Positions 1 to 64,000 of a DNA stretch of 64,000 nucleotides are shown here, one piece after another. Both the position numbers and the translations under genes were made by a program. Source of the DNA: Photobacterium sp. TY1-4 (lineage in GTDB: Bacteria; Pseudomonadota; Gammaproteobacteria; Enterobacterales; Vibrionaceae); contig NZ_CP099734.1 in the NCBI RefSeq assembly GCF_025398175.1, positions 3,100,001-3,164,000 of the forward strand. The letters run 5' to 3'. Each line of letters begins with the position of its first letter. The first letter of the stretch is position 1. The notes under the pieces were generated by a model. It saw nothing but the letters and a program-made list of their open reading frames with translations, ran no database searches and had not been told where the DNA came from.

Positions 1-848
1 CCGCGCCCGGATAAAGCCATTGACGATCATTGCAGCCAGCGCCATCAGGCCGTAGATGACAAAAATCATCACCTGCCACTGCGACATCCCGCCATCCAGC
101 GCTGCCGGATCCTGGAACGTCGCCAGGGCATTGATCCCAAAGGCCAGCGAAGTGAGCAGCAACAGCACCGCAGTCATCCCGACCCACAGCAATCCGGCCA
201 GCAAGTAGGTCTTGATATACGCCTTGAGTTCAACCTCAGCACGGAACTCCCGGTTGCCGTAGCGGTAACCGTTCAGGTAGTAGGCTGCAATCTGTGACGC
301 CACCCAGGCGTAAATCACAAAGGCCAACACGAAAGTCAGCAGGAACAGTACTCCGCCAGCCACCGGGCTGTTTACCACCACCGAGAAGGAAAGAAATAGT
401 GCCCCGCCCACCAGCAGGTAGCAGAGGATCGGCCAGCCCAGGAACACGCCATACGCGGCCTTCAGCGTCCCGGCGAAATCGAAGCGCACATTACGGTAGC
501 TGGTCATGCGGGCATCAAATCGCGCATTGTTGCGCAGCAGCCAGGGCATCAGAGCAACCCCCACCAACATCAGCACCATCGCAACCGGCGGGAAGAACTG
601 GCTGGCGACCACCCAGATCAGGACACAGATCATCGCAATGATCCGCCCGATCAAAATCTGTTTTGGGGTGGCGTGATAATCAAACCGATCGCCAGCCAAC
701 TCGGTGTTGCCGTAAAAATATTTATTCGTGCGGACCGTGGCCCAGGCTGAATAAATCCCGAGCGTAACCACCGACAGTAATACATTGACGATCCAGATGC
801 CGAAGAACTCCTTGCCCTGGCCGTGAAACCTAACCTGATTTTCCATTC
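1..848 (-). CDS. yjgN: YjgN-family (DUF898) membrane protein, partial
   Basis: Frame is open from an ATG at 848 to the window edge, so the C-terminus is missing (282 codons visible). The N-terminal motif (RFHGQGKEFFGIWIVNVLL, then TLGIYSAW) matches the DUF898/YjgN family, and several hydrophobic segments follow, so it is an inner-membrane protein of unknown function. In E. coli, yjgN also sits next to yjgM and rraB, which supports the name. It is divergent from the MarR-acetyltransferase gene at 1085, with a shared intergenic region of about 236 bp. Confidence 0.85.
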
Positions 849-1023
849 TTATGATCTCTACTGTGAACAAAAAAGACTGGGTACCGCCCAACCAGCCCCA
901 ATCAAACCAGCAGAAATTATCACACAACAAGCGCAACAATGCTCATAGTGATATTGAAAAATACAGGGATAAGAGCCACTTGCGTACGCAGATCACCGGA
1001 AGCTTCCTGCGCCGCTTGATCTA

Positions 1024-1061
1024 ATTGCGACACACAACTAAACTAAGTTGCGAATCACAAC
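1024..1061. promoter_or_regulatory. Two tandem 15-bp MarR-type operator candidates
   Basis: ATTGCGACACACAAC (1024-1038) and GTTGCGAATCACAAC (1047-1061) match at 12 of 15 positions and are offset by 23 bp. Each is itself nearly palindromic (GTTG...CAAC). They lie just upstream of the gene encoding a MarR-type DNA-binding domain, so autoregulation is a natural inference; binding is not shown. Confidence 0.5.
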
Positions 1062-1084
1062 CAAATAAGCCCATGAGGTACTGA

Positions 1085-1990
1085 ATGGACGCAAACACCC
1101 TGAGACAACTCTCCCGCCAGCTGGTCCGTCAGTTGGGAATGCTGGACGGCCAGTGCGGCAATATGGCCTTAACGCCGGTCCAGGCCCACACCCTGATCGA
1201 GCTGGCCGACCAACCCGCCACGGTCAACGAGATGGCCACCCGGCTGCAAGTGGATAAATCGAACGCCAGTCGCAATCTGGCAGTCCTGCTCAACCAGCAA
1301 TGGGCCGAAACCCGGCCTAACCCGCAAGACGGGCGCAGCCAGATCTACCAGTTGACGCCGCAGGGCGCGCAGCAGCTTGAGCAACTGCACGGCGTGCTCA
1401 ACCGCGAGGTGGATGCATGGCTGGCACAAATGGATACCGATGAAGTGGCGCTGCTGGGCCGGAGCCTGTCGCGTTACAGCAAATCAATTCAGGCGGCGGC
1501 GAAACAGGCCGGCTATCAGATCCGCCCCATCACTGCGCTGGACAATGCCGCTGTGGCGGCGGTCATTCGCCGGGTCTCAGCAGAATACGGCCTGACCGCC
1601 GACAAGGGATATGGGGTTGCCGATCCGACTTTGGATCAGATGAGCGCCGTTTATCAGGGCGACGGCTGTGCTTACTGGGTGATTGAGCATCAGCACCGGA
1701 TCCTCGGCGGCGGCGGCATTGCCCCGCTGGCCGGGGAAGCGACGCTGTGTGAGTTGCAAAAAATGTACTTCCTGCCCGAACTACGCGGCCGGGGGCTGGC
1801 CCGCAAGCTGGCGGTCCAGGCCCTGCGTTTTGCCCGGGCGCAAGGCTACCGCGGCTGTTATCTGGAAACCACCGCCAATCTGAGCGAAGCCATCGCACTT
1901 TATGAATCCCTTGGCTTTGTCCGGATCCCGCAAGCGCTGGGCAACACCGGCCATGACGCCTGTGAAGTGCGGATGCTGAAAACGTTCTAG
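1085..1990 (+). CDS. MarR-type regulator fused to GNAT acetyltransferase
   Basis: 301 residues. Residues about 1-140 form a MarR winged helix; the recognition-helix region is about 50-70 ([15 protein letters not shown]). Residues about 145-301 form a GNAT domain with the acetyl-CoA motif RGRGLA at 234-239. Start ATG is preceded by AGGT. Bifunctional MarR-GNAT proteins are a known architecture, but the substrate cannot be told from sequence. It occupies the position of E. coli yjgM (a lone GNAT protein) between yjgN and rraB. Two operator-like repeats lie 24-61 bp upstream, suggesting autoregulation. A bidirectional terminator follows. Confidence 0.88.
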
Positions 1991-2015
1991 GCCGCCAGCG
2001 CTGAGCGGTGCGATC

Positions 2016-2044
2016 AAAAAAAGCTGGCCCGGGCCAGCTTTTTG
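2016..2044. terminator. Bidirectional rho-independent terminator
   Basis: A-run, self-complementary stem AGCTGGCCCGGGCCAGCT and T-run, placed between the convergent MarR-GNAT and rraB genes. It can serve both strands. Confidence 0.85.
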
Positions 2045-2070
2045 ACATTCAGAGATAATCGCCCGGAAGC

Positions 2071-2469
2071 TTACGCGTCGTCGTCTTCCGCGTCTTCATC
2101 TTCTTCGCCCGACTCGAAGTAAGTCCCCCAGCCGTCGTAATCAATCTCGTATTTTTCAGCCAGTTGGATCAGCTTTGCCGCCTGCTCATCGATCAGCTCC
2201 GCATTCAGGGCAGATTCCATCACAGCATCAAAACAAACCACTTTGCCGCCACCGTCTTCCGGGGCCAGCTCCAGCTCTTCGGCTTCCATCACTTCAAAGC
2301 CCATTTTGAACGCTTCAACCGCTGCGGCTTCCAGCTCTTCAAACGTATCGGCTGAAAAATGGTGCTCAATAGAATACAGGGCATCCGGATCACTGCCATC
2401 TTCCAGCAGGGCCGCAATAATCTCGCGGGTTTCTTCCTTCTGCTCTTCAATCAATTCAGCATAAGTCAT
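2071..2469 (-). CDS. rraB: RNase E inhibitor protein B (RraB)
   Basis: 132 residues. Close match to E. coli RraB throughout, including [38 protein letters not shown] and the very acidic tail ([11 protein letters not shown]). The family binds RNase E and alters degradosome composition and mRNA decay. ATG at 2469 is chosen because GGAGTG precedes it at good spacing; a longer frame to 2526 adds residues absent from the family. Its neighbours are as in E. coli (yjgM-like gene and ornithine carbamoyltransferase), except that the arc genes are inserted. An FNR-type box lies 79 bp upstream of the start. Confidence 0.95.
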
Positions 2470-2971
2470 GGGTTCACTCCAGCTAGGCATAAAATTTTCC
2501 GCAAATATGGCACGGATTGCCGCCAATTACCATGCTGACAGGCAAATTTGATATGTATCAAACAAAGACCGGATTTTCCGCCTCCGGCTTCCGGACGCCA
2601 AACTGCATAATATTCCCGGCGACCACTTTCCCGTCCGGCGTGATCCCCATCTTTACCCATCAAAACAGCATAGCCAGATCCCGGTGCGCCGCCGCTCGGG
2701 ACGCATGGCCTGACCCGGTAGCATGCAACGACAGGGCCGATTGCATAAAACCAACCTCGCCAGGCATTCCCCAACAGCATAATCACGCACAACCGTCCTC
2801 AAAATACCCTCACCGTCGCAATCGGTGGTTCTGCCGCCACATTCGTCCGGCAAAAAAGTGTGAAGCCCTCCAAAGTTAAACCGGATCAGTCGGCTTAAAA
2901 TCATCGCAGATAACAAAAAAAGCAGACTCGCCGTTCAGCGGTGAGCAGTGAAACAATAGAGAGATACGATC
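2470..2971. other. Intergenic region between rraB and the arc leader ORF
   Basis: About 500 bp without a credible gene. It holds the perfect FNR-type box at 2548-2561 and a possible -10 element (CATAAT, 2606-2611) about 63 bp from the box centre to the expected start site, a class I spacing. A transcript from there to arcD would have an untranslated leader of roughly 730 nt. Nothing else recognised. Confidence 0.5.
2548..2561. promoter_or_regulatory. Perfect FNR-type box
   Basis: TTGATATGTATCAA is an exact match to the FNR consensus TTGAT-N4-ATCAA. It lies in the divergent region between rraB and the arginine deiminase genes. ADI pathways are commonly induced in anoxia, so control of the arc transcript is the likelier role; an effect on rraB cannot be excluded. 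Confidence 0.72.
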
Positions 2972-3118
2972 ATGAGAAAATTCCATTCTGGCCCCGGTCG
3001 CCGAAGGCGATCCTTACCGCGCCGCCTCCGCTGCGTACTGACGCCGACCAGCCCACGGTGTTGCCAGGGCGCCCCCTTGGCAACACCGCGGTGCAGCGAA
3101 CGGCTCCCGTCAGCGTAG
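2972..3118 (+). CDS. Putative arginine-rich leader peptide upstream of arcD
   Basis: 48 codons, ATG at 2972 to TAG at 3116-3118, preceded by an AGAGAGA ribosome-binding sequence nearly identical to that of arcA. The peptide starts MRKFHSGPGRRRRSLPRRLR: 11 of 48 residues are Arg, with four in a row at residues 10-13 (CGC CGA AGG CGA, including rare codons) and three more at 17, 18 and 20. A perfect 11-bp hairpin (3056-3088) overlaps codons 29-39. Inference: ribosome stalling or arrest on the Arg stretch, in response to arginine, ornithine or charged tRNA-Arg, controls arcD expression. I do not recognise it as a named leader. Overlapping frames (e.g. 2941-3174) lack such a start context. Confidence 0.55.
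   Translation: MRKFHSGPGRRRRSLPRRLRCVLTPTSPRCCQGAPLATPRCSERLPSA
3056..3088 (+). promoter_or_regulatory. Hairpin inside the Arg-rich leader ORF
   Basis: CGGTGTTGCCA (3056-3066) and TGGCAACACCG (3078-3088) are perfectly complementary with an 11-nt loop. The stem begins about 25 nt after the last Arg codon of the dense run. A ribosome stalled on the run would leave it free, while one translating on would melt it. An outer pairing CTGACG/CGTCAG (3038-3043 with 3108-3113) could enclose it. Confidence 0.5.
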
Positions 3119-3191
3119 AGGCGACTTCAACCGCACACGTCCGTTTCGGCTTGCGCTCAGCCCTCAATCGCTGAACCAGCCACCGGATCCC

Positions 3192-3219
3192 TTGCCTGAC
3201 CCGCACCGGGCACAGGCAA
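3192..3219 (+). promoter_or_regulatory. Second leader hairpin upstream of arcD
   Basis: TTGCCTG (3192-3198) can pair with CAGGCAA (3213-3219), with GC-rich inner pairing CCCG/CGGG. It lies between the leader ORF stop and arcD and has no T-run, so it is not a simple terminator. Confidence 0.35.
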
Positions 3220-3312
3220 ACCGCACCCCAATCTGTACTGGGCCAAACCCGCTTTGGCATCCAGAGAGCACTGTCATGCCGGTCAACGGGCCGGCGCACA
3301 ACATGACCAGAG

Positions 3313-3328
3313 GTGTGCCGCGGCACAC
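3313..3328 (+). promoter_or_regulatory. Palindrome directly before the arcD ribosome-binding site
   Basis: GTGTGCCGCGGCACAC is a perfect 16-bp palindrome ending five bases before the AAGGAG of arcD. As RNA it could form a short hairpin that occludes or frames the initiation region, or as DNA an operator. Role unknown. Confidence 0.4.
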
Positions 3329-3345
3329 TCGGTAAGGAGATGACA

Positions 3346-4791
3346 ATGACGACGCAAACCGTACACAAAGAAGAAAAAGGCGGCTTCTTTGCCAACTTCA
3401 AGTTCCCCTCCGCCTACACCATTCTGTTCGCCCTGATTGCCCTGGTGGCCCTGATGACCTGGATTGTCCCGGCCGGGCAATACGAGCGGGTGATGAACGA
3501 AGAGCTGGGCAAGCAAGTGCCGGTCACCGGAACCTACCAACCGGTCGACAGTAACCCGCAAGGGGTGGTCGATGTCCTGCTCGCCCCGATTGACGGCTTC
3601 TACGACCACAACAGTTACGAAGCCGCCGCCATCGATGTCTCCCTGTTTATCCTGGTGATAGGTGGATTTTTGGGCCTGGTAACCAAAACCGGCGCCATTG
3701 ATGCCGGGATCGAGCGCGTCACCGCCCGCCTCAGAGGCCGGGAAGAGCTGATGATCCCGATCCTGATGGCCTTGTTTGCCGCCGGCGGGACGATCTACGG
3801 CATGGCGGAAGAATCCCTGCCCTTCTATACCCTGCTGGTTCCGGTCATGATGGCTGCCCGGTTTGACCCGCTGGTCGCCGCAGCCACGGTCCTGCTGGGC
3901 GCCGGGATCGGCACCCTGGGCTCCACCATCAACCCGTTTGCCACGGTGATCGCGGCCAACGCGGCCGGGATCCCGTTCACCGATGGCATTCTGCTACGCG
4001 TCGCCATCCTCGCCATCGGCTGGCTGATCTGCGTCTGGTACGTGATGCGCTACGCCAAAATGGTCCGCGCCGATCAAAGCAAATCCATCGTCTACGACAA
4101 GTTCGAAGAAAACCGGGCCCATTTCCTCGGCAACCAAAGCGAAGAAATGCTTGAGTTCACCCCGACCCGCAAAGTGATCCTGACCATCTTTGCCGCGTCC
4201 TTTGGCATCATGATCTACGGGGTCGCCGTGGCTGGCTGGTGGATGGCGGAGATCTCCGGCATGTTCCTCGCTTCCACCATCATCATCGGCCTGATTGCCC
4301 GCATGAGTGAGGAAGAGTTTACTTCGAGCTTTATTGATGGGGCCCGCGACCTGCTGGGCGTTGCCCTGATCATCGGGATTGCCCGCGGTATCGTGGTGAT
4401 TATGGACCGGGGGATGATCACCGACACCATCCTGAACTCGGCCGAGCATGCCGTCACCGGCCTCTCCTCGGTGATCTTCATCAATGTGATGTACTGGCTG
4501 GAGATCCTGCTGTCCTTCCTGGTACCGTCTTCATCCGGCCTCGCAGTCCTGACCATGCCGATCATGGCACCCCTGGCTGATTTCGCCGGCGTCGGGCGGG
4601 AGCTGGTGGTCACGGCGTATCAGTCTGCCTCCGGCATCGTTAACCTGATGACCCCGACCTCCGCAGTCGTCATGGGGGGGCTGGCCATCGCCCGGGTGCC
4701 TTATGTCCGGTGGGTCAAATGGGTGGCGCCGCTGCTGGGGATCCTCACGGTCCTGATCATGGCGATGCTCAGTGTCGGGGCGATGCTCTAA
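3346..4791 (+). CDS. arcD: YfcC/ArcD-type basic amino acid transporter, likely arginine/ornithine antiporter
   Basis: 481 residues, polytopic membrane protein of the DcuC/YfcC carrier family (about 12 hydrophobic segments; motifs GGTIYGMAEESLPFY, GSTINPFATVIAANAAG, LVPSSSGLAVLTMPIMAPLAD, LMTPTSAVVMGGLAIA). Members beside arginine deiminase genes are annotated as arginine/ornithine antiporters, and that context supports the call here. Substrate is inference. ATG 3346 is chosen because AAGGAG lies 6 bases upstream; the in-frame ATG at 3340 abuts the same site and an in-frame GTG at 3313 is within the palindrome. First gene of the arc cluster; its own terminator follows, so arcA is probably transcribed separately. 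Confidence 0.8.
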   Translation: MTTQTVHKEEKGGFFANFKFPSAYTILFALIALVALMTWIVPAGQYERVMNEELGKQVPVTGTYQPVDSNPQGVVDVLLAPIDGFYDHNSYEAAAIDVSLFILVIGGFLGLVTKTGAIDAGIERVTARLRGREELMIPILMALFAAGGTIYGMAEESLPFYTLLVPVMMAARFDPLVAAATVLLGAGIGTLGSTINPFATVIAANAAGIPFTDGILLRVAILAIGWLICVWYVMRYAKMVRADQSKSIVYDKFEENRAHFLGNQSEEMLEFTPTRKVILTIFAASFGIMIYGVAVAGWWMAEISGMFLASTIIIGLIARMSEEEFTSSFIDGARDLLGVALIIGIARGIVVIMDRGMITDTILNSAEHAVTGLSSVIFINVMYWLEILLSFLVPSSSGLAVLTMPIMAPLADFAGVGRELVVTAYQSASGIVNLMTPTSAVVMGGLAIARVPYVRWVKWVAPLLGILTVLIMAMLSVGAML

Positions 4792-4817
4792 CCCCGAATA
4801 TTGAACATTGATAGCTT

Positions 4818-4842
4818 AAAACCGCCTGCGGGCGGTTTTTTT
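4818..4842 (+). terminator. Rho-independent terminator after arcD
   Basis: AAAACCGCC-TGC-GGGCGG followed by seven T. It separates arcD from arcA. Confidence 0.85.
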
Positions 4843-5513
4843 ATATCCTTTCCCCGGTCTGAAATATCTCGTCAGATTCAACTCAAAAATCACACCTCAA
4901 ATATAAAGACAAAAACCCTCTCACCAAAATCATAGTCCAACCCCAAAATATACGCCCCAAAAATTAGCCCAGAAATAAATAAAAAACTCATTGCTAAATA
5001 ATAAACCCATATATCCCCGGAAGTAGCATCACGATTTAATTCATGTATAAAAACTACAAAAACAGCTCGTTAAAAATTAAAAGGAAAAATATTTGTTATC
5101 AAAAAGAAATATTCAGCCGGGGTTGATATAGCTAGCTAAAAAAAGTGCATAAGTTCATCCTGCTCATCACTTTCGCTTGTGGCAATAGAGTGAATAAACT
5201 TCCACCCGCAATCAGGTAGACCATAAAAACCAATCAAAAACAACAACATAAACTCAACCCCGCATTTAAATATCGCCAAATCGCCCATAAATACCCGGTC
5301 ATTGAAACTCAATAACACCTGCATAGATAATGTTAATAAAATCTATTTCCAGCCACTTTAAACAATAATCAAATTGTGACCCACCTCTAAGACCCCAAGG
5401 TTTGAAAGCGTAGAATGAATAACAGAAACAAAGCGGAACAATAATAAAAACCGTGAAATAAAACTCCTACAAATAAACCAGTCACCCTGGAAAAATAATA
5501 GAGAGAAACGATC
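4843..5513. other. Long AT-rich region upstream of arcA
   Basis: About 670 bp, strikingly AT-rich compared with flanking genes. No coding frame is convincing; two short minus-strand frames (about 62 codons each, near 5136-5324 and 5358-5549) look like AT-rich chance ORFs. I found no perfect FNR or ArgR box. It must contain the arcA promoter because of the terminator after arcD. Confidence 0.5.
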
Positions 5514-6734
5514 ATGAGTAAATTCTACGTAGGTTCTGAAATTGGTCAATTACGTCGCGTTCTTGTTCACCGTCCGGAACGAGCCCTCACGCATTTAACC
5601 CCATCGAACTGTCATGAATTATTATTTGATGATGTCCTGGCTGTGGAACGTGCCGGTGAAGAGCATGATGCCTTTGCCCAAACCCTGCGCGATCAAGGCG
5701 TCGAAGTTTTCCTGCTGAGCAATCTGCTGGCTGACACCCTGGCCGTCCCGGAAGCCAAAGACTGGCTGCTGAGCACACAGGTTTCCGACCTTCGCCTGGG
5801 CCCGCGTTTTGCCAATGACGTCCGCTGCTTCCTGGCCGATCTGCCGCATCAGGAGCTGGCTTCCATTCTGCTGGGCGGCCTGAGCTATGCAGAGCTTCCA
5901 ATTCAGTCCTCTTCGATGATGCAAAGCATGTACGATGCACATGACTTCATTATCAAGCCCCTGCCAAATCATTTGTTTACCCGCGACACTTCCTGCTGGG
6001 TGTATGGCGGTGTCTCCATTAACCCGATGGCGAAACCAGCCCGCCAGCGCGAAACCAACCACCTGCGGGCGATTTACCGCTGGCACCCGACCTTCGCCGG
6101 ACAAGACTTCATCAAATACTTCGGCGATGAAGAAAAGAGCTACGACAAATCCACCATCGAAGGCGGCGACGTACTGGTGATCGGTAAGGGTGCTGTCCTG
6201 ATTGGGATGTCTGAGCGCACCACCCCGCAAGGCGTCGAGCAACTGGCGTCCAGCCTGTTCAAACACGGCCAGGCCAAGCAAGTCATCGCCATGGAGCTGC
6301 CGAAGCACCGCTCCTGCATGCACTTAGATACCGTGATGACCCATATGCGGGAAGACACCTTCTCGGTCTACCCGGAAGTGGTGCGCAAAGACCTCAAATG
6401 CTGGAGCCTGACCGGTGATGCGAGCGGCACCGTGAACGTCAAAGAGGAAGGCTACTTCGTCCATGCGATTGAAAAAGCTCTGGGCGTCGGTCAGTTGAAT
6501 CTGATCACCACCGGCGGCGACAGCTACGAAGCCGAACGCGAGCAGTGGAACGATGCCAACAACGTGCTGACCGTCAAACCGGGCGTGGTCATTGGCTACG
6601 AGCGGAACGTCTACACCAACGAGAAATACGACAAGGCCGGGATAACTGTCCTGCCAATCCCGGGGGATGAACTGGGCCGCGGCCGCGGCGGCGCACGCTG
6701 CATGAGTTGCCCAATCGAGCGTGACGGTATTTAA
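5514..6734 (+). CDS. arcA: Arginine deiminase
   Basis: 406 residues, normal length. Hydrolyses arginine to citrulline and ammonia, first step of the ADI pathway in the cytoplasm. Visible signatures: LFDD (37-40), FTRDTS (155-160), EGGD (216-219), HLDT (270-273) and the C-terminal RCMSCP with the nucleophilic Cys (residue 399). Start ATG has AGAGAGA about nine bases upstream. It is followed by arcC and ornithine carbamoyltransferase, completing the pathway. The initiation region (ATAGAGAGA-ACGATCATGAG-AAATTC) is nearly duplicated at the Arg-rich leader ORF upstream of arcD. Confidence 0.97.
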
Positions 6735-6826
6735 GCGCTGCAGTTTTGAAACACATGAGGATTGGAACGTGACAGGCGCCAACCTGACACGTAGTCAACC
6801 CAAAAGCAGTCAACCCGAAAAAAGAT

Positions 6827-6849
6827 GGCCGGCACCACGTCTGCCGGCC
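6827..6849 (+). promoter_or_regulatory. Hairpin between arcA and arcC
   Basis: GGCCGGCA (6827-6834) and TGCCGGCC (6842-6849), perfect 8-bp stem with a 7-nt loop, no T-run. It lies 30 nt before the arcC start; probable mRNA processing or stability element in the operon. Confidence 0.45.
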
Positions 6850-6878
6850 CTGACCAAACGATGAAGAGAGACGATCCC

Positions 6879-7790
6879 ATGACCAAACAAACCGTCGTTG
6901 TCGCCCTCGGTGGGAATGCCCTGCTCCGCCGCGGCGAGCCACTGGAAGCTGATATCCAACGGCAGAATATTGCGACCGCCGCCAAAGCGATTGCCGATAT
7001 CGCCACCGAATACAATGTCGTACTGGTTCACGGCAATGGTCCGCAAGTCGGCCTGCTGGCCCTGCAAGGACTGGAATACAAGCAGGTGAATCCTTATCCG
7101 CTGGATGTACTGGGCTCCGAAACCCAGGGGATGATCGGCTATATGCTGATGCAAGAGCTGAAGAACCTGCTGCCGGATCAGCAAATCTCCTGCATGCTGA
7201 CCCAGATGAGCGTCGATCCGAACGATCCGGCGTTTGCCAATCCGACCAAGCCGATCGGTCCGGTCTATGACGAAGCCGAAGCCCGGACATTGGCAGAAAA
7301 ATACCACTGGACCGTGAAACCGGATGGCCCTTACTTCCGCCGTGTGGTGCCGAGCCCGCTGCCAACCGGCATCATCGAAGATGAGGCCATTACCACGCTG
7401 ATTAACCAAAACCATCTGGTGATCTGCACCGGTGGCGGCGGGATCCCGGTCAAAGAAGAAAACGGCAAGCTGGTCGGGGTGGAAGCGGTGATCGACAAAG
7501 ACATGTCGGCAGCTTTCCTGGCCAAGCAGCTCGGGGCCGATGCCCTGCTGATCCTGACCGACGCCGATGCCGTCTACCTCGACTGGGGCCAGCCAACCCA
7601 GAAAGCACTGCGCAGCACCACCCCGACTGAACTGGCGCAATACCAGTTCGACGCCGGCTCCATGGGACCGAAAATCGAGGCTTCCTGCGAATTTATTCGC
7701 CAGGGCGGCAAGCTGGTCGGCATCGGCTCGCTGGAAGACGGCCTGAATATCCTGAAAGGTGAAGCCGGAACAAATATTATTTCAGAATAA
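6879..7790 (+). CDS. arcC: Carbamate kinase
   Basis: 303 residues. Converts carbamoyl phosphate plus ADP to ATP, ammonia and CO2, the energy-yielding step of the ADI pathway. Family motifs: VVVALGGNALLRRGEP at the N-terminus, VLVHGNGPQVG, VICTGGGGIPV, DKDMSAAFLAKQLGADALLILTDADAVY and the terminal GSLEDGLNILKGEAGT. ATG 6879 is preferred over an upstream in-frame ATG at 6825 because the upstream part falls in a hairpin and family members begin at the TKQTVVVALGGN strand; GAAGAGAGACGATC precedes 6879. Gap to arcA 144 bp, to the next gene 121 bp. Confidence 0.96.
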   Translation: MTKQTVVVALGGNALLRRGEPLEADIQRQNIATAAKAIADIATEYNVVLVHGNGPQVGLLALQGLEYKQVNPYPLDVLGSETQGMIGYMLMQELKNLLPDQQISCMLTQMSVDPNDPAFANPTKPIGPVYDEAEARTLAEKYHWTVKPDGPYFRRVVPSPLPTGIIEDEAITTLINQNHLVICTGGGGIPVKEENGKLVGVEAVIDKDMSAAFLAKQLGADALLILTDADAVYLDWGQPTQKALRSTTPTELAQYQFDAGSMGPKIEASCEFIRQGGKLVGIGSLEDGLNILKGEAGTNIISE

Positions 7791-7843
7791 CAGAATAGTT
7801 ATTCACAAATTCACCCAAATACGTTACACATGACACAGACGCA

Positions 7844-7876
7844 CCGGCCAGGCTTGAGACGGATCGCCATGGCCGG
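7844..7876 (+). promoter_or_regulatory. Hairpin between arcC and the OTC gene
   Basis: CCGGCCA (7844-7850) pairs with TGGCCGG (7870-7876), extendable by GGC/GCC inside; no T-run. It resembles the arcA-arcC element in position and may be a processing or stability hairpin. Confidence 0.35.
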
Positions 7877-7911
7877 GACAGAGAGATACCGATTATTGAG
7901 AGGAATACACC

Positions 7912-8916
7912 ATGGCTTTTAATCTTCGCAACCGTAACTTCCTGAAACTACTCGACTTCACACCACGCGAAATTCAACATCTGCTCGAGCTGTCGGCCGA
8001 GCTGAAAAAAGCCAAGTACAACGGGTATGAGCAGCCACGCCTGACCGGCAAGAACATTGCGCTGATCTTTGAAAAAACCTCCACCCGTACCCGCTGCGCA
8101 TTTGAAGTTGCCGCCTTCGACCAGGGTGCCCAGGTTTCTTACCTTGGCCCATCCGGTTCACAAATCGGCCACAAAGAATCGATGAAAGACACCGCCCGCG
8201 TCTTGGGCCGCATGTATGACGGCATCGAATACCGCGGCTTTGGCCAGGCCATCGTCGAAGAGCTGGGCCAGTATGCCGGCGTGCCGGTATGGAACGGCCT
8301 GACGGACGAATTCCACCCGACCCAGATTCTGGCCGATTTCCTGACCATGCAAGAGCACGGCCGCGGCAAGCAACTGCACGAAATCACCTTCGCCTACCTG
8401 GGCGATGCCCGTAACAACATGGGGAACTCCCTGATGGTCGGCGCCGCGAAAATGGGGATGGATATCCGTCTGGTGGCTCCGAAAGCCTTCTGGCCGGAAG
8501 ACGCTCTGGTCGCGCAGTGCCGCGAGATTGCCGCGCAGACCGGCGCCAAAATCACCCTGACTGAAGATGTGCAGGAAGGCGTGCAAGGCTGTGACTTCCT
8601 CTACACCGACGTCTGGGTCTCCATGGGTGAATCCAAAGAAGCCTGGGAGGAGCGGGTGAAACTGATGACGCCGTATCAGGTGAATATGGATGTCATCAAA
8701 GCCACCGGCAACCCGCATGTGAAATTCATGCACTGCCTGCCGGCGTTCCACAACGACGAAACCACCGTCGGGAAGGAAATTGCAGAGAAGTACGGTATGG
8801 CCGGCCTGGAGGTCACCGAAGAGGTGTTTGAGTCTGAGCATTCCATCGTCTTCGATGAGGCCGAAAACCGCATGCACACCATCAAAGCAGTCATGGTGGC
8901 AACCCTAGGCAACTAA
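7912..8916 (+). CDS. argF: Ornithine carbamoyltransferase
   Basis: 334 residues. Interconverts ornithine plus carbamoyl phosphate and citrulline plus phosphate. Carbamoyl-phosphate loop STRTRC (about residues 56-61), FHPTQ, and the ornithine-site HCLPAFHN are present. Position after arcA-arcC suggests a catabolic (arcB) role; position directly before pyrLBI matches E. coli argI, so it may be biosynthetic or serve both. RBS AGAGGAA lies six bases before the ATG. A strong terminator at 8934-8971 ends the unit. Confidence 0.95.
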
Positions 8917-8933
8917 GCGCCCCGCCACCGTCC

Positions 8934-8971
8934 ATGCACCCGCCGTCCCCCGATCCGGCGGGTGCATTTTT
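8934..8971 (+). terminator. Rho-independent terminator after argF
   Basis: Perfect 12-bp stem ATGCACCCGCCG (8934-8945) / CGGCGGGTGCAT (8956-8967), then TTTTT. Confidence 0.9.
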
Positions 8972-9100
8972 CTTCACGCCCCCAAAGAACAAAACCACGT
9001 TAAACCACTGAATATCAAGCCGTTGTTGCCATTTGTTATGCGCTTTTCTCTCTTGCCCAAATGCATAAATTTCCGCCCGGTGAATAGTTTTGGCAAACGC

Positions 9101-9128
9101 TTGCGCTCACAAAAAATGGGCGTATAAT
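9101..9128 (+). promoter_or_regulatory. pyrLBI promoter
   Basis: TTGCGC (9101-9106), 16-bp spacer, perfect TATAAT (9123-9128). It lies 32 bp before the pyrL start codon, so transcription would begin near 9135. Confidence 0.75.
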
Positions 9129-9159
9129 CCTCCGCAATTTGTCAAAAGGGCACGGAAAA

Positions 9160-9258
9160 ATGAACCACGTTTCGCAGTACAACCTGACGCGAATCCGCCG
9201 AATCTCGGCGCTGGTCCCGTTTTTCTGTTTTTACCATTTTGAAAAAAGAGCCTCCTGA
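9160..9258 (+). CDS. pyrL: pyrBI operon leader peptide (PyrL)
   Basis: 32 codons starting MNHVSQYNLT. Late codons are T-rich (VPFFCFYHF) and the stop lies inside the attenuator stem. As in the known E. coli pyrBI mechanism, RNA polymerase slows in the T-rich region at low UTP, the ribosome catches up and prevents terminator folding. The sequence differs from the E. coli peptide, but the layout (promoter, leader ORF, U-rich tract, attenuator, pyrB) is the same. Confidence 0.82.
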   Translation: MNHVSQYNLTRIRRISALVPFFCFYHFEKRAS

Positions 9259-9277
9259 TTTTAGGGGGCTTTTTTTT
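9249..9277 (+). terminator. pyrBI attenuator
   Basis: AGCCTCCT (9249-9256) pairs with AGGGGGCT (9263-9270; one T:G pair), loop GATTTT, then seven T. It overlaps the last codons of pyrL and lies 60 bp before pyrB. Confidence 0.88.
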
Positions 9278-9337
9278 GTCTGCAGCCAGCATCAGTGCAG
9301 AATCGTGTTCAGTAATTAATCATAGGGAATAGCAGCC

Positions 9338-10267
9338 ATGGCGAATACGTTGTTTCAAAAACACATCATCTCCATTCCGGAACTCAGCCGAAGTGAACTT
9401 GAACTTATTGTGGAAACCGCAGGGCAACTGAAAGCAACGCCAAATCCAGAGCTGCTGAAAAACAAAGTCGTCGCCAGCTGCTTTTTCGAGCCGTCGACCC
9501 GCACCCGCCTGTCTTTCGAAACGGCCATCCAGCGCCTCGGCGGCTCCGTGATCGGCTTTGATAACGGCGGCAACACCTCGCTGGCGAAAAAGGGCGAAAC
9601 CCTGGCCGACTCGGTTCAGGTCATCTCCTCCTACGTTGACGCCTTTGTCATGCGCCACCCGCAGGAAGGGGCCGCCCGCCTGGCATCCGAGTTTTCCAAC
9701 GGCGTACCGGTGATTAACGGCGGTGACGGCGCCAACCAGCACCCGACCCAAACCCTGCTGGACCTGTTCAGCATCTACGAAACTCAGGGCCGTCTGGATA
9801 ACCTCAACGTTGCCTTTGTCGGCGACCTCAAGTACGGCCGCACGGTCCACTCCCTGACCCAGGCACTGTCGAAGTTCAACAACATCAACTTCTTCTTCAT
9901 CGCCCCGGAAGTACTGGCAATGCCGGACTACATCTGCGAAGAGCTGGACGAAGCCGGGATCAGCTACAGCCTGCACAGCAGCATGGAAGAAGTGATCCCG
10001 CAGCTCGATGTGCTGTACATGACCCGGGTCCAGAAAGAGCGGTTTGACGAGTCTGAATACGCCCACATGAAAGCGGCCTATATCCTGACCGCCGACATGC
10101 TTCAGGAAGCCCGCGACAACCTGAAAGTGCTGCACCCGCTGCCACGGGTCGATGAAATCACCGTGGATGTCGACAAGACCCCGTATGCCTACTATTTCCA
10201 GCAAGCCGAAAACGGCGTGTATGCCCGCCAAGCCCTACTGGCCCTGGTACTGAACGAAGCCATTTAA
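9338..10267 (+). CDS. pyrB: Aspartate carbamoyltransferase catalytic subunit
   Basis: 309 residues, family length. Makes carbamoyl-aspartate from aspartate and carbamoyl phosphate, the committed step of pyrimidine synthesis. STRTRLSFE (about 53-61), HPTQTLLDL, and HPLPRVDEI are visible. RBS AGGGAA precedes the ATG by 8 bases. Controlled by the pyrL attenuator; pyrI follows after 16 bp. Confidence 0.98.
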
Positions 10268-10283
10268 GCAGGAGATGAACATC

Positions 10284-10748
10284 ATGACCAAAGAAACCCA
10301 ACTGCAGGTTGAAGCGATCAAAAACGGTTCTGTGATCGACCATATTCCGGCCAACGTAGGCATCAAGGTGCTCAAGCTGTTCAAAATGGACAGCACCAAT
10401 CAACGCGTCACCGTCGGTCTGAACCTGCCGTCTTCTGCCCTCGGCGCCAAAGATCTGATCAAGATTGAAAACACCTTCCTCAGCGAAGAGCAGGCCAACC
10501 AGCTGGCGCTGTATGCGCCGAAGGCCACAGTGAACCAGATCGAAAACTACGAAGTGGTGAAAAAGCTGACCCTGGCACTGCCGGAGCAGATCCACGGCGT
10601 GTTTAAGTGCCCGAACACCAACTGCATCACCCACGGTGAGCCGGTCGACAGCAGCTTCACCGTGCGGACCAAGAAAGAAGATGTCCAGCTCAAGTGTAAA
10701 TACTGCGAAAAAGTCTTCTCCCGCGAGATCGTGACCGAGTGTAACTAA
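10284..10748 (+). CDS. pyrI: Aspartate carbamoyltransferase regulatory subunit
   Basis: 154 residues. Binds CTP/ATP and forms the allosteric holoenzyme with PyrB. N-terminal [20 protein letters not shown] and the zinc-binding cysteines CPNTNC and CKYC match the family. ATG 10284 is chosen over ATG 10275 because AGGAG at 10270-10274 fits only the former, and E. coli PyrI also begins MT...LQVEAI. Confidence 0.98.
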
Positions 10749-10790
10749 CCGGCCCGATTGTCCCGGCAACCTTGTCAACAAGCTAAGAAA

Positions 10791-10817
10791 ACCGGCTCAC
10801 CTGTGAGTCGGTTTTTT
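10791..10817 (+). terminator. Terminator after pyrI
   Basis: ACCGGCTCAC (10791-10800) / GTGAGTCGGT (10803-10812), one G:T pair, followed by TTTTTT. Confidence 0.85.
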
Positions 10818-10952
10818 CATTCTCATTTCTAACGCGAAATCCCGCGGCCTCTCCCGCTACCTTTGTACCTGATAACTCCAAAATAAGCGGCGCGGATGCG
10901 CCTGTTCCCCCGGCCGGACACAACGGGCCCCTGAGATTCAGAGGAACACGGC

Positions 10953-12005
10953 ATGACGTTGTTGGTACACCTGAAGCGATTTCACCGCCCCTCACGCACC
11001 GGGCTGTGCCTGAGCGTCTGCATGCTGGCCAGCTGCGTCACGAGTAACGGGCCGGTCAGCCCGGCCAACCCCCACCAAGCCAACCAAATGGTTGTGGTCG
11101 GCATCCCGCTGCTGCTGGGCGGATTCGGCTCCGCGGTCCCCGTCAATGACCAGTACATGATCACCGCCAAGCATGTCGCCAGGCTGTCGTGGGATTTCGA
11201 GGTGATCCACCATCCCTTCTGTGATCTGTCACTGATCCGCCGCCGCGCCGATTTTATTCCGACCTGGGGACTGATCTACCCGGATCAACCCGTTTCGCAC
11301 CACGGCCATTCACTGCTCGGCAACACCATCAAGGGCAAGGGGAAATATCTTCAGGACGTGATTGATACCAACACCGACTGCCTGTATTCCCTCAGCGACG
11401 CCCCGGTCATGTCAGGCATGAGCGGCGGCCCGGTGTTCAACCAGTACGGGGATATCGTCGGGATCACCGTCGCGATCGTCAACAATCCCGAGGATCTGCG
11501 CAACCTGCGCCCCGCCCGGCGCTATAGTCAGTTTGTCCCGGCGACCCTGATCTTTGACTGGCTTGATGCGCTCGGTATCGCCACCACCGCTGCCACTTCG
11601 GAACTGGCGGCGATCCAGGTGTCTCCGTACGTGCGCCGGCTCAACCGACCGGGAGTGACCCCAACAGAGCTGGCCCAAACGAAGCAGCCCCAAACAGAAC
11701 AGAGCCGCATCGACGGCTTAACCCCCGCCGTATCCGACAGTGCTGCGGCACTACGCTCCCCGGCCCCGGTACACCACGAGCCGCTGGCAACCCCGCAAAC
11801 CGGCAGCCGGATCCCGGTCGCCCCGGCCTATCTGCCCCCGGGCCAGCACAGCGTACCGGCCAGCAATGCCGAAGCCCTGTCCGGACTCCGGCCGCAACCC
11901 GAGGACGACACCCAGCTGGCTGCCAAGCCTTCGGGGACACCAGCTTCGCCGCCGTTCAAGCGTCGGTATTTATTCGGCGGTTCGGAATATAATGCCGATC
12001 AGTAA
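10953..12005 (+). CDS. Trypsin-like serine protease lipoprotein
   Basis: 350 residues. N-terminal signal with lipobox LASC (Cys28) predicts a lipid-anchored envelope protein. A trypsin-type fold is suggested by TAKHVA (His74), CDLSLI (Asp91) and GMSGGPVF (Ser157). The His-Asp spacing (17 residues) is short for classical trypsins. Residues about 215-340 are rich in Pro, Ala, Thr and Gln, a low-complexity tail. It sits between pyrI and the argR-like gene, interrupting the usual pyrI-ridA adjacency. Substrate unknown. Confidence 0.72.
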   Translation: MTLLVHLKRFHRPSRTGLCLSVCMLASCVTSNGPVSPANPHQANQMVVVGIPLLLGGFGSAVPVNDQYMITAKHVARLSWDFEVIHHPFCDLSLIRRRADFIPTWGLIYPDQPVSHHGHSLLGNTIKGKGKYLQDVIDTNTDCLYSLSDAPVMSGMSGGPVFNQYGDIVGITVAIVNNPEDLRNLRPARRYSQFVPATLIFDWLDALGIATTAATSELAAIQVSPYVRRLNRPGVTPTELAQTKQPQTEQSRIDGLTPAVSDSAAALRSPAPVHHEPLATPQTGSRIPVAPAYLPPGQHSVPASNAEALSGLRPQPEDDTQLAAKPSGTPASPPFKRRYLFGGSEYNADQ

Positions 12006-12032
12006 TGCTCATTACGGAATATTATTTTGGTG

Positions 12033-12056
12033 ACAGGGGTCAAGAAACCCTGTTTT
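12033..12056 (+). terminator. Probable terminator after the protease gene
   Basis: ACAGGG (12033-12038) / CCCTGT (12048-12053), 9-nt loop, TTTT. Short stem, so moderate support. Confidence 0.45.
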
Positions 12057-12147
12057 CATTATTGATATGATGCTTATGCAAAGTCATGCAACCTGAACAT
12101 ACCTGAGACGATCCCTGTTCCTGAAATGAATGAGAGAGGAGTTGCCC

Positions 12148-12642
12148 GTGATTGGAGCCCATTCGCACGGCGCGATGAATGCATTTCCCCCCGATGAAAA
12201 TATCGCTGCGGCCTGTAAGCGCCTGCTTCAGCAACAAAGCTTTACCACCCAGGATGACATCCGCCAGCGGCTGATCGACCTGGGCTATGACGATGTCAGC
12301 CAGTCGACGGTTTCACGGCTACTCTCGCGCCTGGGCGTCGCCAAAATCCCGAACGCCTACGGCAAGAAGGTCTACTGCCTGACGGTCGAAAGCGAACCGG
12401 TCCAGGTCGGCTCTTCCATCGCCTCGCAAATCGAATTCATTACCCACAACCAGCTGGTGGTAGTGGTCAAAACCCATCCCGGCAGTGCCCAGCTCGTGGC
12501 CCGGCTCATCGATATCCAGCCCCATGCTGAAATTCTCGGCACGGTCGGCGGCAACGATACCGTGATGGTTGCGCCGAAAGACATCACCCGGATCGAGCAA
12601 TGTGAGCAAGTGGTCAAGGCCCGGCTGGGTATCCCAAACTAG
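12148..12642 (+). CDS. ArgR-family arginine repressor paralogue
   Basis: 164 residues from GTG 12148, which has AGGAG six bases upstream; an ATG at 12130 overlaps that site and ATG 12175 has none. N-terminal winged helix with SQSTVSRLLSRLG, C-terminal hexamerisation and arginine-binding domain with HPGSAQLVARLID and GTVGGNDT. E. coli ArgR has GDDT at the last site, whose first Asp contacts arginine; here it is Asn. The canonical argR normally sits beside mdh, so this is probably a second paralogue dedicated to the nearby arc/argF genes (inference). Confidence 0.85.
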   Translation: MIGAHSHGAMNAFPPDENIAAACKRLLQQQSFTTQDDIRQRLIDLGYDDVSQSTVSRLLSRLGVAKIPNAYGKKVYCLTVESEPVQVGSSIASQIEFITHNQLVVVVKTHPGSAQLVARLIDIQPHAEILGTVGGNDTVMVAPKDITRIEQCEQVVKARLGIPN

Positions 12643-12751
12643 CATAAAAAATCCTGCGGCGGTCACAGGAAAATACTTTGACCTCAACCGGTTTGAGCTG
12701 CACACTAAAGCCCTCTCAAATTCGTTGTAACTGACTGAGTAAGGACAACCA

Positions 12752-13138
12752 ATGACTCAAGTACTACACACCGATCAGGCACCGGCAGCGATCGGCCCTT
12801 ACGTTCAGGGCGTTGATCTGGGCAATATGATCCTGACTTCCGGCCAGATCCCGGTCAACCCGGCCACCGGCGAAGTTGCCGAGGATATCGCCGAGCAAGC
12901 GCGTCAGTCTCTGGAAAACGTGAAGGCCGTGGTTGAATCATCGGGCCTGAAAGTAGCCGACATCGTGAAGATGACGGTCTTTGTCAAAGATCTGAACGAC
13001 TTCGGTATCGTAAACGAGGTGTACGGAAACTTCTTTGACGAGCACAACGCGCCGTATCCGGCCCGCTCTTGTGTGGAAGTCGCACGTCTGCCGAAAGACG
13101 TCAAAATTGAAATCGAAGCGATTGCGGTCCGTAAATAA
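12752..13138 (+). CDS. ridA: 2-iminobutanoate/2-iminopropanoate deaminase RidA
   Basis: 128 residues. Hydrolyses reactive enamine/imine intermediates from PLP enzymes such as threonine dehydratase. The family signature ARSCVEVARLPKDVKIEIEA is at the C-terminus, with the active-site Arg in PARSCV, and AIGPYVQ near the start. RBS AAGGA precedes the ATG. In E. coli ridA directly follows pyrI; here two genes intervene. Confidence 0.97.
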   Translation: MTQVLHTDQAPAAIGPYVQGVDLGNMILTSGQIPVNPATGEVAEDIAEQARQSLENVKAVVESSGLKVADIVKMTVFVKDLNDFGIVNEVYGNFFDEHNAPYPARSCVEVARLPKDVKIEIEAIAVRK

Positions 13139-13176
13139 GCGATCGCCCGGTTGTGAATAACGCGGTAAAACGTGAT

Positions 13177-13208
13177 AAAAAAAGCTGTCTTCGGACAGCT
13201 TTTTTTTT
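13177..13208. terminator. Bidirectional terminator between ridA and idi
   Basis: A-run, AAGCTGTC-TTCG-GACAGCTT with a UUCG tetraloop, then nine T. Serves convergent ridA and idi. Confidence 0.93.
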
Positions 13209-13227
13209 GGTTCATTTCGACGGACGG

Positions 13228-13755
13228 TCAGTGTGCCTGCACATAGGCCAGTACCTGCGGGAACCAGGCCGTGAACTGCTCCGGCGTCTCTGCCACCGCC
13301 TGCACCAGTTCTTGTTCCGGCCACCAGCGATGCGCCATCACCTCATCCGGGTTCGGGACCACTGCCAGCGAAGAAACACACGCCACCAGCACATGGTCCA
13401 GCTCATGCTCAATCAGCTGGTTGTCCAACTCGGCACGGTAGACAAAACGGGCGATGTCTTCCAGCTGCGCCACTGTGGTGATCCCCATCTCTTCCGACAA
13501 GCGGCGGATCCCGGCCTGAGCCAGGGTTTCTTCCCGGCGCGGGTGGGAACAACAGGTATTGGTCCACAGCCCCCCGCTGTGATATTTGCCCAGCGCGCGC
13601 TGCTGCATCAGATACGCCCGCCCTTGTGGCGTCTCACGATACAGCAACACCGAAAATGCCAGGTGCAACGCACCCTCCCGGTGAGCCTGCATTTTTTCCC
13701 GGGCTCCCAACACCCGCCCCTGCGGGTCGACTAATACTACCTGCTCTTGTGCCAT
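13228..13755 (-). CDS. idi: Isopentenyl-diphosphate delta-isomerase, type I
   Basis: 175 residues, Nudix-fold enzyme converting IPP to DMAPP for isoprenoid synthesis. Active-site Cys in TNTCCSHPR and the acidic metal/active-site motif EHELDHVL are visible, as is REETLAQAGIRRLSEEMG. Monocistronic between terminators. It marks the junction between the pyr/arg block and the plsC-parC block. Confidence 0.95.
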   Translation of the reverse strand: MAQEQVVLVDPQGRVLGAREKMQAHREGALHLAFSVLLYRETPQGRAYLMQQRALGKYHSGGLWTNTCCSHPRREETLAQAGIRRLSEEMGITTVAQLEDIARFVYRAELDNQLIEHELDHVLVACVSSLAVVPNPDEVMAHRWWPEQELVQAVAETPEQFTAWFPQVLAYVQAH

Positions 13756-13782
13756 ATTCTCTCTGGATCAATTCACAAACAA

Positions 13783-13808
13783 AAAGGACACGCCCCGCAT
13801 GTCCTTTT
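13783..13808. terminator. Hairpin with flanking A and T runs between plsC and idi
   Basis: AAAAGGACA ... TGTCCTTTT flanking an 8-nt core. It sits between the plsC stop and the idi start, on the minus strand after plsC, so it probably terminates plsC transcription. Confidence 0.7.
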
Positions 13809-13843
13809 GTGATTTTCGCTGTTGCCAATCATAAGCTTAGCGG

Positions 13844-14572
13844 TTACTTGTTGGCTGCACGCTGAACCGCTTCGGCATTGAGGGCTTCCAGCTTGGCGGC
13901 CATCATCTCATGGCAGGTATTCGACAGATGGCGGACGTCTTCTTTAGTGTAGCCTTGTGTGGAGACCGGCGGCATCACTTCCACAATCACCACCCCGTTA
14001 TCCCAGCGGTTCATCTTCACGTGCTCTGTCGAACTGCAGACAATCGGCACCACCGGCACACCGGCGCCAATCGCCGCGTGGAACGCCCCGGTTTTAAACG
14101 GCAGCAGACCACGGCCGCGCGAACGAGTCCCTTCCGGGAACATCCACACCGACACGTTGCGCTGTTTAATTTTCTCAACCACCTGACCGATGGTCCCGGC
14201 CGCTTTGCTGCGGTTGGCACGGTCAATCAGGATGTTACCGCTCAGCCAGTACAGCTGCCCAAACAGCGGCGTCCAGGCCAGGCTTTTCTTACCCACCGTC
14301 ACCGTACGCGGCATCACCGCACCGGAGACCGTGAACAAATCGAAATTGTTCTGATGGTTCGCCACATAGACGCTCGGCCCGACCTGATCGGCCCCGTCAG
14401 CGTAGCGGATTTCCAGCTTGATCCCAAACACCCGGGACATCTTGCTGAACAGACGACCGAAGGTGTGCACGTGCTTCGGGTTCCGTGGGCTGAGCAGGCA
14501 ATAGCCACAGCCAAAAACAAACATCACTACGGCAAACACAGCAACCGCAATCATTCGCAAGACAAAAATCAT
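13844..14572 (-). CDS. plsC: 1-acyl-sn-glycerol-3-phosphate acyltransferase
   Basis: 242 residues. Acylates lysophosphatidate to phosphatidate at the inner membrane. N-terminal membrane segment, then NHQNNFD (the HX4D catalytic motif), TVGKKSL, FPEGTRSRGRGLLPFKTGAF and VPIV. ATG 14572 is chosen because GAGGAGAG lies just upstream and E. coli PlsC begins at the same point; a longer frame to 14671 runs through the intergenic region. Adjacent to parC as in E. coli. Confidence 0.96.
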   Translation of the reverse strand: MIFVLRMIAVAVFAVVMFVFGCGYCLLSPRNPKHVHTFGRLFSKMSRVFGIKLEIRYADGADQVGPSVYVANHQNNFDLFTVSGAVMPRTVTVGKKSLAWTPLFGQLYWLSGNILIDRANRSKAAGTIGQVVEKIKQRNVSVWMFPEGTRSRGRGLLPFKTGAFHAAIGAGVPVVPIVCSSTEHVKMNRWDNGVVIVEVMPPVSTQGYTKEDVRHLSNTCHEMMAAKLEALNAEAVQRAANK

Positions 14573-14671
14573 GTAACTCTCCTCAGCGTACAAGCGTTCG
14601 CTAGTATACTCAGAGAGCAGGAAATTACACCTCTTTCGTGGATAATTTACGCGCGCTTGGCTTTCGGGCAC

Positions 14672-14696
14672 AAAAAAGCCCTCCGAAGAGGGCTTT
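14672..14696 (-). terminator. Terminator after parC
   Basis: Stem GCCCTC/GAGGGC (14678-14683 / 14688-14693) with a CGAA loop on the plus strand, giving a six-T run on the minus strand. Confidence 0.88.
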
Positions 14697-14717
14697 GCAC
14701 ATCATCGTGCTGCGGGT

Positions 14718-16982
14718 TTAGGCCTCGTCACTGCCGCCCGGCAGCTCGATTTCCATCCGGGTCACCCGCTGCAGACCGCGGGGCAGCATAGTTCCGCGAC
14801 GACCGCGCTCACCGCGGAAGTTGTCCAGATCGGACGCTTTCAGTCCCAGCTTGCGCTTACCGGCATACAGCGTAATGGTCGCATTGGCCGGCAACACCGC
14901 CAATTGCGACAAATACTCCTCACGGGCCTTGGAGCGGGCCGCCGGAATATTGATGATCTTATTGCCCTTGCCCTTACCGAGCTGCGGCAGCTCTTTGATC
15001 GGGAACAGCAGCATCCGGCCTTCATTGGTGATCGCCAGGATCTCATCCTGCTCGAGATCCCCAATCGGCTGCGGCGGCATCACCTCGGCACTTTCCGGCA
15101 CCGTCAGCAGGGCTTTCCCGCTCTTGTTCTTCGACACCATTTCAGCGGTCTTACAGATAAAGCCATAGCCGGCATCCGAGCCCATCAGCCATAGCTGGCT
15201 CTCTTCGGCCATCAGTACCTGACGCATGCTGGTGCCCGGCGACAGGTTAAGTCGGCCGGTGATCGGTTCGCCCTGGCTTCGGGCCGAAGGCAAAGTATGC
15301 GACTCCAGCGCGTAGCTGCGACCGTCGGTCGCCAGGAAAATCGCCGGTTGGTTGCTCTTGCCACGGGCATGGGCCTGGTAGCCGTCCCCGGACTTGTAGC
15401 TCAGCGTGGTCGGGTCCACATCATGCCCTTTGGCATGACGGATCCAGCCTTTTTCCGACAACACTACAGTGATCGGCTCACTCGGCACCAGATCACGCTC
15501 GGTCAGCGCCTTAGCTTCTTCCCGCTCGATCAGTGGTGAGCGGCGATCATCACCGTACTTCTCGGCATCCGCCAACAGCTCTTTTTTGAGCAGCGTATTG
15601 AGGCGACGCTCGGAGCCCAACAGTTTCTCCAGCTTGTCACGCTCTTGCGACAGCTCGTCCTGCTCGCCGCGGATCTTGATCTCTTCCAGCTTCGCCAACT
15701 GGCGCAGCTTGATTTCCAGGATCGCATCGGCCTGGATCTCCGTGAGGCCGAACCGGGCCATCAGCTCGGCCTTCGGGTCGTCCTCGGTCCGGATAATCTC
15801 AATCACCTCATCAATGTTGAGGTAAGCGGCCAGCAAACCTTCCAGGATATGCAGGCGGGCATTGACTTTATCCAGACGGTACTGCAAGCGGCGGCGCACT
15901 GTTTCACGACGGAAGATCAGCCACTCGCCGAGAATATCCATCAGCCCTTTCACCTGCGGACGGCCATCGAGCCCCAGCATATTCAGGTTCACCCGGTAGC
16001 TCTTTTCCAGATCGGTCGAGGCAAACAGGTGGTTCATCAGCTGCTCGCAATCGACGCGATTAGAGCGCGGGACGATCACGATCCGGGTCGGGTTCTCATG
16101 GTCCGACTCGTCGCGCAGATCTTCGACCATCGGCAGCTTCTTGGCTCGCATCTGGTTGGCGATCTGCTCCAGCAGCTTAGCGCCGGAGACCTGGTGCGGC
16201 AGGGCCGTCACCACGATGTCGCCGTTGTCCTTGTGCCAGACCGCGCGCATTTTGATACTGCCGCGGCCACTGCGATACACTTTTTTCAGCTCGCTTTTCG
16301 GGGTGATGATTTCCGCTTCAGTCGGGTAATCCGGGCCCTGAACGAAGCTCATCAGCTCATCCAGCTCCGCCTTGGGGTGGTCAATCAGATGCACCACCGC
16401 CTCGGTGACTTCACGGGCGTTGTGCGGCGGGATATCGGTCGCCATCCCCACGGCGATCCCGGTGACCCCGTTGAGCAGGATATGCGGCAGGCGGGCCGGC
16501 AGCATTTTCGGCTCTTTCATGGTGCCGTCAAAGTTCGGTACCCAGTCCGCGGTGCCCTGACCCAGCTCGCTCAGCAGCACTTCCGAGAAACGGGACAGGC
16601 GCGATTCGGTATAACGCATCGCCGCGAAAGACTTCGGGTCATCCGGCGCCCCCCAGTTGCCCTGGCCGTCCACCAGCGGGTAACGATAGGAAAATGGCTG
16701 CGCCATCAGCACCATGGCTTCGTAACAGGCAGAATCACCGTGCGGGTGATATTTACCGAGCACGTCACCGACGGTCCGGGCCGATTTCTTATACTTGGCC
16801 GTCGCCGACAGCCCCAGCTCGGACATCGCGTAGATGATCCGCCGCTGCACCGGCTTGAGGCCGTCACCGATAAACGGCAGGGCACGATCCATGATCACGT
16901 ACATGGAGTAATTGAGGTAGGCGTCTTCGGTGAACTTCCGCAGCGGAAGCTGTTCCACGCCATCCATTGAGACATCAGTCAT
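14718..16982 (-). CDS. parC: DNA topoisomerase IV subunit A
   Basis: 754 residues, normal length. Breaks and rejoins DNA for chromosome decatenation with ParE. Catalytic Tyr in [10 protein letters not shown]. The quinolone-resistance region reads [13 protein letters not shown], with Ser and Glu at the positions equivalent to E. coli Ser80 and Glu84, i.e. the susceptible-type residues. Downstream of parE by 124 bp on the same strand. Confidence 0.98.
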
Positions 16983-17106
16983 CGTGGGGTATTCCGTTCA
17001 ATCATTCTTGGTCGCCGCCGGTACCGGGTACCGACGGCGTATATCTTGGGTCTGCAGGCGCAATGGCAGCCGTTGCGGAATGGCCCCCGAAACCGGGGCC
17101 ATCCCC

Positions 17107-18990
17107 TCACACTTCGGCCATGTCTCCTTTCGACTGCAGCCAGTGGCGGCGATCTTCCGCCCGCTTCTTGCCCAGCAGCATGTCCATCATCTCCGCAGTC
17201 TGCTGATCGTCATCAATCGTCAGCTGAACCAGACGTCGGGTATTGGGATCCATGGTGGTTTCGCGCAGCTGCAACGGGTTCATCTCACCCAGACCTTTAA
17301 AGCGCTGTACGTTGATCTTGCCGCGCTTGCCGCTCAAGCGCTCCAGCACGCCTTCTTTCTCGGCTTCATCCAGCGCGTAGTAAACCTCTTTGCCCTGATC
17401 GATCCGGTACAGCGGCGGCATGGCAATAAACACGTGGCCGGCACGCACCAGCGCCTGGAAGTGCTTCATAAACAGCGCGCACAGCAGGGTCGCGATATGC
17501 AGTCCATCGGAGTCCGCATCCGCCAGCACACAGATTTTGCCGTAGCGCAGACCGCTCAGGTCGTCGCTGTCCGGGTCGATCCCCAGTGCCACGGAAATAT
17601 CATGCACTTCCTGCGAAGCCAGCACCTGATCAGCCGAGACTTCCCAGGTATTCAGAATTTTACCGCGCAGCGGCATGATGGCCTGGAAGTCGCGATCCCG
17701 GGCCTGCTTGGCAGAGCCGCCCGCCGAGTCCCCCTCGACCAGGAACAGCTCGGTCCGGCTGAGATCCTGCTGCGAGCAGTCCGCCAGTTTACCCGGCAGC
17801 GCCGGACCGGAGGCGATTTTCTTGCGCACCACCTTCTTGCTGGCACGCATCCGGCGCTGGGCGTTGGCAATACACACTTCGGCCAGTTGCTCGGCCAGCT
17901 GCGGGCGCTCGTTGAGCCACAGACTGAAGGCATCTTTCACCACCCCGGAGACAAAAGCGGCGCACTGACGGGACGACAGGCGCTCTTTGGTCTGACCGGC
18001 AAACTGCGGATCCTGCATTTTCACCGACAGCACATAGGCACAGCGATCCCAGATATCATCGGCGGTCAGCTTGACCCCGCGCGGCAGCATGTTGCGGAAT
18101 TCACAAAACTCGCGCATGGCATCGAGCAGGCCCTGACGCAGGCCGTTGACATGGGTCCCGCCCTGCGCAGTCGGGATCAGGTTGACGTAACTTTCCGTCA
18201 GCAGCTCGCCGCCTTCCGGCAGCCACAGCAAGGCCCAGTCGGCCGCTTCGGTCTGGCCGCTGAACGCGCCGGTAAACGGCTCTTCCGGCAGCAGGGTGTA
18301 GCCCTTGACGCCTTCGGCCAGGTAGTCTTTCAGGCCGTCTTCATAGCACCAACTCAGGATTTCATCATTGACCTTGTCGGTGAAGACGATCTCCAGCCCC
18401 GGACACAGCACGGCTTTGGCCTTGAGCACGCTTTTCAGGCGGGAGACGGAGAATTTCGGGCTGTCGAAGTATTTGGCATCCGGCCAGAAATGGACCCGGG
18501 TTCCTTTGGCCCGGCGGCCACAGGTGCCGATCACTTCGAGCTCAGAGACCTTGTCCCCGTGCTCAAAAGCAATCTGGTAGATCTGACCATCGCGCTTGAC
18601 GGTGACTTCCACCCGGTTCGACAGAGCATTGACCACTGAGATCCCGACCCCGTGCAGACCGCCGGAGAACTGGTAGTTCTTCCCGGAGAATTTACCCCCG
18701 GCATGCAGCTTACACAGGATCAATTCAACACCGGACACCCCTTCTTCCGGGTGGATGTCCACCGGCATCCCCCGGCCGTCATCAATCACCTCAAGGGACT
18801 GGTCGGCATGGAGGATCACTTCGACTTTGCGGGCATGGCCGGCCAGCGCTTCATCGACACTGTTATCGATGACTTCCTGACCAAGGTGGTTCGGCCGCGC
18901 CGTATCCGTGTACATCCCGGGACGACGCCGTACGGGCTCGAGGCCATTGAGAACTTCAATGGCGCCAGCGTTATAGCTCTGATCTGTCAT
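17107..18990 (-). CDS. parE: DNA topoisomerase IV subunit B
   Basis: 627 residues. GHKL ATPase domain (EVIDNSVDEALAGH, DDGRGMPVD, GLHGVGISVVNALS), transducer, then TOPRIM (EGDSAGGSAKQ, DADSDGLHI). Pairs with ParC. Follows yqiA by 142 bp in the order seen in E. coli. Confidence 0.98.
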   Translation of the reverse strand: MTDQSYNAGAIEVLNGLEPVRRRPGMYTDTARPNHLGQEVIDNSVDEALAGHARKVEVILHADQSLEVIDDGRGMPVDIHPEEGVSGVELILCKLHAGGKFSGKNYQFSGGLHGVGISVVNALSNRVEVTVKRDGQIYQIAFEHGDKVSELEVIGTCGRRAKGTRVHFWPDAKYFDSPKFSVSRLKSVLKAKAVLCPGLEIVFTDKVNDEILSWCYEDGLKDYLAEGVKGYTLLPEEPFTGAFSGQTEAADWALLWLPEGGELLTESYVNLIPTAQGGTHVNGLRQGLLDAMREFCEFRNMLPRGVKLTADDIWDRCAYVLSVKMQDPQFAGQTKERLSSRQCAAFVSGVVKDAFSLWLNERPQLAEQLAEVCIANAQRRMRASKKVVRKKIASGPALPGKLADCSQQDLSRTELFLVEGDSAGGSAKQARDRDFQAIMPLRGKILNTWEVSADQVLASQEVHDISVALGIDPDSDDLSGLRYGKICVLADADSDGLHIATLLCALFMKHFQALVRAGHVFIAMPPLYRIDQGKEVYYALDEAEKEGVLERLSGKRGKINVQRFKGLGEMNPLQLRETTMDPNTRRLVQLTIDDDQQTAEMMDMLLGKKRAEDRRHWLQSKGDMAEV

Positions 18991-19132
18991 AGTTTACGGA
19001 AATTTACGAGAAAATTTTTGCCACAATACTCAGTAACCCCAGCCCGGTTGTCAAGCTGAGGGTATAGATAAGGGCCACAATTGTGAGTCGCGCTCCACCC
19101 GCCGGGCCGCTCTCAGCACCGGTCAGGTCAGG

Positions 19133-19714
19133 TTATAACCCGAGGAACGCAATGATGTCTGAGGGAAAACGATCGAATCCGACGAAACTGTGGTCGCCAC
19201 CCGGCTCCACGGTCTGTTTGCAAGCGGCATATTTGGCCACCGCCTGGCGGTAATCCAGTACTTCGTCGCCTTCCTGCTGCAACAGCCAAAAATTCGCGGG
19301 CGTGGCCAGATCCGCCACATCCAACTGCCGGAGTTCATCCATATGCTGCGGTTGCAGCACATAGCGTTCGCCGGTATACGGGTTTTCCTGCTCGCCCAGA
19401 TAATCGACCAGCAACTCATACGGTTTCACCGCCGGGTTCACCAGCACCGCCGGCAAGTCATAACGCTGGCTAAGCCAGGTCGAGAGATAGCCGCCAAGCG
19501 AGCTGCCCACCAGGCCAATCCGGTAGTTCGGCAAAGCAGACGCGACCAGCTGGTCGATCAACTCAGCCGCCGCTGCCGGATAACACGGCAGTTGCGGGAT
19601 CTCGACCCGAATATCCGGCCGGTGCAGGCGGCAGTAGTGGGCCATCTGCTGCGCTTTGAGCGACTGCGGCGAGCTGTTAAAGCCGTGCAAATACAGGAGC
19701 AGGGACGGTTTCAT
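19133..19714 (-). CDS. yqiA: YqiA-family esterase
   Basis: 193 residues, small alpha/beta hydrolase: YLHGFNSSPQS oxyanion region, nucleophile in GSSLGGYLS, and GGDHSF with the catalytic His near the end. E. coli YqiA hydrolyses acyl-CoA and p-nitrophenyl esters. Start codon overlaps the cpdA stop by one base (TGATG), indicating translational coupling. Confidence 0.94.
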   Translation of the reverse strand: MKPSLLLYLHGFNSSPQSLKAQQMAHYCRLHRPDIRVEIPQLPCYPAAAAELIDQLVASALPNYRIGLVGSSLGGYLSTWLSQRYDLPAVLVNPAVKPYELLVDYLGEQENPYTGERYVLQPQHMDELRQLDVADLATPANFWLLQQEGDEVLDYRQAVAKYAACKQTVEPGGDHSFVGFDRFPSDIIAFLGL

Positions 19715-20538
19715 CAGTAGCCTCCGGCATCAAACTGCGGCTGAAACTGATCGCCCGCGATCCGGGACACCTGGGTGATCACCTCGCCCTGGTTGGTCAG
19801 CTCCAGATAGCGCCAGCCCGGATTTTTCGGATCCAGCGCAAAGTCGTGTGAATCAGGCAGAAACTGAATACAGGTCGACGGTGTCGCCAGCACCCGCACC
19901 CCGCGGCACAAACGGTCCAGCTCCTGGTGAATATGGCCGCACAAAATGGCCTTGACCTGCGGGTACTTGTCCACCACCTGCCAGAATGCCTCGGCATTGT
20001 GCAGTTTGTGCTGATCTAACCAGGCGCTGCCGGCTTCCAGCGGATGATGGTGCAGCAGCACCAGCGCATGGCGCTCCGGATGGGCGGCCAGCGCCTGATC
20101 CAGCATGCTGAGCTGGGCCGGGCTGAGTTCGCCGTGCGGCACGCCCTGAACCTGGCTGTCGAGCAGGATCACCTGCCAGTGGGCTCCGGCCAGCACCTGC
20201 TGACACGGCTTGATCTGCGGCGACGGCAGTACGGCGGTCATACTCGGCTGATAGTCATGGTTCCCCGGCAGCCAGAAACACGGCTGGGGCCAGCGGGCAA
20301 TCCCGTCACAAAAGCGCTGATAGGACTGCTGGGAGTGATCTTGCGAGATATCACCCGTGGCCACGACTGCATCAAACGGCCGGGCAGCCGCGTCCACAGC
20401 ATCCAGCACCGCGTGGAAACTGTCCCGGGTTGCAACACCCAGCAGACTACCTGCCGCATCGGCAAATAAATGGGTATCGGTAATTTGGAGGAGAACCACG
20501 CTGTCGGGGTTCGTCTGCGGCAGAGAATACGTCTGCAA
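19714..20538 (-). CDS. cpdA: 3',5'-cyclic AMP phosphodiesterase
   Basis: 274 residues, calcineurin-like metallophosphoesterase. Metal-site motifs: DTHLF, GDISQD, GNHDY, LLHHHPLEAGS, GHIHQE. Degrades cAMP and so tunes CRP activity. Co-transcribed with nudF and yqiB upstream (30-bp gap) and yqiA downstream (1-bp overlap). Confidence 0.95.
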   Translation of the reverse strand: MQTYSLPQTNPDSVVLLQITDTHLFADAAGSLLGVATRDSFHAVLDAVDAAARPFDAVVATGDISQDHSQQSYQRFCDGIARWPQPCFWLPGNHDYQPSMTAVLPSPQIKPCQQVLAGAHWQVILLDSQVQGVPHGELSPAQLSMLDQALAAHPERHALVLLHHHPLEAGSAWLDQHKLHNAEAFWQVVDKYPQVKAILCGHIHQELDRLCRGVRVLATPSTCIQFLPDSHDFALDPKNPGWRYLELTNQGEVITQVSRIAGDQFQPQFDAGGY

Positions 20539-20568
20539 AACGTCAAAAACCTTGTTTATTTAATACTG

Positions 20569-20997
20569 TTAACAAACCGATTGCTTGCTGATCCCATGCC
20601 GGAGGCAATAGGCCAGCCAGTCTCCCAAAAAGCGATTAACCTGATGCTTTTCATCTTGTTGATGCATTCGCAAATTGGGGTAATCATACCGCGGCTTCAG
20701 CCGGGAAATCTGCTGGGCGGTACACACTTCTGCGACTCTGGCATCATGGTATAACCGGACCGTCAGCCGGGGGATCAGATACAACGGCAGCTCCCCGTCC
20801 GAGCGCTGCCACAGCTCAACCAGCGTGGTATAACGGGTTGATTCGGTGATCGTCAGTTGGTACTCCAAGTCACAAACCTGGTAGACGCACACGTCTCCTA
20901 CCTGATCACTTTTAGGCAGTAATGGGAGCAGCTTCGCATAGTTGGTTTCATACAGTCGCATGATACCAGCGAGATCCACGGTGTATCGTTTATTCAA
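20569..20997 (-). CDS. yqiB: YqiB family protein (DUF1249)
   Basis: 142 residues, matching E. coli YqiB along its length (KRYTVDLAGIMRLYE, TITESTRYTTLV, TVRLYHDARVAEVC, ARYDYPN-like RYDYPN, DEKHQVN). Function unknown. The start is a TTG at 20997 with AAGGA upstream; no ATG fits the family N-terminus. Within the nudF-yqiB-cpdA-yqiA unit. Confidence 0.92.
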   Translation of the reverse strand: MNKRYTVDLAGIMRLYETNYAKLLPLLPKSDQVGDVCVYQVCDLEYQLTITESTRYTTLVELWQRSDGELPLYLIPRLTVRLYHDARVAEVCTAQQISRLKPRYDYPNLRMHQQDEKHQVNRFLGDWLAYCLRHGISKQSVC

Positions 20998-21023
20998 TCG
21001 GAGTCCTTAAGCCTGTGGACTGG

Positions 21024-21656
21024 TTACTGAGTTTTTGCCTGCAAGTCTAAATAGTTTAGTTGCAACCATTGTAGCGCAATGATTGAGGCGGCATTTTCAA
21101 TTTTACCAGATTCTACCCACTGGAAGGCTTGCTGACGGGAGACTACACGGACCCGGATATCTTCTCCCTCATGAGCCAGACCATGGATCCCGGCGGCCTT
21201 GCTGCTGTCGACCCGGCCGACAAAGATGTCCAGCGTTTCCGAGCAACCGCCGGAACTGGACAGGTAGCGGGTAATTTTTTTCAGCCCGCTGACCGTGACC
21301 CCGGCTTCTTCGACCGCTTCCCGGCAGACCACGTCTTCGGCACTCTCGCCCGGCTCGATGATCCCGGCGACAATTTCCAGCTGCCACGGGGCACAATCCG
21401 CGGCCAGGGCACCCACCCGGAACTGCTCAAGCAGTACCACGGTGTCGGTCTTCGGATCATAGGGCAGCAGCGCCGCGGCCTGGCCGCGCTCAAACAGCTC
21501 CCGCTCCAGCGGCGCACTCCAGCCCCCGGCGAACAATTTGTGGCGCAGGCGATATTTCACCATCCGGAAAAATCCCTGGTACGCCGTCTCGGTGGACAAC
21601 ACCTCGACATCCGCCTTGCTGAAGCCGTCCTGGCCTGTAGATTGCTTATGACTCAT
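21024..21656 (-). CDS. nudF: ADP-ribose pyrophosphatase
   Basis: 210 residues. Nudix hydrolase cleaving ADP-ribose to AMP and ribose 5-phosphate. The full Nudix box is visible (GIIEPGESAEDVVCREAVEE-AG). ATG 21656 is preferred to an upstream in-frame ATG at 21689 because AAAGGGAG precedes it. First gene of the minus-strand cluster, divergent from tolC. Confidence 0.95.
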   Translation of the reverse strand: MSHKQSTGQDGFSKADVEVLSTETAYQGFFRMVKYRLRHKLFAGGWSAPLERELFERGQAAALLPYDPKTDTVVLLEQFRVGALAADCAPWQLEIVAGIIEPGESAEDVVCREAVEEAGVTVSGLKKITRYLSSSGGCSETLDIFVGRVDSSKAAGIHGLAHEGEDIRVRVVSRQQAFQWVESGKIENAASIIALQWLQLNYLDLQAKTQ

Positions 21657-21908
21657 GCGGTTATCTCCCTTTGCCTTATATCTTTTCATTCATAGCCGCC
21701 GGCAGCAATGGTTTAATTCAACATTTATGACAAATATTATGATTTTTTTTAAGTCCAAATTTAGAGTTGGATAGATTACAATCACCTATGAGAAAATACA
21801 TCAGGTTAAATTCAAGTAAAATATGAGCGATGATCAGTTTCAGGCAAGGTTCCTGGGTGTAGACTGACTATCTTTGCACTGTTTTTGTCAGGATCAGGAA
21901 AGGCATCA

Positions 21909-23189
21909 ATGAAAAAATTGCTTCCGCTTATTATTAGCGTCGCGCTTGGCGGCTTGAGCCAAGCTGCTCTGGCGGATGATCTCGCCGAGATCTACCAACA
22001 AGCCAAACAGAATGACCCTCAGCTGCTCCGTGCTGCTGCCGATAGAGATGCAGCGTTTGAAGCGATTAATTCATCCCGCAGTCAGCTGCTCCCACAAATC
22101 AACCTCGGTGCCGGCTATACCGTGGCCCGCATGGACGGTGATGATGAAGGCTTCAACGGCGGTCTGACCCTGAGCCAATCCCTTTATAACCGCGCTAGCT
22201 GGGTCAACCTGGACATCAGCGAGAAGCAGGCCCGTCAGAGCGATGCCTCGTATGCGGTCTCCCAACAAACCCTGATCCTTCGGGTGGCCAATGCTTATTT
22301 CGACGTACTGCGTGCGATGGACAACCTGGAGTTTGTCCGGGCAGAAAAAGCCGCGGTCGGTCGCCAACTGGAGCAGACCAAGCAACGCTTCGAAGTCGGT
22401 CTGTCTGCCATCACAGACGTGCATGATGCCCAGGCCCAGTACGACAGCGTGCTGGCCGATGAGATTCTGGCAGAGAACAGCCTGACCAACAGCTACGAAG
22501 GGCTGCGTGAAATTACCGGCCAGGCCCACACGGACCTGAGCATTCTCGACACCAACCGCTTTTCGGCCAGCGGCCCGAAAGCACGGGTCGATCAGCTGAT
22601 CAAAGATGCGGAAACCGAGAACCTAAGCCTGCTGACGGCGCGTATTACCCAGGATGTGGCCCGCGATCGGATTTCGCTGGCCGAAACCGGTCATCTGCCA
22701 ACCCTGTCGTTTGACGCCGGTTACGACTACAACGAATTCAATCACTCGGATGACGGCACCCTGAGCGCCGGGATCAACCTGAAGCTGCCGCTGTATACCG
22801 GTGGCCGCGTGACCTCTGAAGTGAAACAGGCGCAATTTGCCTACGTCTCGGCCAGCGAAGGCCTGGAAGGCTCCTACCGCAGCGTGGTGAAGGACGTCCG
22901 CGCCTTCTACAACAACATCAATGCTTCGATCGGTGCCCTGCGTGCTTACCAGCAGTCAGTGGTCTCTGCCCGCTCTGCGCTGGAAGCCACCGAAGCCGGT
23001 TTCGATGTCGGAACCCGGACCATTGTAGATGTGCTGGATGCGACCCGCCGTCTGTATGATGCCAACCGTCAGCTGGCCAATGCCCGCTACGACTACATCA
23101 TCAGCCAGCTTCAGCTGAAGCAAGCGGTCGGGACCCTGAGCGAGCAGGATATCCTCGACGTCAATGCCGGTCTGACCGAAGGGAAATAA
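21909..23189 (+). CDS. tolC: TolC outer membrane channel
   Basis: 426 residues. Outer-membrane channel for multidrug efflux and type I secretion. Signal peptide of about 22 residues (cleavage after QAALA). Two homologous halves of the outer-membrane efflux protein family: SLYNRASWVNLDISEKQARQ in the first and LPLYTGGRVTSEVKQAQ in the second. ATG 21909 follows AGGAAAGG. A possible -10 (TACAAT) lies near 21775. Divergent from nudF as in E. coli. Confidence 0.95.
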   Translation: MKKLLPLIISVALGGLSQAALADDLAEIYQQAKQNDPQLLRAAADRDAAFEAINSSRSQLLPQINLGAGYTVARMDGDDEGFNGGLTLSQSLYNRASWVNLDISEKQARQSDASYAVSQQTLILRVANAYFDVLRAMDNLEFVRAEKAAVGRQLEQTKQRFEVGLSAITDVHDAQAQYDSVLADEILAENSLTNSYEGLREITGQAHTDLSILDTNRFSASGPKARVDQLIKDAETENLSLLTARITQDVARDRISLAETGHLPTLSFDAGYDYNEFNHSDDGTLSAGINLKLPLYTGGRVTSEVKQAQFAYVSASEGLEGSYRSVVKDVRAFYNNINASIGALRAYQQSVVSARSALEATEAGFDVGTRTIVDVLDATRRLYDANRQLANARYDYIISQLQLKQAVGTLSEQDILDVNAGLTEGK

Positions 23190-23247
23190 TCCAATCTTCC
23201 GGCCTCCCGGTTGACATCGGGAGAAGCAGCCGGGAGCAGCAGCCGAA

Positions 23248-23280
23248 TAAAAAAAGCGCCATCAGTGATGGCGCTTTTTT
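23248..23280. terminator. Bidirectional terminator between tolC and hldE
   Basis: AAAAAGCGCCATC (23251-23263) and GATGGCGCTTTTT (23267-23279) with a 3-nt loop, flanked by A and T runs. Confidence 0.93.
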
Positions 23281-23325
23281 GTTGCCCGCAACCTCAGGTC
23301 GCGGAACGGGAACCAACGGGGGCGA

Positions 23326-24756
23326 TTAGCCGCGTCCGCCGCGGATCGCTTCGATGATCTCCGTCGTCGAGCAGCCGTCTTCAAAGTTCAGGACTTTGAC
23401 TTCGCCACCGGCAGCAATCACTTCCTGACCCCCGGCAATTGCTTCCGGCTTGTAATCCCCGCCTTTCACCAACAGGCTCGGCAGAATTTCACTGATCAGG
23501 CGCTGCGGGGTTTCCTCGCTGAACGGTACGACCCAATCAACAGCCCCCAGCCCGGCCAGCACGGCCATCCGGCGATCTTCCGGATTCACCGGACGTCCCG
23601 GACCTTTCAGCTTCTGCACCGAGCTGTCAGAGTTCACCGCCACAATCAGGCGATCGCCCAGCTTGGCCGCTTCATTGAGGTAAGCCACGTGACCGGCATG
23701 CAGAATGTCGAAACAACCATTGGTCATCACCACTTTCTCGCCCCGGGCACGCGCGGCTTTCACCGCCTGCTTGAGCTGCGCTTCGCTGATCACGCCGAAG
23801 CCGCTGTCCTGACTGCCGTGAATCGCATCGGTCAGCTCGATGGTCGACAGCGTCGACGTCCCCAGTTTACCGACCACGACACCAGCGGCGGCATTGGCCA
23901 GCTTACAGGCATCCGACAGCGATTTACCGGCCGCCAGCGACGCCGCCAGCACCGAAATCACAGTATCACCGGCACCGGTCACATCGTAAACTTCCTTCGC
24001 CTGAGTCGGCATGTGCAACGGCGCCTGACCTTTCTGCAACAGGGTCATCCCGTGCTCACTGCGGGTGACCAGCAGGGCTTCAAAGTCAAACTGCTCGATC
24101 AGCCCCAGGCCTTTTTCAACCAGGTCATCATCGCCGTTCACTTTGCCGACCACCGCTTCGAACTCCGACAGGTTCGGCGTCAGCAAAGTCGCGCCGCGAT
24201 AGCGCTCGAACTCGGTCCCTTTCGGATCCACCATCACCGGCACACCAGCCTGGCGGGACAGCTGGATCATCGCCTGAACGTGTTCCAGTGCACCTTTGGC
24301 GTAATCCGACAGGATCACCGCTTTGACATTCGGCAGGGACTGCTGCAGGCGCGGCAGGATCAGGTCGGCATTCACATCGTGAAAACCTTCTTCAAAATCC
24401 AGACGGATCAACTGCTGGCCGCGGCTCATGACCCGCAGCTTGGTGATCGTCGGGTAATCCGGCAGCGACACGAAATCACAGCGCACGTCCAGAGATGATA
24501 ACTTTTCGGTCAACGCCTTGGCCGCTTCATCAATGCCGGTCAGACCGACCAGACGGGCGTGACCGCCCAGGGCTGCGATATTCATCGCGACGTTGGCCGC
24601 GCCGCCCGGACGCTCTTCGATCTGATCGACCTTCACCACAGGCACCGGTGCTTCCGGCGAAATACGCCCGGTCGGGCCGTACCAGTAGCGGTCCAGCATC
24701 ACATCACCCACCACCAGCACACCTGCTTGATCATAATCAGGAAGTGTCAGTTTCAT
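23326..24756 (-). CDS. hldE: Bifunctional heptose 7-phosphate kinase / heptose 1-phosphate adenylyltransferase
   Basis: 476 residues. Makes ADP-heptose for the LPS inner core. N-terminal PfkB-type kinase (about 1-320; [22 protein letters not shown]) and C-terminal nucleotidyltransferase (about 345-476; [13 protein letters not shown]). Both halves are complete. 45 bp downstream of glnE on the same strand, as in E. coli. Confidence 0.98.
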
Positions 24757-24801
24757 TATTATCTCCGGGATAGAAAAAACGGAAAAATACTACCACAAGC
24801 C

Positions 24802-27663
24802 CTAACCGTCTGCATCTGACGGAAAGCACTGCTGCCAAATCTGCGCCACCGTATCACGCTCGACCCGGAACTGCTCCTCCGGCACATAGGCCGGCAGCCC
24901 CAGCAGATTGAGACGGTGGATCTCATCACGCAGGTGACAATAGGCCTGCTTCAAAGCCGCCGCCTGCGCCGGACTGAGGATGTCACAGTCGGCCATGGTT
25001 TCAAAAATCCGGATATTGTCCGACCAGCGAGTCAGTGCCCGCTCACCGCCGGCATGGCACAACACCAGGTACTGCGCGATGAATTCGATGTCGGTAATGC
25101 CGCCGACATCCTGTTTCAGACCAAACATGCCCGGCTTTTTGCTGCCGAGGTGGTCGCGCATTTTATGGCGCATCGACACCACCTCAGTCTGCAGGGCCGC
25201 CGCCTCGCGTGGTTGCATCAGCGTCGCCTGGCGCACCTTGGCAAAGGCCTGCTGCAACGGTTGATCGCCGTACACCATGCGCGCCCGGACCAGGGCCTGA
25301 TGCTCCCAGGTCCAGGCTTCCTGCTGCTGATACGCCGAAAAGGCATCGATGGTGCTGACCAGCAAGCCGGAAGCCCCGGACGGACGCAGCCGGACATCCA
25401 CTTCATACAGCACCCCGGACGCCGTCCGGGTCGAGAACAGGTGGACAATCCGCTGGGCCAGGCGCAGGTAAAACTGACGACCGTCAATCTCTTTCGGTCC
25501 GTTGGTATAGATATGCTCCGGGCAGTCATGGAGGAACACCAAATCCAGATCCGAGCCGTAGCCGAGCTCCCAACCGCCAATCTTGCCGTAGCCGAGGACG
25601 CCGAATCCCTTACCGTCCCGATCCTGCAGGTGGGTCGGCTCGCCGTATTTCTCTGCCATCTGCAGCCAGGCCTGGTTGACGACGGCGGCAATAATAGCTT
25701 CGGCCAGATAGGTTAAGTGATCACTTACTTTCATCAGCGGCAATGCCCCGGCAATATCCGCCGCCGCAATCCGCAGCAACTGAGCCTGCTTGAACTGGCG
25801 GATCGCTTCCATCTGCTGCTCCATATCCTCTTCCGGGATCCGGGCCAGGTACTCGCGCAGTTCGTCCTGGTACTGATCCAGCGGCGTCGGATGATACAGA
25901 TGTTGCGGGTCGAGCAGTTCATCGAGCAGGATCGGGTACTGGGTCAGCTGCTCGGCCACCATCGGGCTGGCCGCACACAACCGCACCAGCTGATCCAGCG
26001 CCGCCGGGTGCTCGCTCAGCAGCTCCAGGTAGGTGGTTCGGGTCGCCACCCGAACGATCAGCTTGGTAACCCGTCCCAACACATGCACGGCATCGGGCCG
26101 GGTGGTGATCCGCGCCAGCACCTCCGGCATCAGCTTGGCCAAGACCTCGCGCCCGCGCGGGCCGAGGGTCCGCTTGGACAGCTCGGCTTTCATTCCCAGC
26201 AGGATACTGGTCTGGCTGGCACCGTCCGGTGCCGCCAGCTCATCAAAAATACTCAGCAGCACCTCTTCATTTTTCACCATCGCCCACATTTCGTGGAACC
26301 GGGCGTCAATCGCAGCCTGCTCTTCATCTTCGTCGCTGCCGATGATGTGCTCAAACACCTGGTGAATTGCTGCCATCTGGCTGTAAATCGCCTGGTGCAG
26401 GGCCGCCCAGTCTTCATAACCGAGCGCCGCGGCCAGCCGCAGCTGATCCAGCGGCTTATCCGGCAGGGTCTGGGTTTGCTTATCATCAATGGCCTGCAGC
26501 AGATTCTCAACCCGGCGCAGGAAGCTGTACCCTTCCACCAGGGCATCCACCTGCGCCGCCGGCAGCAACGCCAGCTCCCGGACCGTGGCCAGTGTCTCAA
26601 ACAGCCCCCGATGGCGCAGGCCCGGCTCGCGCCCGCCGCGGATCAGCTGGAAGGACTGGGCGATAAATTCCACTTCCCGGATCCCTCCGGCCCCGAGCTT
26701 GATATTGTTGCTCAGGCCCCGGCGCCGGACTTCACTGCTGATCATCGACTTCATCCGCCGCAGCGACTGAATGGCACTGAAATCAATGTAGCGGCGGAAC
26801 ACAAACGGCCGCAGCATCTGGCGCAGCGCCTGGTAATGACTGACACTCTCACGCCCCATCACCCGGGCTTTGATCATCGCGTAGCGCTCCCAGTCGCGCC
26901 CCTGCTCCTGATAGTAATCTTCCAGCGCCGCGAAGCTCATCACCAGCGGACCGCTGTCCCCGAACGGGCGCAGCCGCATGTCGACCCGGTAGCAAAAGCC
27001 GTCAAACGTCTGCTGGTCGAGCACCTTGATCAACCGCTGGCCGAGCCGGGTAAAGAACTGTGCATTGGCCAGGCTGCGCCGCCCGCCCTGGGTTTCGCCG
27101 TTTTCGGGATAAGTGAAAATCAGATCGATATCCGATGAGAAGTTCAGCTCGCCGCCGCCCAGTTTGCCCATGCCGAGGATCAGCATCGGCTGCGCCACCC
27201 CATTAGCATCGGTGGGCGTGCCCCACTCCTGGCTGCACTGGCGATACAGCCAGAGGTACGCTTCCATGATCAGCGCTTCAGCCAGTTGGGACAAATGTGC
27301 CAGGCTCTGCGTCAACGTGGCTTTGCCGGTAAAATCACGCCAGGCAATCCAGACCATTTCCTGACGGCGGAACTGACGCAACAGGCGCATCAGGCTGTTT
27401 TCATCGGTTGCCGCGGCGAGCCGCTCGGCCAGCGTTTCCCGGTAGGTCGTGGCATGATCGTCATCCTCAAGATGCTGCGCCAGCCAGGGCAGCAGGTTGC
27501 CGTCCCGGACAATCGACGCGGCGACAAAATCACTGTACCCCAGCACCTGATGCAACTCGGCCTGGCGCTCGGCCGGCCAAGCCGCCCAGAGATCCGGATG
27601 GGCGTGCTCGATGTTGTGGCGTGCCTTGTCAGCGGCAGCAAGTAGTAGATCAGGCTGGGTCAT
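24802..27663 (-). CDS. glnE: Glutamine synthetase adenylyltransferase/deadenylase
   Basis: 953 residues, full length. Adenylylates and deadenylylates glutamine synthetase in response to nitrogen status. Two nucleotidyltransferase domains are visible: N-terminal with [15 protein letters not shown] and C-terminal with [15 protein letters not shown]. In the hldE-glnE pair; ygiF, its E. coli neighbour, is separated here by a chemoreceptor gene. Confidence 0.98.
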
Positions 27664-27727
27664 TGCGATTCCTTTATTCTGATTCCCGGCAACGCGGTCA
27701 ACTTGTCCTAAGGGTTTACCATACTAT

Positions 27728-27751
27728 AACGCCCGCAAAGGAGCGGGCGTT
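27728..27751. terminator. Hairpin between glnE and the chemoreceptor gene
   Basis: AACGCCCGC (27728-27736) / GCGGGCGTT (27743-27751), perfect 9-bp stem but no clear T-run on the minus strand. A weak terminator or mRNA 3' hairpin for the chemoreceptor gene. Confidence 0.45.
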
Positions 27752-27803
27752 AGGCTTAAAACGATTTCCATGCCCCCGTCAGGGCTATCGGCTGACGACC
27801 GGC

Positions 27804-29405
27804 TCAGATCCGAAATGCCTGGATCTTGGCTTCCAGATCCGTGGCATGGTTCTGCATAGTTTCCGAGGTCTCGGACAGCTCAGAGACCACGACGACGGAC
27901 GCTTCCACCAGCTCACGCACATTGGTCAGGTTCTGGTTCATTTCATCGGCGACCGCACTTTGCTGCTCAGCCGCCGAGGCAATTTGGAAGTTCATGTCAT
28001 TAAGGCGGGTGACCTGCTCAACAATCTTATCCAGCTCCCCGCCGGCACTGGTCACCTGATCAACCCCTTCCGCGGCTTCGACCACCGACTGCTCCATCAG
28101 GCCGACCGCCTGCTGGGCACTGTTTTGCAGCTGGGTGATCATGTCCTGGATCTCAACCGTCGCCTGCTGGGTCCGCTGGGCCAGGTTACGCACTTCATCC
28201 GCCACCACGGCGAACCCGCGACCGGCCTCACCGGCCCGCGCCGCTTCGATCGCCGCGTTCAGGGCCAGCAGGTTGGTCTGCTCGGAGATCCCCTGAATGG
28301 TGACAATCACGCTGCCGATCTGTACCACGCGCTCTTCCACCTGGTTCACGGCATTGGCCGACTGACTGATGTCCTGCGACAGCTGGTTGATGGTTTGAAT
28401 GGTTTGAGAGACAAACTGCTGACCCTGAGAAGCCTGCGCCGAGGTGCCTTCGGTGGCGTTGGACGCTTCCCGGGCATGATCGGCCACCGTCTGCACCGTG
28501 GAGCTCATCTCGCTCATTGCCGATGCCAGTTGGTCGATCTCATTGAACTCTTCCTGCGCCGACTCCTTGGTTTCCATCATGCTGATCGACAGCACTTCCG
28601 CCAGTCCGGACAACTCCGACGCCGCATCGCGCTGGTTATGGATCACCTCATTGAGCTGAATCCGGGTTTTTTCCAGTTCGCGGGCCAGATCGCCATACTC
28701 ATCCCGGCAATCCATTTCAATTGGTTGTGACAGATCCCGGGCCGCCAACAGCTGGATGCTGTCCGCCAGATAGCGGGTCTGGCGCAGCATCACACTGGAG
28801 CCACCCAGCAGGATCACCACAAAGGCGATAATCATCATCCCGGTCTGCCAGGCCACCTGAACCAGGTATTCATTGTAATGAGCTTCGGCTTCGGAAGCAG
28901 GTTGTGAGGCCACGACCAGCCAGTTCCAGTGCGGCAGCTCAACCGCAAACTCAAAACGACCCGGTTGCTGCAACACCAGCGCGCCGCTGCCCGACAGGGA
29001 AGTTAACTTCCCGACCAGATCGCTGCCGTCTGTCAGGGTTGCCGATAAATCGCGCAGGGTACTGGCCTGCGGATGACCCAAGACCTTGCCGCTGTCCCGC
29101 TCAACCAGGTACAGGAAAGCACCGTCATTCCAGCTGCCCACCTGGGCAAGTATCACCTGCTCGGCCAGCGTTTTGCCGGATGCGCCCTGTTCATGCAGCT
29201 TGCCCAGCAAGGCCGCGCTGGCCTGCGCTTGCTCCTGCGCCCGGTCTTGTTGAATTTCAATGACGGACTGGTAAAAGGTACTCGCATCCCACAGTTGCTT
29301 TCCGATCAGCAACACCGTACTGAACACCATCAACAGCACCAATTTCGGCACCAGCCGAATATTGGTCAGCCCTTTCTCCCATGGTTTGAATACCATCTTC
29401 GCCAT
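27804..29405 (-). CDS. Methyl-accepting chemotaxis protein
   Basis: 533 residues. TM1 about 21-40, a periplasmic Cache-like sensor of about 150 residues, TM2 about 188-208, HAMP, then the cytoplasmic signalling hairpin with [19 protein letters not shown] and the tip-flanking [12 protein letters not shown]. Senses an unknown ligand and signals through CheA. It interrupts the E. coli-like glnE-ygiF order, so it is probably an insertion in this lineage. A 16-bp palindrome (29522-29537) lies in its upstream region. Confidence 0.93.
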
Positions 29406-29521
29406 TTGGAATCTCCATTTATATTCGATGCGTTCCCGGCAGCGCTGCTGACAACCAAAGTGCTCACATCAGCCGGTTATCATGGCCTGTGCCCGTCATC
29501 ACGAGCAATATCCCCCGAAAG

Positions 29522-29537
29522 CCATGATGCATCATGG
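29522..29537. repeat. 16-bp perfect palindrome upstream of the chemoreceptor gene
   Basis: CCATGATGCATCATGG, centred about 125 bp before the chemoreceptor start on the minus strand. Possible operator; no match to a site I know. Confidence 0.35.
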
Positions 29538-29663
29538 GTTTCGATATTCTATAGGTCGGCAGCAAATAGCGGAAATTTAATGCTAAAAAATATCGATGCC
29601 GTCAAACATAAGCCAGATCACATCCGGCTTGGCCAACCGGGGGAGAGCATACATCAGTTGGAT

Positions 29664-29692
29664 AAAAAAACGTCCTGCGCGGGCAGGACGTT
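29664..29692 (-). terminator. Terminator after ygiF
   Basis: AACGTCCTGC (29669-29678) / GCAGGACGTT (29683-29692) with loop GCGG; A-run on the plus strand gives a seven-T tail on the minus strand. Confidence 0.9.
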
Positions 29693-29738
29693 CATGGATG
29701 GACACATGCATGTGCAGCCGCTGGGAGCTGCCGGCCAC

Positions 29739-31256
29739 TCAGGGCCAGTACGGCGCCTGTTCGATACCGATCTGGCGGCTCTGATCCATGGCATGGATCA
29801 ACGACTCTTCCTTGCGTTGCAGCCATTTGGCAATCTGACGTCGATCTTCTTCGTCTTCCTGCAACGCCTGCAGGGCGCGGATCGGCTCCAACTGGCGCAG
29901 ATCCTCGATCCCCTGCAACAGATCCAGCCAAGGCAGGCGGAAGCTGGCACGGCGCTCTTCTTCATACAGACCGGCCAGACAAATGCCGCTGAGCAGATTG
30001 CGTTGCAGACGGGGGTGCTGATCCAGATAATCGGCCCGGCTGAGCTGGCGAACCTCTGGGAAGGACTCTTCCAGCTCCTGCCAGGATTTGGCCAGCACCG
30101 TATCGGCGAAGCCTTTGACATTCCCGGCCAGACGCTCACGCGCCTTGTCATCCAGGAACGGCTGCCAACCGCGGCTTAAGATCCAGCGACTCAGATCCAG
30201 CAACAGGCCGCAATAGCGGGAGGATTCCAGCAGCGTCATCACCGCCTCATCTTCCGGCAACTCATCTTTGCGGGCTTTGAGCTGTTTCACCATCGCTTTG
30301 CGGGCATTGAGTTTTTTCAGCGCATAGCCTTTATCGGCCAGCAGGCGCTCAATGCTGAGGTACTCGTCAATCCAGTCCAGCTCCCCTTCCAGCCAATTCA
30401 GCTCCTGGCGAAGCAGGGCGCTGGCACGACGCGGGATCATGCTGCCGAACAGGGACAGCGTCTGGCGGATCAGGCACAAGGCTTGGTAAATTTCCTGCAA
30501 TGCCGGCAGCTCCAGCCGCTCGGCAAAAATCTGTTCATGGTAATGCCAGTGATCCAGGGCATGCTCCAGGGTCCGCACGAACAAAGATTCAATCGAATCG
30601 CTGTCCTGCACCGGCACAAAAGCGAGGGGTTTGACGGCATCACCCAGATAACCGGCGGCCAGGCGGTAGCCACGGGCCGCCTTGCTCAGGTTCCCCAGTC
30701 GCATGCCGCCGTCGCTGCACAAATCCCGGGCCAGGGTAAATAAGGCGTCTGTCTGGCCGGATTTCAGCTCCAGCTCCACTTCGCAAATCGGATTGCTCTG
30801 ATCATTGGCACTGACTTCGCCCTGATCAAATGCCAGTTCGATCTGGCTGCCGTCAGGCATCGCAATCAGCCATTGCTGACGTTCAAAATCAGTCGAGAAT
30901 AGTGGGGTCAGTTGCTGCTGGACCGCGGCAACATCAACGGTTTCCGGCCAGGCATCTGCCGGATGCAGCGAAAGATCGGGAGCGGGGCCTGAGATTTCCG
31001 CGTTATATTCGGGGCGCTGGTGTAAACCGGCAACCACCCGTCCTGCGGTTTTCAGGGTCTGAACAAACACATCATCATAACGACGGACCCGCAGGCCGAT
31101 ATCGTGCTGGCGAAGAATTTGGTCTGGTGTGTCGAAATAGACATTGCCTAATTGTCGACGACTTTGTTGCAGAATTTTCGCTTCGGCAATTTTGCGTAAT
31201 AATTGACTCGAAAATTCCGGTGAGACGAAAAACTTCAGTTCTATCTCGGTTTCCAT
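29739..31256 (-). CDS. ygiF: Inorganic triphosphatase, CYTH-CHAD protein
   Basis: 505 residues. N-terminal CYTH domain beginning METEIELKFF (the ExExK metal-binding motif) and a C-terminal CHAD domain (about 220-505, alpha-helical with spaced His/Lys/Arg). E. coli YgiF hydrolyses inorganic tripolyphosphate. ATG 31256 is chosen because the CYTH motif must be N-terminal; a longer frame to 31313 adds unrelated residues. Divergent from the phosphate transport genes, a functional neighbour through polyphosphate (inference). Confidence 0.93.
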   Translation of the reverse strand: METEIELKFFVSPEFSSQLLRKIAEAKILQQSRRQLGNVYFDTPDQILRQHDIGLRVRRYDDVFVQTLKTAGRVVAGLHQRPEYNAEISGPAPDLSLHPADAWPETVDVAAVQQQLTPLFSTDFERQQWLIAMPDGSQIELAFDQGEVSANDQSNPICEVELELKSGQTDALFTLARDLCSDGGMRLGNLSKAARGYRLAAGYLGDAVKPLAFVPVQDSDSIESLFVRTLEHALDHWHYHEQIFAERLELPALQEIYQALCLIRQTLSLFGSMIPRRASALLRQELNWLEGELDWIDEYLSIERLLADKGYALKKLNARKAMVKQLKARKDELPEDEAVMTLLESSRYCGLLLDLSRWILSRGWQPFLDDKARERLAGNVKGFADTVLAKSWQELEESFPEVRQLSRADYLDQHPRLQRNLLSGICLAGLYEEERRASFRLPWLDLLQGIEDLRQLEPIRALQALQEDEEDRRQIAKWLQRKEESLIHAMDQSRQIGIEQAPYWP

Positions 31257-31440
31257 AGTTATACCTATAAACAGTGGCAAACCAAGGATATTTCCAATCT
31301 TGCTCCGGGGCAAGCAGGAAATATCGACAAAACCTTGATCAAAATTAGTTCCCCTGTACTAACTTATACGTTAACATGCGCGCCTCTGTGACCATCGCTC
31401 AAGAATTAGCCTTTTTAGGCGCTCTTTAGGTTGATCGGCT

Positions 31441-32121
31441 ATGCCAGTAAATACAATTATGGGGCTCTTTGCTAAATCCCCAATCAAACCGCTGCAACGT
31501 CATGTTACCCGGGTAACTGAATGTTGCGAACTGCTTGTACCATTTTTCGAGGCGTGTCACGCCGGGGACTGGGATAAAGCAGCCACCTTACGCGAACAGA
31601 TCTCGCAACTTGAAAAAGATGCCGATGTCCTCAAGCGTGAGATCCGCCTCAAACTTCCACGTGGTCTGTTCATGCCTGTCGACCGGACTGACATGCTCGG
31701 CCTCCTTACCCAGCAGGATAAACTCGCTAACCTGTCCAAAGATATCGCCGGCCGCGTTCTGGGCCGTCAGCTTCAAATCCCTGTCGCAATGTACCCCGAC
31801 TTTATTGCCTATGTTCAGCGTTGTCTGGATGCGGCCAATCAAGCCAGCCGGGTGATTAACGAACTGGATGAGTTGCTGGAAACCGGTTTTAAAGGTCGTG
31901 AAGTCACCTTGGTGGCTGAAATGATCAATCAATTGGACGTGATCGAAGACGATACGGATTCTATGCAAATCCAACTGCGTCAGCAGCTCATGTCCATTGA
32001 AGATCAGCACAACCCGGTTGATGTCATGTTCCTGTACAAAATTCTGGAGTGGGTTGGCGCCATCGCCGATCAGGCACAACGTGTCGGCTCACGCCTGGAA
32101 ATCATGCTATCGCGCTCATAA
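31441..32121 (+). CDS. TIGR00153/DUF47 PhoU-like protein
   Basis: 226 residues, helical PhoU-like family normally encoded directly before a Pit phosphate transporter, as here (32-bp gap). Visible family features: GLFAKSPIKPLQRH near the start, KLPRGLFMPVDRTDML, and DQAQRVGSRLEIMLSR at the end. Presumed regulator or partner of the Pit transporter; the mechanism is not established. Confidence 0.92.
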   Translation: MPVNTIMGLFAKSPIKPLQRHVTRVTECCELLVPFFEACHAGDWDKAATLREQISQLEKDADVLKREIRLKLPRGLFMPVDRTDMLGLLTQQDKLANLSKDIAGRVLGRQLQIPVAMYPDFIAYVQRCLDAANQASRVINELDELLETGFKGREVTLVAEMINQLDVIEDDTDSMQIQLRQQLMSIEDQHNPVDVMFLYKILEWVGAIADQAQRVGSRLEIMLSRS

Positions 32122-32153
32122 GCGAAAGATTGTAACAAAAACAAGGTTTTACA

Positions 32154-33425
32154 ATGGAAATCCTGGCTAATTACGGCACCATGATTATCGTGGTGGCGGC
32201 TTTATTCGGCTTTTTAATGGCGATTGGTATTGGTGCCAATGATGTTGCCAACGCCATGGGCACCTCTGTAGGCTCCAAAGCGCTAACCGTGAAACAGGCG
32301 ATCATCATTGCGATGATTTTCGAATTTGCCGGCGCCTATCTGGCCGGCGGTGAAGTGACCGATACCATCCGTAAAGGGGTGATCGAGACTGCGCACTACG
32401 CCGATCAGCCGGAAGTACTGGTTTACGGCATGATGTCCGCCCTGCTGGCCGCCGGTACCTGGCTGCTGCTGGCCTCTTATATGGGCTGGCCGGTCTCGAC
32501 CACGCACTCCATTATCGGTGCCATCATCGGTTTTGCCTGCGTTTCTGTCGGCACCGAAGCCGTCGACTGGGGCTCAGTCCAGGGGATTGTCGGTAGCTGG
32601 ATCATCACACCGCTGATTTCCGGCTTCTTTGCCTACGCGATCTTTATCAGTGCCCAGCGCCTGATCTTTGATACCGATAACCCGTTGGTGAATGCCAAGC
32701 GCTTTGTCCCGGTGTACATGTTCATCACCGCGATGGTCATTGCCCTGGTCACGATCAAAAAAGGCCTGAAGCACGTTGGCCTGCACCTGTCGACCACTGA
32801 AGCCTGGCTTGCCTCAATTGCAGTTTCGGCAGTGATCATGCTGCTAGGCTACCTCTACATCAACCGCAAGTATTCTGATGATGACGGCCAGGCCGTAGAC
32901 AGCAACGGCTATGCCGGTGTTGAGCGTGTGTTCAGCGTGCTGATGGTGGTCACGGCTTGTGCCATGGCATTTGCCCACGGCTCCAACGATGTGGCCAATG
33001 CGATTGGTCCGCTGTCTGCCGTGGTTTCAACCGTTGAGCACCTGGGTGAGATCGCAGAGAAATCAACGATTGCCTGGTGGATCCTGCCGCTGGGTGGCTT
33101 CGGGATTGTGGTCGGTCTGGCGACCCTGGGCCACAAAGTGATGGCGACTGTCGGCACCGGGATCACCGAGCTGACGCCAAGCCGTGGCTTCGCTGCGCAG
33201 CTGGCAACCGCTTCAACCGTGGTACTGGCCTCAGGTACAGGTCTGCCGATCTCCACCACACAAACTCTGGTGGGTGCGGTACTGGGTGTGGGTTTTGCCC
33301 GCGGTATTGCAGCCCTGAACCTGGGTGTGGTCCGGAACATCGTGGCTTCCTGGGTCGTGACCCTGCCGGCGGGCGCACTTCTGGCTGTCATTTTCTTCTA
33401 CGTGATGCAAGCAGTCTTTGGTTAA
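32154..33425 (+). CDS. pit: Low-affinity inorganic phosphate transporter, Pit family
   Basis: 423 residues, about 10-12 membrane segments. The duplicated PHO4 signature is visible: IGANDVANAMGTSVGSKAL near residue 25 and AHGSNDVANAIGPL near residue 276, plus WPVSTTHSI and LPISTTQTL repeats. Symports phosphate (often as metal phosphate). Operon with the DUF47 gene; a terminator follows. Confidence 0.95.
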   Translation: MEILANYGTMIIVVAALFGFLMAIGIGANDVANAMGTSVGSKALTVKQAIIIAMIFEFAGAYLAGGEVTDTIRKGVIETAHYADQPEVLVYGMMSALLAAGTWLLLASYMGWPVSTTHSIIGAIIGFACVSVGTEAVDWGSVQGIVGSWIITPLISGFFAYAIFISAQRLIFDTDNPLVNAKRFVPVYMFITAMVIALVTIKKGLKHVGLHLSTTEAWLASIAVSAVIMLLGYLYINRKYSDDDGQAVDSNGYAGVERVFSVLMVVTACAMAFAHGSNDVANAIGPLSAVVSTVEHLGEIAEKSTIAWWILPLGGFGIVVGLATLGHKVMATVGTGITELTPSRGFAAQLATASTVVLASGTGLPISTTQTLVGAVLGVGFARGIAALNLGVVRNIVASWVVTLPAGALLAVIFFYVMQAVFG

Positions 33426-33441
33426 AACCCGGCACAACTTC

Positions 33442-33470
33442 AAAAGAGGGAGGCATTGCCTCCCTCTTTT
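33442..33470 (+). terminator. Terminator after pit
   Basis: AAAAGAGGGAGGC (33442-33454) / GCCTCCCTCTTTT (33458-33470), perfect 13-bp stem with a 3-nt loop. Confidence 0.9.
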
Positions 33471-33544
33471 CTTGCACCCGAGACGCAAAATTTTTAGTAT
33501 TTGAGCTCTTTGAATACACAGACAGGCTCCTCAAGGATCATATT

Positions 33545-34162
33545 GTGAAGCATCTTATCCACATCGTATTACTCGTTTGTGCCGTGGTGGCAGGCCAGGC
33601 GCAGGCTGAGCAGGTTCGCTACATTTCTGACGACCTGTTCACTTATATGCACCGGGGTCCGAGTACACAGTTCCGGATTATGGGCAGTATCAATACCGGA
33701 ACAAAAGTCACGCTCCTTGAAAACAACAAGGAAACCGGCTTCAGCCGCATTACGGATGACCGCGGCCGGACCGGCTGGGTGAAGACAGACTACCTGTCGC
33801 CACAGGTCGGCCTGAAAGCCCGTTTCCCGGTGTTGCAGAAAGAGCTGGCGGAAGTGAAAGAAGCTCTGGCCCATGCCAAGGAATCGGAAGAAGCCAAAAC
33901 TGCGGGTCTGCAGAACTCCCTGAAGATGCGCAATGAGCAAATCGCCGAGCTGGAGTCCCAGAACAGCCAGCTGAACGAGCAGCTGATGACCTCTCAGAGC
34001 GAGATCCGCGAGCTGCGTGCCAAGCTGGATACGCAGAAAGACGACCTGCTGATGAAGTGGTTCACCTATGGCGGCATGGTTGCCGGTGGTGGCCTGCTGT
34101 TTGGCCTGGTCCTGCCGCATATGATCCCGCGCCGTCGCCGTCGCAACAACGGCTGGGCATAA
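33545..34162 (+). CDS. ygiM: YgiM-type SH3-domain membrane protein (TIGR04211)
   Basis: 205 residues from a GTG at 33545 with AAGGA seven bases upstream. Signal peptide of about 20 residues (ending GQAQA), bacterial SH3 domain (about 22-85, RYISDDLFTYMHRGPSTQFR), a coiled coil (about 95-165) and a C-terminal transmembrane helix followed by basic residues (PRRRRRNN). Matches E. coli YgiM. Function in the envelope unknown. The frame is open far upstream inside pit, but only this start gives a signal peptide. Precedes cca in E. coli as well. Confidence 0.92.
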   Translation: MKHLIHIVLLVCAVVAGQAQAEQVRYISDDLFTYMHRGPSTQFRIMGSINTGTKVTLLENNKETGFSRITDDRGRTGWVKTDYLSPQVGLKARFPVLQKELAEVKEALAHAKESEEAKTAGLQNSLKMRNEQIAELESQNSQLNEQLMTSQSEIRELRAKLDTQKDDLLMKWFTYGGMVAGGGLLFGLVLPHMIPRRRRRNNGWA

Positions 34163-34198
34163 GCCCGACGGGTTTCCCGCCGACCGCAACGCACGATC

Positions 34199-34227
34199 AA
34201 AAATGGCAGCCACTGGCTGCCATTTTT
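34199..34227. terminator. Bidirectional terminator between ygiM and gspB
   Basis: AAAAATGGCAGCC (34199-34211) / GGCTGCCATTTTT (34215-34227), perfect stem, 3-nt loop, between convergent genes. Confidence 0.92.
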
Positions 34228-34245
34228 AGTTTCAGGCTATCCAAC

Positions 34246-35115
34246 CTACCACTCCGACAGGGCCGGCATCGCCACCAGGTACGATTCAAAATCAAACACC
34301 ACCTGACGCGGCTCGATCCGGCGCAGAATCACGCCCGGCGCAATCTCATCCCCTTCAAACGCTTCACGACCGTTCACTTTCACCCAGCGACTGTTCGCCG
34401 AAGAGGAATAGATATGGGTCTGAAAGTTCAGCGTCGGGATCCGGCTCTGGACCGCGGCCGGCAACTCGCCCAGGGCGATCGTCGACAATGCCGGTTCAGC
34501 GCGCTGGGCCGGGACCGACGGCAGTGACTTCGGCGCCTCATCCGTCGCGGCAATAGCCGATTTTAACTGGGCTGCCAGCAGCGGTGATAACTCGGAATAG
34601 TCCAGCCCTTCCAGCCCCCACGCCGCAGCGTCTGTCGCTTGCGGCTCCCCGCTCACCGGGATCACCGCAGCCGGCTCGGCAGACAGCTCGGCAGCCAGAG
34701 CCGGCCTGCCCCGCCCGGAGGCCGCCGATTCAACAGCCGACACCGATCCGGCAACAGGCAGCGGCTCGGTGCGCAGTTCCGGGTACGGTAAAAACCGAAC
34801 CCCGCCGACAGCGTCCGCCGACACAAGCGTCGAATGCGGTGCCGGCGTCGATACTTCACGATGAACCTGAGCCACCGGTCCCTGAACCATCCGGGGCTGC
34901 GGCACCACCACCGGGCTCATCTCCCCCGACGCACTGAGTAAACTGCTGTACGCCAGCGTGGCCGCCACCGGCGTGAGCATTAGCAGCGTCGGCGCGACCC
35001 AGGACGGCCAGCGCCGGGACGCATCCGCGGGTGAGCTCCGGCGATACCGAGCGGGTGCCGGCTGCTGCTGGTGCTGTTGCTCCGACTGGGCAATCGCCTT
35101 TAACAAATTAGACAT
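34246..35115 (-). CDS. gspB: General secretion pathway protein B (GspB/ExeB-like)
   Basis: 289 residues. Short cytoplasmic N-terminus (SNLLKAIAQSEQ), one membrane helix (about 39-60), a Pro/Ala/Ser/Glu-rich periplasmic linker and a C-terminal domain (about 220-289; SRIPTLNFQTHIYSSSANSR, VNGREAFEGDEI) typical of GspB. Works with GspA to assemble the type II secretin through the peptidoglycan. Its ATG overlaps the gspA stop by one base (TAATG). Confidence 0.9.
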   Translation of the reverse strand: MSNLLKAIAQSEQQHQQQPAPARYRRSSPADASRRWPSWVAPTLLMLTPVAATLAYSSLLSASGEMSPVVVPQPRMVQGPVAQVHREVSTPAPHSTLVSADAVGGVRFLPYPELRTEPLPVAGSVSAVESAASGRGRPALAAELSAEPAAVIPVSGEPQATDAAAWGLEGLDYSELSPLLAAQLKSAIAATDEAPKSLPSVPAQRAEPALSTIALGELPAAVQSRIPTLNFQTHIYSSSANSRWVKVNGREAFEGDEIAPGVILRRIEPRQVVFDFESYLVAMPALSEW

Positions 35116-36863
35116 TAACTTTTCTCCGGATGCAGGGTTGGCCCCGGCAGGTTTAACGCTGAGTCGATCACCATCAGGGTCTGCGGCCCGGCAATGCCGT
35201 CAGCCGCCAGATCCTGTGCCCGCTGGAACCGGCGCAGCCGCTCCAGCAACACCTGGTCAAACCGATCGCTGCGGGTCGGACTTTCCCCCAGCAGAAGGCT
35301 CAGGTGCTGATCCAGCCAACGAACCCGCTCGCCACGCTGGCCGTAACGAATGGTCGACTCCTCACCCAGCGGCGGCCGCCATAACAAGGTATAGCCCGGC
35401 TGCCAACGCTGTTGCAGCCAGTCATAGCCCACGGCAATCCGCTCGCCGCCGAGCAGCAACTCGACATGCTCCGGCGCCAGGGTGTACACCACCGCGTAAT
35501 ACGGCGGCTGGCCCGGCTCCTGCAACGTCACCAGCACCGGCCGGTTGATGATCCGCAACTGCTCCAGCGCTGCCGTCTTGCCCTGATAGCAACTCAGTGC
35601 CACCCGCTGGCTGGTTTCACAGTTGGCCTGGCTCAGACGGGTTTCATATCCCCACAGGCGATACAAGGTTTGCATCGCCTGACGCTCAGAGCGGCTTTGG
35701 GTCATCACCGCCTGCCAGCGTTGCGCCGGATCGGGCTGCGGCGGCGGCGGGGAAATGGCTGGTTGTTCCGGCGGCAACACCAGATTCGGGACCGAAGTCT
35801 GCACCACTAGCTCAGGCTCCGGCGCAGGGTGCACTGCCACCACCGTACTCATCGCCACGGCTTGTCCGTCGTTCGCAGCCGTATCCGTCAGCGCCAAACG
35901 CTGCCCGAGCTGCGACAGCCAGTCCGAGGGTTGCACCGCCTGATAGACGATCCCGGCAGAAAGCAAGCCCCCGGCCAGTAACGCCCCGCTCAGGAGCAGT
36001 GCCCGGCGGTGTCGCGCCGGTTCCGCACCGGCCGCTGCCCCGTTCGTCGCCGGCAACTGCCAGCTCAGCACCTCGTCACAGGCCTGGCTGACAATCGCCT
36101 TGCTCGCCTGGTGACTGGCCTGCTGACACGCCAGCAGCATCGCTTTGTCGCAGACCAGGTTGATCAGACGCGGGATCCCGCCGGTCGCCCGGGCGATCTG
36201 CCGGGTCTGTGCCGGTTCAAAAACCTTGTGCAGACACTCCACCGCCTGAAGGCGATAGTGGATATATTCCTCCACTTCACTGTCTGTCAGCGGCAGCAGG
36301 TGATAGCGGGAGGTGATCCGTTGCGCCAGCTGGCGCAGGCGCTCTTGCTGCAACAGCTGCTGCAATTCCGGCTGCCCGACCAGTACCACCTTCAGCAGCT
36401 TGATGCTGTCGGTCTCCAGGTTGGTCAGCAGTCGCAACTGCTCCAGCACATCCGGCATCAGGTGCTGGGCTTCATCCACCAACAGCAGGGTCTGCTTCCC
36501 GGCGCTGTGATTGGCCAGCAGATGGCGATAAATGCAGTCGGTCAGCACCTTGTAACTGGCGTCCTGCGGGTAGTCCACCCCCAACTCATCACAAATGGTG
36601 GCCAGCAGCTCCTGGGCCGACAGCGCCGGATTCAGCACCATCGCCACCTGGGTTTCCTGCGGCAGGCGGGCTACCAGCGCCCGCAACACCGTGGTTTTTC
36701 CGGTCCCGACCTCCCCGGTCAGCAACCCGAACCCGCCCCCACCCGACAGGCTGGCCAGCATATGGGTTAAGGCTTCCCGGTGCCGCTCACTGAGGTAGAG
36801 AAAGCGGGCACTGGGCACAATTGAGAATGGGGACTCGGCGATCCCGAAGAAATCCTTGTACAT
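35115..36863 (-). CDS. gspA: General secretion pathway ATPase GspA/ExeA
   Basis: 582 residues. N-terminal AAA ATPase (MYKDFFGIAESPFSI; Walker A TGEVGTGKT, Walker B LLLVDEAQ), a membrane helix near residue 290, and a C-terminal periplasmic peptidoglycan-binding domain (about 515-570; FDQVLLERLRRFQRAQ, ADGIAGPQT). In Aeromonas and vibrios GspA-GspB inserts the secretin into the cell wall. The main T2SS operon is not in this window. Confidence 0.93.
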   Translation of the reverse strand: MYKDFFGIAESPFSIVPSARFLYLSERHREALTHMLASLSGGGGFGLLTGEVGTGKTTVLRALVARLPQETQVAMVLNPALSAQELLATICDELGVDYPQDASYKVLTDCIYRHLLANHSAGKQTLLLVDEAQHLMPDVLEQLRLLTNLETDSIKLLKVVLVGQPELQQLLQQERLRQLAQRITSRYHLLPLTDSEVEEYIHYRLQAVECLHKVFEPAQTRQIARATGGIPRLINLVCDKAMLLACQQASHQASKAIVSQACDEVLSWQLPATNGAAAGAEPARHRRALLLSGALLAGGLLSAGIVYQAVQPSDWLSQLGQRLALTDTAANDGQAVAMSTVVAVHPAPEPELVVQTSVPNLVLPPEQPAISPPPPQPDPAQRWQAVMTQSRSERQAMQTLYRLWGYETRLSQANCETSQRVALSCYQGKTAALEQLRIINRPVLVTLQEPGQPPYYAVVYTLAPEHVELLLGGERIAVGYDWLQQRWQPGYTLLWRPPLGEESTIRYGQRGERVRWLDQHLSLLLGESPTRSDRFDQVLLERLRRFQRAQDLAADGIAGPQTLMVIDSALNLPGPTLHPEKS

Positions 36864-36999
36864 GCCGTCTACTCTTGGTCCTGTTTCGAATTAAATTACC
36901 TTTGCTGGTCAATATTGTATACCCTGAACCGGTATTGAAGCGATCGATGGCACACCTGTCGTCGTATTGAACCTGAAAGTGGTAATAAAGGAGTTGAGT

Positions 37000-38226
37000 G
37001 TGCAGACCTATCTGGTGGGCGGCGCCGTACGTGATGCGCTGCTGGGACTGACGGTAACCGATAAAGACTGGGTGGTGGTCGGGGCCACGCCGGAGCAGAT
37101 GCTGGATCTCGGTTATACCCAGGTCGGCAGCGACTTTCCGGTGTTCCTGCATCCCAAAACCAAACAAGAATTTGCCCTAGCCCGGACCGAGCGCAAATCC
37201 GGCCAGGGATATACCGGGTTCATCTGCCATTTCGACCCGGAGGTTACCCTGGAACAGGATCTCCAGCGCCGGGATCTGACCATCAATGCCATCGCCCAGA
37301 CCGCTGACGGGACGCTGGTTGATCCTTACCACGGCCAGCAGGATCTGGAGAGCCGCCTGCTGCGCCACGTCTCCCCGGCCTTTGTCGAAGATCCGCTGCG
37401 GGTACTGCGGGTCGCGCGCTTTGCTGCCCGTTTTGCCCATCTGGGCTTTACCGTAGCCCCGGAAACCCTGGCCCTGATGCAGGAAATGGTGGTCACCGGC
37501 GAGCTGGCCGCCCTGACCCCGGAGCGGGTGTGGAAAGAGTGGGAGAAATCCCTCTCGTCGGCCAACCCGGAAGTCTTTCTCAAAGTGCTGCGCCAGTGTG
37601 GCGCGCTCGGCGTGGTGATGCCGGAGATCGACGCCCTGTTCGGTGTCCCGCAACCGGAAAAATGGCATCCGGAAATCGACACCGGCATCCATACCATGAT
37701 GGTCGCAGCGCAAGCCGCCCGGCTCAGTGCGGATCTCACGCTCCGCTTTGCCGCCCAGGTGCACGACCTCGGCAAGGCCCTGACGCCCGAAGCCGAGTGG
37801 CCGAGCCACAAACGACATTGCCAGAGCGGACTGGGAGCCATCCGGCAACTATGCCAGCGCCTGCGGGTGCCGAATGAGTACCGCGATATCGCCCTGATGG
37901 TTTGTGCGCAGCACACCAAAGTGCACCATGCCGACGAACTGCGTCCGGCGACCTTCGTCAAAATCTTTGATGAGATTGATGCCTGGCGCAAACCGGAGCG
38001 GGTGCACCAGTTGGCGCTGTGCTGCCGGGCCGATGTCCGCGGCCGGACCGGCTTTGAAGACGCCCCTTATCCGCAGGCCGATCTCCTCGAAGCTGCATTT
38101 GCCGCCGCCCAGGCCGTGGCCGTCAAGCCGATTGTCGAGGCCGGCTATCAGGGTAAAGCCATCAAGGAGCAACTGGCCCTGCGCCGCAGCGACGCGGTCA
38201 CAACCTGCCTGGCGCGCCTGCGCTAA
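37000..38226 (+). CDS. cca: CCA-adding tRNA nucleotidyltransferase / 2'-phosphodiesterase
   Basis: 408 residues from GTG 37000, with AAGGAG six bases upstream. Adds and repairs the tRNA 3' CCA. Nucleotidyltransferase motifs [14 protein letters not shown] and [18 protein letters not shown], then an HD domain (HDLGKALTP), the long gammaproteobacterial form. E. coli Cca begins [12 protein letters not shown], in line with this start. Same position relative to ygiM and uppP as in E. coli. Confidence 0.96.
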
Positions 38227-38258
38227 CAGGGACTGGCAAGCCGAGTGAGCCCCAAAAG

Positions 38259-38287
38259 AAAAGCCTGACATCATGTCAGGCTTTTTT
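38259..38287. terminator. Bidirectional terminator between cca and uppP
   Basis: AAAAGCCTGACAT-C-ATGTCAGGCTTTTTT palindrome between convergent genes. Confidence 0.9.
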
Positions 38288-38328
38288 GTCTGCGATTTTC
38301 TCGGTGCGAGGGCACGATGATAAGCACT

Positions 38329-39132
38329 CTACTGACTCAACAGGAAGGTAATCAGACCGACGCCGAGCAACAGGCGGTAAATCACAAACGGCAGCATCCC
38401 CAGCCGGGTGACCAGCTTGAGGAACACATGAATACAGGCATAGGCACTGACGAAGGAAACCGCCAGACCAATCCCCAAACCACCGAACTCAATCGGTGCG
38501 CCGCTGGTGACCAGCTTCATTCCCAGGTAGCTGCCGGCCAGCACAATCACCGGGATCGACATCAGAAACGAGAATCGCGCAGCTGCTTCACGGGTAAAGC
38601 CCAGGTGCAGGGCTGCGGTCATGGTTGCGCCGGAGCGGGAGGTGCCCGGGATCATCGCCGCCGCCTGCGCCAGACCGATAAACAGCGAGCTTTTCCAGTT
38701 CGCCTGATATTCATCGTCCTGCTGGGTCGCCCGGCGGTCGACCCACCACAGCAACAGACCGAAAATAATCGTCGTCGCGGCAATCACCCAGGCCGAGCGC
38801 AGGTAAAGCTCAATAATATCTTTCATGAAAAAGCCGAACACACAGGCCGGGATCGTCGCCAGCACGATCATCCATGCCAGCTTGGCTTCGCCGCAACGGC
38901 GGCCGTTGAAAATCGAACCGAGCCAGGCGCCGAGCAGGGTGGTAACTTCCTTGCGGAAATACAACACGACGGCCGCCAGGGTCCCGAGGTGAACCGCAAC
39001 ATCAAACGCCAGTCCCTGATCGGCCCAGCCGAAGATTTGCGACGGCAAAATCAGGTGGGCGGAGCTGGAGATCGGCAAAAATTCGGTCAGTCCCTGGATC
39101 AGGGCCAACGCAAAGGCTTCAAAATGACTCAT
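38329..39132 (-). CDS. uppP: Undecaprenyl-diphosphatase (BacA)
   Basis: 267 residues, about 8 membrane segments. Recycles the undecaprenyl carrier for peptidoglycan and LPS. Catalytic motifs [14 protein letters not shown] and [10 protein letters not shown] are visible. ATG 39132 starts exactly at the family N-terminus; the frame continues upstream to 39168 without support. 20 bp downstream of folK. Confidence 0.97.
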
Positions 39133-39152
39133 GGCTTCTATTCTTTCTATCC

Positions 39153-39638
39153 TTAACTGACGGCACACTCAACCGGCCACAAGGCCTGCGAGTGCTCAAA
39201 CCCTTGCCATACCTGGGCAATGGTCCGGCCATCGCCCGGGATCACCAGATCCGGAGACAGCGCCATCATGGGCAATAACACAAATGCAAATTTAAACAGA
39301 TCCGCGCGGGGCAACACCGGTCCGGTCGGCCGTACTTCGTCGCCAAACAACAGAATATCGAGATCCAGCGTGCGATCCTGATTCTTCCGCGCATCCGGCG
39401 CGCGCCCGTATTTCAGCTCCAGCTGCTTCAGGGTCTGCTGCAGCATCGAAAGCGACAGGGGCGTTTGAAAGACAACAACACAGTTGTAAAAGTTCGGTCC
39501 GTGAAAGCCAACCGGCTCCGCTTCATACAGCGGCGACACCCGGCACTCGCTGCCGAGTCGCTTCAGCTCCTGGATCGCAGCCCGGATATGATATTCGCGC
39601 TCAATGTTCGATCCCAGGCTGATATAGGCCGTGGTCAC
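39153..39638 (-). CDS. folK: 2-amino-4-hydroxy-6-hydroxymethyldihydropteridine pyrophosphokinase
   Basis: 161 residues. Pyrophosphorylates the pterin in folate synthesis. [11 protein letters not shown] at the N-terminus and [16 protein letters not shown] (the HPPK signature) are present. Start is GTG, overlapping the folB stop by four bases (GTGA), so the two are translationally coupled. Confidence 0.96.
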
Positions 39639-39988
39639 TTACTGCCTCGTTCAATCAGCACCCCGACCCCGCGGGCATTGGCGACCGCACCCGGCTTGGT
39701 GACCCGAACCCGGATCCAAGGCACCGAAAATTGCGTCATGATGAGCGTCGCCACTTCCTCGGCGACCCGCTCAACCAGCAGGAACCGGCCGTTCTGGATG
39801 TGCTCGGTCACCGCCGTACTGACAGCCGCATAGTCTAAGGCATAGGCCACATCATCGCTGTCGGCGGCGGGGCGGTTGTCGTGCGCCATTTCCAAATCCA
39901 GCACGAGTTTCTGCTTGATGGTCTGCTCCCAGTCATACACACCAATCGTGGCGATGACTTCGAGATGTTCGATAAATACTGAATCCAT
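39635..39988 (-). CDS. folB: Dihydroneopterin aldolase
   Basis: 117 residues. Cleaves dihydroneopterin; the step before FolK. MDSVFIEHLEVIATIGVYDWE with the substrate Glu, and the conserved Lys in RVRVTKPGAVANA-R. ATG 39988 is chosen over an upstream TTG. First gene of a folB-folK-uppP unit, divergent from plsY. Confidence 0.95.
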   Translation of the reverse strand: MDSVFIEHLEVIATIGVYDWEQTIKQKLVLDLEMAHDNRPAADSDDVAYALDYAAVSTAVTEHIQNGRFLLVERVAEEVATLIMTQFSVPWIRVRVTKPGAVANARGVGVLIERGSK

Positions 39989-40210
39989 GTTCAATCGCTA
40001 ATTTTGTTAGAGGTCGGATACCTAATTTGAGCAAAAACGCGTATTATCAGGGCGTAATCGTCAAAATTAATGACTTTCATTCCTTGCTCGGCCAAGCCTG
40101 TGAGCCGGATGTGCAAAGCACTATACCACACACAGTGTGCCAAAGCGGAATGTAAAGTCAGGGGTCGTACCGGAATGCGGCCTTGTGTCCACCAGCAGTT
40201 GGAATTTTGC

Positions 40211-40834
40211 ATGACACCACTCGCGCTTCTGATCATTATCGCCGCCTATCTGCTTGGCTCCGTGTCGAGCGCCGTCCTGATTTGCCGGCTGTTCAGGCTA
40301 CCGGATCCCCGCGATTACGGCTCCGGAAATCCGGGAGCAACCAATGTCCTGCGCCTCGGCGGACGCGGCGCGGCCGCGCTGGTGCTGCTGTGCGATATGC
40401 TCAAAGGGATGCTGCCGGTGTGGCTGAGCTACTTTATCGGGATCAACCCCTTCCTGCTCGGGGTCATCGGGATTGCCGCCTGTCTCGGGCATATTTACCC
40501 GATCTTCTTTCATTTCCGCGGCGGGAAAGGTGTGGCGACAGCACTCGGTGCCCTGGCCCCCATTGGCTGGGATCTCAGCGGGATGCTCATCGGAACCTGG
40601 CTGCTGACGGTGCTGATCTCGGGCTATTCCTCCCTCGGCGCACTGGTCACCGCACTGGCGGCGCCCTTCTTTACCTGGCTGATCAAGCCCGAGTACACCA
40701 TGCCGGTGTCGATGCTGGCCTGCCTGATCCTCTTCCGTCACCACGACAACATCCGCCGCCTGAGTGAAGGCAAAGAGCACAAGATTTGGAATAAATTCGG
40801 CCGCAACAGCAAGCAACCCGGCAACCATTCATAA
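40211..40834 (+). CDS. plsY: Acyl-phosphate glycerol-3-phosphate acyltransferase PlsY
   Basis: 207 residues, about 5 membrane segments. Transfers acyl from acyl-phosphate to glycerol 3-phosphate. Motifs [34 protein letters not shown] and [19 protein letters not shown] ending are visible. ATG 40211 gives a family-like N-terminus; the frame is open 47 codons further upstream without support. RBS is weak (TTGGAA). Gap between folB and plsY is about 220 bp. Confidence 0.95.
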
Positions 40835-40912
40835 CATGCGATGCCTTCAACATCGCCGCCCTGGTCCCGGCTGCCTGCTGCGGCGGCCGTATAAAGTAAA
40901 TGCTGCGGATTA

Positions 40913-41932
40913 TTAGCCGTTGATCGGCTTGAGGGTGTCGATCGGCCAGCGCGGATAGGCCTTCACGCCCAGATCCATGATTTCCTGGTTTTTCAGGCGC
41001 TGCATCCCGGCATAGGCAATCATCGCGCCATTATCGGTACAAAACTCCGTCCGCGGATAGAACACTTCACCGTTCATCTTCGCCATCATGGCTTCCAGCT
41101 GCGCACGCAGGTGCTTGTTGGCACTCACGCCACCGGCAATGACCAGGCGCTTGAAGCCGGTTTGCTTCAGGGCGCGCTTACATTTAATCGCCAGGGTATC
41201 GACCACGGCATCCTGAAACGCGTAGGCAATATCGGCCCGGGTCTGATCATCATCGCCGTTGGCACGGATGGTGTTGGCGGCAAAGGTTTTCAGACCGGAG
41301 AAGCTGAAATCCAGCCCCGGACGGTCAGTCATCGGACGCGGGAAGGTAAAGCGCCCCGGCGTACCTTGCTCGGCCAGCCGTGACAGCAGCGGGCCACCCG
41401 GATAATCCAGCCCCATCAGCTTGGCGGTTTTATCAAACGCTTCACCGGCGGCATCATCGATCGACTCACCCAGGATCTGGTATTCACCAATCCCGCGCAC
41501 TTCCACCATCATGGTATGACCGCCGGAGACCAGCAGCGCGACAAACGGAAATTCCGGCGGATTGTCTTCCAGCATCGGGGCCAGCAGGTGGCCTTCCATA
41601 TGGTGCACCGCCACGGCCGGCAGATCCCATGCGTATGCCAGGCTGCGACCAATCGTCGCCCCGACCAGCAGCGCGCCCACCAGGCCCGGGCCGGCAGTAT
41701 AGGCCACGCCATCCAGGTCTGCCGGGGTCAGGCCGGCATCGGCCAACGCCTGTTTGATCAGCGGAATAGTTTTCTTCACATGATCCCGTGAAGCCAGCTC
41801 GGGCACCACGCCGCCATAGTCAGCATGCAGCTTAACCTGACTGTAAAGCTCATGAGCCAAAAGGCCTTTTTCATCATCGAAAATAGCAACGCCTGTTTCG
41901 TCACAGGAGGTTTCGATGCCCAGTATACGCAT
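40913..41932 (-). CDS. tsaD: tRNA threonylcarbamoyladenosine synthase subunit TsaD
   Basis: 339 residues. Catalytic subunit of the t6A37 tRNA modification complex. ASKHA fold with metal-binding [21 protein letters not shown] at the N-terminus, [10 protein letters not shown] and [10 protein letters not shown]. Divergent from rpsU, as in E. coli. Confidence 0.98.
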
Positions 41933-42013
41933 AACAACCTCTATACTTATGGTAATCGGGGAGCAATACTACCGTCGTTGACAGAAATTAACCAGTTCGG
42001 GGTTGCAGAATGC

Positions 42014-42043
42014 TTTACAAATGCCCCCGGATCAGATTAGAAT
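42014..42043 (+). promoter_or_regulatory. Possible rpsU operon promoter
   Basis: TTTACA (42014-42019), 18-bp spacer, TAGAAT (42038-42043), about 70 bp before rpsU. No LexA box was seen here. Confidence 0.5.
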
Positions 42044-42115
42044 TTCGCACCATTTTTAATCAGCTGACACTTTTGAACGTCAGCGTTAACCGAATCACTC
42101 TGAGGTGAGTATTAC

Positions 42116-42331
42116 ATGCCAGTAATCAAAGTACGTGAAAACGAACCGTTTGACGTAGCACTACGTCGTTTCAAGCGCTCTTGCGAAAAAGCAGGTATCC
42201 TTTCTGAAGTTCGTCGTCGTGAGCACTTCGAAAAGCCGACAACTGTACGTAAGCGCGCTAAAGCAGCGGCTGTTAAGCGTCACCTGAAGAAATTGGCTCG
42301 CGAAAACGCGCGTCGCGTTCGTCTGTACTAA
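42116..42331 (+). CDS. rpsU: 30S ribosomal protein S21
   Basis: 71 residues, small basic protein beginning [27 protein letters not shown] and ending [18 protein letters not shown], identical in layout to E. coli S21. RBS GAGGTGAG precedes the ATG. First gene of the macromolecular-synthesis operon. Confidence 0.99.
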
Positions 42332-42359
42332 TCGTCCCGATTAACAGAAGGAACGTGTT

Positions 42360-42803
42360 ATGACTCTGATTGAACGTCTGAAAGACGAACAAAAAACGGC
42401 GATGAAGGCGAAGGACAAACCTCGCCTTGGTACCATCCGTCTTGCTCTGGCTGCCGTCAAGCAACGTGAAGTTGACGAAAAGATCACGCTTTCCGATGAC
42501 GACGTGCTGGCAGTCCTGACCAAGATGGTCAAGCAACGCCGTGATTCTGTAGCTCAATACGAAGCTGCAGGACGCCAGGATCTTGCTGATGTCGAGCTTG
42601 CTGAAATTAAAGTACTGGAAGAGTTTATGCCACAACCGCTGAGCGAAGACGAAGTCGTTGCTCTGCTGGATGCGACCATTGCTGAAACCGGTGCTGCCAG
42701 CATGCAGGACATGGGCAAACTGATGGCGGTGCTGAAGCCTCAGGTTCAGGGTCGTGCCGATATGGGGAAAGTTAGCCAGCTCGTGAAAGCGAAACTCGGC
42801 TAA
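42360..42803 (+). CDS. yqeY: GatB/YqeY domain protein
   Basis: 147 residues. YqeY-type protein, resembling the tRNA-binding C-terminal domain of GatB (AELAEIKVLEEFMPQPLSE-like EIKVLEEFMPQPLSEDEV, DMGKLMAVLKPQV). Function uncertain; may act in tRNA metabolism. It sits between rpsU and dnaG, a position common in vibrios but absent in E. coli. 28 bp after rpsU. Confidence 0.93.
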   Translation: MTLIERLKDEQKTAMKAKDKPRLGTIRLALAAVKQREVDEKITLSDDDVLAVLTKMVKQRRDSVAQYEAAGRQDLADVELAEIKVLEEFMPQPLSEDEVVALLDATIAETGAASMQDMGKLMAVLKPQVQGRADMGKVSQLVKAKLG

Positions 42804-42822
42804 AACTCACCCAATTCTGCAG

Positions 42823-42861
42823 CAAGCCGTGCTTTCCAAGTTGATTGGAGTGCGCGGCTTG
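42823..42861 (+). terminator. Long hairpin between yqeY and dnaG
   Basis: 17-bp imperfect stem (42823-42839 with 42845-42861; one mismatch, two wobbles), loop GTTGA, then GTTTGT. It lies in the position of the E. coli rpsU-dnaG internal terminator/processing element and likely reduces dnaG expression relative to rpsU. Confidence 0.6.
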
Positions 42862-42923
42862 TTTGTATTCAAGCGTCAGATTTTTTACACTCTTACTCCG
42901 TTTTCTCAGGTAACACACTCTCT

Positions 42924-44678
42924 ATGGCAGGAAGAATCCCTCGTTCTTTTATCGATGATCTGATCTCACGCCATGACATCGTGGACGTGGTTGATGCCCG
43001 AGTGAAGCTCAAAAAGCAGGGCAAGAACTTTGGTGCCTGCTGCCCTTTCCATAACGAGAAAACCCCCTCTTTTTCAGTCAGCCAGGAAAAACAGTTCTAT
43101 CACTGCTTCGGATGCGGCGCCCACGGCAATGTGCTCGACTTTGTGATGGAATTCGACCGGCTGGAATTTGTCGACGCAATTGAAGAGCTGGCCTCGCAGC
43201 TCGGGCTCGAAATCCCGCGCGAACAAGGCAGCGGCGGCGGCCAGTCCGGCACCCGCAGCAAAGAAAAACTCGGCCTGTACGAGATGATGGGCCAGATTGC
43301 CCAGTTCTACCAGTCCCAGCTCCGCACTCCGGACGGACAAACCGCCGTGGATTACCTCAAAGGCCGCGGCCTGTCCGGCGAAGTGGTGAAGAAGTTCGAC
43401 ATCGGTTTTATCCCGGACCAGTGGGATCTGGTCAGAAACCGCTTCGGCCGCGATCCCGAATCGCAAAAAGCCCTGGTCACCGCCGGGATGCTGATTGAAA
43501 ACGACAACGGTCGCCGCTACGACCGCTTTCGGGGCCGGGTCATGTTCCCAATCCATGATCGCCGCGGGCGGGTGATCGGTTTTGGCGGCCGGGTCCTGGG
43601 CGACGGTACCCCGAAATACCTCAACTCGCCGGAAACCCCGATCTTCCATAAAGGACGGGAGCTGTACGGGCTGTACGAGGTGCTACAGACCTACCGCGAG
43701 CCAGAGCAGCTGCTGGTGGTGGAAGGCTATATGGACGTGGTGGCCCTGGCCCAGTTCGGCGTTGATTACGCCGTGGCCTCACTCGGCACCTCGACCACCG
43801 GCGACCATATCCAGACCCTGTTTCGCCAGACCGGCACCGTGGTGTGCTGCTACGACGGCGACCGGGCCGGCCGGGATGCGGCCTGGCGGGCGATGGAGCA
43901 AGCCCTGCCGTACCTGACCGACGGCCGCCAGCTCAAGTTCATGTTCCTGCCCGACGGCGAGGACCCGGACACCTACATCCGCCAGTACGGTAAAGAAGGC
44001 TTCGAGGCACAGATCGAGCAGGCGATGTCGCTGTCGGAGTTTATGTTCAATTCCCTGGTCGCCCAGGTGGATATGAGCAGCCGGGAAGGCAAGGCCAAAC
44101 TCAAGACTCTGGCCAAGCCGCTGCTGGAAAAAGTCGCCGGAGAAACACTTCGTGAGTACCTGCTCAATACTTTGGGCTATAATTTAGGGTTGCCACCCGA
44201 TCAAATCCGGCTCGAGCTCAAGCGGGATGAAACCCAGCGACCTCAGCAGCAACAACAAAATATCAAACGCACCCCGATGCGGGACGTGATCGCCCTGCTG
44301 TTGCAGCACCCGGGCTTTGTCGACAGCCTGGCGTTTGAGATGGCGGCATTTGAAGGGATAGAGATCCCTGGACTAAATTTATTGATATCAATAGTTGATA
44401 AATGCCGGGCCAACCCCAATATCACTACAGGCCAGTTACTAGAGTCCTGGCGTGGCAGTAAGAACGAGCAAATGATGGCTCGCCTGGCAGCATGGGAACT
44501 CCCGCTGGCCAAGGACGAAGACAACACTCTAGATGTATTTTTAGACGCGATGGATAAAGTTATCGATCAGTGCGTCAAACAACAAATCGAAAAGTTGCAG
44601 GCTAAATCGAACACCGTCGGCTTATCAGTCGAAGAAAAGCGGGAATTGCAGTTACTGATACTCAACCGTCCCGGCTAA
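42924..44678 (+). CDS. dnaG: DNA primase
   Basis: 584 residues. Makes RNA primers at the replication fork. N-terminal zinc-binding domain (CCPFHNEKTPSF ... HCFGCGAHGN), RNA polymerase core and TOPRIM (VVEGYMDVVALAQFGV, YDGDRAGRDA), and a C-terminal helicase-binding domain. Start ATG follows a weak RBS, consistent with its known low expression. Confidence 0.98.
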   Translation: MAGRIPRSFIDDLISRHDIVDVVDARVKLKKQGKNFGACCPFHNEKTPSFSVSQEKQFYHCFGCGAHGNVLDFVMEFDRLEFVDAIEELASQLGLEIPREQGSGGGQSGTRSKEKLGLYEMMGQIAQFYQSQLRTPDGQTAVDYLKGRGLSGEVVKKFDIGFIPDQWDLVRNRFGRDPESQKALVTAGMLIENDNGRRYDRFRGRVMFPIHDRRGRVIGFGGRVLGDGTPKYLNSPETPIFHKGRELYGLYEVLQTYREPEQLLVVEGYMDVVALAQFGVDYAVASLGTSTTGDHIQTLFRQTGTVVCCYDGDRAGRDAAWRAMEQALPYLTDGRQLKFMFLPDGEDPDTYIRQYGKEGFEAQIEQAMSLSEFMFNSLVAQVDMSSREGKAKLKTLAKPLLEKVAGETLREYLLNTLGYNLGLPPDQIRLELKRDETQRPQQQQQNIKRTPMRDVIALLLQHPGFVDSLAFEMAAFEGIEIPGLNLLISIVDKCRANPNITTGQLLESWRGSKNEQMMARLAAWELPLAKDEDNTLDVFLDAMDKVIDQCVKQQIEKLQAKSNTVGLSVEEKRELQLLILNRPG

Positions 44679-44770
44679 TTTATAGTCAACAATTGGAAAG
44701 TTTGTTATATTAACAGGTTTGCATCTCTGCATACTAAACTCTCACTCAGACCCGAAGTTGGATATCGTCT

Positions 44771-46612
44771 ATGGAGCAAAATCCGCAGTCTCAGCTGAAG
44801 TTACTTGTCGCAAAAGGCAAAGAACAAGGCTATCTGACCTACGCCGAAGTAAATGACCACTTACCGGAAGACATCGTTGATTCCGATCAGGTGGAAGACA
44901 TTATTCAGATGATTAATGACATGGGTATTAAGGTGGTGGAAACCGCCCCTGATGCCGATGATCTGATGATGACTGAAGATAATGCAGACGAAGATGCGAT
45001 TGAAGCCGCTGCCCAGGCGCTTTCCAGTGTTGAGAGCGAAATTGGCCGTACCACGGACCCGGTTCGCATGTACATGCGTGAAATGGGGACCGTTGAGCTG
45101 CTGACGCGCGAAGGCGAAATCGACATCGCGAAACGTATTGAAGATGGGATTAACCAGGTTCAGTGCTCCGTGGCCGAGTACCCGACTGCCATCGCTCACC
45201 TGCTTGAACAGTTCGATAAAGTAGAAGCGGACGAGCTGCGCCTGACCGACATTATCTCAGGCTTCGTGGATCCGAACGAAGAAGAAACCTCAGCGCCGAC
45301 CGCGACCCACATTGGCTCAGAACTCAGTGAAGCCGATCTGGAAGACGAAGACAAAGATCTCGAAGACGACAGCGACGACGAAGAAGAAGAAGAAGATTCA
45401 GGTATCGATCCGGAAGTGGCGCGCGAGAAGTTCGATGAGCTGCGTATCACTTACGAAAAAATGGCCCTGGCGATCAACACCTACGGCCGTAACGATGCCA
45501 AAACCGTGCAAGCGGTTGAAGAGCTGTCTGATGTCTTCAAGCAGTTCCGTCTGATCCCGAAACAGTTCGACAAACTGGTTGGCTCGCTACGCGACTCCAT
45601 GGATAAAGTGCGCACCAACGAGCGCCTGATCATGCGCATGTGTGTCGACAACAGCAAAATGCCGAAGAAAACCTTCGTCACCCTGTTTGCCGGCAACGAG
45701 TCCTCGAGTGAGTGGATCGACGAAGCGCTGAACTCGGGCAAGCCTTATGCTGAGCGCCTGAAAAATTACGAAGAAGAGCTGCGTCGCTGCTCGACCAAGC
45801 TCCGTATTCTGGAAGAAGAAACCGGACTGTCGGTTGAGCGGATCAAAGACATCAGCCGCCGCATGTCGATTGGTGAAGCCAAAGCTCGCCGTGCGAAGAA
45901 AGAGATGGTTGAGGCCAACCTGCGTCTGGTTATTTCGATTGCCAAGAAATACACCAACCGCGGCCTGCAGTTCCTGGATCTGATCCAGGAAGGGAACATC
46001 GGCCTGATGAAAGCGGTTGATAAGTTCGAATACCGTCGTGGTTACAAGTTCTCGACCTACGCCACCTGGTGGATCCGTCAGGCGATCACCCGTTCGATTG
46101 CCGACCAGGCCCGGACCATCCGGATTCCGGTTCACATGATCGAGACCATCAACAAACTGAACCGCATCTCACGTCAGATGCTGCAGGAAATGGGCCGTGA
46201 GCCGCTGCCGGAAGAGCTGGCCGAGCGCATGCAAATGCCAGAAGACAAAATCCGTAAGGTACTGAAGATTGCCAAAGAGCCAATCTCGATGGAAACCCCA
46301 ATCGGTGATGATGAAGATTCACATCTGGGCGACTTCATTGAAGATACCACGCTTCAGCTGCCAATGGACGCCGCCACGGCAACCAACCTGCGCATGGCGA
46401 CCAACGAAGTACTGGCTGGCCTGACGCCGCGTGAAGCGAAAGTCCTGCGGATGCGTTTCGGGATTGACATGAACACCGACCATACGCTGGAAGAAGTGGG
46501 TAAGCAGTTTGACGTCACCCGTGAACGGATCCGTCAGATTGAAGCCAAAGCCCTGCGTAAACTGCGCCACCCAAGCCGTTCCGACGTGCTGCGCAGCTTC
46601 CTGGACGAGTAA
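44771..46612 (+). CDS. rpoD: RNA polymerase sigma factor RpoD (sigma-70)
   Basis: 613 residues. Housekeeping sigma. Region 1.1 at the N-terminus, region 1.2 ([21 protein letters not shown]), acidic stretch at about 195-215 within the non-conserved region, region 2 ([29 protein letters not shown], shortened here) and region 4.2 helix-turn-helix ([19 protein letters not shown]). Last gene of the MMS operon with a strong terminator after it. Confidence 0.98.
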
Positions 46613-46626
46613 GCAACACCCACACC

Positions 46627-46654
46627 AAAAAACGGGCCACTGGCCCGTTTTTTT
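46627..46654 (+). terminator. Terminator after rpoD
   Basis: AAAAAACGGGCC (46627-46638) / GGCCCGTTTTTTT (46642-46654), 3-nt loop. Confidence 0.92.
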
Positions 46655-46759
46655 ATACCCGCGCATCACGAAAAAATTCAATCACTTACATCATCCCCTT
46701 CCCCGCCAGCACCGGTCCCTAACTGCCGAAAAAGCAAGCAAAACAACCACTTTATTCGC

Positions 46760-46788
46760 TAGACAAGATCAGATGCATCCCATATAAT
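46760..46788 (+). promoter_or_regulatory. Promoter of the tRNA-Ile2 gene
   Basis: TAGACA (46760-46765), 17-bp spacer, perfect TATAAT (46783-46788), 11 bp before the tRNA. Confidence 0.75.
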
Positions 46789-46799
46789 TTCACCCGCTT

Positions 46800-46875
46800 G
46801 GCCCCTTAGCTCAGTGGTTAGAGCAGGCGACTCATAATCGCTTGGTCGACAGTTCAAGTCTGTCAGGGGCCACCA
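46800..46875 (+). tRNA. ileX: tRNA-Ile2 (anticodon CAU, lysidine-modified)
   Basis: 76 nt with encoded CCA. Acceptor stem GGCCCCT/AGGGGCC, anticodon loop CTCATAA with CAT at 46833-46835. Although CAT would read Met, the body matches E. coli ileX almost completely except the T arm, and ileX also lies just after rpoD in E. coli. TilS would convert C34 to lysidine so that it reads AUA. Confidence 0.93.
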
Positions 46876-46883
46876 AATTCCAG

Positions 46884-46915
46884 AAGGCTTATGGAGAAAT
46901 CCATGAGCCTTTTTT
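46884..46915 (+). terminator. Terminator after tRNA-Ile2
   Basis: AAGGCTTATGGA (46884-46895) / TCCATGAGCCTT (46900-46911), GAAA loop, T6. One wobble pair. Confidence 0.88.
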
Positions 46916-47255
46916 CGTGTTCCCTGATGGCGGTTGTTCACCACCAATTCTCACTCCCCCAACCCACTGTCACAACGACACTTTCGTGTCGAATTCACAC
47001 ACTTTTTGCATGTCAATTAGACAGCAGTTTTTTGCTACATAGGCGAGAAGCCGCGATCTATCAAGTAATCATTTAGTGGCATACTCCTTGCTGTAGTCCT
47101 TTTGCTTACCTTTGTTGATGCCGACAAGCATAAGTACAGGATATTTGAGACAAAGAGCATGCTGATATTCCACCGAATAGCAAAGCTGCCACATTCTGTA
47201 CCACCCTATAACCCATGCCGGCATTTTGATGATCCTTACAATGGAGTCCGTGACT
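46916..47255. other. Intergenic region upstream of nirK
   Basis: About 340 bp with no credible gene. It should contain the nirK promoter. TTGATGCCGACAAG (47115-47128) has only one intact FNR half-site. No convincing NsrR box was found by eye. Confidence 0.4.
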
Positions 47256-48431
47256 ATGTCTGAACAAATCGCTACTCGCCCGGAACAACTCGAAAGTGCC
47301 ACCCGCCGTGATTTCTTTAAAGGCGCGACCGCCGCGGCCGTCGGGGCTGCTACCATTGCCGCATTTGGCAGCGTGTCGGCCCAGGCGTCATCCTCGGCAG
47401 CCTTCAAGCCTATTCCGAATGTCGACATCGCGTCTTTACAGCGTGTGAAGCAAAAACTGGTCCAGCCGCCGTTTGTTCCGGAACATGATCAGGTGGCCAC
47501 CGGCAAGCCCAAAGTGATCGAAGTACGGATGGAAGTGGAAGAGAAGCTGATCGAAGTCGATCAGGGCGCCAAAATCTGGGCCTGTACCTTCAACGGCAGC
47601 GTGCCGGGTCCCCTCATTGTCTGCCACCAGGATGACTATATTGAACTGACGCTGGTCAACCCGGCCACCAACCAGCTGCAACACAACATCGATTTCCACG
47701 CCAGTACCGGTGCAATGGGCGGCGGTGCGCTGACCGAAATTATGCCCGGCGAAGAAGTGGTGTTTCGCTTCCGCGCCACTAAGGCCGGTACCTTCGTCTA
47801 TCACTGCGCTCCGGGCGGCCCGATGATCCCGTTCCATGTGGTCTCCGGGATGAACGGTGCCATCATGGTGCTACCGCGCGACGGCCTGAAAGATGAGAAC
47901 GGTAATCCCGTTCGCTACGATCACGCCTATTACGTCGGTGAGCAGGACTTCTACCTGCCGAAACACAGCAACGGCACCTATAAGCAATACGACACCATGA
48001 TGCATGGGATGGCCGATATGCTGGAAGTGATGAAAACCCTGACCCCGAGCCATGTGGTATTCAACGGTGCAGTCGGCGCCCTGACCGGCAAAAATGCGCT
48101 GAAGGCCAAAGTCGGCGAGTCGGTGCTGATCATTCACTCCCAGGCCAACCGTGATACCCGGCCTCACCTGATTGGAGGCCACGGGGATTTAGTCTGGACT
48201 GCCGGCTCCTTCACCGACCGCCCGTCCACCAACCTCGAAACCTGGCATATCCCTGGCGGTGCCGCGGCGGCAGCGCTGTATACGTTCCACCAGCCCGGTC
48301 TGTATGCCTATGTGAACCACAACCTGATCGAGGCCATTTTGCTCGGTGCCGCAGCGCACTTCCAGGTCGAGGGGGACTGGAACGATAACCTGATGACCCA
48401 GGTCCGCAAACCGGGGCCAATCACGGCATAA
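47256..48431 (+). CDS. nirK: Copper-containing nitrite reductase (NO-forming)
   Basis: 391 residues. Reduces nitrite to nitric oxide in the periplasm. Tat signal (TRRDFFKG at about 17-24, then a hydrophobic stretch and a SAQAS cleavage region). Two cupredoxin domains. Type 1 and type 2 copper ligands are visible in [15 protein letters not shown] and [12 protein letters not shown] 47256 is chosen because GGAG precedes it and the Tat motif is then N-terminal. No nor, nos or nirV gene is next to it in this window. Confidence 0.95.
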
Positions 48432-48495
48432 CCCAGCATAGCCTTCATTGAAAACCCACCCACCGGACCCAGGTTCCGGCGGCCAAGCGGACTAC

Positions 48496-48525
48496 AACAG
48501 GATTCAGGACGTCCTGAATCCTGTT
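48496..48525. terminator. 30-bp perfect palindrome after nirK
   Basis: 48496-48510 is exactly complementary to 48511-48525 (core CAGGACGTCCTG), followed by a short T-run. It lies 64 bp after nirK and 65 bp before the hydrolase gene. Probably the nirK terminator, though it could be a protein-binding site. Confidence 0.55.
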
Positions 48526-48589
48526 TCAGGTCTCTTAAAATCAATCACTTCGGATAATGGCCTCACATTCATCAACTCTGAGGTCAACC

Positions 48590-49702
48590 ATGCAACAACT
48601 CTGGATCGCCCTGATCGCACTCCTGCTTCTCAGCAGCCCGGCTGCGGCGTCAACTAAAGCTGCGTCAACTGAAGCGCCCGCAGCGGATCACGCCCACCCC
48701 CAAAAAACACGCGAAGCCACGGAAAGCGACATCGGCTTCCGTCAAATCCACCTGCAAGATGACCAAGCGCAGCGGCCGCTGACCGTCAGCCTCTGGTATC
48801 CGGCCCGGCACGATACCGGCCAGCCGGTCAAACTCGGCGACAACCCGGTGTTCTACGGCGTCCCGGTGCTGAAAGAAGCCCGGCTCTCTGCCCCCGAACC
48901 GCTGCCGCTGATCCTGATGTCGCACGGTTACCGGGGCCACTGGCGTAACCTGAACTGGCTGGCAGCCACCTTGGCCCGGCAAGGCTATCTGGTGGCCGCC
49001 CCCGATCATCCGGGCACCACAACCTTCGACACCGACCCGGCGCAGGCTGCCCAGTGGTGGCAGCGCCCGAGGGATCTCTCACGCACCCTTGACGGGCTGC
49101 TCGCCAGCCCGACGTACGGCAGCCACATCGATCCCCACCGCATCGGCGCCATCGGCCATTCTCAGGGCGGCTGGACGGTTGTCAGTCTCGCCGGCGGTCA
49201 AGTCAGCAGTGCGCATCTGGCCCGCCAGTGCCGGGAGCCCGGACTGAGTAATGGGTGCGGCTTAATCACCGAATTAGGGCTGGCGCAGGATAGCGACGCA
49301 CAAGGACGAAGCCGGAATCTCGGGCTGCACGACCCGCGGATTGCCGCCATCATCAGTCTGGATCTGGGGCTTGCCAACAGTTTCACGCCGCAGAGCCTGG
49401 CCGCCATCATGGTGCCGACGATGATCCTGGCCGCCGGGGTCAATAACCACAACCTGCCGCAGGCGCTGGAGTCCGGCTATCTGGCCAAGTATTTAGATCC
49501 GCGCCTCACCGATTATCAGGTGCTGGCCAACGCGACCCATTCCACCTTTATGGGCCGCTGCAAACCCGGCGGCAAGGCAATTGTCGAGGAAGAAGCCCCC
49601 GACGAGGGCAAAGTGTGTGATTCCGTTCCGGGCACCACCCGCGCACGGGAACATCAGGCGATTGCGCGCCATGTGACGGATTTCCTTACCCGGCACCTGT
49701 AA
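48590..49702 (+). CDS. Secreted alpha/beta hydrolase (PAF-acetylhydrolase/dienelactone hydrolase-like)
   Basis: 370 residues. Signal peptide (MQQLWIALIALLLLSSPAAAS). The hydrolase fold shows LMSHGYRGHWRNL (oxyanion region), nucleophile Ser in GHSQGGW, and a late His in NATHSTFM. Related proteins are annotated as predicted dienelactone hydrolases or lipases; the substrate is unknown. ATG 48590 follows GAGGT five bases upstream; an in-frame ATG at 48557 would mask the signal peptide. Converges with the AraC-type gene, 6 bp between stops. Confidence 0.82.
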   Translation: MQQLWIALIALLLLSSPAAASTKAASTEAPAADHAHPQKTREATESDIGFRQIHLQDDQAQRPLTVSLWYPARHDTGQPVKLGDNPVFYGVPVLKEARLSAPEPLPLILMSHGYRGHWRNLNWLAATLARQGYLVAAPDHPGTTTFDTDPAQAAQWWQRPRDLSRTLDGLLASPTYGSHIDPHRIGAIGHSQGGWTVVSLAGGQVSSAHLARQCREPGLSNGCGLITELGLAQDSDAQGRSRNLGLHDPRIAAIISLDLGLANSFTPQSLAAIMVPTMILAAGVNNHNLPQALESGYLAKYLDPRLTDYQVLANATHSTFMGRCKPGGKAIVEEEAPDEGKVCDSVPGTTRAREHQAIARHVTDFLTRHL

Positions 49703-49708
49703 GGCAAT

Positions 49709-50857
49709 TCAGTCCGCCGAGCGACGATAGGCGCTCGGCGTCATCGCCGTCAGTCGGGAAAATTCGCGATTAAAGTTTGATTTGGTGTTGAACCCGGCCA
49801 TGCCGTAAATCTCGGTAATGCTGAAATCCGTCTCTTTCAGCAATTGCCGGGCTTTTTCAATCCGGTACTGGTTGATCAGCTGCGAGACATTGAGTCCGGT
49901 TTGCCGGTTCACCGCAGCAGAGAGCTGCCGGGCCGGGATCCCGGTTTTTCGGGCCAGCACGGTCAGGGTTAGATTCGGATCCAGGTAGAGAGCCTGCTCG
50001 TGCAACAGGGTCGTCAGGGCCTCCATGGCCCGGGCGTCTTGCTCTTCTGCTTGATGAACCACATCATCTGATGAATCGGCGGATCCCGAACCCGGTGCAG
50101 AAACAGGTGCAGTAACAGGCATCGAAGCAGACACAGTCGCCTGCGTGTCAGGGACTGTAGTTGGGGTTGAGGCTCGGGCCGGGGTTAAGTCGGGAGTCAA
50201 GGCCGGGACCTGCGTCGCGGGCAGCTCAGCCCCGCCGGCGATCCGGCTGACGGTAATCACGGCATAACTCAGCCCGGTGACAACCAGACATTGCGATATC
50301 GTCAGGATCCTGATGAGCGACTGCCCCTGCCCCAGCCAGGCATCCAGAGCGATCGCAACATCGGTCACCACCGAAAACAACAAAAATAGCCCGGCCCCGA
50401 GACACAACCGCGGCACCCCATGGCACTGACTGAACATCACCTGAGAAAAATCATCGCTTGAGCGGCGGGAGAGCCGAAACAGCAGCGCGGCATGGCCGAG
50501 ATAGCTGAGGCTGATCAGCACATCCAGCCCCTGTCGCCAGCCGACCGGACCGAACATCAGCACCGGCACCAGCCCCACCGGCAGCCAGCTGAGCAACCGA
50601 CCAGATGCGGCATAGCCAATGGTTCGGGTAAAACAGAGCCACAGCAGCGAGGGCAGCAACACCGCCAGCATGGGTTGAACCATCGCCATCGCGGGCCACT
50701 GATAATGCCAGCGCAGCCCGACGCAGGCGACCAGTAAGGCACAGAAACTCAAAAAAGCGACGGCCAGCCGGGCCGACTTTCCCCGTTCACGGGGCAACTG
50801 CGCGGCCAGGAGGATCAGGAGCAGCGCGATGACAAAAGGGAGCGGGATCGCAGGCAT
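49709..50857 (-). CDS. Membrane-anchored AraC-family transcriptional regulator
   Basis: 382 residues. About seven hydrophobic segments in residues 1-210, a low-complexity Thr/Pro/Ala/Ser linker (about 215-265) and a C-terminal AraC DNA-binding domain (about 275-382; ARKTGIPARQLSAAVNRQ and FSITEIYGMAGFNTKSNFNREF, the two helix-turn-helices). The membrane domain probably senses an envelope signal. Target unknown; the neighbouring hydrolase and redox operon are candidates. Confidence 0.88.
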   Translation of the reverse strand: MPAIPLPFVIALLLILLAAQLPRERGKSARLAVAFLSFCALLVACVGLRWHYQWPAMAMVQPMLAVLLPSLLWLCFTRTIGYAASGRLLSWLPVGLVPVLMFGPVGWRQGLDVLISLSYLGHAALLFRLSRRSSDDFSQVMFSQCHGVPRLCLGAGLFLLFSVVTDVAIALDAWLGQGQSLIRILTISQCLVVTGLSYAVITVSRIAGGAELPATQVPALTPDLTPARASTPTTVPDTQATVSASMPVTAPVSAPGSGSADSSDDVVHQAEEQDARAMEALTTLLHEQALYLDPNLTLTVLARKTGIPARQLSAAVNRQTGLNVSQLINQYRIEKARQLLKETDFSITEIYGMAGFNTKSNFNREFSRLTAMTPSAYRRSAD

Positions 50858-51005
50858 CTCGTTCTTATCTTTTCCTTGATATCAATCAGGTTGCAATCAT
50901 AAGCAATCTGACAAGGACCGCCAAGGTGAGACGCTGCAAAATCAGAGCCGCCGGAGCAATCCAAGATCGCCCCGGCTTAGCTTGTCGTGTCAAAGATAGC
51001 TTCGA

Positions 51006-52040
51006 CTATCGGATCTGCTCGCTTCGCGAGACCAAGGTGCCATCTGCGCCAATATCGATTTGATACGGCGAGGCATGCACCCCGTATTGCTGAAAGAGCT
51101 GGTTGTCGACATCAAAGACCACCGGCACATCAAGCGTATGCTTCTCGGCAAATGCCCGGGCAATCGACTCATCAATATAAAAGCCGCTGATCACCCCGAC
51201 CCACTGTCGCTGTGGTGAGTCCTGAACCAGCGCGCGCCACTGCGCCAGCTTCGCCTCACAATCCGGGAATTGCGGCATCGGACACAACGCATCCATAAAC
51301 AGCAGGCTCACCGGCTGACCACCCGCGGCCGGGTTCAGTAACCCTGCCAGGGAAAGCCGCTCACCCGACAGGGTCTCGACCGTAAAAGGCGGCGCGGATT
51401 CACCGGGCTTCGGCACATGATAAACCGTCTTGTTGGCCAAAAGAGCTGCTTCCTGCGCCTGTTCTTGGTCCTGAACCTGAACCTGAGCCTGTTCTTGGGC
51501 TTGGAGCGACGCAGACGGCTCAGGCACGTCCTGATTCAGGTAACGCAGCAGCGCCGTATTGTCGCCCTGAAACACCACTTTTCCTTCTTCAACCAGCACA
51601 TGAGATGGGGTTTGCCAGAACTGAAACTGCCGTAGCAACTGCTGAGACCGATCCAGCACCAGCGGGGCAACCATCGGATAATAGCCCTGAAATTCTTTCA
51701 ACTGTGCGGTTGTGACATTGATCTCCGGCTGGATCCAGATCTGCTGGCTCTGTGCCAGGAAATCTTCCGGCAGGGCCGCGACAAACTGCTCGGCGCCCTG
51801 CCCGGCATAACTGTTCCAGATATCCATAAACACCAGGTGCGCGGTTTTATGCTCAGGCAGCGTCAGGAATCGGCCATGAATGGTCGGCTTTTCAGCCAGC
51901 AGTTGTGCCACATCCGAAGACAGTGCCACGGACGGTGCCACTTCCTGAGCGTTAACCTCCGGCGGCGAAGCCATGGCCAGCGGCGCAGGCGCGATCGTCA
52001 GCAGGGCAATTCCCGCCAGCACATTCAGTTTTGTATTCAT
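51006..52040 (-). CDS. Periplasmic double thioredoxin-fold protein; first domain lacks cysteines
   Basis: 344 residues. Signal peptide (about 25 residues, ending LAMAS). Domain 1 (about 45-165) aligns with a TlpA fold, but the CxxC site reads IWNSYAG where the neighbouring protein has TWCSYCK, so both cysteines are replaced. A Gln/Ala-rich linker follows (about 180-200). Domain 2 (about 210-344) is a redoxin with MDALCPMPQFPDCEAK, cysteines eight apart. ATG 52040 has AGGAG eight bases upstream. Third gene of the redox operon. Likely a substrate or partner of the CcdA/TlpA pair; function unknown. Confidence 0.78.
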   Translation of the reverse strand: MNTKLNVLAGIALLTIAPAPLAMASPPEVNAQEVAPSVALSSDVAQLLAEKPTIHGRFLTLPEHKTAHLVFMDIWNSYAGQGAEQFVAALPEDFLAQSQQIWIQPEINVTTAQLKEFQGYYPMVAPLVLDRSQQLLRQFQFWQTPSHVLVEEGKVVFQGDNTALLRYLNQDVPEPSASLQAQEQAQVQVQDQEQAQEAALLANKTVYHVPKPGESAPPFTVETLSGERLSLAGLLNPAAGGQPVSLLFMDALCPMPQFPDCEAKLAQWRALVQDSPQRQWVGVISGFYIDESIARAFAEKHTLDVPVVFDVDNQLFQQYGVHASPYQIDIGADGTLVSRSEQIR

Positions 52041-52058
52041 CAACAACACTCCTTATGG

Positions 52059-52592
52059 TTAATGGGCGGTTTCGGCAGCCGTTTGGCCCCACGACGTTAC
52101 CAGCGCATCCAGCTGATCGGTGGCCAGGAAGGTCTGGTAGGCAATCTTGCCCTGCTTGTCGATCAACACATGGTAGGGGGTGCCCACCACCTGATACTTG
52201 CGGGTCAGCTCGCCTTGTTGATCAAACACCGTCGGCAACTGGTATCCGTGCTGCTGATAGAACTGTTGAATGTTGGCCTTTGAATCATTGAGTCCGATAT
52301 TGACCGTCAGGATTTCAATCGCATCGCCATATTGCTGAGCAATAGCATCCAGGTGCGGCATCTCCGCTTTGCAGTAACTACACCAGGTGGCCCAAAATTT
52401 CAGGTACACCGGCTTGTTGCCGCGATAGTCCTGCAGATCAAACGTCCGCCCGTCCAGGGTGGTGGCCTGGAATGTCGGCGCCTGTTGCCCGGCGGCCAGA
52501 GGCTCGGCCATCCCCTGCCAGCTACTGCCGAGCAAGCAGGCAGAGAGCACCCAGCGGCCCAGCGGCTTGCGTGCAAACATCATCATTTTCAT
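52059..52592 (-). CDS. TlpA-family periplasmic thioredoxin
   Basis: 177 residues. Signal peptide (cleavage near WQGMAE) and a TlpA/ResA-type thioredoxin with active site FWATWCSYCKAEMP and cis-Pro region VVGTPYHVL. A periplasmic disulfide reductase expected to take electrons from the CcdA-like membrane protein encoded 13 bp upstream. Overall the unit resembles a split DsbD. 18 bp before the double-thioredoxin gene. Confidence 0.92.
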   Translation of the reverse strand: MKMMMFARKPLGRWVLSACLLGSSWQGMAEPLAAGQQAPTFQATTLDGRTFDLQDYRGNKPVYLKFWATWCSYCKAEMPHLDAIAQQYGDAIEILTVNIGLNDSKANIQQFYQQHGYQLPTVFDQQGELTRKYQVVGTPYHVLIDKQGKIAYQTFLATDQLDALVTSWGQTAAETAH

Positions 52593-52605
52593 CGTATCTC
52601 CTTGT

Positions 52606-53301
52606 TTATAGAGCCAAATAGAAAAAATAGAGCCCGGAACCTGCCATCAGGGACGCCATCAGCCACTTCACCCCGTTCATCCAGGGGCCGGAGCGCGGCA
52701 TGATCGTCAGGGCGCCACTGAGGCAACCGGCCAGTACCAGCAAGGCACTCATCCCGATGGCAAATACGAACATCAGCAGCGCCGCCCAGTACGGATCACC
52801 GGCCGAAGCCACATACATCAACAACATCCCCAGCACCGGCGAGGTGCAGGGAGCCATCACCAGCCCGGAGCAGGCCCCGGCAACAAAGGTGCCCAGCAGG
52901 GGATGGCGGATGGCGGATCCGCTCGGGATCCCCAAATCAAGCTGCGGCAGCCGGATCCAGCCCAGCATCCACCCCGCCATCAACAGGCAAAGCAGGGCGA
53001 CCCCCATTAAGGTCAGCGGGTGGCTGGCAACCGCACCGAACAGCTGGCCGGTACTGGCCGCCAACATCCCCAACAAGGCGTAAACCAGAGACAAGCCGAG
53101 CACATAAGCCGACGACAAAACCGCCGCCTGGGCCTGACTTTTCGCCTGACTGCCGACCACCGAGACCGTGATCGGTAACATGGGATACACACAAGGCGTC
53201 AGGCTGGTGAGGAGCCCGGCCAGAAAGACCGTCCCCACCACCCACATCCCGTATTGCTGAGTCATCAGCGCTTGTTGAATAACCATTTCCATCGCCAACA
53301 T
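52606..53301 (-). CDS. CcdA/DsbD-type membrane electron transporter
   Basis: 231 residues, six membrane segments. The paired cysteine motifs of the DsbD beta domain are visible: SLTPCVYPMLPITVS and APCTSPVLG. Passes electrons from cytoplasmic thioredoxin to periplasmic thioredoxins. Start taken as ATG 53301 (AGGA nearby); ATG 53292 is also possible. First gene of the three-gene redox operon, divergent from a ToxR/CadC-like regulator with an 11-bp repeat array between them. Confidence 0.9.
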   Translation of the reverse strand: MLAMEMVIQQALMTQQYGMWVVGTVFLAGLLTSLTPCVYPMLPITVSVVGSQAKSQAQAAVLSSAYVLGLSLVYALLGMLAASTGQLFGAVASHPLTLMGVALLCLLMAGWMLGWIRLPQLDLGIPSGSAIRHPLLGTFVAGACSGLVMAPCTSPVLGMLLMYVASAGDPYWAALLMFVFAIGMSALLVLAGCLSGALTIMPRSGPWMNGVKWLMASLMAGSGLYFFYLAL

Positions 53302-53357
53302 CCGTCCTATGCAGAAATTCTGGAGCCAGTTATACGCAACACCGGGCGGGCAAATAT

Positions 53358-53401
53358 GAAATCGGGATAAAATCGAGGTGAAATCGAGATGAAATGAAAT
53401 A
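53358..53401. promoter_or_regulatory. Array of 11-bp direct repeats between redox operon and regulator
   Basis: Units GAAATCGGGAT (53358), AAAATCGAGGT (53369), GAAATCGAGAT (53380) and a degenerate GAAATGAAATA (53391), directly abutting. The 11-bp period is one helical turn, placing TGAAA/TAAAA elements on one DNA face. ToxR-type proteins are known to bind TNAAA direct repeats. It lies 57-100 bp upstream of the CcdA-like gene, so it is the likely binding site of the divergent regulator (inference). Confidence 0.6.
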
Positions 53402-53511
53402 ATCACTTTAAAAACATACATTTAGTTAAAATCAAAATTCGCAAAAAATATTGAATTACGAGCATCGCACCGTAGAATATGAACTCATTCTTCTTGACGC
53501 ACGGACGCCGG

Positions 53512-55926
53512 ATGACCCGTTATCACTTCGCTTCATTTGTTTTTGACCCCACTTCAGGCGCACTGAGCCAATGCCCCCCGTCGGGGGAGCCGGAAACGGT
53601 TTACCTGCGTCATAAGGTCAGCCAACTGCTGGCCTACCTGCTCGCCCATGCCGGGGAAGTGATCGGCAAAGACGCCTTACTGGATGCGCTGTGGCAACAT
53701 GGTGAGTACCGGGAAAACTCCCTGACCCAAAGCATCCGGGAGCTGCGCAAAGCTCTGGGCGACAGTGCCCAGTCCCCCCGGTTCATCAAAACGCACCCGC
53801 AACGGGGGTATCAGTGGATCTGCCCGGTGTCCGAGCCACCGGTGCCGACCGAAGCCGAAACGACTTCCTCTGCTGCCCCATTCGCATCAACCCCAGCAGG
53901 ATCGCCGCCAGCAGACTCAGCCCCACCAAACACGACGGCACTCGACAAGGTCCGTCGCCGCACACGCGCCTCCTGGACCGTGGCTGCCAGTGTCCTGATA
54001 TGTCTGGTGATTGCCGTGGCGGCCTGGCGCCTGTATCCGGCCGCTCAACCCGAATCCGCCGAACAGGCATCCGCCTTGCTGGTATTGCCGCTCAGCAATG
54101 AAACCGGCGATCCCCAGCTTGACTGGATGGCCTTAGGGCTGGCCGACATGCTCGGCGTGAGCCTGGGGCAACAGGGCCGTCAGCCAATCACGCCGCCGGC
54201 AATGGCCAATCTGTGGCTGCTCGATAATGAGCTGAGCTGGCCGGCGTTACCGGGCCAAATCCGGACCTTGTTGCAGCAAAAACACCACCGGGTCGCCTTA
54301 TCCGGCAGTGTCCGGCTGCACAATGGCCAGCAGGTGCTGGATTTTCAGCTGATCTATGCCGACGGCACCATTCAGCAGGGCAGTATTGCCTATCCGTCCC
54401 TGGCGACGGCGACCCAGGCGATCAGCCGTCAGTTGCAACTGATGCTCAACCCACAGCGCGCGCCCGCCTCGCCGCCGGTCGATGAATCCACCATGCAGGT
54501 CCAAACCCTGGCACAGGGGCGCCACCTGCTGCAGACGGCCGGGGCATACAAAGCACGAAAATATTTTGAAGCCGCGTTGGTCCTGCAACCCGAGGATGAC
54601 TGGGCCCGGATTCAGCTCGCCCAGGTCGACCTGCTGCTTGGTGATTGGGACCGGGCCCGCGCGCAGCTCTCCGCCTTGTCGGACACCCGGCTGCAACACG
54701 ATCACGCCCTGCGCGCAGCGCACGCCTACTGGCTCAGCGAGCTCAGCTACCGAAGCGGGGAAGCGAATGCGGCGAGCCTCACCGAAGAAGCCATCGCCGC
54801 GGCAGAGTTGGCGGACAACCCGATGCTGAAAGCCCGGGCCTACCAACTGAGTGCCCAGCAGGCCTGGAACCGAATGGACTGGGAGCGGCACCAGCAGGAC
54901 ACCGTCCGGAGCATCGCTTTGCTAGGCGACAGCCACGCTTTGCGTCAGGATGCGGACAAACAGTTCTATCTGGGCAATCCGGCCAATGAAGGGTTGGAAA
55001 AGAGCCCCACCGTGGATCTGCGCGCCAATCAGCCGCGCCTGCGCAAAGCCCTCAACTTTTATCGTCAGCTCCATGACCAACCGAAACTGGCGGCGACCCA
55101 ACTGGCCATTGCGCAGAACTATACGTTCCCGCTGGATCAGCGGGAGGCCGCGCTGTCAGATGCCATCGCGCGCTACCGCCAGCTCCAACAACCCTATGAG
55201 CTGGCCCAGGCGCTGCTGTATCAGGGCTTTTACCTGATGCAGCTGCATCAGGGCAAAGAGGCCGATCGCTATTTCAAAGAGGCCAGCCAGATTGCTACCG
55301 GCCTGGGCGCCCGAACGCTCCTGCAGGACAGCCAGTTTTACCGCGCCTTTGCCGCCATGGACCAAGGCCTGGATCAGCGGGAGCGCGGCGGGCATGGCCC
55401 GGTTCCGGTGCAACTGAAGCGGGCCTCCGACGCTTTCCACACCCTGCTGGCGCAGAATCCGCCCCCCCAGATGCAGGCCAACATCCATCTGTTCCTCGGC
55501 TGGATCCTGACCCAGCAGGCAGCGTACGAGGCGGCGAACGCCACACTTCAGCACGCCGAACGTCTGGCCAGCCAACAAAACATGGCGACAACCCTGGCCT
55601 ATATCCGCTATTCCAGGATGCGGGTTGCGCTGGCACAGCAAGACTACGACGCGGTGATCGCGATGGCTCAGTATCCCGTCATTACCCGTCTCCAGGCGGT
55701 GTATCTGGCCCGGGCTTACTTTGAAACCGGTCAGGCCGCGACAGCTGTTCAGGTTCTGGATCAGTTTCGCCGCCAGCGGCCCGAGCAATGGCAGCCGGAC
55801 GATCAGCGCCGCCGGGTGCACTACCAACGGGCAGGACAGGGCCAGCCCGTTACCCTGGCTGCTGAGCCGAACGCCCATCTGGTGTATTGTGAAACGGACT
55901 GGCTCACGAGCAGCAGTCCGCTATGA
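53512..55926 (+). CDS. ToxR/CadC-type membrane regulator with TPR sensor domain
   Basis: 804 residues. Cytoplasmic OmpR-type winged helix (about 1-105; HAGEVIGKDALLDALW, ENSLTQSIRELRKALGD, RFIKTHPQRGYQW), a Pro/Ser/Thr linker, one membrane helix (about 155-175; SWTVAASVLICLVIAVAAW), then a periplasmic part of about 620 residues dominated by helical TPR-like repeats. One-component membrane regulator. ATG 53512 places the start as in CadC; ATG 53479 is an alternative. Divergent from the redox operon, which it probably controls. No periplasmic catalytic motif seen. Confidence 0.85.
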   Translation: MTRYHFASFVFDPTSGALSQCPPSGEPETVYLRHKVSQLLAYLLAHAGEVIGKDALLDALWQHGEYRENSLTQSIRELRKALGDSAQSPRFIKTHPQRGYQWICPVSEPPVPTEAETTSSAAPFASTPAGSPPADSAPPNTTALDKVRRRTRASWTVAASVLICLVIAVAAWRLYPAAQPESAEQASALLVLPLSNETGDPQLDWMALGLADMLGVSLGQQGRQPITPPAMANLWLLDNELSWPALPGQIRTLLQQKHHRVALSGSVRLHNGQQVLDFQLIYADGTIQQGSIAYPSLATATQAISRQLQLMLNPQRAPASPPVDESTMQVQTLAQGRHLLQTAGAYKARKYFEAALVLQPEDDWARIQLAQVDLLLGDWDRARAQLSALSDTRLQHDHALRAAHAYWLSELSYRSGEANAASLTEEAIAAAELADNPMLKARAYQLSAQQAWNRMDWERHQQDTVRSIALLGDSHALRQDADKQFYLGNPANEGLEKSPTVDLRANQPRLRKALNFYRQLHDQPKLAATQLAIAQNYTFPLDQREAALSDAIARYRQLQQPYELAQALLYQGFYLMQLHQGKEADRYFKEASQIATGLGARTLLQDSQFYRAFAAMDQGLDQRERGGHGPVPVQLKRASDAFHTLLAQNPPPQMQANIHLFLGWILTQQAAYEAANATLQHAERLASQQNMATTLAYIRYSRMRVALAQQDYDAVIAMAQYPVITRLQAVYLARAYFETGQAATAVQVLDQFRRQRPEQWQPDDQRRRVHYQRAGQGQPVTLAAEPNAHLVYCETDWLTSSSPL

Positions 55927-55970
55927 TGCGCGGCGTCCCTGTTTCTCAGCACTTCGGCGACATCCGGCGA

Positions 55971-56001
55971 AAAGAAAAAGGGCCCAGCCTTGGCTGGACC
56001 C
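55971..56001 (-). terminator. Terminator of the large secreted-protein gene
   Basis: On the minus strand GGGTCCAGCC-AA-GGCTGGGCCC (one G:T pair) followed by TTTTTCTTTT. It also lies just past the convergent regulator gene. Confidence 0.85.
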
Positions 56002-56020
56002 CTGACACACGGTGGACCCC

Positions 56021-59000
56021 TTAATCACATAACCGGTGCTGGCTATAGCGATTGAGCTTAGTCGCGAGCTTGCCAGCGGTATAGCTATCCCAACTGCCCG
56101 GATGATATCCTAGGTGCGAATAGCCGCCCTGCTCCAACATTCTTTGCGCCCGCTTCATCACCCGGTCCGATTGATCACAAGTGCGGTAGCCGAGATCGCG
56201 GCTGAGCGTGGCATGCATCAGCTTGGTCGCCAAATCATCAGCGCTGCCCTTGCTCGAGTCATGATCCAGCAAGACCGAGAGCTTGTCGCAATGATCGATC
56301 GGATAATACCCCACCCGATAGCCTCTGCCGCCAATCATTTCATGCGTCACATAACGGCCATTGAACGGCTGGTCATAACACGCTGTTGGCTCCGGATCCT
56401 CGGGTTGATACGGCTCATCAGGCTCATACGAATCATACGGATCGAGGTACTGCATATTATCGATCACCATCTTCAGAATCTGACCCGGTTTCACCGTAAA
56501 GTTGACACAGTAAGTCTCCGGCTCGGGACTGCTTCCATAGCCGCCGTAACTCCCGTAACTCCCCTCGCTTTCACCATTCAGCAGGTAGACCGAACTGATG
56601 CCATAATATGGGTGAACCGGCGCCTCCGTTGTACCCTCCAACTCTTCCAGAATGGTTTCCGGATAGCCGTCTTTATTGAAATCCATCAACCAGACCGGGT
56701 GCCAGCCAACAGGGATCTCCGTTTCACACAGGGTGTAGATATCACCCGGGATCAATTTTGCCCCGTCAAAGTCGAGGTAAGCCTGGGGCGTTTGCGCCGC
56801 GGTGTTGAGGCCGGGACCGGTCAGGGTAAAGTGCCAGATGTCATTGGTTTGATACCCATTCGTCTTTTTAATGACTTTCACCATCCCGCTCTCACGGTTG
56901 GTAAAGGTGCAGGTCACCGTCTCCCCCGGATCCAGCTCGATGCCGACCATTCGCGTCGCCTGATTCGGGGTCGAGTTTTCAACGTCCGATTCGGTACAGG
57001 TTAAATCCGCCAGCTGGAAGGCCGGGCTCGGATCATCTTCAGCCACCTGATATGTTCCCGGCAAGACGTCGGTAAAGGTCTGGGTCTGGCCATGATCGAG
57101 CGATAAGTTGGTGCCGTTCTCTCCAATGTTATGACTAAAGCTGAAACCGCTGCCGTACTTCGGCTCGGTCAGCTTTTTCACCACAATCGTCCCGAGTTTC
57201 TGGTTGGTGATCACGCACTGTTTGGTCTGCCCGGCATCTGCCACTACATCCACCGTAAACGAACAACCACTGCTGGCCGTCTGCGCCCAGCCGGGGCGTG
57301 GCGTTTCGGTAATGGTGTAGTCACCGTCCTGCAGCTCAAAGTCACTGTTATCGATCTGGAAGACTTCAAACGTTGCCGGATCGCCGTCCGTGCTCAACGT
57401 AACGCCTTCCGAAGGCAATCCCGGACCTTGCAGGGTCATTTCCCAACCGCTTTCATATCCGGCCGGCAACGTCACCTTATTTACCGCGACAAGCACGGGA
57501 TCATCAGGCTGAGGAGCTTCCAGGGTGAAGGTCAGGGTATCAGCACAGTCGGCAAGACTCGGCTGCGCTGGCAGGGTCATATCAATCGTCTTGACCGTGG
57601 TGCCGACCAAGTTGCCACAGCTGGTGACCGTCGCGGTATAGCTGTCCGGCTCGATATCCTCAGCAGTTTCGGTCAGGGTCGTTGCACCAACAGCATCAAA
57701 CTCAAACACCAGGTTCTGAACCACGTTATTGCCGCTGTCTTTCACCTCCACATTACACGTCAGGTCTTGCGCCGCCGGAATCGTCAGTTCCACGTCGAGA
57801 TCCACCAGCGCGGCAGCGGTCACCAGAATTGAGACCGGGTTATTGGCGTCACCGCTTGATGCCGTGGCGCCGTTAGAAGCCGTCAGCAGCGCCCAATCCG
57901 ACAGCGTCCCGTTGGTGGTGGTTACTGCCGCCGCTGCAATGGTTTTGGTAAACTCGACAAAACCGACCGGGCAACCGGTATCAACGGCACAGGTGCCGGA
58001 TGGTTGTTCCTCAGAAGTCCATACCAGATCCGGATCAGACTCAGTCAGGAAAGTGCCCTGGCTGTAGCTGTTACTAAAGGTTCCGCTGGCACTACCGCCG
58101 GCAATACTGGCCACCGCATAGCTGAGGCCGTCACCAACGATCTGCTCAGTATCCGAAATGGTTGCGGTCGTTTCAGTTTGCGACCCAGGCTGGATGTCAC
58201 TATTCGGCAGGTCGAACGTGACTTCAATCGTTTCGGCAAAAGGCTCATTGGTCGCCGGGTCGATAAAAGTCAGAACCGCGGTATCGCTCAAGTCACTGGC
58301 ATCTGCCGGCGCATCAAACAGATGGGTCAGCACCAATGTTTCGCTGCCTGCCGGCACCGGGACATCTTCAGCGGTAGCGACATCATTCACAGCTGGGGTT
58401 CCGTTGCCTGTCAGCGTATCCGTCACATCCACCAGAATATCCCGCGATGCCGGGTTGGTAGCATAGATATTGGTGACCACCGCCACGGTGCCGGCTTCGG
58501 TCGGACGCACTTCCCAGCCCACCCGGATGGTCACATCTTTTTCATTGGCCTCATTGACATCACAGGTGTTACCTAAGTCAACCTGAGCCGGCAGTGCCTG
58601 CTTGGTGACGTTCCACACCAGACCGCCACCTTCGGTGGCCGACATGTCTTTCCGCGCTGCCGCGGCTTCAATATCTTTGACCGGGATCGGCACGGTGCGT
58701 TTGCCTTTTTGAAAGTCCGGGGCTTCAAACATATAGGCCTGGAGTGAAGAGCCGCTGAATTGGCTGGCCCCGATAGCAAGCCGGTTGGCCCAGTCAATCA
58801 CACAGGTGGTGTTTGCCCCCTGGGTGATCGTCAACTGGCGATAAATGACTTCTTGGATCCCGCCCGTCACCGTACCAGATGCATCGATCAGCTGTGCTCC
58901 GACGACGAGGCTACAATTGCCATCCGAAAAGACATTGAGCGTATCCGGCGCCTTAATCAGCTGCACATCAAAGATCCGATCGTACCCCTCAATCCCGCTG

Positions 59001-59368
59001 GCCAGGGCATGATCCGCAGCAATGATGACATCATAAGTCACGGTATCGTCACTATTGCCATTTTTAGCAATTAAACGGTGCGGTACCAGATCCAGCTCAT
59101 GCCAACCTTTGCCCAGGTTCCCGGTGGTATAAGGGGTATCATTCCCTCCCAAAGTGGATGGATCCTGGCAAGTAAAATTATTCTCCGTATTCGGCAAGGT
59201 ATTACTCCCTGCAATCAAAGTCGGGTTGCCGTCATTGCGGCACCCTTCCAGGGTAAACTGCACGGTATTCGGGGGCTCTACAGCCCAGGCGGATCCCACT
59301 GCCGTCAAACAAAGCAATGAAACGCCCAGCGCATGTTTTATCCCCCTCAGGATAACGTCAGGTTTCAT
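56021..59368 (-). CDS. Large secreted protein with prealbumin-like (SpaA/Cna-B-type) repeats
   Basis: 1115 residues. Signal peptide (cleavage after GSAWA, about residue 29). N-terminal 640 residues are Thr/Asp/Ala-rich beta-type sequence without a family I can name. At about 640-930 there are three or four prealbumin-like domains ending in the recurrent CxxTNxxxG pattern (QCVITNQKLG, TCTFTNRESG). A Tyr/Gly/Ser and Pro/Glu/Asp linker (EGSYGSYGGYGSS) leads to a Cys-containing C-terminal domain of about 120 residues that I do not recognise. No sortase motif or C-terminal membrane helix. RBS AGGAAGAG precedes the ATG. Likely a surface or matrix protein; function unknown. Confidence 0.75.
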   Translation of the reverse strand: MKPDVILRGIKHALGVSLLCLTAVGSAWAVEPPNTVQFTLEGCRNDGNPTLIAGSNTLPNTENNFTCQDPSTLGGNDTPYTTGNLGKGWHELDLVPHRLIAKNGNSDDTVTYDVIIAADHALASGIEGYDRIFDVQLIKAPDTLNVFSDGNCSLVVGAQLIDASGTVTGGIQEVIYRQLTITQGANTTCVIDWANRLAIGASQFSGSSLQAYMFEAPDFQKGKRTVPIPVKDIEAAAARKDMSATEGGGLVWNVTKQALPAQVDLGNTCDVNEANEKDVTIRVGWEVRPTEAGTVAVVTNIYATNPASRDILVDVTDTLTGNGTPAVNDVATAEDVPVPAGSETLVLTHLFDAPADASDLSDTAVLTFIDPATNEPFAETIEVTFDLPNSDIQPGSQTETTATISDTEQIVGDGLSYAVASIAGGSASGTFSNSYSQGTFLTESDPDLVWTSEEQPSGTCAVDTGCPVGFVEFTKTIAAAAVTTTNGTLSDWALLTASNGATASSGDANNPVSILVTAAALVDLDVELTIPAAQDLTCNVEVKDSGNNVVQNLVFEFDAVGATTLTETAEDIEPDSYTATVTSCGNLVGTTVKTIDMTLPAQPSLADCADTLTFTLEAPQPDDPVLVAVNKVTLPAGYESGWEMTLQGPGLPSEGVTLSTDGDPATFEVFQIDNSDFELQDGDYTITETPRPGWAQTASSGCSFTVDVVADAGQTKQCVITNQKLGTIVVKKLTEPKYGSGFSFSHNIGENGTNLSLDHGQTQTFTDVLPGTYQVAEDDPSPAFQLADLTCTESDVENSTPNQATRMVGIELDPGETVTCTFTNRESGMVKVIKKTNGYQTNDIWHFTLTGPGLNTAAQTPQAYLDFDGAKLIPGDIYTLCETEIPVGWHPVWLMDFNKDGYPETILEELEGTTEAPVHPYYGISSVYLLNGESEGSYGSYGGYGSSPEPETYCVNFTVKPGQILKMVIDNMQYLDPYDSYEPDEPYQPEDPEPTACYDQPFNGRYVTHEMIGGRGYRVGYYPIDHCDKLSVLLDHDSSKGSADDLATKLMHATLSRDLGYRTCDQSDRVMKRAQRMLEQGGYSHLGYHPGSWDSYTAGKLATKLNRYSQHRLCD

Positions 59369-60139
59369 TTCTCTTCCTCATGGTTAGACTTCTTCATAGA
59401 TGGCGCTCACTGATGCCGATGAAGGATCCGCCAACTCCCCGGCAGCATTCATCACAACAGCGCATCAGATTGATATGAAAATAGTCAATAAGCAGTGCAT
59501 GGCAGAGTGGCAAACCTGAGACAGTCTCAGGATCCGGCGTCCTTGTATGCAAAACAGCACTTAAACATGAATAAACAGTCACGACTTTTCAGTCATTCGT
59601 ACCAAGGCAGAACCAGCTTGTAGAAACACTGTATTCACACACAGAAACAAAGTGGTAACCTTTCCTTGTTTTCCGACCAGAAATAAGCCAACTATTGATA
59701 CACAACAAGAAAAATCTGTGAAATACGTAGATAATTTCGACGCTGACTGAAATGGGGGAAAAAGCTTGCTCATTATCACAAGGTGATAAAAGAACCGGGC
59801 TATGCTATGATGATGAGCTTGTTTCTTAGCCTGATTTATGGCTGGAGAACATCATCTCGTCACAATGATATGCGAGTCTCCTCCCGGTCAGCAGGGCGAT
59901 GTACCGCGTTGGCCTGCCAGACAGGAGCAGCCTTATCAAAGCAAGCCGATGCTTTCATAAGGCTATATTTTTTGTAAAAAATTTGTTTTGCCACTGCGTT
60001 CTGAGGACTGAAAGTTAAAAAATTTTGAACTCCGCCACAGTTTGTAGGCGATATTCAACATAAATGAACTTTCATTTTCAGGTATAAATCAGTGAATCAA
60101 ATTTCCCTTGGGTAAAAGTTTGTCCGGAGACAATCCTCA
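59369..60139. other. Long divergent intergenic region between the secreted-protein gene and pyruvate kinase
   Basis: About 770 bp. Short frames here lack RBS and coding character. Contains a 17-bp inverted repeat (59773-59789) and TATAAA-like sequence at 60083-60088 upstream of pykF. It must hold two divergent promoters; I cannot place them with confidence. Confidence 0.45.
59773..59789. repeat. Inverted repeat, operator candidate
   Basis: TTATCACAAGGTGATAA, perfect 7-bp arms around AAG. About 405 bp upstream of the secreted-protein gene and 350 bp upstream of pykF. Regulator unknown. Confidence 0.4.
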
Positions 60140-61552
60140 ATGAAAAAGACTAAGATCGTATGTACGATTGGACCGAAAACAGAATCAAAAGAGATGCTGA
60201 CCAAGCTGGCAGAAGCCGGCATGAACGTAATGCGTCTGAACTTCTCGCACGGCGACTTCGCTGAGCACGGCCAGCGTATCCAAAACCTGCGTGACGTGAT
60301 GGCGGAAACCGGTAAGCAACTGGCCATTCTTCTGGACACCAAAGGTCCGGAAATCCGCACCACCAAGCTGGAAAACGGTCAAGATTTCTCACTGGTAGCC
60401 GGTCAGGAATTCACCTTCACCACCGACACCACAGTGATCGGTAACCAAGACCGCGTTGCCGTGACCTACCCAGGCTTTGCCCAAGACCTGGCGAAAGGCA
60501 ACACCATCCTGGTTGATGACGGCCTGATCGAAATGGAAGTGCTGGAAACCACCGACACGGAAGTGAAATGTAAAGTGCTGAACAACGGCGACCTGGGCGA
60601 AAACAAAGGTGTGAACCTACCGGGCGCTTCTGTCAAGCTGCCAGCACTGGCTGAAAAAGACAAAGCCGACCTGAAATTCGGTTGTGAGCAGGGCGTTGAC
60701 TTCGTGGCCGCTTCTTTCATCCGTAAAGCCGATGACGTGAAAGAAATCCGTGAACTGCTGAACGCCAATGGCGGCGAAAACATTCACATCATCTCGAAAA
60801 TCGAGAACCAGGAAGGCGTGGATAACTTCGACGAAATCCTGGAAGTGTCTGACGGTATCATGGTTGCCCGTGGTGATCTGGGTGTTGAAATCCCGGTTGA
60901 AGAAGTGATCTTCGCGCAGAAGATGATGATCGAGAAATGTAACCGTGCCCGCAAAGTTGTCATCACGGCAACCCAGATGCTGGACTCGATGATCAAGAAC
61001 CCACGTCCGACCCGCGCCGAAGCCGGTGACGTGGCCAACGCCATCATGGACGGTACTGATGCCGTCATGCTGTCTGGTGAGTCTGCGAAAGGGAAATACC
61101 CAATCGAAGCCGTGACGATCATGGCACAAATCTGTGACCGTACCGATGGCGCCCTGAAAGCTGAGCTGGGCTCTCGCCTGGACAGCCCACGCCTGCGCAT
61201 CACCGAAGCCGTTTGTAAAGGCGCGGTTGATACGTCTGAAAAACTGAACGCACCACTGATTGTTGTGGCCACTGAAGCCGGTAAGTCTGCCCGCTCTGTA
61301 CGCAAGTACTTCCCGACCGCAAAAATCCTGGCAGTCACTACCAATCCGAAGACCGCGGCTCAGCTGACGCTGACCAAAGGGGTAACACCGGTTGTGGTTG
61401 AATCAATCGACAACACAGATGCCTTCTACGCCCGCGGTAAAGAGCTGGCCCTGGAAACCGGTCTGGGCACCAAAGGCGATATCGTTGTGATGGTCTCCGG
61501 CGCGCTGGTTCCTTCAGGCACCACCAACACCGCGTCTGTTCACGTCCTGTAA
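60140..61552 (+). CDS. pykF: Pyruvate kinase I
   Basis: 470 residues, family length. Converts PEP and ADP to pyruvate and [23 protein letters not shown] at the N-terminus, [27 protein letters not shown], and the active-site [13 protein letters not shown] with downstream TQMLDSM are visible. Matches PykF (type I) rather than PykA in length and N-terminus. RBS is CCGGAGA upstream. Terminator follows. Confidence 0.97.
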
Positions 61553-61580
61553 TTTCAAACGTGAAGCTGTACCGATAATG

Positions 61581-61607
61581 ACGGGAGCCAGTCGGCTCCC
61601 GTTTTTT
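61581..61607 (+). terminator. Terminator after pykF
   Basis: ACGGGAGCC (61581-61589) / GGCTCCCGT (61594-61602), loop AGTC, then six T. Confidence 0.92.
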
Positions 61608-61841
61608 ATCCCCCGGCAACAGCTCCTACCTGTACCCGAACGTTCACAGAACGCCGCTTTATCTATCGCCCTGTCAATCTATCCTCTGTATACTCGAGCT
61701 GTAGCAAAATTCCCCAAAGGTATAGGAAATCGCTGATATCCTCCCCGATATCGGTGCCAGACTATCGGCCTTTTTTGCTCCCTGTACCCTCTCCAGGCAT
61801 GAGATGCCCGGGGCACCATAACGAAAACAATGAGGATACAC

Positions 61842-62495
61842 GTGTCTAGCCCGACGTTAACCAATAAAGTCATGGAGATGATCCGGCAGGATATTTTGCT
61901 CGGCGAACTTGCGCCCGGCCAAAAGCTTGTCGTGGCAGAATTGAAAGCACGATACGACGTCGGAGCCTCGCCGATCCGGGAAGCCCTGGTCCAGCTGTCG
62001 TGGAAGAAGTATGTCATCTTTGCGCCACAAAAAGGCTGCTGGGTCGCCCCCGTTTCAGTCGCCGAGCTGGAAGAGCTGTTCGAAGCCAGCCAGTTGCTGT
62101 CTCAAACCCTGCTGTCCCAAGCCATCGACCAAGGCGGAGAAGCCTGGGAGCTGAACATTCTGACCAGCTTCCATAAGCTCAGTCGCCTCAACCCGGCGGC
62201 GCAGGATATTGATTTCAATGAGTGGGAGCAGCGGCACAGCGACTTTCATCTCGCCCTGTTAGAGGGCAGCCAGTCCAGCGTGATGCTGGCGCTCTATCGC
62301 GAGGTCTACGAGCAAATCGAGCGTTACCGCCACATTTGGGTCAGCCGCACACGACGCTTTGAGGAGCGCTACCATGATCACGGCGAGCACGAAGCGATGA
62401 TGAAGGCGGTGCTGAACCGGGATACAGCAACCGCTCTGAAGCTGCTGACCAACCACTCGCAGCGGGCCATGGAGATGATCAAAACCTACCTCTGA
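61842..62495 (+). CDS. GntR-family (FadR/FCD-type) transcriptional regulator
   Basis: 217 residues from GTG 61842, which has TGAGGA five bases upstream; the in-frame ATG at 61830 overlaps that site. N-terminal winged helix (LVVAELKARYDVGASPIREALVQL), then an all-helical FCD ligand domain with likely metal ligands (His in FHLALLEGSQ, HGEHEAMMKAV). Ligand unknown. It stands alone; no adjacent catabolic operon in the window. Confidence 0.9.
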   Translation: MSSPTLTNKVMEMIRQDILLGELAPGQKLVVAELKARYDVGASPIREALVQLSWKKYVIFAPQKGCWVAPVSVAELEELFEASQLLSQTLLSQAIDQGGEAWELNILTSFHKLSRLNPAAQDIDFNEWEQRHSDFHLALLEGSQSSVMLALYREVYEQIERYRHIWVSRTRRFEERYHDHGEHEAMMKAVLNRDTATALKLLTNHSQRAMEMIKTYL

Positions 62496-62527
62496 GCCCC
62501 CCGCTCACGGGCCCACCATCAGGGAAC

Positions 62528-62656
62528 TTACCAGAATATTTCCTTATGGTGGGTGTTGAGCAGCAGCACTGCCAACAGAAAGTACAACGCACTGACCTGA
62601 AATCCCAACAAGAACAACCCCAGCGTTGTCAGCCGGACCAGAAACTTATTCACCAT
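62528..62656 (-). CDS. Small membrane protein, 42 residues
   Basis: Short frame ATG 62656 to TAA 62528: begins MVNKFLVRLTTLGLFLLGFQ and ends NTHHKEIFW. One long hydrophobic stretch (about residues 6-34), basic N-terminus and polar C-terminus predict a single-pass or hairpin inner-membrane protein. AGGAAAGG lies about nine bases upstream. Sits between the GntR gene and ilvH, upstream of neither in an operon. I do not recognise a named family. Confidence 0.6.
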   Translation of the reverse strand: MVNKFLVRLTTLGLFLLGFQVSALYFLLAVLLLNTHHKEIFW

Positions 62657-62773
62657 GACTGCACACCTTTCCTGCACGCCAAGCGCGCGCGACACCTATT
62701 AGACTTTAGTCGAATATGGCGGCGCTTTCCGGTGCAAAATTCAGACGCTGATCTGGCGGGATTTCGAGATCAA

Positions 62774-62809
62774 AACAGCCCGACTCAGATCTCCCTGAGT
62801 CGGGCTGTT
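62774..62809 (-). terminator. Terminator after ilvIH
   Basis: AACAGCCCGACTCA (plus-strand 62774-62787, starting AAC..) pairs with TGAGTCGGGCTGTT (62796-62809), 14-bp stem with an 8-nt loop; short T-run on the minus strand. Confidence 0.85.
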
Positions 62810-62832
62810 CAATCAATCAGGGGGCCTTGCGA

Positions 62833-63330
62833 TCAGGCTTTCAGCGCGCGCTCCCCGCGGGCAATCCCCACCACCCCGCTGCGGGCCACTTCGATAATAT
62901 CAGTTGCCTCAGCCACCGCGGCGATAAAGGCATCGAGTTTGTCACTGGTGCCGGTCAGCTGAATGGTATAGATCTGGGCGGTCACATCGACAATCTGGCC
63001 GCGGAAGATATCCGCCGAGCGTTTCACTTCCGCCCGGGCAAAGCCGCTGGCTTTGACTTTCACCAGCATCAGCTCCCGCTCAACATGATCGGTTTCCGTC
63101 ACATTGCTGACCTTGAGAATATCGATCAGCTTATGCAACTGCTTCTCGATCTGCTCCAGGGCAGCATCGTCGTCCACATGGGTGGTGATATTCAACCGCG
63201 ACAGCGTTGGATCATCGGTCGGCGCCACTGTCAGCGATTCAATGTTATAGCCGCGTTGAGAGAACAGGCCAACCACCCGTGACAATGCGCCCGATTCGTT
63301 TTCCAGTAAGACCGATACAATTCTGCGCAT
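62833..63330 (-). CDS. ilvH: Acetolactate synthase small (regulatory) subunit, isozyme III
   Basis: 165 residues. ACT-domain regulatory subunit giving valine feedback control. [33 protein letters not shown] is typical (only part quoted: ENESGALSRVVGLFSQRG). Start ATG overlaps the ilvI stop by one base (TAATG), so the two subunits are coupled. Confidence 0.97.
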   Translation of the reverse strand: MRRIVSVLLENESGALSRVVGLFSQRGYNIESLTVAPTDDPTLSRLNITTHVDDDAALEQIEKQLHKLIDILKVSNVTETDHVERELMLVKVKASGFARAEVKRSADIFRGQIVDVTAQIYTIQLTGTSDKLDAFIAAVAEATDIIEVARSGVVGIARGERALKA

Positions 63331-64000
63331 TAGGTTCTCTCCGTTTTACTTAACCACATTTCACTCATCGAGCCCCCCCGGATCAACATCGGGTACACGT
63401 GCTCAGTCTCATCCACACTGATATCAATAAACACCAGCTTGTCTTTCATCGCCAGCGCTTTTTCCAGTTCACTTTCCAGCTTGGCCGGATCGGAAATCCG
63501 CACCCCGACATGGCCGTAAGCTTCGGCAATCGCGGCAAAGTCCGGCACCGAATCCATGTAGGAATGGGAATGGCGGCCCTGATAAATCATGTCCTGCCAC
63601 TGCTTCACCATCCCCAGGAACCGGTTGTTCAGGTTGATGATCTTCACCGGGATATCGTATTGCAGCGCCGTGGACAGTTCCTGGATATTCATCTGGATAC
63701 TGCCGTCACCAGTGACACACACCACCTCGGCATCCGGCAGGGCAAACTTCACCCCCATCGCTGCCGGCAGGCCGAAGCCCATGGTGCCGAGGCCACCGGA
63801 GTTGATCCAGCGACGCGGCTTATCAAACGGATAATACAGGGCGGCAAACATCTGGTGCTGACCGACATCCGACGCCACATAAGCATCCCCGTGGGTCAGT
63901 TTGTGCAGCACTTCGATCACCTGCTGCGGCTTGATCCGCTCGCTGTCAGTGGCATAGCTCAGGCACTTGCGGGCACGCCAGGATTCGATTTCGCTCCACC
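63330..64000 (-). CDS. ilvI: Acetolactate synthase large subunit, isozyme III, C-terminal part
   Basis: 223 codons, open to the window edge, so the N-terminal two thirds are missing. This is the ThDP-binding C-terminal domain: [32 protein letters not shown] and [14 protein letters not shown]. The partner ilvH follows. Catalyses acetolactate formation in branched-chain amino acid synthesis. Confidence 0.96.

What the first reader, a model, noticed from the sequence alone, without database searches (positions are those of the whole stretch)
2941..3345. Arginine-rich leader ORF and hairpins upstream of the arc transporter gene
A 48-codon ORF (2972-3118) with a strong ribosome-binding site encodes four consecutive Arg (residues 10-13) and Arg at 17, 18 and 20, followed by a perfect 11-bp hairpin (3056-3088), a second hairpin (3192-3219) and a 16-bp palindrome abutting the arcD RBS. 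Because ADI genes break down arginine, simple starvation attenuation would act the wrong way round. Ligand-induced ribosome arrest, as known for the ornithine-sensing SpeFL leader in E. coli, is more plausible. I know of no named leader peptide of this kind for arc operons.
Basis: partly seen in the sequence, partly recalled or inferred. Interest (0 to 1): 0.82.

Follow-up and report, generated by a model that had tools for sequence, protein, structure and literature searches.

The report
Arginine-rich leader peptide before arcD
In front of an arginine-transporter gene of marine Photobacterium bacteria lies a short, arginine-rich gene that descends from the start of an arginine-degrading enzyme gene and most likely lets the cell adjust the transporter to its arginine supply.

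Summary
The ORF (2972-3118) is a conserved leader ORF of arcD in Photobacterium. Of 26 leader loci compared, 25 have exactly GAGAGATACGATCATG at its start, and all 26 have TGTGA-N32-TAAAAT/TACAAT upstream. In 21 of 26 the first 29 codons hold 6-9 Arg. Three clades show in-frame purifying selection (dN/dS 0.29-0.37; column shuffles about 1).

Its start matches the window's own arcA start over 33 bp at 91%; Vibrio sp. Of7-15 has a full-length arcA in that place.

Preferred mechanism: ribosome progress through the Arg run senses Arg-tRNA supply in cis. In this window's lineage codons 14-16 (3011-3019) pair with the arcD Shine-Dalgarno (3330-3338), and a ribosome on the Arg run would open it. The other 24 leaders show no comparable switch, so the general read-out is unresolved. 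SpeFL-like ligand-induced arrest is less likely. Function and direction are untested.

The parts
2859..2901 (+). arcD/leader promoter: TGTGA (2859-2863) and -10-like TAAAAT (2896-2901), 32 nt apart; activator site near -41.5 (CRP-like half-site, inferred)
   Evidence: TGTGA-N32-TAAAAT/TACAAT in 26 of 26 leader loci; the same spacing with up to 2 mismatches before arcD in 9 of 9 leaderless Photobacterium loci and, read by eye, in Vibrio; start of transcription not mapped
2927..2945 (+). 5'UTR hairpin CTCGCCG/CGGTGAG upstream of the leader start; stem sequence differs between clades
   Evidence: predicted in the folds of the W, A, B and E alignments and in the window
2959..2964 (+). Shine-Dalgarno of the leader ORF (GAGAGA), inside the conserved GAGAGATACGATCATG
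   Evidence: exact in 25 of 26 loci; 33-bp match, 91%, of 2951-2983 to the arcA start 5493-5525
2972..3118 (+). arcD leader ORF, 48 codons, remodelled 5' end of an arcA copy
2999..3010 (+). Arg codons 10-13 (CGC CGA AGG CGA); also a 5-bp mini-hairpin TCGCC-GAA-GGCGA (2998-3010)
   Evidence: AGA/AGG/CGA are 4 of 11 leader Arg codons against 3 of 81 in six arc and pyr genes of the window
3011..3019 (+). anti-Shine-Dalgarno TCCTTACCG (codons 14-16), complementary to 3330-3338
   Evidence: also in the sister species G008 (CTCCTTACC/GGTAAGGAG); no comparable pairing in the other 24 leaders
3056..3088 (+). 11-bp hairpin inside the ORF, after codon 28
   Evidence: G008 has a different hairpin here
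3192..3219 (+). hairpin TTGCCTG/CAGGCAA; its 5' arm is missing in G008
3238..3264 (+). hairpin HP2 (CTGGGCCAA/TTGGC..CCAG); other clades carry a hairpin of other sequence at this place
   Evidence: seen by eye and in within-clade folds; RNAalifold on the joint alignment did not recover it
3273..3307 (+). hairpin HP3 (GTCATGCC...GGC...ATGAC)
   Evidence: four pairs recovered on the joint alignment
3313..3328 (+). hairpin HP4, palindrome just before the arcD Shine-Dalgarno; widespread arcD feature
3330..3338 (+). arcD Shine-Dalgarno region CGGTAAGGA, partner of 3011-3019
3346..4791 (+). arcD, arginine/ornithine antiporter type of the YfcC/DcuC family, downstream gene
   Evidence: Pfam PF03606 E 1.7e-123; NCBIfam YfcC model matched below its cut-off, 297 of 500 bits
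5493..5525 (+). start region of arcA, matching the leader start

Best explanation
A cis-acting leader ORF of arcD made from the 5' end of an arcA copy. SHOWN from sequence: conserved promoter and start, coding constraint, Arg density, descent from arcA. INFERRED: it is translated, and the speed of the ribosome through the Arg run (6-9 Arg in 29 codons) reports the supply of charged tRNA-Arg. In this window's lineage, an empty or quickly vacated leader lets codons 14-16 (3011-3019) pair with the arcD Shine-Dalgarno (3330-3338) and keeps arcD down. A ribosome paused on codons 10-13 covers that stretch and frees arcD. The importer would then rise when arginyl-tRNA falls, for example because ADI burns arginine faster than it enters, while ArgR supplies ordinary induction by arginine. 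In the other clades the same sensor is kept, but its read-out is not this pairing; Rho access or mRNA stability are candidates.
For: ORF and start conserved: 25 of 26 exact start motif, 26 of 26 promoter spacing. dN/dS for codons 6 onward of 0.37, 0.29 and 0.36 in clades A, B and C, against 0.73-2.20 in the other two frames and about 1 in column shuffles (fraction of 1000 shuffles as low: 0.015, 0.001, 0.008). Arg columns in A and B: 1 of 15 varies in amino acid against 16 of 41 other columns (Fisher p 0.023), although 10 of 15 vary synonymously. Arg in the first 29 codons: 6-9 in 21 Arg-rich leaders, against 1-5 in 40 distinct ArcA N-termini; neutral simulation from arcA reaches the observed number with P 0.012 and 0.015 (two clade A leaders) and 0.05 (clade B). 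AGA/AGG/CGA are 48 of 153 Arg codons in the 21 leaders against 3 of 81 in six genes of the window. Anti-SD pairing in window and G008 is matched by 2 and 1 of 300 shuffles; predicted SD accessibility goes from 0.52 to 0.85 and from 0.02 to 0.90 with a ribosome on the Arg run. No intrinsic terminator on the + strand between 2700 and arcD. Precedent: Salmonella orf34/speF, with two Arg codons, pausing at low arginine and an RBS-hiding leader helix (PMC6386406). In V. fluvialis arcD is its own operon with its transcript starting 274 nt upstream and ArgR activation (PMC11172107).
Against: The anti-SD switch is predicted in only 2 of 26 leaders; in the other 24 a ribosome on the Arg run raises predicted SD accessibility by at most about 0.12 and lowers it clearly in two (L006, L008); in L021 and L022 it is a ribosome at the stop that raises it, 0.21-0.22 to 0.56. 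Five leaders (P. lipolyticum, P. profundum group) and P. damselae keep the start, P. profundum and P. damselae with one changed base each, but have 21-23 codons with 0-2 Arg. Nine Photobacterium loci of another clade lack the leader but keep the promoter. Third-position excess alone is weak (p 0.036, 0.107, 0.033). The simulated Arg excess is marginal for clade B and for the 6 Arg of P. jeanii in clade C (P 0.05-0.07). The codon-usage yardstick is six genes of this window only, used for leaders of other species too. One antisense frame is equally Arg-rich, so part of the Arg run could serve an RNA hairpin. No expression data.
Confidence: 0.45

Rival explanations
1. Opposite sign through Rho: full translation of the leader at ample arginine keeps Rho off the RNA, while stalling at the Arg run under low Arg-tRNA exposes C-rich RNA and ends transcription; arcD is on when arginine is plentiful.
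For: No intrinsic terminator; the RNA between leader and arcD has more C than G in 26 of 26 leaders, window 0.39 against 0.27; stop position free to vary; L-arginine raises ADI gene expression in V. fluvialis (PMC11172107, abstract).
Against: The C excess is modest and had no control region; Rho sites were not predicted here; ArgR already gives induction by arginine.
Confidence: 0.17
2. Decaying remnant: the arcA 5' fragment survives downstream of the arcD promoter; the ORF has no regulatory role and its Arg residues come from ArcA plus CG-rich RNA hairpins.
For: Descent from arcA; short Arg-poor versions in 5 of 26 leaders and P. damselae; no leader in nine Photobacterium loci, which keep the promoter all the same; mini-hairpin within the Arg run.
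Against: In-frame purifying selection in three clades; Arg columns kept through synonymous change; more Arg than ArcA itself; start motif almost invariant.
Confidence: 0.15
3. Ligand-induced ribosome arrest: free arginine, ornithine or citrulline together with the nascent leader stalls the ribosome, as SpeFL does with ornithine.
For: N-terminal 29 residues conserved across clades A and B; an arginine-pathway gene downstream; TnaC and SpeFL are precedents.
Against: No Pfam match for four leaders; variable and partly frame-shifted C-terminal half and stop; Arg positions drift in clade C.
Confidence: 0.12
4. The ORF makes a small basic protein that acts in trans, for example on RNA or on ArcA.
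For: Conserved basic N-terminus homologous to ArcA residues 1-29.
Against: Conservation falls off after residue 30 in clade A; in Salmonella, fusions without a working orf34 stayed unresponsive to arginine when ORF34 was supplied in trans (PMC6386406 passage).
Confidence: 0.05

Closest known systems
Salmonella orf34 / E. coli SpeFL leader of speF (DUF2618, PF10940)
   Same: Short leader ORF near the inferred transcript start, consecutive Arg codons at 12-13 there and at 10-13 here, an arginine/ornithine gene downstream, and (window lineage only) leader codons that pair with the downstream ribosome-binding site (PMC6386406 abstract and passages).
   Different: No match of four leaders to any Pfam model; different downstream gene; longer Arg run; stop and C-terminus not conserved; descends from arcA.
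Classical amino-acid attenuators (his, trp leader peptides; recalled)
   Same: Run of codons for the amino acid concerned; Arg codons change synonymously and, in clade C, change place while the count is kept.
   Different: No terminator-like site on the + strand before arcD; the gene serves transport for breakdown, not synthesis.
TnaC
   Same: Leader on a catabolic operon that includes a transporter (abstract of PMC10941005 in the listing).
   Different: TnaC arrests at termination with bound tryptophan (passages of PMC8429421); here the end of the ORF is not conserved.
ArcA, arginine deiminase
   Same: Leader residues 1-29 (to about 44 in clade C, by eye) are homologous to the ArcA N-terminus; same Shine-Dalgarno and start region.
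   Different: The catalytic domain is absent; the N-terminus is remodelled toward arginine.

Membership tests
SpeFL/ORF34 (PF10940) | Match to the PF10940 profile | tested here: not met
   hmmscan of 4 leaders (window, one each of clades A, B and C) against Pfam-A at E up to 1: no family listed; that PF10940 is in this copy was not checked separately
SpeFL/ORF34 (PF10940) | Two or more consecutive Arg codons in the N-terminal half | tested here: met
   21 of 26 leaders are Arg-rich, each with consecutive Arg; the 5 short ones have none
SpeFL/ORF34 (PF10940) | Leader codons pair with the Shine-Dalgarno of the next gene | tested here: inconclusive
   9-bp pairing in window and G008; 6 bp (shuffle p 0.07-0.16) in five clade B leaders; the other 19 no better than shuffles (p at least 0.36)
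SpeFL/ORF34 (PF10940) | Ornithine- or arginine-dependent ribosome arrest or pausing | not testable with these tools
   needs toeprinting or ribosome profiling
Classical transcription attenuator | Intrinsic terminator between leader ORF and gene | tested here: not met
   no + strand terminator-like site in 2700-3345; tested in the window only
Classical transcription attenuator | Run of cognate codons kept as amino acid rather than as DNA | tested here: met
   Arg columns: 1 of 15 amino-acid-variable, 10 of 15 synonymously variable in clades A and B
TnaC-like arrest peptide | Conserved end of the peptide at which the ribosome arrests | tested here: not met
   42 to 87 codons in the Arg-rich leaders, C-terminal half variable, frameshifts in clades A and C
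ArcA descent | Sequence homology to the ArcA N-terminus | tested here: met
   18 of 27 leaders (26 plus P. damselae) score above the best of 1080 shuffled decoys (best E 8.6e-8, best decoy 0.22); 9 do not, the window's own (E 5.8) among them, which is tied in by its 33-bp DNA match and through its relatives
ArcA descent | A relative with full-length arcA at the same place, same promoter and start | tested here: met
   Vibrio sp. Of7-15 (L068, same sequence as L133): promoter, GAGAGATACGATC, arcA of 406 aa, arcD

The most novel reading that the evidence does not exclude
A regulatory leader peptide born by exaptation of a pathway enzyme gene: the 5' end of arcA, whose own first codons already hold LRR...HRPER, was left between promoter and arcD and then enriched in Arg codons into a sensor of arginyl-tRNA supply. 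The read-out was rebuilt separately in different clades (Shine-Dalgarno release in this window's lineage). The boldest form is that the same start region at arcA itself already slows ribosomes and tunes ADI expression.
Probability: 0.3. Interest if true: 0.78.

Novelty: new variant of a known kind. Interest (0 to 1): 0.6.

Why it matters
If it works as proposed, arc transport would be controlled by translation as well as by ArgR, and a sensing leader would stand on the importer alone rather than on the enzymes, which resolves the objection that the logic runs backwards. It would also give a traceable case of how a leader peptide arises: a full-length arcA in the same place in a relative, the truncated and Arg-enriched form in 21 compared Photobacterium loci, short Arg-poor forms in others, and none in a further clade. 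That series can be tested with simple reporters.

Tried and rejected
Anti-SD pairing as the general mechanism: rejected, present in 2 of 26 leaders. One joint consensus structure for the stretch before arcD: on 22 sequences RNAalifold found only 4 pairs, in my view because MAFFT misaligns the hairpins, so I relied on within-clade folds and on the anchored stem test. Rfam: nothing near the leader; two sub-threshold hits at 4767-4851 overlap the terminator-like hairpin downstream of arcD. Arg-rich leaders at other named arcD loci: none in 66; four arcD paralogue upstream regions also showed none. arcD tree of 46 loci: base composition is uneven, long branches meet and some Vibrio fall among the Photobacterium clades, so it is used only to note that the Arg-rich label needs 2 changes and the nine leaderless loci form one group. 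ARG box at the published consensus with up to 3 mismatches: 13 in the window against 9.3 expected, none near arcD; with 4 mismatches weak matches such as TGCATAATATTCC occur upstream in relatives, without a control. Paper searches with nothing on an arc leader among the papers listed. Papers: PMC6386406 abstract, outline and passages; PMC8429421 passages; PMC11172107 abstract, outline and passages; PMC10308900 passages; everything else only as search listings. Herrero del Valle 2020 (SpeFL) was seen only as a citation in PMC8429421.

Full report
THE OBSERVATION. The window lies in a 5.6-Mb genome. The ORF 2972-3118, its Arg residues, its Shine-Dalgarno and the three inverted repeats are as described. 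The downstream gene is an ArcD-type antiporter (DcuC family), followed after about 720 nt by arcA, arcC and arcB.

ORIGIN. A self-search found that 2951-2983 matches the start of the window's own arcA (5493-5525) at 91% over 33 bp. In 30 genus loci examined by pattern (L003-L032), 25 carry the same start upstream of arcD; one of the other five is P. damselae, with a changed start. With P. chitinilyticum from the named collection this gives the 26 leaders compared. Their peptides read like ArcA N-termini rich in Arg, for example MSKFYPGSEPGRRRRTLQRRLRGALTYQT in the leader against [29 protein letters not shown] in ArcA of the same locus. A profile of 40 distinct ArcA N-termini scores 18 of 27 leaders (26 plus P. 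damselae) above the best of 1080 shuffled decoys. The window's own leader, its sister G008, two clade C leaders, the four P. profundum-type leaders and P. damselae fall below it. In clade C the resemblance reaches about residue 44 (PFEVL against LFDDVL; by eye).

THE INTERMEDIATE. Three Vibrio loci have rraB, arcA1, arcD, arcA2, arcC, arcB, pyrBI in order (L064, L068, L071). In Vibrio sp. Of7-15 (L068) arcA1 is full length (406 aa) and stands behind the arcD-type promoter and the start GAGAGATACGATCATG, where Photobacterium has the leader. In the other two, arcA1 has another start and the arcD-type promoter lies between arcA1 and arcD (by eye). A strict promoter-plus-start pattern hit 24 of 329 family genomes: 29 places, of which 22 are leader sites in the genus, one is this arcA1 outside it, and six are arcA sites; it misses at least the leaders of G005, G008 and G022. 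Whether Of7-15 keeps the ancestral state or shows an independent insertion is open; its two arcA copies are 86.5% identical.

IS IT A GENE? Codons 6 onward have dN/dS of 0.37 (A, 7 loci), 0.29 (B, 7) and 0.36 (C, 4). The two other frames give 0.73-2.20, and column shuffles give about 1, with 0.015, 0.001 and 0.008 of 1000 shuffles as low. Synonymous change is about half that of arcD in A and B (0.25 and 0.23 against 0.56 and 0.45) but not in C (0.30 against 0.28), which suggests RNA-level constraint as well in A and B. Beyond column 30 the ratio is 0.63 in A, 0.38 in B and 0.33 in C, and the end is frame-shifted between close relatives in A and C. Simple third-position excess reaches p 0.036, 0.107 and 0.033. 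A search of the large protein collection with 13 leaders found 17 proteins; 10 carry source names, all hypothetical or uncharacterized proteins of Photobacterium.

ARGININE. Arg in the first 29 codons is 6-9 in 21 leaders and 0-2 in the short ones, against 1-5 in ArcA. Neutral drift from arcA to the observed distance gives as many Arg with P 0.05 (B), 0.012 and 0.015 (A); for clade C, 7 or more with P about 0.02 and 6 or more with P about 0.06. In A and B Arg columns are kept as amino acid (1 of 15 variable) while 10 of 15 change synonymously, AGA/CGA and AGG/CGG included. In clade C the Arg positions move but the number stays at 6-7, as expected of a tRNA-supply sensor rather than of a precise arrest peptide. 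AGA, AGG and CGA are more common in the leaders than in six arc and pyr genes of the window; for leaders of other species this yardstick is rough. Caveat: one antisense frame is as Arg-rich, and 2998-3010 is also a mini-hairpin, so some of the Arg may serve RNA structure.

HOW IT MAY WORK. In the window and G008, codons 14-16 pair over 9 bp with the arcD Shine-Dalgarno. A ribosome footprint on the Arg run raises predicted accessibility from 0.52 to 0.85 and from 0.02 to 0.90, whereas a ribosome at codon 22 does not. This resembles Salmonella speF, where a leader helix hides the RBS and pausing at two Arg codons at low arginine favours expression (PMC6386406, abstract and passages). In the other 24 leaders the gain is at most about 0.12, two lose accessibility clearly, and in two clade C leaders it is a ribosome at the stop that opens the site, so a common read-out remains unknown. 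No intrinsic terminator is present in the window, and the stretch holds more C than G in all 26 (no control), which leaves Rho possible. In V. fluvialis arcD is a separate, ArgR-activated operon whose transcript starts 274 nt upstream (PMC11172107), so a leader acting on the importer alone is a plausible second layer.

WHAT IS NOT CONSERVED. Short leaders of 21-23 codons without an Arg run occur in P. lipolyticum and the P. profundum group, and a 21-codon one in P. damselae. The five measured starts lie 200-207 nt from arcD, against 343-404 nt in the 21 Arg-rich ones. Nine loci of another Photobacterium clade have no such start even with 4 mismatches in the 600 nt before arcD, yet all nine keep the TGTGA-N32-TAAAAT-like promoter (up to 2 mismatches). 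The hairpin before the Shine-Dalgarno is shared with Vibrio and belongs to arcD rather than to the leader.

VERDICT. A real leader ORF that I found undescribed in the papers searched, derived from arcA and under coding selection, most likely an arginine-supply sensor in cis. Function and sign are untested.

Noticed in passing
window 3313-3339 and the 75 nt before arcD in 86 distinct loci: A hairpin of changing sequence ends a few bases (mostly one or two) before the arcD Shine-Dalgarno in many Vibrio and Photobacterium, with or without the leader (score of at least 6 in 80% against 17% of shuffles); its role is unknown.
   Followed up: partly
window 2859-2901 and about 5380-5513: arcD/leader and arcA are each preceded by a similar TGTGA...TAAAAT/TAGAAT promoter-like arrangement; it looks like an activator-dependent promoter shared by both arc operons.
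   Followed up: partly
L064, L068, L071: Three Vibrio loci carry two arcA genes flanking arcD (arcA1-arcD-arcA2-arcC-arcB); the copies are 74.6, 86.5 and 69.5% identical.
   Followed up: yes
L113, L114: P. lipolyticum and P. chitinilyticum have a second arc cluster in the order arcA-arcD-arcC-arcB.
   Followed up: no
L042-L046: Five Photobacterium genomes have a second ArcD-like antiporter gene, 86% identical, with no arcA in the stretch fetched; in L042, L043, L045 and L046 it follows the end of another ORF and has no Arg-rich leader.
   Followed up: no
window 2927-2945: A hairpin in the 5'UTR before the leader start is predicted in clades W, A, B and E with changed stem sequence.
   Followed up: partly
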